32,816 nucleotides of DNA from a virus. Of the stretch, positions 1 to 32,816 are shown in pieces (the stretch's first letter is position 1; every line of letters begins with the position of its first letter). The position numbers and the translations under genes were made by a program. The notes under the pieces were generated by a model that searched no databases, was not told the origin of the DNA, and saw only the letters and a list, made by a program, of their open reading frames with translations. The stretch covers positions 1 through 32,816 of the IMG/VR virus record IMGVR_UViG_3300028844_001200; one strand, 5' to 3'.

Positions 1-231
1 ATGTTGAGAATCGAAAAAGCATATGTTCGACCAAAACTAAATTCAACCGAATATCAAACACTTAGAAAAAACTTGAACAAAAAGGTAAAAATAAATGGAA
101 CTTTTTGCTCTAGAACTTGTCTAAACATAGGGAGGCTTAAGAAATATAAGACTTCCTTAAAGAAGTCTATAGTATACACCTTCTCGCTGAGAAGCTCGAA
201 GGCGGAACGAGAGAAGGTGTTAAATACTTAA
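1..231 (+). CDS. Doubtful small basic ORF at window edge
   Basis: An open frame of 76 codons begins with ATG at the first base of the window, so its true start could lie upstream. The product is rich in Lys, Arg and Asn and has no motif I recognise; two Cys lie near residues 36-40. No ribosome binding site can be judged. Its last third (149-231) overlaps two stable hairpins of the array described separately, which argues that at least the 3' part is a non-coding leader. It could be the 3' end of an upstream gene or chance. Low confidence. Confidence 0.2.
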   Translation: MLRIEKAYVRPKLNSTEYQTLRKNLNKKVKINGTFCSRTCLNIGRLKKYKTSLKKSIVYTFSLRSSKAEREKVLNT

Positions 232-310
232 TCTCTCTCTACCCTAAGGGTCCGAGAGAGATAGAGCACCGAATAGCGGTGCTCTTAAGCGCCCGGAGAG
301 AACGGGCGCT
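149..310 (+). other. Array of five consecutive RNA hairpins
   Basis: Five stem-loops follow each other almost without spacing. Stem 1: AGACTTC 149-155 with 162-168. Stem 2: ACACCTTCTC 176-185 with 211-220, extended by 171-175 with 224-228 across a 3-nt bulge. Stem 3: ATCTCTCTC 231-239 with 254-262, with an inner ACCC/GGGT helix. Stem 4: AGAGCACCG 263-271 with 277-285. Stem 5: AGCGCCCG 288-295 with 303-310. None is followed by a T-run, so they are not standard intrinsic terminators. In stem 2, CTTCTC 180-185 can instead pair with GAGAAG 189-194, giving two mutually exclusive folds. Plausible roles are terminators for a phage polymerase, RNase III processing sites, or a structured RNA. All stems are perfect over 7-10 bp; the function is inference. 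Confidence 0.75.
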
Positions 311-322
311 ATATAACAGGAC

Positions 323-345
323 TAATACACAATTTAATAGGAAAC
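323..345 (+). promoter_or_regulatory. Candidate T7-like (single-subunit RNAP) promoter
   Basis: Aligned to the 23-nt T7 class III consensus, this stretch matches TAATAC at 323-328 (consensus positions 1-6) and ATAGG at 337-341, placing +1 at G340. In total 12 of 23 positions agree, clustered at the two ends, while the middle differs. It lies directly downstream of the hairpin array and upstream of the late operon, where a phage late promoter is expected. The predicted transcript would begin with a stem-loop, as T7 gene 10 mRNA does. No RNA polymerase gene is in the window and I found no second convincing copy, so it remains a candidate. Confidence 0.4.
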
Positions 346-364
346 AGCTTTTCGTTTCCGAAAA
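340..364 (+). promoter_or_regulatory. 5'-end mRNA hairpin with alternative fold
   Basis: GGAAAC (340-345) pairs with GTTTCC (354-359). The overlapping TTTTCG (349-354) can instead pair with CGAAAA (359-364). The two helices share bases, so only one can form at a time. If transcription starts at G340, the first helix is the extreme 5' end of the message, a known mRNA-stabilising arrangement in T7 transcripts. The pairing is seen in the sequence; the role is inferred. Confidence 0.5.
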
Positions 365-370
365 CTAGTG

Positions 371-375
371 AGGAG
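371..375 (+). promoter_or_regulatory. Ribosome binding site AGGAG for GTG start at 382
   Basis: AGGAG ends six bases before the GTG at 382 and is the only good Shine-Dalgarno sequence nearby. It supports the non-ATG start of the first late gene. Confidence 0.7.
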
Positions 376-381
376 ACACGT

Positions 382-759
382 GTGTCAATTAGAAATAAAG
401 TTAGACAGCTTTGGAAGAAATTCAAAGCGTGGGTATATTCAATTTTGGTTACACTCGGTGTAGTGGCAGCCGCACTAGCCGTGCAAGTTGACTTTAGTTA
501 CGTGCCTCCTTCGGAGTATGTAGACGGTACACCTCTGCCTCTCTCTGAGATCCAAGAGACTAGGCTCTACTGTGACGGAGCACTAGTCGCCACTGAAAGT
601 GGATCAGATGGTAGCTTTACTACCACACTCAGCGTAGGCACACACATCTGCTACGCTACTGTTGTAGCAACTAATGGCTTAGAGTCTGACCCTTCAAACG
701 AAGTTGTAAGGGTTGTGTTGACAGATCAACTGCCTAGACCACCAGTACTAAACAATTAA
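382..759 (+). CDS. Membrane-anchored Ig/FN3-like small protein
   Basis: The 125-residue product has a basic N-terminus (about residues 4-16), a hydrophobic segment at about 18-35 that reads as a signal anchor or uncleaved signal peptide, and a C-terminal part (about 36-118) with the alternating beta pattern of an Ig-like or fibronectin type III domain, including the FN3-type ending ESDPSNEVVRVV. It starts with GTG behind AGGAG. It is the first gene of the rightward late block, downstream of the candidate promoter and upstream of the structured element at 765-827. I do not recognise a specific family. An exposed domain on the infected cell or on the virion are both possible; the fold assignment is moderate and the function unknown. 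Confidence 0.65.
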   Translation: MSIRNKVRQLWKKFKAWVYSILVTLGVVAAALAVQVDFSYVPPSEYVDGTPLPLSEIQETRLYCDGALVATESGSDGSFTTTLSVGTHICYATVVATNGLESDPSNEVVRVVLTDQLPRPPVLNN

Positions 760-764
760 AGTGT

Positions 765-827
765 GGTCGGCCCGGACCCCTGCAAGCAGTTGAAGCTGCC
801 TCTCAATAGGGACAACCGGGTTCGACC
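765..827 (+). other. Nested stem-loop between genes
   Basis: A long interrupted hairpin fills the gap before the small terminase gene: GGTCG 765-769 with CGACC 823-827, CCCGG 771-775 with CCGGG 816-820, CCCT 778-781 with AGGG 808-811, and apical GCAG 786-789 with CTGC 796-799. There is no T-run after it, and its descending arm ends directly before an ATG at 828 that is probably not used. The GGTTCGA-like 3' arm resembles a tRNA T-arm, but no acceptor/anticodon cloverleaf fits. It may be a processing site, attenuator or translational control element. Confidence 0.6.
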
Positions 828-835
828 ATGCGCCC

Positions 836-841
836 TAAAGG
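836..841 (+). promoter_or_regulatory. Ribosome binding site deciding start at 849
   Basis: AAAGGA lies seven bases before the ATG at 849 and downstream of the in-frame ATG at 828. It favours 849 as the true start of the small terminase gene. Confidence 0.65.
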
Positions 842-848
842 AAACAAT

Positions 849-1382
849 ATGCCACTAGCAAAGAATACAATAGTAGATGGGGCTGACGCGTACAAGCAGC
901 TCAAAGATTCGATGGGACGTTTCCGTACCCTCTCTTTGTTTGTCGAAAACAAGATAGACAAATACCCAGCCCCGTTTACGCTTAAAGACTATGACCACCG
1001 AGGAGCCATGTCAATGTACCTCAAGTACATGGAGATAGCTGATCCAACTGAGTACTCTCAAGCAATAGCTCTTTTAGGCTCTTGGAGACATTGGCAAGTA
1101 CTCTCTAACGCAGAGTGGTTCAAACCAACATTAGAACGATGGAGAGCTGAGTTGCAAACTAAGTTTGAATCAGATCGGTACAGAGAGATGATGGAGGTAG
1201 CTGACAAGGCTAAGGGCACACCACAAGGTGTGAGCGCCACTAAGTGGCTAGCAGAGAGATACTCTAGTGTGACTAAGCTCAAGAGAGGACGACCCTCTAA
1301 AGCAGAGAAGGCAACTAACCTAAGAGAAGAATCAAAAGAAGAAAAGCTCTTAGCTGAAGAAGCTAGTAGGTTAGGCATTTGA
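849..1382 (+). CDS. Probable terminase small subunit
   Basis: The 177-residue product is largely helical and charged, with a KRGRPSK motif near the C-terminus followed by a Glu/Lys-rich tail, as in small terminase subunits of T7-like and marine podoviruses. The small subunit binds the DNA concatemer and loads the large subunit during packaging. I prefer the ATG at 849 to the upstream in-frame ATG at 828 because of the Shine-Dalgarno AAAGGA at 836-841 and because 828 abuts the hairpin. The gene overlaps the next one by 4 bases. It is separated from the large subunit by three adsorption or surface genes, which is unusual. The call rests on size, composition, the basic motif and context; no DNA-binding domain is certain by eye. 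Confidence 0.6.
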   Translation: MPLAKNTIVDGADAYKQLKDSMGRFRTLSLFVENKIDKYPAPFTLKDYDHRGAMSMYLKYMEIADPTEYSQAIALLGSWRHWQVLSNAEWFKPTLERWRAELQTKFESDRYREMMEVADKAKGTPQGVSATKWLAERYSSVTKLKRGRPSKAEKATNLREESKEEKLLAEEASRLGI

Positions 1383-1852
1383 GAATCTTAGCTATAGTGG
1401 CTCTGCTGTTCTTGTCAGCAAATGCTAACTCTGAGTCTCAGGTTGAGATAGGTGCTGGGTTCCTTAGTTCTCAGTTCTCAAAAAGCGGAGTAGCGTTCTT
1501 CCAAGAAATGTGGGGTGGCTCGTACGGCACTAAGTACAGTGTAGGCATGGGGTACATCTATAAACAAGAAGTGACAGACAGACAAGGTTACTTCTCTAAG
1601 CTTAACGAGAACATCTGGGTGCAAGCACAACGGAGGTTCTGTTGGGTAGAGGATGACAGAGTTTGTGTAGGTGCTGGCCCAGCGTACTTCCAAAATACCA
1701 ACAGGGCTTTAGGAAAGAACTTTAACTTGGCTTTATCTGTGGAGATACGTCCACAAAACAGAGTCACAATAAACATTAGACACTACTCAAACGTCGGTTC
1801 TGGTATGCCTAACATGGGACAAGATATGATAACAATAGGATACTTATTTTAA
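1379..1852 (+). CDS. PagL-like lipid A 3-O-deacylase (outer-membrane barrel)
   Basis: The 157-residue product has an N-terminal signal peptide (hydrophobic residues 2-12, cleavage likely after about ANA at 14-16) and alternating aromatic/polar strands of a small outer-membrane beta-barrel ending in Phe. Near the C-terminus is HYSNVG (135-140), followed by PN (144-145), G147 and D149, matching the PagL family pattern HxSNxG...PNxGx(E/D). His135 and Ser137 fit the PagL catalytic pair; Asp149 stands exactly where the third residue (Glu) is expected, 14 residues after the His. PagL removes the 3-linked acyl chain of lipid A. The start is TTG at 1379, needed to keep the signal peptide, and it overlaps the preceding stop (TTGA). 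It lies next to the tail spike gene, suggesting a surface-modification role. Activity is inferred. Confidence 0.65.
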   Translation: MRILAIVALLFLSANANSESQVEIGAGFLSSQFSKSGVAFFQEMWGGSYGTKYSVGMGYIYKQEVTDRQGYFSKLNENIWVQAQRRFCWVEDDRVCVGAGPAYFQNTNRALGKNFNLALSVEIRPQNRVTINIRHYSNVGSGMPNMGQDMITIGYLF

Positions 1853-1853
1853 G

Positions 1854-4184
1854 ATGGCTAGATACGCAGGTTACGAAGTAGTAGGAGCAGTAGAGGATAC
1901 AGACTTAATCAAAGTCAAAGACCTTTCTGACAAGACTAGTGGGACTAAAGGCAGCACGAAGTATGCTTCAGTCTCCACAGTGGTTGGGAACGCAACCCTC
2001 GCAAACTATGACCAAACAACAAGGGAGCTTGGAAAAGCTATCACTCCTAGTGACACTAGATACCCACCCGGTGACATTCGCCGTTACGGTGCTGTTGATG
2101 GTGGTGCTGACAGTACGCAAGCAATTCAACAAGCTGTTGATTCGACGCACAACGTCTACATCCCATATGGTTCATTCAGGGTCGATGGACAAGTAACTCT
2201 CAACCAAGAAGTTCACGTTATCTGTGAACAAGGAGTGTATGGTAGTCCGACTAGTTGGTATTACACGGATTCTTACCCAACGCCGCCAAACAAAATCAGT
2301 GTGCCAGTAAACAATTATTGCAGACTCTATAAGGATAACGCTAGCCAAGATACTCCGTTCTTTAACATAGGCTGGAGAGAAGTCCTTATCCTCGGTTATC
2401 CAGCTCTTTGCGTGAAGGATAAGACAAGCTACACTAGCAACGCTATCAACTACACACCGGGAACTGCTAATGCTTGGGGCTACAACGGACAACCTTCGAT
2501 ATGGGGTGGTCAAATAGAAGTCTACGGTGTAGGAAACCGCACCACGATAGGCAACGAAGGCGAAGGCATGACCGTCGTTGGCATCGACTGGGAGGGTGAT
2601 GGCGTACAAGGGTATGGATATGTCTCAGGGCAAGACATCAAGATTCGTTGTGTGAACGTGAAGCGCGCCTTTGATGATCCCGGCGTAGCGTCAGGGCGTA
2701 ATCAATGGGGTAACTCTCTTCACATCTCAATGAGAGTTGACGGTGCGAAACAAGCTTGTCGGATCAAGACGCTCAGTGGGAACTGGATTGACGGGATAGT
2801 ACAATCTCGCGATCAGATACACCCCAACGAAACTGGCGAAGCAATGTGCTATATAGGGACTGGCAGTAATTACATTGATGTGAAGCCTTGGGATCTAGGC
2901 AGCGGCGCTTACTCATCACCCGGCAATCCAGCAGATGGTCAATACCGTCACGCTAAGTTCTTGGAGAACAGGGGGTCTGGTAACACTGTTATATCTACTA
3001 TCTCCACTGCAGTTAGAAGTAATATTGGGTCGATGTTAAGACCTAACGCTCTTGGCCCACTAAATGCCCCAAGAGGAATGATTCCTTGGTTGAGTAGGAA
3101 TAGCGGCCTCACCAATTCTGGAATGGTGATGGCAGCTTTCTACGATGGGCTGTGGTGTCTGGAGGATCGCTACACGGTGACTGTGTCCCAGTACAAGGGT
3201 ACGGATTATCCATTAGATGATGTTGCAGTCTCGGACATTGTCTTTTCAAACAAAAGTGGAAGCACTATTAATATTACTTCTGCGCTAGGTGAACTACCAA
3301 CCCTCGTTGTGAAAGAGAAATTTACAGTAAGCGGCCACTCGGAACATTTCAACAATGTAAAGATGACAGTCACGGCTGTTATCGCAAATGGCTACACGGT
3401 AACTGCTGGTGGCCCCGGTGGGGGTCATTCGCCAAACCCTAAAGACGCAGCCGCTGAAGCCGTAACTGTTGAACTTAAGCATGATGCCTACACAACGAAC
3501 AGTGCAACTGGCGGGATTACTGTATCTACTGACCATACCCTAACCAGACCAGAGACTATCTTCCAGCTCCACGGTCTCTACGCCACGTTCAAAGCTAACG
3601 CACAAGCAGTCACAGATGAAGACGTTATTGAGATACGAGCCACCGGAATATCAGGTGTTAGAATGACAGAATTGTACACTTCGTTGAATTCCAACGGAGC
3701 GTTTAGGCAGCAGCAGATCATCACAAAGACTAGTGGTGGCGATATAACAGATAATGTTCTAATAAATTGTGCAAGTGAGGCTGACGAAAACCCCCAAGAC
3801 CTAAACTATTTTGGTCTTGTTGGTGGTGCTCCATACGAACTCATCATTCGCTTTATTGCAAACCGTGACTCTTCAAAAACTGGCACGTTTATGGGCATCC
3901 ATGCGATGTCAGAAAATCCAGAGAGTTACTCTGGTTACTATGTCAGCAAGCAAGGCAACCAGTCTGTTCTTAATGGGTTTAGGGTGGCTGGCCACTTGAG
4001 GCTGCCAACGTACACGACAGCAAGACTAGAAGATGCAACTGATAGCGCAAACACTGCATCGTATAAGACGGAAGGTACGGTAGTGTTCAACACAGACACT
4101 AACAAGCCAGTCTACGCCACAGGATCAACTGATAACTCGACATGGGTTGATGCAACTGGCTCAACAGCACACACACCAGTATAG
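1854..4184 (+). CDS. Tail spike with pectate-lyase-like beta-helix
   Basis: The 776-residue product has a short N-terminal part (1-70) likely to attach to the virion, then the motif IRRYGAVDGGADSTQAIQQA (about 75-94) followed by YIPYGSFRV, the standard entry into a right-handed beta-helix of the pectate lyase/tail spike superfamily. The middle is long, Gly/Asn/Thr-rich and repetitive as in beta-helical spikes. The C-terminus carries VVFNTDTNKPVYATG, a short motif seen at the end of phage fibre proteins. Such spikes bind and often cleave surface polysaccharide. It starts two bases after the PagL-like stop and ends eight bases before the next fibre gene. The substrate and any catalytic residues cannot be read from the sequence. 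Confidence 0.8.
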   Translation: MARYAGYEVVGAVEDTDLIKVKDLSDKTSGTKGSTKYASVSTVVGNATLANYDQTTRELGKAITPSDTRYPPGDIRRYGAVDGGADSTQAIQQAVDSTHNVYIPYGSFRVDGQVTLNQEVHVICEQGVYGSPTSWYYTDSYPTPPNKISVPVNNYCRLYKDNASQDTPFFNIGWREVLILGYPALCVKDKTSYTSNAINYTPGTANAWGYNGQPSIWGGQIEVYGVGNRTTIGNEGEGMTVVGIDWEGDGVQGYGYVSGQDIKIRCVNVKRAFDDPGVASGRNQWGNSLHISMRVDGAKQACRIKTLSGNWIDGIVQSRDQIHPNETGEAMCYIGTGSNYIDVKPWDLGSGAYSSPGNPADGQYRHAKFLENRGSGNTVISTISTAVRSNIGSMLRPNALGPLNAPRGMIPWLSRNSGLTNSGMVMAAFYDGLWCLEDRYTVTVSQYKGTDYPLDDVAVSDIVFSNKSGSTINITSALGELPTLVVKEKFTVSGHSEHFNNVKMTVTAVIANGYTVTAGGPGGGHSPNPKDAAAEAVTVELKHDAYTTNSATGGITVSTDHTLTRPETIFQLHGLYATFKANAQAVTDEDVIEIRATGISGVRMTELYTSLNSNGAFRQQQIITKTSGGDITDNVLINCASEADENPQDLNYFGLVGGAPYELIIRFIANRDSSKTGTFMGIHAMSENPESYSGYYVSKQGNQSVLNGFRVAGHLRLPTYTTARLEDATDSANTASYKTEGTVVFNTDTNKPVYATGSTDNSTWVDATGSTAHTPV

Positions 4185-4192
4185 GATTAGAT

Positions 4193-6316
4193 ATGAGTAT
4201 AACACTACACCTACCATTCTCTAATCGTCTAAACGAAGACAACTTGAAGCTGTGGGATTCGGTTAATGGCTGGAATGAACCTGTCAGCAACACTACTCTT
4301 ACACACACTAGAAGTTCAGTTGCTACTGTTCTCGACAACGATAAGGTCATGCGTGATCTTGATAACAACGTACCTATTGTCGATGGCGCAAGGTATGTTA
4401 AGAATCTGCTGACCTACAGTGAGGACTTTAGTGCGACATGGGTTGCTAATAACGCAACAATTGGCAGCACTCCCATCACTGCGCCAGACGGTGCGACAAC
4501 GGCGCTAAAGATTGAAGAAAAGACTGATGTCAGTGTCGCTCATAACATCGAGTACGCTATAACAGGCGCTAATGTACAAACAGTTTCAATGTACGCAAAA
4601 GCAGATGAAAGAGAGTGGTTGCAGTTTTTTCTGACGACATCATCTAATTTTAAGGTTTTCTTTCATCTTTCTGGCTCAGGATCAATAGGCACAACAAGCG
4701 GCACATATTACGAGTCGGGATCGGCAAAGATTACAAGCGTTGGTAATGGTTGGTATCGTTGCGAGGCAGGTATTAAAGTTTTTCCTGCTACGCTCAATAT
4801 CGGCTTTAAGATGTCAACTGGTGATGATGTTTTAGCTCACAACGGGGTTGCTGGTAACGGGATGTATATGTGGGGCGCTCAACTAGAAGATGTCTCAGGA
4901 CAATCTAATGTGAGTGCTGGTGAGTACCAGCTTTCAGTTGCTACGCAAGGCGTTGCTATCTACGCTTGTGCAGTAGACGGTACAGCAATCAACCCCAAAG
5001 GTCTTGACGCGAGTGGCGGAACCGGGGAACTTTGTTCTTACAACCAAGACGTAGGAGGGACAGGTTGGACCGCATCTGGCGGCGTGGTCACCACACCTGA
5101 TGCCACGACTGGGCCAGATGCACACATGACTGGCGGCAGTGTTGCTGGTGGTACGGGTTACTCGCTCTATGCAAAATCAGTAACCATTACTGCTAACAAG
5201 TTTCATTGTCTGTCGTTATGGTTCAAACAAAAAGATTCATCCTGTCGCTACATTCAATTTAGTTTTCGGGATGACAATGCTCCCGGTAATGCTTTTCAGG
5301 CTTGGGCTGACATAAAAGATGGAGTAATTACAAAAACCGTCGTAGAGGGAAGCTGTACTCTATTAGACTATGGCGTGATTCCGGGGTATGACGGATGGAA
5401 TCGTTTCTGGATTGCAGGGAAACTGGAAGCTGGAATTACTGCTGGCGAGATTGTTTTTATCCCTAGAACTAGTGGTACTGGTACTACTAATGCTACCAAC
5501 GCTGACTGGTATATGGGTCCAGCGGGTCTTACACAAACTCCGTATCCTGCTGCACATATACGAAGGGAGGATGCAACAGCAGCCAGTCTGGGAGAAGCTA
5601 ATCCAGTAGCTGGAACAGACTTAGGATTCTTAAACGATGACAGAAATATAGGTTCTTGGTACTTCGATTTCTACGGGTCGCGCCGATTAAACACACTCAA
5701 CTCTAGTGATGATATTGGTCTTTTCTCAACCTACCAGAACTCCGTAAATATCGCTCAGAGCCTTGCCATACCTAATGGTGATAATGACTTGAAGACTTGG
5801 TCAGCAGCTGGCGTAACTTCGCTGCGAACGGTGGGAAACGACCTTGTTTCAAACACGCAATACAAATTAGGAAATGGCTGGGAACTCAATAACGTCGACG
5901 GTTATCTAAATGGTGTTCAAGGATCACAGATGCCTGATTCGAGTTATAACTATACTGGTACTGCTATTACTTCCGTAAGAATCGGGCGACCTTTTAACGC
6001 AAGCGCTCGCGCATGGGATGGTCACATAGCAGAGGTCGCTTACGACGACACTAGGGTAACAGACCTCCAGCTAAAAAACTGGAGTAACGGACTAAATCTG
6101 CCATTTTCTTCTTCGGTAGTTGATATAGTTTACCCACGAGACAGTCTGCCAACTACTGAGCAAAGGTTCCAAGACTTCATAGACGATTCGGGTATAACAC
6201 GAGTGGGTCACCTAGACACAGACTATAGACGAGCACTTATATCTGTACAAGGGCTTTCTGACGACATTGACTACGACCTACCAGATGCTTTCAAACGGTA
6301 CTTCGACTCTCTATAA
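4193..6316 (+). CDS. Fibre-like protein with lectin/jelly-roll domains
   Basis: The 707-residue product appears modular. Residues about 88-240 (NLLTYSEDFSATW to MYMWGAQLED) match a jelly-roll domain common in phage structural proteins. Residues about 280-450 (SYNQDVGGTGWTASGG to ADWYMGPAGL) look like a second copy of the same fold. Residues about 490-650 resemble a concanavalin A/LamG-like sandwich (GSWYFDFYGSRR, then AWDGHIAEVAYDD). A tail of about 60 residues follows, rich in acidic and aromatic residues. These folds usually bind carbohydrate, so it is probably a second receptor-binding or decoration protein working with the spike upstream. The stop overlaps the terminase start (TAATG). The domain assignment is by pattern only. 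Confidence 0.7.
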   Translation: MSITLHLPFSNRLNEDNLKLWDSVNGWNEPVSNTTLTHTRSSVATVLDNDKVMRDLDNNVPIVDGARYVKNLLTYSEDFSATWVANNATIGSTPITAPDGATTALKIEEKTDVSVAHNIEYAITGANVQTVSMYAKADEREWLQFFLTTSSNFKVFFHLSGSGSIGTTSGTYYESGSAKITSVGNGWYRCEAGIKVFPATLNIGFKMSTGDDVLAHNGVAGNGMYMWGAQLEDVSGQSNVSAGEYQLSVATQGVAIYACAVDGTAINPKGLDASGGTGELCSYNQDVGGTGWTASGGVVTTPDATTGPDAHMTGGSVAGGTGYSLYAKSVTITANKFHCLSLWFKQKDSSCRYIQFSFRDDNAPGNAFQAWADIKDGVITKTVVEGSCTLLDYGVIPGYDGWNRFWIAGKLEAGITAGEIVFIPRTSGTGTTNATNADWYMGPAGLTQTPYPAAHIRREDATAASLGEANPVAGTDLGFLNDDRNIGSWYFDFYGSRRLNTLNSSDDIGLFSTYQNSVNIAQSLAIPNGDNDLKTWSAAGVTSLRTVGNDLVSNTQYKLGNGWELNNVDGYLNGVQGSQMPDSSYNYTGTAITSVRIGRPFNASARAWDGHIAEVAYDDTRVTDLQLKNWSNGLNLPFSSSVVDIVYPRDSLPTTEQRFQDFIDDSGITRVGHLDTDYRRALISVQGLSDDIDYDLPDAFKRYFDSL

Positions 6317-7857
6317 TGAAGGTCGATAAGAACTCAATACGGCAGTCAGCAGAGGATGACCTGCTTCAATTCATTAGGCTCGTTGCCCCTCACAGGGTAC
6401 TAGGAGCTTGTCACAAGGAGCTGATAAAGTGGTGGACCCGTTCTGATTCTAAAGAGAACCAGATGTGTCTCCTCCCAAGGGACCACCAGAAGTCAGCTAT
6501 GGTCGCGTACCGGGTCGCGTGGGAAATAACCCGGAACCCAGCAGTAACCATTCTCTACATATCCTCTACGTCGGGACTAGCAGAGAAGCAGTTGAAGTTC
6601 ATTAAGGACATCCTAGCTTCTGGCGTTTATCGCCGCTACTGGCCTGACATGATCCACCCGGACGAAGGCAAGCGTACCAAGTGGACAGAGAAAGAGATCA
6701 TGGTTGACCACCCTAAGCGAACAGCTGAGGGAGTCCGTGACGCAACAGTCGTGGCTGCTGGTCTTACAACCCAGATCACCGGGCTGCACTGTAACATAGC
6801 AGTACTGGATGACGTAGTAGTAAAAGAGAATGCGTTCACAGCAGAAGGCAGAACTAAGGTTCAGAACCAATACAGTTTGCTCTCATCTATTGAAACAACA
6901 GATGCAAGGGAGTGGATCGTCGGAACCCGTTATCACCCAAAGGATCTATACGGAACTCTGCTCACTATTGCAGAAGATGTATACTCCAAAGACGGTGAGA
7001 TCATTGACAGTTCGCTTGTCTACGAGGTGTTTGAAAGAGAGGTAGAGGATCTAGGTGATGGCACAGGTAACTTCCTTTGGCCTAGACAGCAACAAGGTAA
7101 CGGTGCGTGGTTTGGTTTCAACCCTCAGATACTAGCTAGGAAGAGAGCCAAGTACTTAGACAAGACACAGTTCTATGCACAGTACTACAACAATCCGAAT
7201 GACCCCGGCAACGAGGCTATACCATCTGACTTGTTCCAACACTACAACCCTGAGTTCTTAAAGAAGCTAGAGGGTAAGTGGCACTACAACGGCAGACCGT
7301 TAAACGTCTTTGCTGCTATCGACTTCGCCTTCTCGTTACGGGATAGTGCTGACTACACAGCGATGGTAGTGATAGGGGTAGACTGGGACGGTAACATTTA
7401 CATCCTAGACATACAACGTAAGAAGACTAACAAAACACAAGAGTACTACAACATGGTCTACAACGGACACTTGAAGTGGGGCTTTAGGAAGATACGAGCA
7501 GAGGTAACAGCAGCTCAAGAAGTTATAGCTGAGAGGATCAAGGATGACATTAGGTCAGACGGACTCGCTCTTAGCGTAGACAAGTTCAGACCTGTTAGAA
7601 CTATGGGTTCAAAGGAAGAGAGGATACAGAATACATTGCTGCCTTACTACGACAACAACTCAGTGTGGCACTTTGAAGGGGGTCTCTGTGAGACTCTTGA
7701 ACAAGAACTGATTCAACACAATCCACCTAACGACGATATTAAGGATGCACTACACGCAGCTGTAGGTATAATGAGAGTCCCTATGAAGACACACACACAA
7801 AGACAAAGATCAAACATAGTATATTCTAGCAGATTCGGTGGGGTTGCCGCAGGATGA
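6316..7857 (+). CDS. terL: Terminase large subunit
   Basis: The 513-residue product is the packaging motor ATPase and headful or end-cutting nuclease. The N-terminal ATPase shows a deviant Walker A, LLPRDHQKS (52-60), and a Walker B, IAVLDD (161-166). The C-terminal RNase H-like nuclease shows AAIDFAFS with Asp336, an acidic residue in the RAEV strand (Glu396) and a late acidic site in DDIKDALHAA (Asp477). The length is normal for podovirus large terminases. The ATG overlaps the preceding TAA by one base and the stop overlaps the portal start by 4 bases, so it is translated as part of the packaging group. Confident assignment. Confidence 0.95.
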   Translation: MKVDKNSIRQSAEDDLLQFIRLVAPHRVLGACHKELIKWWTRSDSKENQMCLLPRDHQKSAMVAYRVAWEITRNPAVTILYISSTSGLAEKQLKFIKDILASGVYRRYWPDMIHPDEGKRTKWTEKEIMVDHPKRTAEGVRDATVVAAGLTTQITGLHCNIAVLDDVVVKENAFTAEGRTKVQNQYSLLSSIETTDAREWIVGTRYHPKDLYGTLLTIAEDVYSKDGEIIDSSLVYEVFEREVEDLGDGTGNFLWPRQQQGNGAWFGFNPQILARKRAKYLDKTQFYAQYYNNPNDPGNEAIPSDLFQHYNPEFLKKLEGKWHYNGRPLNVFAAIDFAFSLRDSADYTAMVVIGVDWDGNIYILDIQRKKTNKTQEYYNMVYNGHLKWGFRKIRAEVTAAQEVIAERIKDDIRSDGLALSVDKFRPVRTMGSKEERIQNTLLPYYDNNSVWHFEGGLCETLEQELIQHNPPNDDIKDALHAAVGIMRVPMKTHTQRQRSNIVYSSRFGGVAAG

Positions 7858-9653
7858 GTAGACCAACTAAGAACGTCCAAGAGATTAACGGTATCCTTAA
7901 GCCAGATGACATGGCTTCATTCGTATCTAATAAGTACGTGGCTTGGAGAGGTGAATGCGTCAAGTGGCTAGAGCAATCTAAAGAGCTGCGCAACTACTTG
8001 TTCCAGACTAGCACAGAAGACACCACAAACAAGAAGCTGCCGTGGAAGAACAATACGTCAGTACCTAAGCTGTCTCAACTAAGAGACAACCTACACGCTA
8101 ACTACTTTGCTGCTTTGTTCCCTAACGACAACTGGTTCAAGTGGGAAGCTGCCACGCAAGACGCAGCTGACAGGGAAACAGCTAGGTTGATTGAGTCATA
8201 CATGATCCAGAAGATCAGGGAGTCTGGCTTCAAAAAGGCTGTGAGTAAAGCACTCTACGACTACATAGACTATGGTAACTCTTTTGCTGAAGTAACGCAT
8301 GAGACCAGTGTACACGTAGGGGGTGACGGACAGTCCACCCTAGTCTATAGTGGACCACGGTTGAACAGGATTAGCCCATACGACATCTACTTCGATTTGA
8401 CAGCGTCCTCGTTTCAAAACGCTGGTAAGATAACTAGACGTATAGTCTCACTAGGCTCGTTGAAGGAGTCCTTTGACAGTGACCCACGTGCCTTTGAGTG
8501 GGTGCCAGCAGCCATAGCAGACAGCTTGAAAACCAGACAGACCTTGACTGCCTACGGTGACGCAGACATAGACAAGAGCGAAGGGTTTCAGATTGATGGC
8601 TTTGGTGCAGCATCTTCATACTACTCCACAGACATGGTAGAACTCCTAGAGTACGAAGGCGATCTCTTCGACATGGAAACAGGTGAGGTCATGTCCGGTC
8701 ACAGAGTGATTGTTATGGACAGACGCAAGGTTGTGTATTCTGGTCCGTACGACTCTTGGCTAGGTACTTCTAATAAGGAGCACGTAAGCTGGAGACCACG
8801 ACCTGACAACCTGATGGGCATGGGTCCACTAGATAACTTGGTTGGTATGCAGTACAGGCTAGACCACCTAGAGAATCTAAAGGCTGATGTATTCGACCAG
8901 ATAGGACACCCAATGACACTCATCAAGGGGATGGTAGAAGACTTTGAATGGGAGCCGGGTGGACGGATCTACATGGACCTAGACGCAGACGTACAGGTCA
9001 TGCGACCAGATGCTACAGCGTTGAACGCTGACTTCCAGATGGACAGGTTGATGCAGAACATGGAGGAGCTGGCAGGTGCCCCTAGACAAGCGATGGGTAT
9101 ACGCACCCCCGGTGAGAAGACAGCCTTTGAAGTACAAGCACTAGAGAATGCAGCTGGTAGAATCTTCCAACAGAAGATACAGAAGTTTGAGGAGGAGTTC
9201 GTAGAACCCCTGCTTAACCAGTTCCTAGAAGTAGCTAGACGTAACATAGGTGCAGCAGAGATGGTCAAAGTACTTAACGATGACTTTGCTATACAAGAGT
9301 TCCTATCTATTACACCTGACACTCTCAACCAACGAGGCAAGCTCTACCCACTAGGTGCTAGACACTTTGCCCAACAAGCCCAGATAGTACAGAACCTCTT
9401 AGGATTTGTTAACTCAGCAGCTTACCAAGACCCCGCTGTGCAAGCACATGTCAGCGGTAAGAAGATAGCTGAACTTATGGAGGAGATGTTAGGCTTAGGC
9501 AAGTTTGACCTTGTCCAAGATAACATACGCGTAGCTGAGTCTCAAGAGACACAAGGCATAGCTGCCCAAGCACAAGAGAACGTAGCAGGACAGATAGCAG
9601 ACAGACAAGCTATTGATGACGCAGAAGAACAAGACGAGCAAGGGTTACTCTAG
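7854..9653 (+). CDS. Portal protein (head-tail connector)
   Basis: The 599-residue product follows the large terminase and precedes the scaffold. Its sequence has features of T7/podovirus head-to-tail connectors: an N-terminal region with WLEQSKELRNYLFQ and PKLSQLRDNLHANYF (about 40-90), a YIDYGNSFAEV segment (about 140-150), a central wing, and a C-terminal segment with LAGAPRQAMGIRTPGEKTAFEV (about 410-430) followed by long helices and an acidic tail. Twelve copies normally form the ring through which DNA is packaged and ejected. The start is an ATG overlapping the terminase stop by 4 bases. No anomaly is visible. Confidence 0.9.
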   Translation: MSRPTKNVQEINGILKPDDMASFVSNKYVAWRGECVKWLEQSKELRNYLFQTSTEDTTNKKLPWKNNTSVPKLSQLRDNLHANYFAALFPNDNWFKWEAATQDAADRETARLIESYMIQKIRESGFKKAVSKALYDYIDYGNSFAEVTHETSVHVGGDGQSTLVYSGPRLNRISPYDIYFDLTASSFQNAGKITRRIVSLGSLKESFDSDPRAFEWVPAAIADSLKTRQTLTAYGDADIDKSEGFQIDGFGAASSYYSTDMVELLEYEGDLFDMETGEVMSGHRVIVMDRRKVVYSGPYDSWLGTSNKEHVSWRPRPDNLMGMGPLDNLVGMQYRLDHLENLKADVFDQIGHPMTLIKGMVEDFEWEPGGRIYMDLDADVQVMRPDATALNADFQMDRLMQNMEELAGAPRQAMGIRTPGEKTAFEVQALENAAGRIFQQKIQKFEEEFVEPLLNQFLEVARRNIGAAEMVKVLNDDFAIQEFLSITPDTLNQRGKLYPLGARHFAQQAQIVQNLLGFVNSAAYQDPAVQAHVSGKKIAELMEEMLGLGKFDLVQDNIRVAESQETQGIAAQAQENVAGQIADRQAIDDAEEQDEQGLL

Positions 9654-10426
9654 TGGCACATACTCCAATGTCCCCAAACCTGCAACCGCTGAACGACCCA
9701 GCGTTGACAATACCAATGGGAGTCTTTGGTAGACTGTCAAGCATCAACAAGTTTGGTGCTCTTGACCCAATCCCTGTTGACACACCGACTGACGTATGGG
9801 ATGGTGGCGGTTTATACCCATTTCCTACCTCGGCTGTTATAACGAATGTGAGCCAGACAGCTGACCAAGTTGCTAACCGTGGGGCTTTAATAGAAGTACA
9901 AGGGCTTGATGCAGACTGGAACCAAGTAATACAGACAGTAGCACTAGACGCTGCTGATACCACTACAGCAGTAGCTTTAGGTACACCACTACTCAGGTGC
10001 TTCAGGATGATCTTGAAGGGTGACACACCCTGTGACAGCACCATACGAGCACACAACGCAGCTGAGTCAGTAGACTACGCAATCATCTCTGTTGGTGCAA
10101 ACCAAACACTAATGGCTGTCTATACTGTCCCAGCCAACAAGACAGCATTCATGACTTCCTACTTTGTATCTAACATAGACACAGCAACACGGACACCGAA
10201 GTCCACAGAGATACTTTTACAAGCCATAACCAATACAGATTCCTCGATAAGAACTGTCAAGCATGCTAATGCCATACCCGAAGCTGGACCACCACTTCAA
10301 CACTTCTTTAACCCGTACTACAGGTTCCAAGAGAAGACAGACATTGTAATTAACGTGGAGTGTGCTTTCGCAGATGGGCACGTACACGCAGGGTTTGATA
10401 TTATACTATGGGATTCACCTGAATAA
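9653..10426 (+). CDS. Unknown probable virion protein
   Basis: The 257-residue product has no motif I can name. It is beta-rich (many Val/Thr strands), with no signal peptide, membrane segment or catalytic pattern; the end (HVHAGFDIILWDSPE) reads like a compact sandwich domain. I chose GTG at 9653, whose G overlaps the portal TAG, because AAGGG at 9640-9644 is well spaced for it. An ATG at 9668 would shorten the protein by five residues. Its position between portal and scaffold suggests a head or connector-associated structural protein. Confidence 0.75.
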   Translation: MAHTPMSPNLQPLNDPALTIPMGVFGRLSSINKFGALDPIPVDTPTDVWDGGGLYPFPTSAVITNVSQTADQVANRGALIEVQGLDADWNQVIQTVALDAADTTTAVALGTPLLRCFRMILKGDTPCDSTIRAHNAAESVDYAIISVGANQTLMAVYTVPANKTAFMTSYFVSNIDTATRTPKSTEILLQAITNTDSSIRTVKHANAIPEAGPPLQHFFNPYYRFQEKTDIVINVECAFADGHVHAGFDIILWDSPE

Positions 10427-10680
10427 TGGACAGTAGATGGTTCAAAGAAGATAGAGAGAAGTACAAAGGCGAAGAGTTAAAAGAGCAGATGGAGCAGTCT
10501 AAGACTGCACTAAAAAACTCTACTCTTTTCAGTCGTCGTCTTGTATCTATACTAGAGGAAGAGATGGAGCAGACCTATCGCTCCGACGAAGACTTTAGTA
10601 AACTAGATTGGCACACAGAAGCAATAGCTAATGCAGCCACTCGTAAAACTATAAGACGCATAATTAAATTACTACCATAA
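10426..10680 (+). CDS. Small unknown charged protein
   Basis: The 84-residue product is strongly charged and predicted helical (Lys/Glu-rich in residues 5-30, basic C-terminus with RKTIRRIIKLLP). It has no recognisable domain. The ATG overlaps the previous TAA (TAATG), and the scaffold gene follows after 11 bases with its own ribosome binding site. A small head-assembly helper is possible because of location, but nothing in the sequence proves it. Confidence 0.65.
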   Translation: MDSRWFKEDREKYKGEELKEQMEQSKTALKNSTLFSRRLVSILEEEMEQTYRSDEDFSKLDWHTEAIANAATRKTIRRIIKLLP

Positions 10681-10691
10681 AGGACAGACCA

Positions 10692-11312
10692 ATGTCGGAT
10701 GAGAAACAGAACGAAGATGTATTTGCCCAGACAACGGGCGTAGAAGAGTCTGCTTTACAGCAGTTAGTTGGTGAAGGCAAGAAGTTCGCGACAATTGAAG
10801 ATCTTGCAAAGGGGAAGCTGGAAGCTGACTCTTTCAAGGAAGGTAACCAACCCATTTCTGAAGATGACCTGAGTAATATGGTGAAGTCCATAATGGATGG
10901 CGAACATGAGTCTCAGACAAAGGCACTCAATCGTAAGCAAGCTAACCAAGCCGTACTAGATAAGGTTAACGGGGATGTGGAAGCAGCCCGTACCTATGTA
11001 GCAGAGCGAGCCAAGCAACTCAACATTAGTGTTGAGAAGCTACAAACTCTGAGTGAGGAAAGCCCAACTGCATTTCAAACATTAATGGAAGTGAACCAAA
11101 GTACCGGAACACAGAGTATCTCAGCGATCTCTGGAGTACAGGTAGGATCAGTGCAATCACACCAAGAGACAGTAATCGACGGTCACAAGACCAAAGCTTA
11201 CTACGACAACCTCAAGAAAGAGATGGGGTCTTCACTCTACTGGAACGATTCAAAGATCCAAGGCCAGTACTACAAAGATGCTGTGGCACTAGGTGACCGA
11301 TTTAATAACTAA
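10692..11312 (+). CDS. Scaffolding protein
   Basis: The 206-residue product lies directly upstream of the major capsid gene. It is acidic at the N-terminus, highly helical with low hydrophobicity in the middle, and ends in a mixed-charge region (YYDNLKKEMGSSLYWNDSKIQ and on), the usual character of podovirus scaffolding proteins. These form a transient internal core that guides capsid assembly and leave before DNA packaging. The start ATG is preceded by AAAGGA (10678-10683). Identification rests on position, size and composition rather than a catalytic motif. Confidence 0.8.
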   Translation: MSDEKQNEDVFAQTTGVEESALQQLVGEGKKFATIEDLAKGKLEADSFKEGNQPISEDDLSNMVKSIMDGEHESQTKALNRKQANQAVLDKVNGDVEAARTYVAERAKQLNISVEKLQTLSEESPTAFQTLMEVNQSTGTQSISAISGVQVGSVQSHQETVIDGHKTKAYYDNLKKEMGSSLYWNDSKIQGQYYKDAVALGDRFNN

Positions 11313-11338
11313 TCTCGTAATCAAAAGGAAAACACAAC

Positions 11339-12325
11339 ATGTCAATGAACACGACAAACAGTGCGCTTTTGACACGCTCAGAGATTTGGAGTACGCAACT
11401 CAAGGAAGTTCTCCAAGACAATCTCGAAGCTCAAGGCTGGGTAAACTGGCTCTCCGAGTTTCCTGATGGCGATCAATTCACGATCCCAAGTATTGGCGAA
11501 TCTACAATCCGTGACTATGCAGAAGATACCGATGTGGTATTTGATGCTCTGGACACTGGTGAGTTCACCTTCGCAATCACTGAGTACCTGTCTTCAGGCC
11601 ACTACATTACAGAAAAAGCACGGCAAGACTTGTTCTATGCCTCGCAGTTAGAATCTAAGTTTGTTCCGTCACAGGCTCGTGCTCTCGCAGAGAAGCTTGA
11701 AACGGACATCTTGGCTCTAGCAGCAGGTGGTGCATCTGGCGGCCAAACGGCTGCCGCAGTCAACGCTATCAACGGAGCAGACCATCGCTGGGTTGGTGTT
11801 GGCACGAACGAAACCTTTGCTGTAACTGATGCTGCTAAAGCACTCTTTGCTTTGAAGAAAGCTAACGTGCCTAGCTCTAATCTTATCGCTATCGTGGACC
11901 CGTCCGTAGAGTATGCAATTAATACTATTACGAACATCACGAACCTTAGTGATAACCCTCGTTGGGAAGGTATCATCGAAACTGGTATCGGATCGGATAT
12001 GCGCTTTATTAAGAACATCTTCGGTTTCGACTTCTACGTGTCGAACTACCTTACTGCTTCTGGTGCAACGCAAAACGGTGTTGAGTCAATTGACGCAGGA
12101 CCGGGAGCTTTGACGACTGCTGCTGGAGTATGCAACATCTTTATGTCTGCTGCTTCTGGCGACATCGTACCTTTCATGGGTGCAATGCGTCAAACGCCTA
12201 AAGTGGATGCTCAGTACAACATCAACAAGCAGCGTGAAGAGTATGTCACGACTGCACGATACGGTTTGAAAGTATACCGTCCTGAAAATCTCGTCGTTGT
12301 CTTAACTGACACCGACCAAGTATAG
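11339..12325 (+). CDS. Major capsid protein
   Basis: The 328-residue product sits after the scaffold and before the terminator, the place of T7 gene 10. Features consistent with an HK97-fold podovirus coat protein are the N-terminal arm (MNTTNSALLTRSEIWSTQL), the EYLSSGHYITEKARQDLFYAS segment (about 82-102), an alpha-helical stretch with ARALAEKLETDILALAAGG, a P-domain-like NIFGFDFYVSNYL and a C-terminal AMRQTPKVDAQYN...YGLKVYRPENLVVVL. It is preceded by AAAAGGAAAA. Codon use looks distinct from neighbours, with more CGT, GGT and GCT, as expected of the most highly expressed late gene; this was judged by eye. Confidence 0.92.
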   Translation: MSMNTTNSALLTRSEIWSTQLKEVLQDNLEAQGWVNWLSEFPDGDQFTIPSIGESTIRDYAEDTDVVFDALDTGEFTFAITEYLSSGHYITEKARQDLFYASQLESKFVPSQARALAEKLETDILALAAGGASGGQTAAAVNAINGADHRWVGVGTNETFAVTDAAKALFALKKANVPSSNLIAIVDPSVEYAINTITNITNLSDNPRWEGIIETGIGSDMRFIKNIFGFDFYVSNYLTASGATQNGVESIDAGPGALTTAAGVCNIFMSAASGDIVPFMGAMRQTPKVDAQYNINKQREEYVTTARYGLKVYRPENLVVVLTDTDQV

Positions 12326-12336
12326 GAGTATAGATT

Positions 12337-12927
12337 ATGTCTAGAGGAAATACTTGGACGAATAGTGACGGGCTAATTGTTGGCTTTGGAACACACTCCG
12401 AAGACAACGAAGTTGCAGCAGTACAAGGTGAGGGAGGTAAGCACATTCAAAAGATGCGTGTTACTTTGGCTAACCTTCTGGATGCAGCAACAGACGCTTC
12501 AATTGCACCGCAAGCGGCACAGATTCCTCGCGGAAGTATCATCACTGATGCTTACGTGCAGACAATCGTAGCTGCTGGCTCTGCTGGTAACGGAGCGACG
12601 TTAGACATTGGTACATGGGGTCGTGGCTCGTTAGCTACTCCTGTAGTTGATGACGCTAACGGTATAGCTGATGCCCTAACTGAAGCACGTATGAGTACAG
12701 TCGGTGAGATTATCTCTCTAAAGAGCGATGCTCTTGCTGGTGTTTTGATTGCGCAGCTTGATACTGGTGGAACGACTGTTGTCGGTACGCCTGTGGGTTC
12801 AGTCTCACTATCTGACTGTGTAGTCGCATGTTCTTACGACACCGAGGCTTTTACCTCCGGTATTGTTGAGATCACTGTTGAGTACCTGCCGCCCAGCTAT
12901 GCAGCCCTTGCTGCCGTAGCACTGTAG
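12337..12927 (+). CDS. Capsid-associated structural protein, unknown family
   Basis: The 196-residue product follows the major capsid gene by 11 bases and shares its optimised codon use, so it is probably made in large amounts. It is Ala/Thr/Val-rich and beta-patterned with no catalytic motif, signal peptide or membrane segment; the C-terminus is hydrophobic (AALAAVAL). Its position between the coat gene and the strong terminator suggests a head decoration or minor capsid protein. This is an inference from context; I do not recognise the family. Confidence 0.75.
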   Translation: MSRGNTWTNSDGLIVGFGTHSEDNEVAAVQGEGGKHIQKMRVTLANLLDAATDASIAPQAAQIPRGSIITDAYVQTIVAAGSAGNGATLDIGTWGRGSLATPVVDDANGIADALTEARMSTVGEIISLKSDALAGVLIAQLDTGGTTVVGTPVGSVSLSDCVVACSYDTEAFTSGIVEITVEYLPPSYAALAAVAL

Positions 12928-12935
12928 TAACCAGA

Positions 12936-12967
12936 GGAACCCCCACCTTCGGGTGGGGGAACCTTTT
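12936..12967 (+). terminator. Intrinsic terminator with UUCG tetraloop
   Basis: CCCCCACC (12940-12947) pairs with GGTGGGGG (12952-12959) around a TTCG loop. GG 12936-12937 can pair with CC 12962-12963 across an AA/AA internal loop, and TTTT follows at 12964-12967. It lies just after the capsid genes, the same place as the T7 T-phi terminator, and would reduce expression of downstream tail genes relative to capsid. Confidence 0.88.
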
Positions 12968-12982
12968 ACTAAGGAGTAAATA

Positions 12983-13222
12983 ATGGCAACATTAAAGAAA
13001 CACGCTTCGCAAATGGCTGACGCAGATGGTAGTCCATTGATAGGTCAACGACAGGCTGCTATTACAGCTGCCGTAGTTGCACACTCTATTACGGATACAG
13101 CTGCTGATTTGTCTGCCGCTAACGAATTGGAACTAGAAGGATTTTACAATGCTCTTGGGGTAGCTATCAACAGTATTATTACTGTGCTGGAAGCCCACGG
13201 ACTAGTAGAAACAAACGATTAA
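12983..13222 (+). CDS. Small unknown protein between two terminators
   Basis: The 79-residue product is Ala-rich and mostly helical (DTAADLSAANELELEGFYNALGVAINSIITVLEAHGLV) and has no motif I can name. It starts behind AAGGAG (12971-12976) and is flanked by intrinsic terminators on both sides, so it may be made at an intermediate level. A small virion or assembly protein is the default guess from location. Confidence 0.65.
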   Translation: MATLKKHASQMADADGSPLIGQRQAAITAAVVAHSITDTAADLSAANELELEGFYNALGVAINSIITVLEAHGLVETND

Positions 13223-13228
13223 CAGGGT

Positions 13229-13250
13229 GGGCTAGGATGTCTAGCCCTTT
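13229..13250 (+). terminator. Second intrinsic terminator
   Basis: GGGCTAG (13229-13235) pairs perfectly with CTAGCCC (13241-13247) around a GATGT loop, followed by TTT and then CCCTTT. It stands seven bases after the stop of the 79-residue protein and upstream of the HNH gene. The T-tract is short and broken, so termination may be partial. Confidence 0.75.
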
Positions 13251-13271
13251 CCCTTTACTAAAGGAAAACAA

Positions 13272-13622
13272 ATGGCAAAGCAGTGTAAGACTTGTAACGA
13301 AATAAAGTCCGCGAGCGACTACTATTCCCATAAGAACACAGTAGATCATCTACAGACAGAATGCAAGGAGTGTTATCGCTGGCGATCAATAAAGCGACTA
13401 TACGGAGTAACTCAGGCAGACTACGAAGAGATGCTAGCCCTACAGGGCGGGACATGCGCCATATGTGATAGGCATTCAGAGAGGTCTCTTCATGTAGACC
13501 ACTGCCATGAGACAGGTACAGTCCGTGGCTTACTATGCCATAAGTGTAACAATGCTCTAGGATTATTTGATGATGACACCACAATGATGACTAGAGCTAT
13601 AAGGTATTTAACATATGAGTAA
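13272..13622 (+). CDS. HNH endonuclease, endonuclease VII-like
   Basis: The 116-residue product has an N-terminal zinc-binding part with CKTC (5-8) and CKEC (31-34), then the recombination endonuclease VII type core: YGVTQADYEEML (44-55), CAIC (62-65), HVDHCHETG (74-82) and LLCHKCNNALGLFDDD (87-102). The HNH metal/catalytic residues around His77-His79 and Asn93/94 are present. Free-standing enzymes of this group act as phage homing endonucleases or resolvases. It interrupts the structural gene order, sits behind a duplicated terminator-leader unit, and overlaps the tail tube gene start by 8 bases. I favour a mobile homing endonuclease. A resolvase role is less likely because an endonuclease I-like resolvase is also encoded. 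Confidence 0.88.
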   Translation: MAKQCKTCNEIKSASDYYSHKNTVDHLQTECKECYRWRSIKRLYGVTQADYEEMLALQGGTCAICDRHSERSLHVDHCHETGTVRGLLCHKCNNALGLFDDDTTMMTRAIRYLTYE

Positions 13623-14373
13623 ACTAACACTTTTAGAAGTGGTTCAAGACCTCCTATCAGATGCTGACGGGGATGATGTCAACTCAATCACTGATACAGT
13701 TGAGTCAGACCAGTGCGCGCGGGTAGTGCGGGATTGCTTTGACCAAGTAGTTGACCTTCACGACTTTGAATACACTAAGACCCTAAAGCAACTAGACGCT
13801 ACCGATGGTACTACACCCAACGTAATGACTAGACCAGAAGGGTTCCACACTATTGAATGGATACGTTACGATAAGAAAGCTACTGCTGGTGGTGTACAGA
13901 AGTACGAACCAGTAACCTATATGCACGTTGATGCTTTCATTAACCACGTATCTAGTAGGTCTACATCAGACTCTACAGTGACTGCGGTCACACTAAGCAC
14001 TGGGCACATCATTCCTGTACGGAACGATGAAGCTCCTAGTTTCTACACTGTCATGGACGAAGGCTCTGACGAGCTTGTCTTTGATAGCTTTGACTCTGCA
14101 CTTGAGACTAACTTGCAGAAGTCTAAGGTACTGGCGTACGGCGTACAAAAGCCTACCCTAGTACTAGCTGATGCTTCTGTCATTAGCTTACCAAAGCACT
14201 TAGCCGTACTCGTTAAACGCGAGGCTCGTGCAATGTACTTCGATCTCTACAAGGACGGTATTACAGCAGAGATTGATCGAACGCGACGTAGGGCAGAGAC
14301 ACGTGCTCAACGCCAACGACGCATAATTAAAAATACTGATAATGATAATGGCCCGAACTACGGCCGGAAATAG
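13615..14373 (+). CDS. Tail tubular protein A (gp11-like adaptor)
   Basis: The 252-residue product begins LTLLEVVQDLLSDADGDDVNSI and has the DQCARVVRDCFDQVVDLHDFEYTK helix (about 30-54), followed by a beta domain with VMTRPEGFHTIEWIRYD and a late helix KHLAVLVKREARAMYFDLYKDG (about 193-214). These are hallmarks of T7 gp11/P22 gp4-type adaptors, which join portal to tail nozzle; the ending PNYGRK is also typical. The ATG lies within the end of the HNH gene. Confident by motif and by position before the nozzle protein. Confidence 0.85.
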   Translation: MSKLTLLEVVQDLLSDADGDDVNSITDTVESDQCARVVRDCFDQVVDLHDFEYTKTLKQLDATDGTTPNVMTRPEGFHTIEWIRYDKKATAGGVQKYEPVTYMHVDAFINHVSSRSTSDSTVTAVTLSTGHIIPVRNDEAPSFYTVMDEGSDELVFDSFDSALETNLQKSKVLAYGVQKPTLVLADASVISLPKHLAVLVKREARAMYFDLYKDGITAEIDRTRRRAETRAQRQRRIIKNTDNDNGPNYGRK

Positions 14374-14385
14374 GAGAGACAGACC

Positions 14386-14802
14386 ATGTCTGAGCAACCG
14401 TTTGACCTTAATCGTGAGAATAATATAGAAGCTTTAGTTGATGCACTAGGTAAAAAATGGGAAGTACATTCCAATAGACAGAGTGGCTTATGCCATGCCT
14501 CGTACAAAGACGCTAAAGAGAATGCAGTAATACCGAAAGAGTTTGCTGGTAAATGGACCAAGCCGAGTTTGTTGATAACCAAGATGAAAGGGTATGTACA
14601 AAAAACTTGGGATAATGCAGACAAGAGACAACAGAGGATTGAACGAGAAGCACTAGCAGAGGTGGAAGCTAAACTACAAGAGAAAGCTGACCTTGCTAAG
14701 AAAGAATTTCTCAAAGAAATGCTTCACAAAGAAGCTGAACTCAAAGCAGCCAAATCTAAACCTAAAGTAAAGGCAAAGAATGACGCAGGAAGCAAGAAAT
14801 AG
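14386..14802 (+). CDS. Unknown coiled-coil protein
   Basis: The 138-residue product has an N-terminal part (1-70) without a recognised motif and a long charged helix from about residue 75 onward (ADKRQQRIEREALAEVEAKLQ and on) that reads as a coiled coil, ending in a Lys/Ala-rich tail. A GGAGAG ribosome binding site precedes the start. The 3' end overlaps the tail tube B gene by 23 bases. A tail assembly or virion-associated role is suggested only by position between the two tail tube genes. Confidence 0.7.
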   Translation: MSEQPFDLNRENNIEALVDALGKKWEVHSNRQSGLCHASYKDAKENAVIPKEFAGKWTKPSLLITKMKGYVQKTWDNADKRQQRIEREALAEVEAKLQEKADLAKKEFLKEMLHKEAELKAAKSKPKVKAKNDAGSKK

Positions 14803-17290
14803 CAAAGCATTCTTCAGATTGAATGGTGGTCTGAACACTGAGATTAATGAACTCAACTTCCCTGATGGTTTCACTAGGGACGAAGAGAACTATGAACTCT
14901 TAGTCGATGGCTCCAGACGACGTAGGAAAGGACTTGCCACAGAATCAGGGGCTGGTGCTGCACATACAGTAGCAACCTTTGCTGCTGGTGATAAGAGCCA
15001 AGCCTACATTTGGACGAATGCTGGGGGAGACCCAGACAAGAAGATACTGTGCTTTAGAAGTGGTTCTACTATCCACTTCGCTGACGCTGATGAGACTGTG
15101 TCAGATGGGTGGGCTAGTGGCAACATAAGCTTCCTTCCTTTCTATTCCCCTGCTGCTACAACAGCTAATGTCAACAAGAACTCCGTTTCGTTTTCTTCGG
15201 GACGGGGTTACTTGTTTGTCTCTGGTCCTTACATCAAATCATTCTATGTAACGTATGACCAAGACACAGGTGCCTTTTCATCTACAGAGATCTCTCTCAG
15301 AGTACGAGACTTTGGAGACTTGGATGATGGTGTAGCTGTAGCTTACGAACCAGCAACACTAACAGAAACACACAGGTACAACCTACGCAACAGAGGTTGG
15401 AGAGAAGACAGGATAACTCAGTACGACGTAGACCTGTCTAAGTTCCCTAGTAAGAACGCTATATGGCACAAAGGATATGAACGAACATATGCTGGAAGTA
15501 TTGCAGAAGCAGACGGGACCCGCGGCTGGAACTCAACAAAGCTAGAGAACGAAGCTTTTGGAAGTAGTTCGGCCCCTCGTGGTTCACTGTTTATCGACCC
15601 GTACAACTCTACGTTTGGTTACGGTTCAGGTGCCAGTGGCACAGGAGCAGTAATAGCAACAACCATCTCAACGTGGACACAGGTAGCAGATGGTGACGAC
15701 TGGACAGTCACACTAACAACTGCTGATGCTCACGGACTTACTCCGGGTGATGAGTTCACTATAGACGGTAACCAATTTATTTACCAGTTTACTTTGCCTG
15801 AAGGTATTGGAAACTCAGGTCCAGTGACTGGTAGCTTAGACGGTAATTGGACTGCTGATCCTCTACCAGCACCAACTGGTGGCGCTACACCGAACACAAT
15901 AACATTTACATACGAAAGTTTCCATGCGGATTTGTTTAACAATTATACTGGTGGGTTCACTAGTCAGTATGAAGCACTTGGTTCAATAGATGGTTCAGGT
16001 ACTTCTCTAGCTCGTGCTAGTGGTGCTGAACACGGTGATTCGTTTGACGCTATCGAGTTCCACGCAGGTAGAATCTTCTACGGTGGCATGAAGAACCAAG
16101 AGTTCGCAGACACTATAGTCTTTTCACAAGTAGCCCAAACACAGGAACAGTTTGGTAGGTGCTACCAAGAGGCTGACCCAACTGACGAGAACTTTAACGC
16201 TCTAGTAGCCACTGACGGTGGTACTATAGTTATACCCGGCATGGGTGGTGTACTTAACCTAGTCTCTGTTAGGAACTCACTCATTGTCATAGCAAGGGAT
16301 GGTGTGTGGGAAATCTCAGGGGGCCAACGTGGTGTCTTTACAGCCGATGGCTACTCAGTACGCAAGCTAACCACTTTAGGTGGTAGTTCAGCTGATGGTT
16401 ACTCTAAGATAGAAGATACACTGGTGTACTCAGGACCGGGAGGCATGATGTTGATAGCCCCTAACCAGTACACAGGACAACTAGAAGTACAGAATGCAAT
16501 TGAACAAACAATACAAACACTGTGGAACCAAGTAGCTGATGCAGAACAAGAGAATTGCTCTATGGTATATGATGACAGTATTCGTCGTCTATACGTCTTG
16601 TATGGCTCTGACGGTGCTAGTGTCGATGGTGTAAATACAATGCTAGTCTTCGATGTGAAGTCTAGTGCTTGGGCTAAGTACACATTTAACAGGCCCTCTA
16701 ACAACGTGTTGTTGTGTGGGTTTGCTATTCCTAACGCTGATGACAGCTCCAACAATAAGAAGGTTAAGTTTGTTTACCAAGCTAGTACTACTACTGTACA
16801 GATAGCAGACTTCGATCAAACTACCTTCGATGATTGGGACGGTAATAACGGACCTCTACCTTACCTAGTGTTTGGACACGATGGCATAGGTGACTGGCAA
16901 CGCAGGAGACAGGCTCCAGTAATCACTGTGTTCTCTAAGAGGACGGAGACTGGGTACACTGCTGCTGGTGGTGGCTTTGACCCTGTGAACGAGTCAAGCA
17001 CTCTGATGAGTGCATACTGGGATTGGACAGACGACCCAATTACAGGCAAAGGGGGAGCTACTTATCCTGATACTACAGCAAAAGCTTCTGGGCAACAGCA
17101 GGTATATAGACACACACGACAGTTCGTCCCTTCAGGGGTGAATGACGTTGATGGCTACCCTGTGGTTGTCACAAGGAACAAGGTAAGAGGCAGAGGGAGA
17201 TCCCTACAGCTCAGGTTCGATGGAGCAGAAGATAAAGATTCACACATCTTAGGATTCCAAACAAACTACAAAGTGACTAGAAGAGTATGA
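14780..17290 (+). CDS. Tail tubular protein B (gp12-like nozzle)
   Basis: The 836-residue product starts with RLNGGLNTEINELNFPDGFT (13-32) and NYELLVDGSRRRRKGLA (37-53), the N-terminal signature of T7 gp12-type nozzle proteins. The rest is beta-rich with repeated blade-like segments, including VLNLVSVRNSLIVIARDGVWEISGG (about 490-515) and SYGSDG-like turns, consistent with a propeller. Six copies normally form the tail nozzle. The length is close to the family norm. The start ATG lies 23 bases inside the preceding gene, without a strong ribosome binding site, so translation is probably coupled. Confidence 0.88.
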   Translation: MTQEARNSKAFFRLNGGLNTEINELNFPDGFTRDEENYELLVDGSRRRRKGLATESGAGAAHTVATFAAGDKSQAYIWTNAGGDPDKKILCFRSGSTIHFADADETVSDGWASGNISFLPFYSPAATTANVNKNSVSFSSGRGYLFVSGPYIKSFYVTYDQDTGAFSSTEISLRVRDFGDLDDGVAVAYEPATLTETHRYNLRNRGWREDRITQYDVDLSKFPSKNAIWHKGYERTYAGSIAEADGTRGWNSTKLENEAFGSSSAPRGSLFIDPYNSTFGYGSGASGTGAVIATTISTWTQVADGDDWTVTLTTADAHGLTPGDEFTIDGNQFIYQFTLPEGIGNSGPVTGSLDGNWTADPLPAPTGGATPNTITFTYESFHADLFNNYTGGFTSQYEALGSIDGSGTSLARASGAEHGDSFDAIEFHAGRIFYGGMKNQEFADTIVFSQVAQTQEQFGRCYQEADPTDENFNALVATDGGTIVIPGMGGVLNLVSVRNSLIVIARDGVWEISGGQRGVFTADGYSVRKLTTLGGSSADGYSKIEDTLVYSGPGGMMLIAPNQYTGQLEVQNAIEQTIQTLWNQVADAEQENCSMVYDDSIRRLYVLYGSDGASVDGVNTMLVFDVKSSAWAKYTFNRPSNNVLLCGFAIPNADDSSNNKKVKFVYQASTTTVQIADFDQTTFDDWDGNNGPLPYLVFGHDGIGDWQRRRQAPVITVFSKRTETGYTAAGGGFDPVNESSTLMSAYWDWTDDPITGKGGATYPDTTAKASGQQQVYRHTRQFVPSGVNDVDGYPVVVTRNKVRGRGRSLQLRFDGAEDKDSHILGFQTNYKVTRRV

Positions 17291-17724
17291 TAAGAGAGAT
17301 AACAAGTAAAGACATACCTGTACTACTAGTGTACGGTAAACACTTCTGGAAGCTGACTCCATATGTATCAGCTGGTATAGAGTACAACGAAGACGCAGTA
17401 AGAGAACTACTACAGGAACTAGCCGAGGAACACTACCTACGGGTAGCTGAAGAAGATGGTAAGATAATAGGGTTTGTTGGTGCTATGATAGTACCAATGA
17501 TATTTAATCCAAAGGTTTCAGTAGCAACAGAAGTATTCTTCTTTGTACACCCAGACTTTAGAGGAGCGACAGGCTCCGCACTAATGGATCAACTAGAGAA
17601 AGATCTAGAGGACCAAGTCGATCTAGTTTCTTTTGGAGAGATGACATCTAGTACAGATATGCACGACTACTATATAGATCGTGGCTATTCACACACCGAA
17701 ACAACTTATGCAAAGGCACTATAA
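17287..17724 (+). CDS. GNAT-family acetyltransferase
   Basis: The 145-residue product has GNAT features in order: N-terminal REITSKDIPVLL, strand LRVAEEDGKIIGFVGAMI (51-68), motif A with VHPDFRGATGSALMDQLEKD (87-106, acetyl-CoA pyrophosphate loop RGATGS), and C-terminal motif B-like DYYIDRGYSHTETTYAKAL (127-145). It would transfer an acetyl group to an amine; the substrate is unknown. The start overlaps tail tube B (ATGA) and the stop overlaps the next start (TAATG). GNAT genes occur at this place in other marine podoviruses, perhaps modifying virion or host proteins. Confidence 0.85.
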   Translation: MIREITSKDIPVLLVYGKHFWKLTPYVSAGIEYNEDAVRELLQELAEEHYLRVAEEDGKIIGFVGAMIVPMIFNPKVSVATEVFFFVHPDFRGATGSALMDQLEKDLEDQVDLVSFGEMTSSTDMHDYYIDRGYSHTETTYAKAL

Positions 17725-18131
17725 TGGCAGTATTCTCCCTTCTCTCAGCAAGGAGTGCTAAGAAGTCCTCAAAAGCACAACAGCAAGCTAACGAAGCACA
17801 ACGTAAAGCTAATAGATTGCAGAACAAGCAATCTAAGAGGCAGTTCTTACGCACGGTTAGACAAGCAGCAGCCTCTAACATCATTAACTCAGTGAGTGCA
17901 GGTGTTGGTGTAGAGAGTTCAGCGTTCCAAGGAACAGCTGCCTCAGAGAGATCACAAGCACAGACAGCACTACGTGAGTTTGACCAAGCAGATGCACTAG
18001 GTGCCCAATTCACGGCAGCACAGAACAGTGTGTCTAAGTACAACTACAGGGCGCAAGCCTTTGGACAAGCAGCTAGCTTCGTTAATTCATTTGTTAGCTT
18101 TGGTTCTGGTGGTGTTAAATGGAGGAGCTAG
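17724..18131 (+). CDS. Internal virion protein, gp14-like
   Basis: The 135-residue product is Ala/Gln/Ser-rich with a basic helical N-terminal half (KKSSKAQQQANEAQRKANRLQ from residue 13) and a C-terminal segment with AFGQAASFVNSFVSFGSGG. This is the composition of small podovirus ejection proteins such as T7 gp14, which form a pore in the outer membrane during DNA entry. It is placed before the two large internal proteins, as gp14 is. Start and stop overlap the neighbours. Assignment is by composition and synteny. Confidence 0.65.
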   Translation: MAVFSLLSARSAKKSSKAQQQANEAQRKANRLQNKQSKRQFLRTVRQAAASNIINSVSAGVGVESSAFQGTAASERSQAQTALREFDQADALGAQFTAAQNSVSKYNYRAQAFGQAASFVNSFVSFGSGGVKWRS

Positions 18132-21100
18132 TACGCAAACGCCCTGATCCTGCGACAATGATGACTAAAGCAGATGCTGTCACAAGCCTGTTGACTAAAG
18201 AACAACCTAGAGTGACAACACTTGTGCCACCTGAATCTAAAGGATTTGCTGTTACACCCGGTGCAGCTAACAACTACGCCCACTCCGAGCACTTAATTGA
18301 TGGTGAACAGCTGACATATAACCAAAGGGTATCATTAAATCAAAGCGGCCAAGGAGCTTTTGATTCAAGTGGGGCTGGTACTATTGAGAACTCTGTCATA
18401 AATGATCTACGTCGTCAAGTATCAGAGGGTCTTATCACTGATGAGATTGGTTTAGATACTATAATGGAACTCTCACCTGAGAAAAAGACAGAGAGAGTTA
18501 ACTTTGCCATAACAAAGGCAGACCTATCCAAAGCTACACACCATAACGTAGTTATGTACTCGTACATGTCAGCTGGGCTAGGTGACAGACCAGCTTCTGA
18601 GGCCCAAGGAGTCTACGAAAGACTGACTGGTCCTGAGATAGAGACACTACGCACAGCTGCTAGGACAGAGTCTCAGCAGCTACTACGATACACTAGGGAT
18701 ATGTTCGTAGCTAGCCACGGAATCGAAGGGTTCGGTGCTGTCTTGGATGGCATAGGACAAGAGCTAATCCCGTTCTACAATGTAGCTTCTAAGATAGGGC
18801 TAAGTAGAACTGTGATGGATGCTATGAAGATCCCAACAGAAGATCAACCAGTGTGGCTACTGGGTGAGCAGCGCAAAGTAATGCGTGAAGCCTTTGGAGC
18901 CATGTCAGATCCCGAAAAACAAGAAGCTATGTCAGCTATAGTGAAGGCTGTCACTGACCTAGAGAGTGACCCTGCTATGGGTCCATTGATTAGACAGTTC
19001 GGAGTACTAGAATTGTTTGAAGCTACCTTCACTGACGGTGTACTGAGTGGTAGCGACACTGACGTAGCATGGGACAGATTCTGGGGTAACTTCGAGTCAG
19101 CAGCTGAAGGCTTATTCTCTGTGTTGGTTCTCTTTAGGCACGGTGGTAAAGGTCTTAAGTCCATCTGGACAGCCTCAGATGCCAGTACAGCGACGAACGC
19201 TGCACGACACACAGCCAACAGACAGTTCCAAGCTAAAGCACAAGAGGCTTTCTCTGACGAAGTCGCTAAAGAGATGGGCTTAGATCCAGCAGAAATAGCA
19301 CTGAGCAACCTACACAGACCGTCTGAGTTTATAGATGACAGGACAGTTGGTCTACCGGGCATACGTGAGCTTAGTGAATCACTAGATAGACAAGAATCCG
19401 TTATCTTGCAAGCCCACCAAGGACGCTTCGACAGGGTATTCAATGATGCAGACAGGGCTGCCACACGAGACAAAGCAAAGTCTACTCTAGATCTAGGTGA
19501 CAGGGCTGTAGTAGCACCCTCTATGTCAGTATCTAAAGAACTTGAGGATGGTGTACAGGTTTGGCAGGTCATGGCTAAGAATGGTGAAGAAGGCTGGAGT
19601 TCATTCGATGACCTAGTACCCGACTTGACAGCACTAGACCCGCGTCTAGAGCAACTGACAATCCTTAGACGGAACTCAAGCAACAAGCTAGAGAAGGTTG
19701 ACGTTACACCTGACGAGTTTGCTCGTATGGTTGTACTTGACGTAGCTAAAATGTCAGATCAAGAGCTGATAAGACGATCAAAGAATGCTAGACCCGGATC
19801 TATTGAGTTTCTTAGGTACGAACGGGAGGCTGCTAAGAGAGCTGGCGACACCAGATCAGTAGACGAGATACTAGGGGACGAGTTCTTTCTCCAATGGGAG
19901 AACTTTAGAGCGTATCACCCAACAGATAAGGTTGCCTTTGGCGACACTACTCTACGGAACAGTGTTATGCCTGATTGGACCTTGACACCAAACGCTAGGT
20001 TTGGTGACGAACTAACAGGAGCATTCCAAGAAAGCTTCACTCAACAGAATAGAGTTGATAGGTTGTTTGAAGGCATGCTAAAGCCCTTCTATAATCTTAA
20101 TACAAAAGACAAGAAGGTAGTTGGGCAGATAAGTGACTGGGCTGAAGACTTTGGTAAAGAGCACGGTGTGTCTCCTTCGTTGTATGATACACTAGCACAG
20201 TTTCCTAATGCAACAGAAGCTCAACAAAAAGGTTTAATGGCTGTCCAACGTGCGATGGACACACAATACGAAGTGTTTAATCGTAGGCTTTACTTAGAGT
20301 TCAATGGCTTAGGGTACAAAACAGCTAAACCACTTGACCCTAATGCTGCTACATACCACGGTAAACTACTAGACAGAGAAGAAGTTAAAGGAAAGAAGAC
20401 TGTATACGACCCAGTTCGACGAGAGAGTGTGCAGCTAGATCAAAAAGACATAGCTACGCTCTACAATGATGGTGGTGGCTTAATGAAACTTGACTCTGCT
20501 ATTGATATACCCGGATCTAACGGAACCAAGCAGTCTACCTTTGTGAAAGTTGACGGGTCTGACTACAAAGTAACAGATCTATCTACACAACCACTTGCGT
20601 ACTACCCCGGTTACCGTTATAGGTTCTACGAAGATCCTTATTACGTGATGAAGAAGACTGGGAATGTAGAAGTAGATGGGATTAGATCCAAAGGACAAGA
20701 AACTGCGTTCAAGACAGCCAGTTCAGAGCTAGAAGGCACCCAATGGTTAAACAGGGTAGGCAAAAGGCGCGTAGTAAACGGCGTAGAGGTCTACACAGAC
20801 AAAGATGGTGCTGAATTTTACCTTAAAAGAGCCAAGGATCTTGACCAAACAGACCAAACATACAGATTAAAGGAAACTTTGCAACGAGATGGCAGGTTAT
20901 TCTGGGATAGCAGGAACCAAGAGAGACTAGCTAACGTAAATGGCAACCAAGCAGAGCTACAAGACTTTGTCAAGTCGCTTGAGAGGGGAGCTGCACTATC
21001 TTCTAGGCAAAACCTAGAGGAAGATATACTAAGAGCAGCTAAGAACGCCTTCTCTAGAGACTACGCTAACCTGTTAAAAGAATCAAACGTGACAGCAGAC

Positions 21101-23098
21101 AACATGAGTGAAGTTGTTGACGCTCTAAGCAAGAGAGTTAACAACGTAGCTGGGGCAGAAGCTAAGAAACAGATTAAAGATGCCCTTGGTATAGCTAAGT
21201 ACATCCGACAACTCGAAGGAGTTGACAGTCCAGTTGTGCCGTGGATGAGGGCTAGGGTTTTAGAGACAGCTGTCTGGACAGACAGGATGTTGAACAAAAA
21301 GGGAGGGTTTAAGCCCGGTACGATGAGATGGGTAGAGAGGAAGGTCTCTGACTTTGACCCAATTAGATTAGCACGAGGCACTGCTTTCTATGCGTTCATG
21401 GTATTCAGACCATTTAGACAGGCTGCACTACAGGCTTCACAGCCCCTGTTCTTAGCGGGTCTTGACCCTGCCTATGTACTCTCAGGTAAAGGGTTGAGAG
21501 ACTCCTTTGCACTCAGCATAGCCCACACTAACTATATTAAGTCTGGATTTGACACAGGTTACAGTAGCAAATCATTGGCTAAGACAATGGGCTTAACTCA
21601 AAAAGAGTTTAAGGTTCTTGTCACACAGTTTGAGAAGTCTGGTGCCCTTGATGTAGTAGATGTACACTCCTTTGCAGGAGGTACGTCTAGGTTCAGGAAG
21701 ACTTCATTGCCAAAGGAGACCATTACCTCTAAGATGCTGTACGGTGTACGGTCTGGCACCAACGCCGTAGTCGGTGCTCTTAAGAAGTACGGGTTTGACA
21801 AAGGTGAAGGTTTGAACAAGATAGGTACATACAATATAGCTTATCGACGGGTTATGAAACGCAATGGTTACAAGTCTTTGACCCAATTAACCAACGAAGA
21901 CTGGAAACAAGTAAGTATAGACACAGAGAACCTATCTCTTAGTATGTCCCGGCCAAACAATGCTGCATATCAATCAGGTGCTTGGAGTGTCACTACACAA
22001 TTCTTGGCATTCACACACAAAGTAGCACTAGCTATGCTAGGACAGAACCCTGCTTTGAAAGGCAAAGACGTAGTGAAACTATGGGCGTCTGGGTTCACCT
22101 TGTTTGGTGCCAATATGATAGGCTTGAGGGACTGGACGAGAGAAAGTTTAACTGGTATAGGCATGGGTGAGTACCTAGACCAAGAGCTTCCCGGTATGCC
22201 GGGTGCTACAGTAACTGACTTGTTGAGTGCTGGTCTTATTCAAACAACTGTCAACAAGATGATGGAAACTCCTCTTGATACAGAGTCGTTCACCCCAGTT
22301 CTTAACATAAACCAGTTCGTAGAGATGACTCTCGGTGGGATCATAGAGAATCCAGCTCAAGGTATGCTAGGACCATTTGGTAACAGGGCATCTGCTTTGT
22401 TAGAGGGCTGGGAGTTCATGCGACAGACTATGAATACTGATATGCCAGCTGCTGACAAGCTTGTGCTCTCTGCTGATATGTACTCAAAGAAACTATTCCC
22501 ACAGTTTAATGATTTAACGCTAGCTCACTTAGGCTACAAGCATGGTAGGCTCTACCACGCTTCAGGTGAGTCTATAGATCTCCAACCTACGTGGTTGGCT
22601 ATGGTAGCACGAGGTGTTTTCGGTGCTAGAACAGTAGCAGAGATGCAATGGTACGAGCTACAAGATGATATAAGGAAGAACGACGAAATAGTACTAGATA
22701 TGCAAATGGGTATCAATAGATTCCTTAAGCAACAGTTCTTTTTGTACAGAGATGGTGAACTAGATAGGGATTCTTTCCAAGACATCGCTAGATGGACTGG
22801 TATACTGGCTGAGATGGCCCCTGATGGCAGACGGATGGAGGTTATTAAGGGTGCTATGCTAAGTAACTTCGATGACAACGATCCATCTAAGACACCCATA
22901 GCTATACTCGCAGAAGCTATCACATCGTCTAAGTTGACCCCAGCTCAAGCTAAGGATTATGTGAATCAACTGATTACAGACCCACAGCAACAGAAAAAAC
23001 TAGAGCAGTGGATAGATGACTCACTTGACGAGCGTATCTTGAATGATGCTGAGATGCAGCAACGTGTAATAACCAACAATCCAAACATAAGAGACTAA
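18119..23098 (+). CDS. Large internal virion (DNA ejection) protein
   Basis: At 1659 residues this is by far the largest gene and occupies the T7 gp15/gp16 position. It is mostly helical. A region at about residues 1085-1140 (FDPIRLARGTAFYAFMVFRPFRQAALQA) and another at about 1280-1345 (TTQFLAFTHKVALAMLGQNP, then FTLFGANMIGL) are hydrophobic and could be membrane-active. No lytic transglycosylase or peptidase motif is clear by eye. Such proteins are packed in the head and ejected to extend the tail across the envelope. The ATG overlaps the gp14-like gene by 13 bases with only a weak ribosome binding site, so coupling is likely. The role is firm at the class level, but individual domains are not resolved. 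Confidence 0.75.
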   Translation: MEELVRKRPDPATMMTKADAVTSLLTKEQPRVTTLVPPESKGFAVTPGAANNYAHSEHLIDGEQLTYNQRVSLNQSGQGAFDSSGAGTIENSVINDLRRQVSEGLITDEIGLDTIMELSPEKKTERVNFAITKADLSKATHHNVVMYSYMSAGLGDRPASEAQGVYERLTGPEIETLRTAARTESQQLLRYTRDMFVASHGIEGFGAVLDGIGQELIPFYNVASKIGLSRTVMDAMKIPTEDQPVWLLGEQRKVMREAFGAMSDPEKQEAMSAIVKAVTDLESDPAMGPLIRQFGVLELFEATFTDGVLSGSDTDVAWDRFWGNFESAAEGLFSVLVLFRHGGKGLKSIWTASDASTATNAARHTANRQFQAKAQEAFSDEVAKEMGLDPAEIALSNLHRPSEFIDDRTVGLPGIRELSESLDRQESVILQAHQGRFDRVFNDADRAATRDKAKSTLDLGDRAVVAPSMSVSKELEDGVQVWQVMAKNGEEGWSSFDDLVPDLTALDPRLEQLTILRRNSSNKLEKVDVTPDEFARMVVLDVAKMSDQELIRRSKNARPGSIEFLRYEREAAKRAGDTRSVDEILGDEFFLQWENFRAYHPTDKVAFGDTTLRNSVMPDWTLTPNARFGDELTGAFQESFTQQNRVDRLFEGMLKPFYNLNTKDKKVVGQISDWAEDFGKEHGVSPSLYDTLAQFPNATEAQQKGLMAVQRAMDTQYEVFNRRLYLEFNGLGYKTAKPLDPNAATYHGKLLDREEVKGKKTVYDPVRRESVQLDQKDIATLYNDGGGLMKLDSAIDIPGSNGTKQSTFVKVDGSDYKVTDLSTQPLAYYPGYRYRFYEDPYYVMKKTGNVEVDGIRSKGQETAFKTASSELEGTQWLNRVGKRRVVNGVEVYTDKDGAEFYLKRAKDLDQTDQTYRLKETLQRDGRLFWDSRNQERLANVNGNQAELQDFVKSLERGAALSSRQNLEEDILRAAKNAFSRDYANLLKESNVTADNMSEVVDALSKRVNNVAGAEAKKQIKDALGIAKYIRQLEGVDSPVVPWMRARVLETAVWTDRMLNKKGGFKPGTMRWVERKVSDFDPIRLARGTAFYAFMVFRPFRQAALQASQPLFLAGLDPAYVLSGKGLRDSFALSIAHTNYIKSGFDTGYSSKSLAKTMGLTQKEFKVLVTQFEKSGALDVVDVHSFAGGTSRFRKTSLPKETITSKMLYGVRSGTNAVVGALKKYGFDKGEGLNKIGTYNIAYRRVMKRNGYKSLTQLTNEDWKQVSIDTENLSLSMSRPNNAAYQSGAWSVTTQFLAFTHKVALAMLGQNPALKGKDVVKLWASGFTLFGANMIGLRDWTRESLTGIGMGEYLDQELPGMPGATVTDLLSAGLIQTTVNKMMETPLDTESFTPVLNINQFVEMTLGGIIENPAQGMLGPFGNRASALLEGWEFMRQTMNTDMPAADKLVLSADMYSKKLFPQFNDLTLAHLGYKHGRLYHASGESIDLQPTWLAMVARGVFGARTVAEMQWYELQDDIRKNDEIVLDMQMGINRFLKQQFFLYRDGELDRDSFQDIARWTGILAEMAPDGRRMEVIKGAMLSNFDDNDPSKTPIAILAEAITSSKLTPAQAKDYVNQLITDPQQQKKLEQWIDDSLDERILNDAEMQQRVITNNPNIRD

Positions 23099-23099
23099 C

Positions 23100-25109
23100 A
23101 TGGCAGAATTAGGCGACATAAGATTTAATGACGTAAACCGTGGTACACGGACAGTTGACAGGAGTGGCGAAGCTCGTGCTTTGGGAGGGATATTAGACAC
23201 TACCAAGAACGTAATCAACGAAGCTGCCAAAGCAGACCTACGTGGTGACTTAGAGATGGCCCAGCAACAAGCGTTGCTCCAAGCAGAGGCAGAGTCTCAA
23301 GAACCTACGTTCAATGAGTTTCAGACTGAGGCATATGGTGGTAACGAGGGTCCAACAGTAACCTTTGTAAACCAAATGCGTAAGCACCAAGCTATGGCTA
23401 ACCAAGCTACCTCAGTTGGCACACGTAACAGAGCTATCCTGTTAATGCAACAAGAACTGACATCTGCTAAGAGCAAGTATGGGTGGTTACGGGCAGAACT
23501 AGACGCTGAAGCCTCTAGGTTTATGAGTACAAGCCCTGTATTGACAGCCATGGGGCTGGCAGATGCGTCAACTAACGCAGGTGCTGGGCAAAGCGCAATA
23601 TCAGCTGACTGGGTCCAAGGTATTAAAGATGACGCAAAGAGACTTGGGATAGATCCTAGATTAACGTACGGATCACCAGCATTTGCTAGACAATACAACA
23701 AGAAGAGGGACGCTGAGAATAAATTCTATGATAAGTTTACTGGTCCATTAACTAAAATGAATGACGCTAAGAGAAACTTTGAACTAGGTAACATAACGGA
23801 GACTCAACTCAATGAGATCCAAGCTCAATACTACAATGGTGTCCAACAAGATCTAGTAACACAACTAGTTAGAACAAGAATGGAAATGAGAGATGAGTTC
23901 AATCAACTCTGGAGGGGTAGATTCTCAGACTCAGACGAGTACAAAGCTGAGAAAGCAAGATTAGACGCACATATAGAGGATCTAGAAACAATTGAAGGGT
24001 TGATAGAAACTGGTGATGTTACTGAAATTGGGATCTTGATGAACGCACAAAGAGAGATGCGTGGTCACGCACTACTTGATAATGCTCCAGTTCTAAGACA
24101 GTTTGAAGACTTAGCACAAGTCACTCAAAAGTCTATGCAAGCATTTGTAGCTATGAACCTAGACTTTAGTTCTAAGTGGGCAATGGGCGACATAACAAAT
24201 GGAATGGTCCCAGAGATGGAGAAGATGTTTGAGTCAGTTCTCTCAGATCACGTAGTAGTTAACGGTGAGGACACTGTTGACGGACGTAGAAGGGCGAGAG
24301 CAAATGCACGTAACAGAAGTAACTCCCCCGGTGGGAGAATAGAAACAAATGATCCAACAGTTATAGCAGCTGATGAGGTTGACAGACTGTATAGAATACA
24401 AAGACAAGCAGCTACTCCAGAACTGCAAGACCCCAAGAGCGCAGAGTTGAATCTAGGTAGCTACGCTAAGAGTTTCCAGACTTTAGCTAGTACCTACGAA
24501 GGTTTAGATAATCTTGACACAGACGAGAAAGCTCAAATACGATTAGTATTAGCAGACCCTGCTATAGTTACTAACATGGACTTAGCTGGACGGGGTTCCC
24601 CTACTGTACGGGATCTTATCTTTGGAATTGAGAATGATGTACAAACACAGCTAGATCCTACACCAGTATGGAGAGAGGAGATAGTAGCACAAGCTAGTCA
24701 AACAGTTGGCAGGGATAGTGGTCCCGCTTTAGAGTACCTAGACATAGACACTTCTCAACTACTTGAGGCTGGTCAAGTGACCTTCACTGTCAACGAAGAA
24801 GCAGTAAATGCCGCGCTTCCTATACCAGATGCTGCTGTTACGGAGACTACAGTAGTCTCAGCTTTTGGTTTAAGGACCGTGTCTGAGAACAGAGAACTAG
24901 AACGAGCTAAATGGATTAGAGAACTAGAAGCTACAGCTGAGAACTTAACAAGAGAAGCTACTAACTACACAAGGGTTCAAGCACACCACGCATACGGTAA
25001 AAATCCTAATGCTACTAGTGTACAGTACGGATTGGCTTGGGCACCTTCTTCTGGTAATGGAATGGACGCAATCTTTAAGGTGATGGACGACGTTTCAAAT
25101 GGAAACTAA
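23100..25109 (+). CDS. Internal virion protein, gp15-like
   Basis: The 669-residue product is highly helical with extended charged segments, for example KADLRGDLEMAQQQALLQAE (about 42-61) and the region 190-300. It has no transmembrane segment and no catalytic motif I can see. It starts one base after the large ejection protein and overlaps the next gene by 11 bases. Position and composition fit the family of internal core or ejection proteins; which T7 counterpart it matches cannot be decided from sequence alone. Confidence 0.65.
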   Translation: MAELGDIRFNDVNRGTRTVDRSGEARALGGILDTTKNVINEAAKADLRGDLEMAQQQALLQAEAESQEPTFNEFQTEAYGGNEGPTVTFVNQMRKHQAMANQATSVGTRNRAILLMQQELTSAKSKYGWLRAELDAEASRFMSTSPVLTAMGLADASTNAGAGQSAISADWVQGIKDDAKRLGIDPRLTYGSPAFARQYNKKRDAENKFYDKFTGPLTKMNDAKRNFELGNITETQLNEIQAQYYNGVQQDLVTQLVRTRMEMRDEFNQLWRGRFSDSDEYKAEKARLDAHIEDLETIEGLIETGDVTEIGILMNAQREMRGHALLDNAPVLRQFEDLAQVTQKSMQAFVAMNLDFSSKWAMGDITNGMVPEMEKMFESVLSDHVVVNGEDTVDGRRRARANARNRSNSPGGRIETNDPTVIAADEVDRLYRIQRQAATPELQDPKSAELNLGSYAKSFQTLASTYEGLDNLDTDEKAQIRLVLADPAIVTNMDLAGRGSPTVRDLIFGIENDVQTQLDPTPVWREEIVAQASQTVGRDSGPALEYLDIDTSQLLEAGQVTFTVNEEAVNAALPIPDAAVTETTVVSAFGLRTVSENRELERAKWIRELEATAENLTREATNYTRVQAHHAYGKNPNATSVQYGLAWAPSSGNGMDAIFKVMDDVSNGN

Positions 25110-26796
25110 TGTAAACAAAGAAGCCATTCAAGCATTAGACGAGTTTAAGAACGTACAGAATGCTAGAAGGAAAGGCATAACCTCAGTACAAGATGAAACT
25201 GCCACGCTGTCAGAAGAAGAACTTGGGCAGAGAGGTGCGGCTGCAATGCAACAAATGGAAGAAGCTACTTGGAGGGGAGCAGTTACCTCTAATGAGTTCT
25301 GGTTTCAAGACATCCCTAGATCTGCTGTGACCACTGTAAAGAACGCAGCTGCTAATATAGTAGGTTCTGTTTCTGATATGGCTGGACTTGCTTTGGCTAT
25401 GCCAGCAGGTGGCACTATGGGTATCGGTATGACACCCACTATGCCCTATGAAGATCTAGATAGGCAGCTCCTAGAGACTGACTCTATGAAATTCAAACCT
25501 GATATGCTTACGGCAGTGCCGGGTAACTCAGAACAGATTGCTAAGTTCATTGGTGGTGACCCTGAGCATCTCTCTATGTTAGCTACGGGGTTAGTTACAC
25601 CCGGACTTGGTGAGTTTGCTGGGTTTGCTAAGTTGACTGGTGCTTCGGTACTCGGCATGGGTGCTGTCACCTCTAATAAAATAGGCAACTTAAAAGAATT
25701 CTTAGCAAAAGCAGACAGCGTCCCTGCCTACGACAAAACTCTTTGGAAAGAGACTGGTTGGTACAAAGGTGAAGACGGTGAACCACGCTTCTACTTAAGT
25801 GATGCTAATGCTAAAATAAATATGAGTCGTATAGAAAATGATAGTAGAGTAAAAGGAATCTTGAAAGAAGCACTAGAAAATAATGAAGGTAGGGTATCTA
25901 AACTTACTTTTAGACTAGGTGATATACTAGAACACGAACAGCTTTATGAAGCCTATCCTCAACTAAGAAACATGAAACTAAATATGAATTTAGGTGTACA
26001 GCAAGACACACCGACAGTTCTAGAGTTTGTTTACCCAGAGGGAAAGCATGTAAAAGGTTCTACGAGTATGTTTGGAAAGAACATAGTAGATAACATAACA
26101 ACAAAAAATAATAAAAACATGGATGAACTAATGGAAACAGTTCTTCACGAAGTACAGCACGTAATACAGCAAGTAGAAGGGTTTGCCCAAGGAGGTAACC
26201 CAGCTGATGTTGCAAATTCATTGAATAACTACGAGTTTGCTAGTGTCATGACTGAGGTGATGGACCTAATAGATCTTGGAGATGAAGCTCCTGATGATCT
26301 ATACAATGCATTGATGCAAGCAGGGGCAATAGACGAAGCTGCTAATGAGCTTGTCACAAATCCCTTAACCTTGCGGTATATGGCTGCTATCAGACAAGGC
26401 GACACAAAGACTGTTACTGATCTAAGGGCAGAGGTCGATGGTGCTAGCGCTAATGCCAAAGATAACATAGGATTTATATTGAGCTATCTATATGGTAGTG
26501 ACGAGTTAATTCCTAAAGGGCAGGAGCTGACCAACATGATGTTCGAGACCTTAGAGTATCAAGACGTACAAGCTCTTTCACACAGAGCATACGAGAATCT
26601 GTACGGGGAGGCAGAGGCTGTGCTAACAGCTGACCTAAGAAAAAAGACACAGGCAATGATTGATTCGGCTGATGCTCCACCTAATCCACGGTTTGCTTCT
26701 TCTAGGACAGAAGATGAGATAGACTCTGTCGATCTCTTTGTTGACAAACCAGAACTAAAGTCTAAAGTAAAACAATTAGATGGTAGTATTAAGTAG
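25099..26796 (+). CDS. Polyvalent-type virion protein with HExxH metalloprotease
   Basis: The 565-residue product has a helical N-terminus, a hydrophobic, Gly/Ala-rich part (about 83-115 and 160-195), then the segment ETGWYKGEDGEPRFYLSD (218-235), which resembles a domain found in large phage polyvalent proteins. HEVQH follows at 350-354 within ETVLHEVQHVIQQVEGFAQGG, a zinc-dependent metalloprotease HExxH signature; Glu351 would be catalytic and His350/His354 ligands. A third ligand downstream is not certain. It lies in the ejection-protein group, between the gp15-like protein and the endolysin. A protein delivered with the DNA that acts on a host target is a reasonable inference. A stretch at about 25800-26130 looks more A-rich than its flanks by eye. 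Confidence 0.72.
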   Translation: METNVNKEAIQALDEFKNVQNARRKGITSVQDETATLSEEELGQRGAAAMQQMEEATWRGAVTSNEFWFQDIPRSAVTTVKNAAANIVGSVSDMAGLALAMPAGGTMGIGMTPTMPYEDLDRQLLETDSMKFKPDMLTAVPGNSEQIAKFIGGDPEHLSMLATGLVTPGLGEFAGFAKLTGASVLGMGAVTSNKIGNLKEFLAKADSVPAYDKTLWKETGWYKGEDGEPRFYLSDANAKINMSRIENDSRVKGILKEALENNEGRVSKLTFRLGDILEHEQLYEAYPQLRNMKLNMNLGVQQDTPTVLEFVYPEGKHVKGSTSMFGKNIVDNITTKNNKNMDELMETVLHEVQHVIQQVEGFAQGGNPADVANSLNNYEFASVMTEVMDLIDLGDEAPDDLYNALMQAGAIDEAANELVTNPLTLRYMAAIRQGDTKTVTDLRAEVDGASANAKDNIGFILSYLYGSDELIPKGQELTNMMFETLEYQDVQALSHRAYENLYGEAEAVLTADLRKKTQAMIDSADAPPNPRFASSRTEDEIDSVDLFVDKPELKSKVKQLDGSIK

Positions 26797-27164
26797 TGCC
26801 TTCATTTGGTAGGGCTAGTAGAGCGAGGCTAGATACGTGTGACACCAAGATACAGGATGTACTAGGTGAAGCAATCAAAGACTTTGATTTCTCTGTGATA
26901 TGTGGTACTAGAGGGAAAGAAAAGCAGAACAAAGCTTACGAGAGTGGACACTCGCAGCTACAGTGGCCTAACTCTAAGCACAATAGCACCCCATCTAAGG
27001 CAGTTGACATAGTCCCTTGGCCCGGTGGGTTTGACAACGACGATGCTACCTTCTACAAGATGGCAACTTACATTTACAAAGCAGCAAACACACTTGGTGT
27101 GCAGATCACTTGGGGAGGTCACTGGACCTTCAAAGACCTAGCTCACTTTCAACTAGAGGATTAA
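26796..27164 (+). CDS. Endolysin, M15 peptidase (L-Ala-D-Glu type)
   Basis: The 122-residue product is a compact M15/VanY-type peptidase that cleaves peptide cross-links of peptidoglycan. The zinc site is visible: SKHNSTPSKAVDIVPWPGG (60-78) gives His62 and Asp71, and WTFKDLAHFQL (110-120) gives His117, with an acidic residue close by for catalysis. There is no signal peptide, so a holin must release it. The start is GTG at 26796, whose G is the last base of the preceding TAG. It is the first gene of the lysis region. Confident. Confidence 0.9.
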   Translation: MPSFGRASRARLDTCDTKIQDVLGEAIKDFDFSVICGTRGKEKQNKAYESGHSQLQWPNSKHNSTPSKAVDIVPWPGGFDNDDATFYKMATYIYKAANTLGVQITWGGHWTFKDLAHFQLED

Positions 27165-27167
27165 CGA

Positions 27168-27485
27168 ATGGATGCAAGTCCTAAACTAAATGGTTACAAG
27201 CCCCGTTCTTACGGGGATATAGCAGCCTTAGCAGTGTCTATCGCTAGCTTAGGCGTACTCTTTATGTCTGCTGTGCTTTGGATGTTAAAGCTAGAGGCTA
27301 GACTAGAAATAGTAGGCGCAAGTCTAAACGAACAAAGCAACTACATAACTGAATTAAAATCACAAATATCTAGAGGCATTTTACCTAGAGCAGAAGAACG
27401 AATTAACCAATTACAACGACGAGTCATCGAACTTGGTGACGACTTTGATGACCACGACGTCGAACACACACAAAAGGGAAGATAA
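27168..27485 (+). CDS. Single-pass membrane protein with coiled coil
   Basis: The 105-residue product has one strong transmembrane helix (about 17-40, DIAALAVSIASLGVLFMSAV) and a charged coiled coil to the C-terminus (about 43-95). Its topology resembles an inner-membrane spanin or small holin-associated protein, but a better Rz/Rz1 pair lies downstream, so it may be a pinholin partner, antiholin or anchoring protein. It starts three bases after the endolysin stop and its stop overlaps the next ATG. Function is unknown. Confidence 0.7.
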   Translation: MDASPKLNGYKPRSYGDIAALAVSIASLGVLFMSAVLWMLKLEARLEIVGASLNEQSNYITELKSQISRGILPRAEERINQLQRRVIELGDDFDDHDVEHTQKGR

Positions 27486-27898
27486 TGGCGAAGGTAACAC
27501 TCACTGACATTGCAGCTGGCTACTTAAGTATAGCCACTTACAATGCAAACAACACAGCTATAGAGGCAGCAATAGAGAACACTCTGTCTAGGGATGGCAC
27601 AGCTCCTAACACTATGGGTGCTAACCTAGACTTGAACTCTAATAAAATAGTCAACGTAACTGATGGCGCTAACAACCAAGATGCTTGCACAGTAGCACAG
27701 TTAGCTGCGGCTAGTGTCGTATCCACTACTAGCACAGCAGCACTCACCACCCTAGCAGACAGTGGTGCTAACTATACTGCCACCACAGTAGAGGGTGCGT
27801 TCTCTGAGCTAGCCAGTACAGCAACTAGTGAAGGGGCTAGCATCATAGGGGTAGAGGATTCAGCTGGGAACATGGCAGCTACCAATGTAGAGCACTGA
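27485..27898 (+). CDS. Tail-fibre-like gene, 5' part before frameshift
   Basis: The 137-residue frame begins like many phage fibre or appendage proteins: ENTLSRDGTAPNTMGANLDL (about 31-50), NKIVNVTDGANNQDACTVAQL, then a Ser/Thr/Ala-rich repeat (TATTVEGAFSELASTATSEGAS, then GVEDSAGNMAATNVE). It stops at TGA 27896-27898 in the sequence CAC-TGA-C. The same repeat continues in the +1 frame directly after the stop (DLGAVSSNLASNANAQGAS, then GVEDAAGNW), so the protein was or is one chain with the gene part at 27957-28433. The frame change can only lie at 27891-27896, because the +1 frame has a stop at 27888-27890. It may be a programmed +1 shift, a mutation or a sequence error. Confidence 0.7.
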   Translation: MAKVTLTDIAAGYLSIATYNANNTAIEAAIENTLSRDGTAPNTMGANLDLNSNKIVNVTDGANNQDACTVAQLAAASVVSTTSTAALTTLADSGANYTATTVEGAFSELASTATSEGASIIGVEDSAGNMAATNVEH

Positions 27899-27956
27899 CC
27901 TCGGAGCTGTTTCATCTAATTTAGCTTCTAATGCTAACGCGCAGGGTGCTAGCTTA

Positions 27957-28433
27957 GTGGGCGTCGAAGACGCAGCAGGTAACTGGACAGCTACTGACGT
28001 AGAAGCTACTCTAGTTGAGATGCAAGCTGAGATAGATGCTTCTGCATCTACCACTGGTAGCTTTGTTGCGACTCTCACAGGGTTCTCTGCTGATCCAACC
28101 ACACCCACAGTAAGATGGAACAAATCCCTAGACACAGTGACAATAATCTTTGCGTTTGGTACTTTTACAGGAACCAGTAACGCTACAACATGGACGATAA
28201 CTAATTTACCAGCCGCACTTACTCCTAATTACGGACAAGTTGTCCCTATAATGGGCCTCGTTGACGCCGGGTCAGCACAGCCAGCAGCCGGAGTTGTGCT
28301 AATATCAGGCACTACCCTAACATTTGGTTTAGATGGGACTGACGTTAATACCGGAGGTGGTTTCACTGCCTCTGGCAACAAGGGATTCGTGACTGGGACA
28401 TCTACAATCCAGTACTCATTGTTTAGTGTTTAG
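27957..28433 (+). CDS. Tail-fibre-like gene, 3' part after frameshift
   Basis: This frame is open from 27891; a GTG at 27957 could start it independently with only a weak AGGG upstream. From that GTG it encodes 158 residues. It contains the second repeat copy (GVEDAAGNWTATDVEATLVEM), then a beta-rich C-terminal domain (about 35-158, FVATLTGFSADPTTPTVRWN to IQYSLFSV), the kind that closes small fibre proteins. Together with the 5' part it would give a protein of about 316 residues. It is embedded in the lysis region, next to the holin. A pseudogene fragment is the alternative. Confidence 0.6.
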   Translation: MGVEDAAGNWTATDVEATLVEMQAEIDASASTTGSFVATLTGFSADPTTPTVRWNKSLDTVTIIFAFGTFTGTSNATTWTITNLPAALTPNYGQVVPIMGLVDAGSAQPAAGVVLISGTTLTFGLDGTDVNTGGGFTASGNKGFVTGTSTIQYSLFSV

Positions 28434-28434
28434 T

Positions 28435-28656
28435 ATGATGAACAAAAAACCTTGGTACAAGAGTAAGACTGTTTGGTTCAATGGCTTAACAGTCGGGGGC
28501 GCAATAGCAGCTGGGGTAGTAGGTCTACTTCCTACTCTCCAGCCTGTGCTCACCCCAGAAGTTTATGCTATCACGTTTGCAGTGGTTGGTTTAATCAACA
28601 TCATCCTACGGAGTGTAACAAATAATGCTATCTGGTTTAATCCTAAAAATAAATAA
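28435..28656 (+). CDS. Holin
   Basis: The 73-residue product (from ATG 28435) has two hydrophobic segments, about 17-33 (LTVGGAIAAGVVGLLPTL) and 42-59 (VYAITFAVVGLINIILR), a basic N-terminus (NKKPWYKSKTVWFN) and a charged end, a class II holin layout. It would form membrane lesions that release the endolysin. Start choice: ATG 28435 lies one base after the preceding stop. ATG 28438 is also possible, and a GTG at 28426 would add three residues. Closely spaced Met codons are common in holins with dual start control, but this is not shown here. Confidence 0.75.
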   Translation: MMNKKPWYKSKTVWFNGLTVGGAIAAGVVGLLPTLQPVLTPEVYAITFAVVGLINIILRSVTNNAIWFNPKNK

Positions 28657-28921
28657 GAACCTTTGGGTGATAGGTGGTGCTATCCTCACTGTGCTAGCGT
28701 TCTTCGCTAGACTACAGTACCTCAAGGGTGCAAGGGATAGAGCACTTGTCAAGGCTGACACGATGAAGGCCACGGTACACGCTGAACGTGTGAAGAGAGA
28801 AGCAATCAAAGAACAAGAGAAGATCTACCGTCGAAGACGGGTAGAAATAAAAGAAGAACTAAAGAAGAAAGGAGAAGACTTTGAAGGTGTTGACAACCTT
28901 ACTAATCCTGATGACTACTAG
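28625..28921 (+). CDS. Rz: i-spanin (Rz-like)
   Basis: The 98-residue product has an N-terminal transmembrane helix (about 13-32, LWVIGGAILTVLAFFARLQYL) and a long charged coiled coil (about 36-85) reaching the periplasm, as in Rz proteins. It overlaps the holin by 32 bases and contains the start of the lipoprotein spanin gene in another frame, the classic Rz/Rz1 arrangement. The two-protein complex fuses inner and outer membranes at lysis. The ATG at 28625 has no strong ribosome binding site; coupling to the holin is likely. Confidence 0.8.
   Translation: MLSGLILKINKNLWVIGGAILTVLAFFARLQYLKGARDRALVKADTMKATVHAERVKREAIKEQEKIYRRRRVEIKEELKKKGEDFEGVDNLTNPDDY
28870..28874 (+). promoter_or_regulatory. 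Ribosome binding site for TTG start of Rz1
   Basis: AGGAG ends six bases before the TTG at 28881, inside the Rz coding region. It supports the rare TTG start that keeps the lipoprotein signal sequence intact. Confidence 0.65.
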
Positions 28922-29147
28922 TGGTTGTACTCTATTCAAAGGAGATTTGATTGAACCTCTGTGTCTCCCTGAGAGACCAGTACTTGAAAGTATATCAGTC
29001 GAACAACAAAGAGAACTAAAGAATGCTAACGAGGAAGCATTCTCTAGTGTAGTTCTCAATGATGTTTCTTTGAAAGCTCACATAGTTGTGATAGAAACTA
29101 TAGTTGGGGTACACAATCAACAGTTCAAAGCCAAGTGTGAAGGTTAA
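28881..29147 (+). CDS. Rz1: o-spanin lipoprotein (Rz1-like)
   Basis: The 88-residue product begins with a short signal sequence ending in a lipobox, LMTTSGC, with Cys16 as the predicted lipidated residue. The mature part (about 72 residues) has a Pro-containing start (LIEPLCLPERPVLES) and a helical end. Its 5' end overlaps the Rz gene in the +1 frame by 41 bases, as usual for spanin pairs. It should sit in the inner leaflet of the outer membrane and pair with Rz. Start TTG at 28881 behind AGGAG; GTG 28887 would remove two residues. Confidence 0.8.
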   Translation: MKVLTTLLILMTTSGCTLFKGDLIEPLCLPERPVLESISVEQQRELKNANEEAFSSVVLNDVSLKAHIVVIETIVGVHNQQFKAKCEG

Positions 29148-29382
29148 ACAGTATAAGGTTGTTGTCATCTCTTGGGGTGATGCCTTCATCTGCCCCAATG
29201 ACTTCGACCCAGCCACTGCTAAAGATACTACACCTATCTATAGGAAGACAGTAGGCTTCCTTATCTGTAAGAACAAGCATGGCTATGTCCTTGCCACAGA
29301 TACCTACGACGCAACCAACGAGGTTGCAGCTAAGTTATTCATCCCTAAAGGGATGGTAACTAGCGTCGCACAGTTAACCTAA
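29137..29382 (+). CDS. Small conserved phage protein, unknown function
   Basis: The 81-residue product (from GTG 29137) has a pattern I have seen in small phage proteins but cannot name: KVVVISWGDA near the start, a central TVGFLICKNKHGYVLATDTYD and a terminal LFIPKGMVTSVAQL, consistent with a small beta-barrel. An in-frame TTG at 29104 would add 11 residues and overlap Rz1 by 44 bases; GTG at 29137 overlaps by 11. It is the last rightward gene before the convergent junction. Confidence 0.65.
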   Translation: MKVKQYKVVVISWGDAFICPNDFDPATAKDTTPIYRKTVGFLICKNKHGYVLATDTYDATNEVAAKLFIPKGMVTSVAQLT

Positions 29383-29402
29383 GATTGTGTACAGTGCACA
29401 GG

Positions 29403-29431
29403 TGGACCCACGGATAATAACGCGTGGGCCA
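29403..29431. terminator. Hairpin at the convergent gene junction
   Basis: CCCACG (29407-29412) pairs with CGTGGG (29423-29428), extended by TGG 29403-29405 with CCA 29429-29431 past one bulged A. It lies between the last rightward gene and the end of the leftward genes. No T-run follows on either strand, so a bidirectional terminator is only a candidate; the rest of 29383-29496 shows nothing else clear. Confidence 0.4.
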
Positions 29432-29496
29432 TACTCGTGTCGCTAGTGCTGTCAAGTCAGACACTCGTTCGTCCTTGTTCAGTACAGTTGTTAGCT

Positions 29497-29736
29497 TCAA
29501 CGGTCCTTGCCTCCTTTGCGCCTGTCGTTGGCGAATGACTTTATTGGTTTGGGATCAGGTATGGCCCCATGTAGTAAGTCAAACGGATCCTTAGCCTTGT
29601 CCAGTATAGGGACAGACTTCCATATAGTCCGTCCGGGTTTATCACACACTGGGCAGCTAGTCACAGGGTCACCAGACCGCCTCAGCTCCTCGTACTCAGC
29701 CGCACAGCTTGTACACCTAACGTCGTATTTATTCAT
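29497..29736 (-). CDS. FmdB-like zinc ribbon protein
   Basis: The 79-residue product has a zinc ribbon made of CTSC (8-11) and CPVC (28-31) with the spacing of FmdB-type small regulators, then a hydrophilic tail with DPFDLLHGAIPDPKPIKSF and a basic end. It is the last gene of the leftward group and its ATG overlaps the ribonucleotide reductase stop (ATGA). A DNA-binding, regulatory or metal role is possible; the sequence does not decide. Confidence 0.75.
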   Translation of the reverse strand: MNKYDVRCTSCAAEYEELRRSGDPVTSCPVCDKPGRTIWKSVPILDKAKDPFDLLHGAIPDPKPIKSFANDRRKGGKDR

Positions 29737-31595
29737 AATTCACACTGACCAGCGTGACACGCTAGCTCCTGCGACGACGTTGTGCTATCGAGCAACTCCT
29801 CAAACTCAAGGTCGATAGTTGGCATAGCCTTGAGTTGCGCTTGATACATACCCTTGTCGATTGATTCGTATGGCGCTTGCTGATAGCTATGTTCATCTTT
29901 CGGAAAGAACGAGACTCCTGACATAATGTTAAAGTTATCATATACCCAAGCTCCTACTTGTAACCATTCATCTTCACCTACGTAGATTGACACGCTGGGT
30001 TTGTGCTCACACCAGCTCTCAGCGTACACCTTCCATAGCTCTAGTTGTTCTATTGCTGACCTGTCATCAATGGTAACGCTACCCTTGGGTGACTTCATAG
30101 GGAAAGAGAATACCATAGAGTTAGGGTTCATTACATCTACTTCATGGGGCACACCTTGATCCATCAGGACTTGGCAGATCGGATCTTTAATGTCGTTACG
30201 CACCCTCCTAGTATAGTACTCCGAGTAGCGGGGATGTATACCGGACGAAGACCCGACGAGTTGAGACACTGTGCCACTCGGTTTGACGCAGGTAATGGCT
30301 GCGGATGCAGCGATACCCAGCTTCTTAGCCCACTTCTTATTGACTTCAATTGCATGATCTCTTAACCTCTCTAGTAATTCAGCACACTGTACGTTGTTAA
30401 GAAGAGGTGAGTCCATGATGCCAGTTAAGCTCACACCTAGCAACCTCTCCTCTTCACAGTTGTCTTGCCACTTCTTACCTAAGTATCTGAAGTTAGTGAA
30501 GCTAGATTGCAGAGTACCTAGTACGGTAGCCAGCCTGACCTTGCGTCTAAGGGACTCTTCTGTGTCGTTAGACCTAGCTACTACCTCAGTCAAGTTGCAG
30601 AACTGACGAGGTCTTAGTACTATCTCGGAGCAAGGATTTGTACCCCAGTCGTGACCGGACTCTCTTCGATCAGGCAGGTTATCCTCAGCTGCACAACGGG
30701 AGAAGATGCCCCGTTCCCCCGACTTGGATTCAATGAGTGAGGTCCACTCTTTAAGGAACACTCCAACATCTGGCTTCTCCGTGTAACAGACTGAGTTGTT
30801 AGCGAGTGCTCGTTGTGGCTCAGTGAGATACCATTGACCAGACTTAGCAGAGCGATGACGTTCACTAGTGAGATTACCAAGACTTATAAGAGCAGACCTA
30901 CGCACACCACCTGCAACAATGACTTCAGCGATCTTACAGACGAGGTCGTGACATTCGATCTCATTTAGTTTCCTTCCTTTGGCGTTCTTAAAGAGATTGA
31001 CAGTGTAGTTGCAGAGTTGAACAAGGGGTTCTGGCCCACTGGCGCGACCCCCAAACGTAGCCAACCGAGAACCAGCGGGTCGTAGGCTGGAGTAGTCAAG
31101 GGAGGGAACAAGTCCGTCATATAGCAACGAGATAAGTTTTCTATAAGCTGTTGCCCATCCGATCCTTGAATCAGCAACATGGAGTGTGGTCGTTCCATCG
31201 TCAAAGAACTCATTCGCGATCTCCGGTAGTTTCTCAATTGCTCGTCTTTCGACAGAGAAGCCGACACCAGTGCCGCACATAAGAATGTACATGATCTCAT
31301 CGAACGCTCTCCTGTCATCTATTGGTATGTAGGCACAGTTGTACCCAGCTACATTGTCTCGTTCCATAGCTGAACCAGCTGTCATCAGTGCCCTCATGCT
31401 AGGCATTACTTCGTGGTTAACGATAGCATTGTAAAGCTCACGCATCGTGGATTCACTGATTGCATCCTGTTCAGTAACATACTCCACGTACCGCATGACA
31501 GTCTCTTCCCATGTCTCCCTTCGCTTCTCGCTTGGGATATATCTAGCGTATCTTGATTTGTGTATATAGTTAGCGTAAGCTGTTTCATTTCTCAT
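29733..31595 (-). CDS. nrdJ: Class II ribonucleotide reductase, monomeric, B12-dependent
   Basis: The 620-residue product reduces ribonucleotides to deoxyribonucleotides using adenosylcobalamin. All key cysteines of the Lactobacillus-type monomeric enzyme are visible: Cys87 (YNCAYIP) and Cys333 (FCNLTEV) as the active-site pair, Cys322 in NPCSEI (320-325) as thiyl radical site with Glu324, and Cys613/Cys618 (CHAGQC) as the C-terminal shuttle. PSGT in the VKPSGTVSQLVG segment marks the barrel. No N-terminal ATP cone is seen. It is about 120 residues shorter than the 739-residue L. leichmannii enzyme, a compact form common in marine phages. The start is coupled to the 49-residue gene (ATGA). 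It recycles host nucleotides for phage DNA and implies that the host has or imports B12. Confidence 0.93.
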   Translation of the reverse strand: MRNETAYANYIHKSRYARYIPSEKRRETWEETVMRYVEYVTEQDAISESTMRELYNAIVNHEVMPSMRALMTAGSAMERDNVAGYNCAYIPIDDRRAFDEIMYILMCGTGVGFSVERRAIEKLPEIANEFFDDGTTTLHVADSRIGWATAYRKLISLLYDGLVPSLDYSSLRPAGSRLATFGGRASGPEPLVQLCNYTVNLFKNAKGRKLNEIECHDLVCKIAEVIVAGGVRRSALISLGNLTSERHRSAKSGQWYLTEPQRALANNSVCYTEKPDVGVFLKEWTSLIESKSGERGIFSRCAAEDNLPDRRESGHDWGTNPCSEIVLRPRQFCNLTEVVARSNDTEESLRRKVRLATVLGTLQSSFTNFRYLGKKWQDNCEEERLLGVSLTGIMDSPLLNNVQCAELLERLRDHAIEVNKKWAKKLGIAASAAITCVKPSGTVSQLVGSSSGIHPRYSEYYTRRVRNDIKDPICQVLMDQGVPHEVDVMNPNSMVFSFPMKSPKGSVTIDDRSAIEQLELWKVYAESWCEHKPSVSIYVGEDEWLQVGAWVYDNFNIMSGVSFFPKDEHSYQQAPYESIDKGMYQAQLKAMPTIDLEFEELLDSTTSSQELACHAGQCEL

Positions 31596-31741
31596 CCCAT
31601 ATCCTCTTCTATGAATTTAATTGCTTTGTCTAGATAATCTGCTACTAGCTGCTCACTGGTTATCTCTAGTACGTCGACGACGTAGTTAGGATCGCAAGCT
31701 CTAAGGTTATCCAAGTGATACATTAATTCTTCGTGTTCCAT
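31592..31741 (-). CDS. Small conserved-looking 49-residue protein
   Basis: A 49-residue frame (MEHEELMYHLDNLRACDPNY at the start, VVDVLEITSEQLVADYLDKA in the middle) fills the gap between exonuclease and ribonucleotide reductase exactly. Its ATG shares a base with the exonuclease TAA, and its TGA overlaps the reductase ATG (ATGA). It is acidic and helical with a DPxxVVDxLxITxEQL pattern found in small phage proteins of nucleotide-metabolism operons, judged from memory and not searched. Perfect coupling on both sides makes it a real gene; its function is unknown. Confidence 0.75.
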   Translation of the reverse strand: MEHEELMYHLDNLRACDPNYVVDVLEITSEQLVADYLDKAIKFIEEDMG

Positions 31742-32508
31742 TAATTGACCCTCACTGTTAGGAAGGTCGATGCCTTCTTGTTGGTTGACCGTTCTCTGAA
31801 CGGGGTGTCACAGCTAGCACAAGTGTATTGGTTGTACGTCTGTGTCTTTGTCTTAAAGTCTTCGCCTTGGATGTGCGCGCCTTGGCTAGCACAGATAGGA
31901 CACACTAAGGATGTGGGATTGTCGACGAAGAGACCCACATTCGGATGGTTCTTGATCCACGGAGTAAGGAACTTGTACAACTTAGGCAATAGCCTAACGT
32001 CTTGCTTGTTATATCGTTCCATTATCTTCCAGTCACTAGCCTCGTTCCTCTCGCATCCATACCAAAGCTCTATGCCAGCGTGTTTAACCTTGGCACCTAA
32101 TCCGAAGTACTGGCTAACCCAGTCTAGTTTATTAGATGCTAGCTTAAAGTTAGAGCGAACTGTTTTCAGTAAATCTATTTGGTGGTAGTGTGTCGTAGGT
32201 CCAAGCCCAGCCAGAGCAAACTCTCTATTGAGATGCTTCATGTCAAAGGACGTACCATTGTAGTGACACACACAGTCAGCCTCGTTTAACAACTCCCATA
32301 TCTTAGAGATGTGGTCCTTGTCTGTGCGTTTTCTAAAGTGTATCTCCCGTTCGTTCTCAAACTTAGCAGCCCAGCACAGCATGCCAGTAGGTCTGCTGAT
32401 CTGGCTAATGGGTATGAACTTAGGGAACAAATTCCAAAAGGAACCATAGTGTGGAGTCGTTTCGATATCTAAGTATAGCAATTTCATATTATGTTTTCGT
32501 CTAGCCAT
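31741..32508 (-). CDS. DEDDy 3'-5' exonuclease with zinc ribbon
   Basis: The 255-residue product is an RNase H-fold exonuclease: LYLDIETTP with Asp14 and Glu16 (motif I), HYNGTSFDMKHL with Asp89 (motif II), and YNKQD with Tyr166 and Asp170 (motif III, DEDDy type). A C-terminal zinc ribbon with CPIC (203-206) and CASC (230-233) follows. It resembles proofreading domains of family A polymerases but stands alone; no polymerase domain is fused. Start ATG 32508 is set by AAGGAG at 32516-32521; an internal Met at residue 8 is less likely. It overlaps the resolvase end by 8 bases and couples to the 49-residue gene. Roles in DNA proofreading, host DNA degradation or recombination are possible. Confidence 0.85.
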   Translation of the reverse strand: MARRKHNMKLLYLDIETTPHYGSFWNLFPKFIPISQISRPTGMLCWAAKFENEREIHFRKRTDKDHISKIWELLNEADCVCHYNGTSFDMKHLNREFALAGLGPTTHYHQIDLLKTVRSNFKLASNKLDWVSQYFGLGAKVKHAGIELWYGCERNEASDWKIMERYNKQDVRLLPKLYKFLTPWIKNHPNVGLFVDNPTSLVCPICASQGAHIQGEDFKTKTQTYNQYTCASCDTPFRERSTNKKASTFLTVRVN

Positions 32509-32816
32509 TGTACCACTCCTTATGCGGTTGTCCTATCGCAAACTCTATGTCATGTCGATGACACCAGTCAGAATAGAATGTCTTTGATCCTTTAGCTATT
32601 GGTTGGTCACGCATGAACAGCATCACTATGCGTTCGTCTGGGTGAGCAGCTTTAACCGCTAGCATCTTACGCCTATCAGCTGCGGTGAACCTACCCTTTG
32701 CTTCAATGATGATACCATTGGAGAGAATAAAGTCTGGTGTGTACCACCCAGTACGTAACAGATTAGTAGAGCCGCAGTCTCCACACTCCGCAAGGTTCTT
32801 GCGAAGTGGTTCTTGG
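32501..32816 (-). CDS. T7 endonuclease I-like resolvase, N-terminus outside window
   Basis: The readable 104 residues are the C-terminal part of a Holliday junction resolvase: WYTPDFILSNGIIIEAKGRF (Asp, Glu and Lys of the PD-(D/E)xK site equivalent to D55, E65 and K67 of T7 gp3), then DRRKMLAVKAAHPDERIVMLF, KGSKTFYSDWCHRH and EFAIGQPHKEW, each alignable to T7 endonuclease I. Just upstream of the active site lies an ECGDC (CxxC) insertion not in T7 gp3. The gene continues beyond the right edge; the first base of the window end (32816) is an incomplete codon. It ends inside the exonuclease gene start. It resolves branched DNA before packaging. Confidence 0.9.
   Translation of the reverse strand, partial: QEPLRKNLAECGDCGSTNLLRTGWYTPDFILSNGIIIEAKGRFTAADRRKMLAVKAAHPDERIVMLFMRDQPIAKGSKTFYSDWCHRHDIEFAIGQPHKEWYNG
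32516..32521 (-). promoter_or_regulatory. Ribosome binding site AAGGAG for the exonuclease
   Basis: On the minus strand, AAGGAG lies seven bases before the exonuclease ATG (32508), within the resolvase 3' end. It decides the upstream Met over the Met at residue 8. Confidence 0.75.

Follow-up and report, generated by a model that had tools for sequence, protein, structure and literature searches.

The window analyzed here is a 32.8-kb (32,816-nt) viral fragment from IMG/VR. Its terminase is nearest to those of Roseobacter, Lentibacter and other Zobellviridae phages (~55% identity), and the cultured relatives closest to it by terminase are the cobaviruses/Siovirus (SIO1, ICBM1-3, P12053L and CRP-4; about 55-57% identity). 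All genes from position 382 to about 29.8 kb are oriented rightward, and the replication genes run leftward at the right end of the window. A B12-type ribonucleotide reductase gene (29733-31595, minus strand) adjoins the gene for the exonuclease subunit of DNA polymerase. Perfect hairpins follow the major capsid gene at 12940-12959 and 13229-13247; the second is followed by a T-rich tail and is a possible terminator. The features discussed below lie at the left end of the window and are listed in Table 1.

Neither PHROG nor Pfam provided a family match for the product of the gene at 382. The open reading frame at 1-231 was rejected as a gene, as tblastn found no relative of it in the related loci and it matched no PHROG or Pfam entry. 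A blastn comparison of positions 1-1400 with cultured phages, a protein scan using the terS-like protein alone and a search for terS in bacterial genomes each returned nothing useful. tRNA genes sit between the promoter and terS in several relatives. Over the first codons of terS, L002, L004, L006, L007, L008, L010, L012 and L013 carry a CCCC-loop-GGGG hairpin that encodes the motif PxG; the window version (828-840) is degenerate.

Other elements lie upstream of the late promoter. A box, TTATCTCnnAGAAATGTTG, is conserved about 50-110 nt upstream of the promoter in relatives and occupies positions 1-10 here; the window starts within this box (ATGTTG), which may be the reason that the contig ends there. 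Clusters of DnaA-box-like sites, a possible replication origin, were seen upstream of the late promoter in L181 (16063-16194) and L308 (7-57). Dense perfect short palindromic hairpins with tiny spacers occur upstream of it in L323 (1-150), L318 (650-1400) and L010 (1392-1900).

Table 1. Features of the left end of the window, together with the sigma factor gene of a relative.
Feature	Position	Strand	Description
Open reading frame, 76 aa	1..231	+	Spans the promoter and H1-H2
ECF/RpoE (sigma-E) type promoter	97..124	+	-35 GGAACTT (97-103), 15-nt spacer, -10 GTCTAA (119-124)
Predicted transcription start	130..133	+	6-9 nt past the -10, from the usual sigma-promoter spacing
Alternative 5'-terminal hairpin, GGGAGGCUUA...UAAGACUUCC	130..157	+	Mutually exclusive with H1
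H1	149..168	+	149-155/162-168; 7 perfect bp, loop of 6
H2	171..228	+	176-185/211-220; 10 bp, 25-nt loop; 5-bp extension 171-175/224-228
H3	231..262	+	231-239/254-262; 9 bp, 14-nt loop; outer stem AUCUCUCUC/GAGAGAGAU
H4	263..285	+	263-271/277-285; 9 bp, loop of 5; abuts H3
H5	288..310	+	288-295/303-310; 8 bp, loop of 7; 2 nt past H4
First gene of the predicted late transcript, 125 aa	382..759	+	Hydrophobic N-terminal stretch; AGGAG at 371-375
UUGAAG element, second conserved RNA hairpin	760..826	+	Covariance-model hit 777-808; directly upstream of the terS-like gene
Gene in small-terminase position (terS-like)	828..1382	+	phrog_8035; ATG at 849 a possible start
RpoE-like ECF sigma gene, in L174	1468-2031	-	Also in G015 and G049; cognate promoter type before late operon and DNA primase

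A predicted sigma-E-type promoter precedes the late genes

Positions 97-124 carry the pair of motifs that marks an ECF/RpoE promoter, GGAACTT and GTCNAA about 15-17 nt apart. They match GGAACTTTT-N11-TTGTCTAA exactly, and nothing else in the window comes within 3 mismatches of it. For sigma-E, the motifs published are GGAACTTTT at -35 and GTCAAA at -10 (PMC1804206). Compared with bacterial sigma-E promoters such as those of rybB and micA (PMC1804206), the phage element has the same -35 GGAACTTTT, a GTCNAA -10 and ECF spacing. In contrast to them, its -10 is GTCTAA instead of GTCAAA (one base changed), its predicted targets are the late and replication genes of phages, and in at least 3 related records the sigma factor is encoded by the phage.

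Conservation of the promoter was measured in 108 terL/terS-derived loci (1.04 Mb), which were fetched by means of their terminase proteins, without use of the promoter. The pattern GAACTT-N(8-24)-GTCTAA was found in 12 unique sequences at a spacer of 15, in 1 at a spacer of 16 and in none at the other 15 spacers. Across 2.9 million viral contigs, GAACTTTT-N-TTGTCTAATA likewise favoured one spacer, with 39 hits at N=11 compared to 1-13 at other spacers, and the N11 form, GAACTTTT-N11-TTGTCTAATA, is common to relatives upstream of the late block. The reversed pattern, used as a control, failed to match in ten phage genomes that carry one to four promoter copies each. The promoter lies upstream of terS or the late block in L002, L006, L008, L010, L012, L025, L318, L323 and L329, and in 5 of 5 genomes (L181-L185) a second copy lies between the CobT-like and DNA primase genes, heading the replication genes (the L184 copy has one mismatch). 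Besides L002 and L004, the pattern AAACAGTTGAAGCTGTC gave chance hits in coding sequence. Twelve named Zobellviridae lacked the exact promoter, and their one-mismatch hits were at control level; thus, the promoter marks a clade of uncultured relatives. We found no ECF-controlled late promoters in Zobellviridae described in the literature. From the match and its positional conservation, both computed, we infer that the promoter is used.

More than 100 viral contigs (e.g. IMGVR_UViG_3300007960_000002) contain a related pattern, GGAACTTT-N12-TTGTCTAA, several of them many times over; promoters of the sigma-E type may be common among phages.

Relatives also supply candidates for the cognate sigma factor. 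G005 encodes a 187-aa RpoE-like sigma with Sigma70_r2 and r4_2 domains, which is 96% identical in G015 and 47% identical in G049. In G003, G014, G034 and G047 the promoter was present and no sigma gene was detected, suggesting that a host sigma may serve there. The window is a fragment that does not include the region corresponding to the sigma gene; the sigma factor acting in the window phage is presumed to be of the RpoE type.

ECF sigma factors are known from phiEco32 and its relatives (PMC7881722), a paper that also cites evidence for binding of the phiEco32 sigma to E. coli RNA polymerase. These phiEco32-type podoviruses (Kuravirus) are likewise of podovirus type with an ECF sigma factor of their own. 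However, that paper describes the phiEco32 type as an outlier subgroup, whereas the phages considered here are Zobellviridae-like, with a sigma that looks like a canonical RpoE and a promoter of canonical sigma-E type. The cobaviruses/Siovirus belong to the same family as the window phage; SIO1, the type phage of the group, is likewise reported to be without an RNA polymerase of its own, and PMC6775973 mentions no leader element such as that described below.

Five stable hairpins follow the promoter

The hairpins begin about 17-20 nt downstream of the predicted late promoter. A preliminary description of the region had noted five stems of 7-10 bp at 149-310, forming a dense, non-random array before the late operon. 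All five are present at these positions. The segment 140-320 had a minimum free energy (MFE) of -80.2 kcal/mol, whereas 200 dinucleotide shuffles gave -45 +/- 4.3 (z -8.2) and never did as well. Positions 149-310 folded at -78.8, compared to an average of -38.4 (sd 7.9) for 162-nt stretches sampled on both strands; nowhere else in the window was this value reached, which makes these positions its most stable segment of that length. With a stem of at least 7 and a loop of 3-15, a definition that excludes H2 by its loop length, 23 perfect hairpins were listed in the whole 32.8 kb; 4 independent ones fall within 149-310, compared to ~1 per stretch elsewhere.

The probability of formation of H2 to H5 was near 1 in every context tested, with pair probabilities of at least 0.98 for H2. 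H1 can also be read as 10-nt arms of 90% complementarity. The loop of H3 holds a further ACCC/GGGU hairpin, so that the apical part is ACCC-UAA-GGGU, with a conserved core at 242-254 and an internal loop of U and CC. The suggestion that this might be an undescribed structured RNA was a fair one: Rfam gave nothing at the curated gathering score across the whole window, a permissive search of positions 1-900 gave three weak unrelated hits, none of them convincing, and among the leaders of relatives only a tRNA matched.

An attenuator-like switch had also been proposed, in which 180-185 would pair with either 189-194 or 211-216. Although the alternative pairing is present in the sequence, its equilibrium probability was 0.0; the local fold of 180-185 with 189-194 reached -5.2 kcal/mol, compared to -18.3 for H2. 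Since the two folds are not of comparable stability, we rejected an attenuator or riboswitch-like switch at 180-216. The better-supported competition in our folding models is that between H1 and the 5'-terminal hairpin at 130-157, with the predicted outcome decided by 1-2 nt of start site. Over 128-170, the MFE was -10.9 for the 5'-terminal hairpin versus -8.2 for H1. For an RNA starting at or before 131 the 5'-terminal hairpin was predicted to dominate (p 0.60-0.97), and for one starting at or after 132 it was H1 (p 0.61-0.998).

It is improbable that the array is an RNase III processing region. Several stems follow one another, and end-to-end stacking of H3 on H4 is conceivable, but perfect stems of 7-10 bp are short for RNase III; the longest perfect stem here is 10 bp, and no relative has a long duplex at this place. 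More improbable still is a terminator, or a stack of terminators, that ends upstream transcription. The stems are stable, and one weak terminator-like site lies on the minus strand (168-149), but the plus strand of 1-1400 contains no G+C-rich stem followed by a T-run, in agreement with the absence of T-runs noted earlier, and on this ground a terminator stack was rejected. Furthermore, the array lies downstream of the late promoter and is conserved with it. The related proposal of a stack that stops a phage polymerase did not hold up for the same reason of position, and because SIO1 is reported to have no RNA polymerase (PMC6775973). A search of eight related records turned up no T7-type polymerase, a weak result given that control genomes gave no match either. 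Taken together, the position of the hairpins downstream of a sigma-E-type promoter indicates that they are most likely the 5' leader of a ~29-kb late transcript, rather than a terminator.

H3-type hairpins recur in the leaders of relatives

The H3-type core, U-CCCUARRGGG-UC (searched as CCC-UARR-GGG-UCSG), had 27 matches in 3.09 Mb of fetched loci. In 22 of these cases, representing eight distinct leaders, an ECF promoter on the same strand preceded the core by no more than 160 nt. The pattern was composed after most leaders had been seen; L037, which was outside the set used to write it, also matches, and bears two such hairpins in tandem. The sequence of the outer stem differs in nearly every leader, and its pairing covaries: among six distinct leaders, 32 of 36 pairs form and a position shows as many as five pair types, as counted on a hand alignment and not with a covariance model (MAFFT set the hairpins out of register). 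When the 3' arms were permuted, 1 of 720 arrangements reached 32 pairs, namely the true pairing alone.

The whole shape, sought on both strands of 6.25 Mb, retrieved 17 distinct sequences, five of them in ECF leaders, and the combined promoter-plus-core pattern retrieved L002 and L323 together with three chance hits from all viral contigs. H3 is missing from about half of the leaders (L308, L317, L322, L325, L329 and L331), and L010 carries the type only inverted. In L002 and L312 the minimum-energy fold favours a different pairing of the H3 region. H1, H2, H4 and H5 had no detectable homologues in relatives. The compensatory base changes on which the preliminary description had staked its proposal were therefore found for H3, and the other four hairpins had no homologues to compare.

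H3 of the window combines the core, a stem that covaries and a place downstream of an ECF promoter. Together, the promoter position, the covariation and the kept core suggest that H3 is probably a functional RNA element of the late leader. It is probably also bound by something specific, either RNA polymerase or a phage or host protein.

A second conserved hairpin lies before terS

In the UUGAAG element the loop, UUGAAG, is invariant; the lower stem is closed by an A-U pair, and there is a bulge of 3 nt on the 3' side. Seven pairs are changed on both sides among seven relatives, and the covariation score was 0.454, compared to 0.145 for shuffles and 0.06-0.13 for slid controls. A model built without the window found 777-808 of the window (E 0.077 in 0.92 Mb) and L309 (E 0.073); these were its only new hits, and both were at the expected place. 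The model gave no match in loci of cultured Zobellviridae. The element is present in the window and in L002, L004, L006, L309, L312, L317, L324 and L331, and is not in Rfam.

Interpretation of the leader

With a probability that we estimate at roughly two in three, the late transcript of this Zobellviridae-like phage opens with the array as a structured 5' leader, transcribed from an ECF promoter and with H3 as its conserved part. Under this interpretation, host RNA polymerase with an RpoE-like ECF sigma, phage-encoded in some relatives, would initiate at about 130-133 and transcribe ~29 kb of packaging, capsid and tail genes rightward from the promoter at 97-124, and the nascent leader would fold immediately into the row of hairpins. 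H3 would consist of a recognised apical part and internal loop atop a freely varying stem, and H2, H4 and H5 would be the window phage's own additions, extending the structured block. We infer that the leader most likely keeps the late mRNA productive, be it by sealing of the 5' end, by a put-like modification or by serving as a protein or translation site.

For the first of these, in analogy to ompA, the hairpins may shield the long late mRNA from RNase E and pyrophosphohydrolase, a possibility that we place below even odds. Structure in the leader begins at its predicted first bases, and 5' stem-loops are reported to stabilise the recA and vacA mRNAs, as multiple hairpins do the puf operon (PMC7509114). 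Stabilisation of the ompA type involves a stem at the extreme 5' end, which is predicted for the window if transcription starts at or before 131. Fifteen leaders were folded (an alignment of the leaders of four relatives was too divergent for folding). Most exceeded shuffles in structure, above all in their first 100 nt. Of 12 non-redundant leaders of relatives, nine either reached z <= -2.9 in the first 100 nt or formed a 5' hairpin of comparable stability. However, pairing of the 5' end across relatives was weakly above shuffles, at 7.70 versus a shuffled maximum of 7.49 over 100 nt, and was not significant over 50 nt. So small an excess weakens 5'-end sealing as a shared function, and such a role needs no conserved apical sequence.

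A conserved apical sequence is what a protein-binding site would predict. H3 could be recognised by a protein or act in translational control, for example in autoregulation by a structural or packaging protein, a tentative reading that we consider somewhat unlikely. The apical core and internal loop are kept as the stem covaries, which is the usual pattern of RNA recognised by protein, and a second element of this sort, the UUGAAG hairpin, precedes terS. Nevertheless, H3 is a candidate site that stands 120 nt ahead of the first start codon, and the predicted fold does not bury the ribosome site of the gene at 382.

The leader may instead act on the polymerase itself. In HK022, the putL site sits just past its promoter; its two stem-loops take up about 70 nt, and its effect extends over at least 10 kb with no need of a dedicated protein (PMC9378689). 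Readthrough of terminators in cis, by way of contact with the zinc-binding domain of the polymerase, is what characterises a put-like RNA. By analogy, the nascent hairpins of the window would bind RNA polymerase and cause it to ignore terminators across the late operon, which we consider unlikely. As with putRNA, a hairpin RNA directly follows the promoter of a long phage operon (~29 kb here); these hairpins include a conserved apical core, terminator-like sites do occur inside the late operon (e.g. 13229-13247), and the two tandem core hairpins of L037 recall the paired stems of put. In contrast, put is an early element with two defined stems, and the window has a late operon, five stems and a different sequence. 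The likeness is one of location and hairpins; most leaders have one core hairpin and about half have none, and the terminator-like sites are modestly above chance (22 versus 14.5 +/- 3.9).

More speculatively, and against the odds as we see them, the leader could represent a cis-acting phage RNA of a new family, modular in build and arrayed around an H3-type hairpin. Its target would be the polymerase or a phage regulator, and it would be coupled to an RpoE-like, partly phage-encoded sigma that switches on the replication and late genes. As far as we found, the H3 type and the UUGAAG element would be the first RNA elements described for these phages, and either could be a new antiterminator or protein-binding RNA. 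For the question of how late genes are controlled in those phages of this group that lack an RNA polymerase of their own, positionally conserved sigma-E-type promoters together with an RpoE-like sigma gene offer a direct and testable answer.
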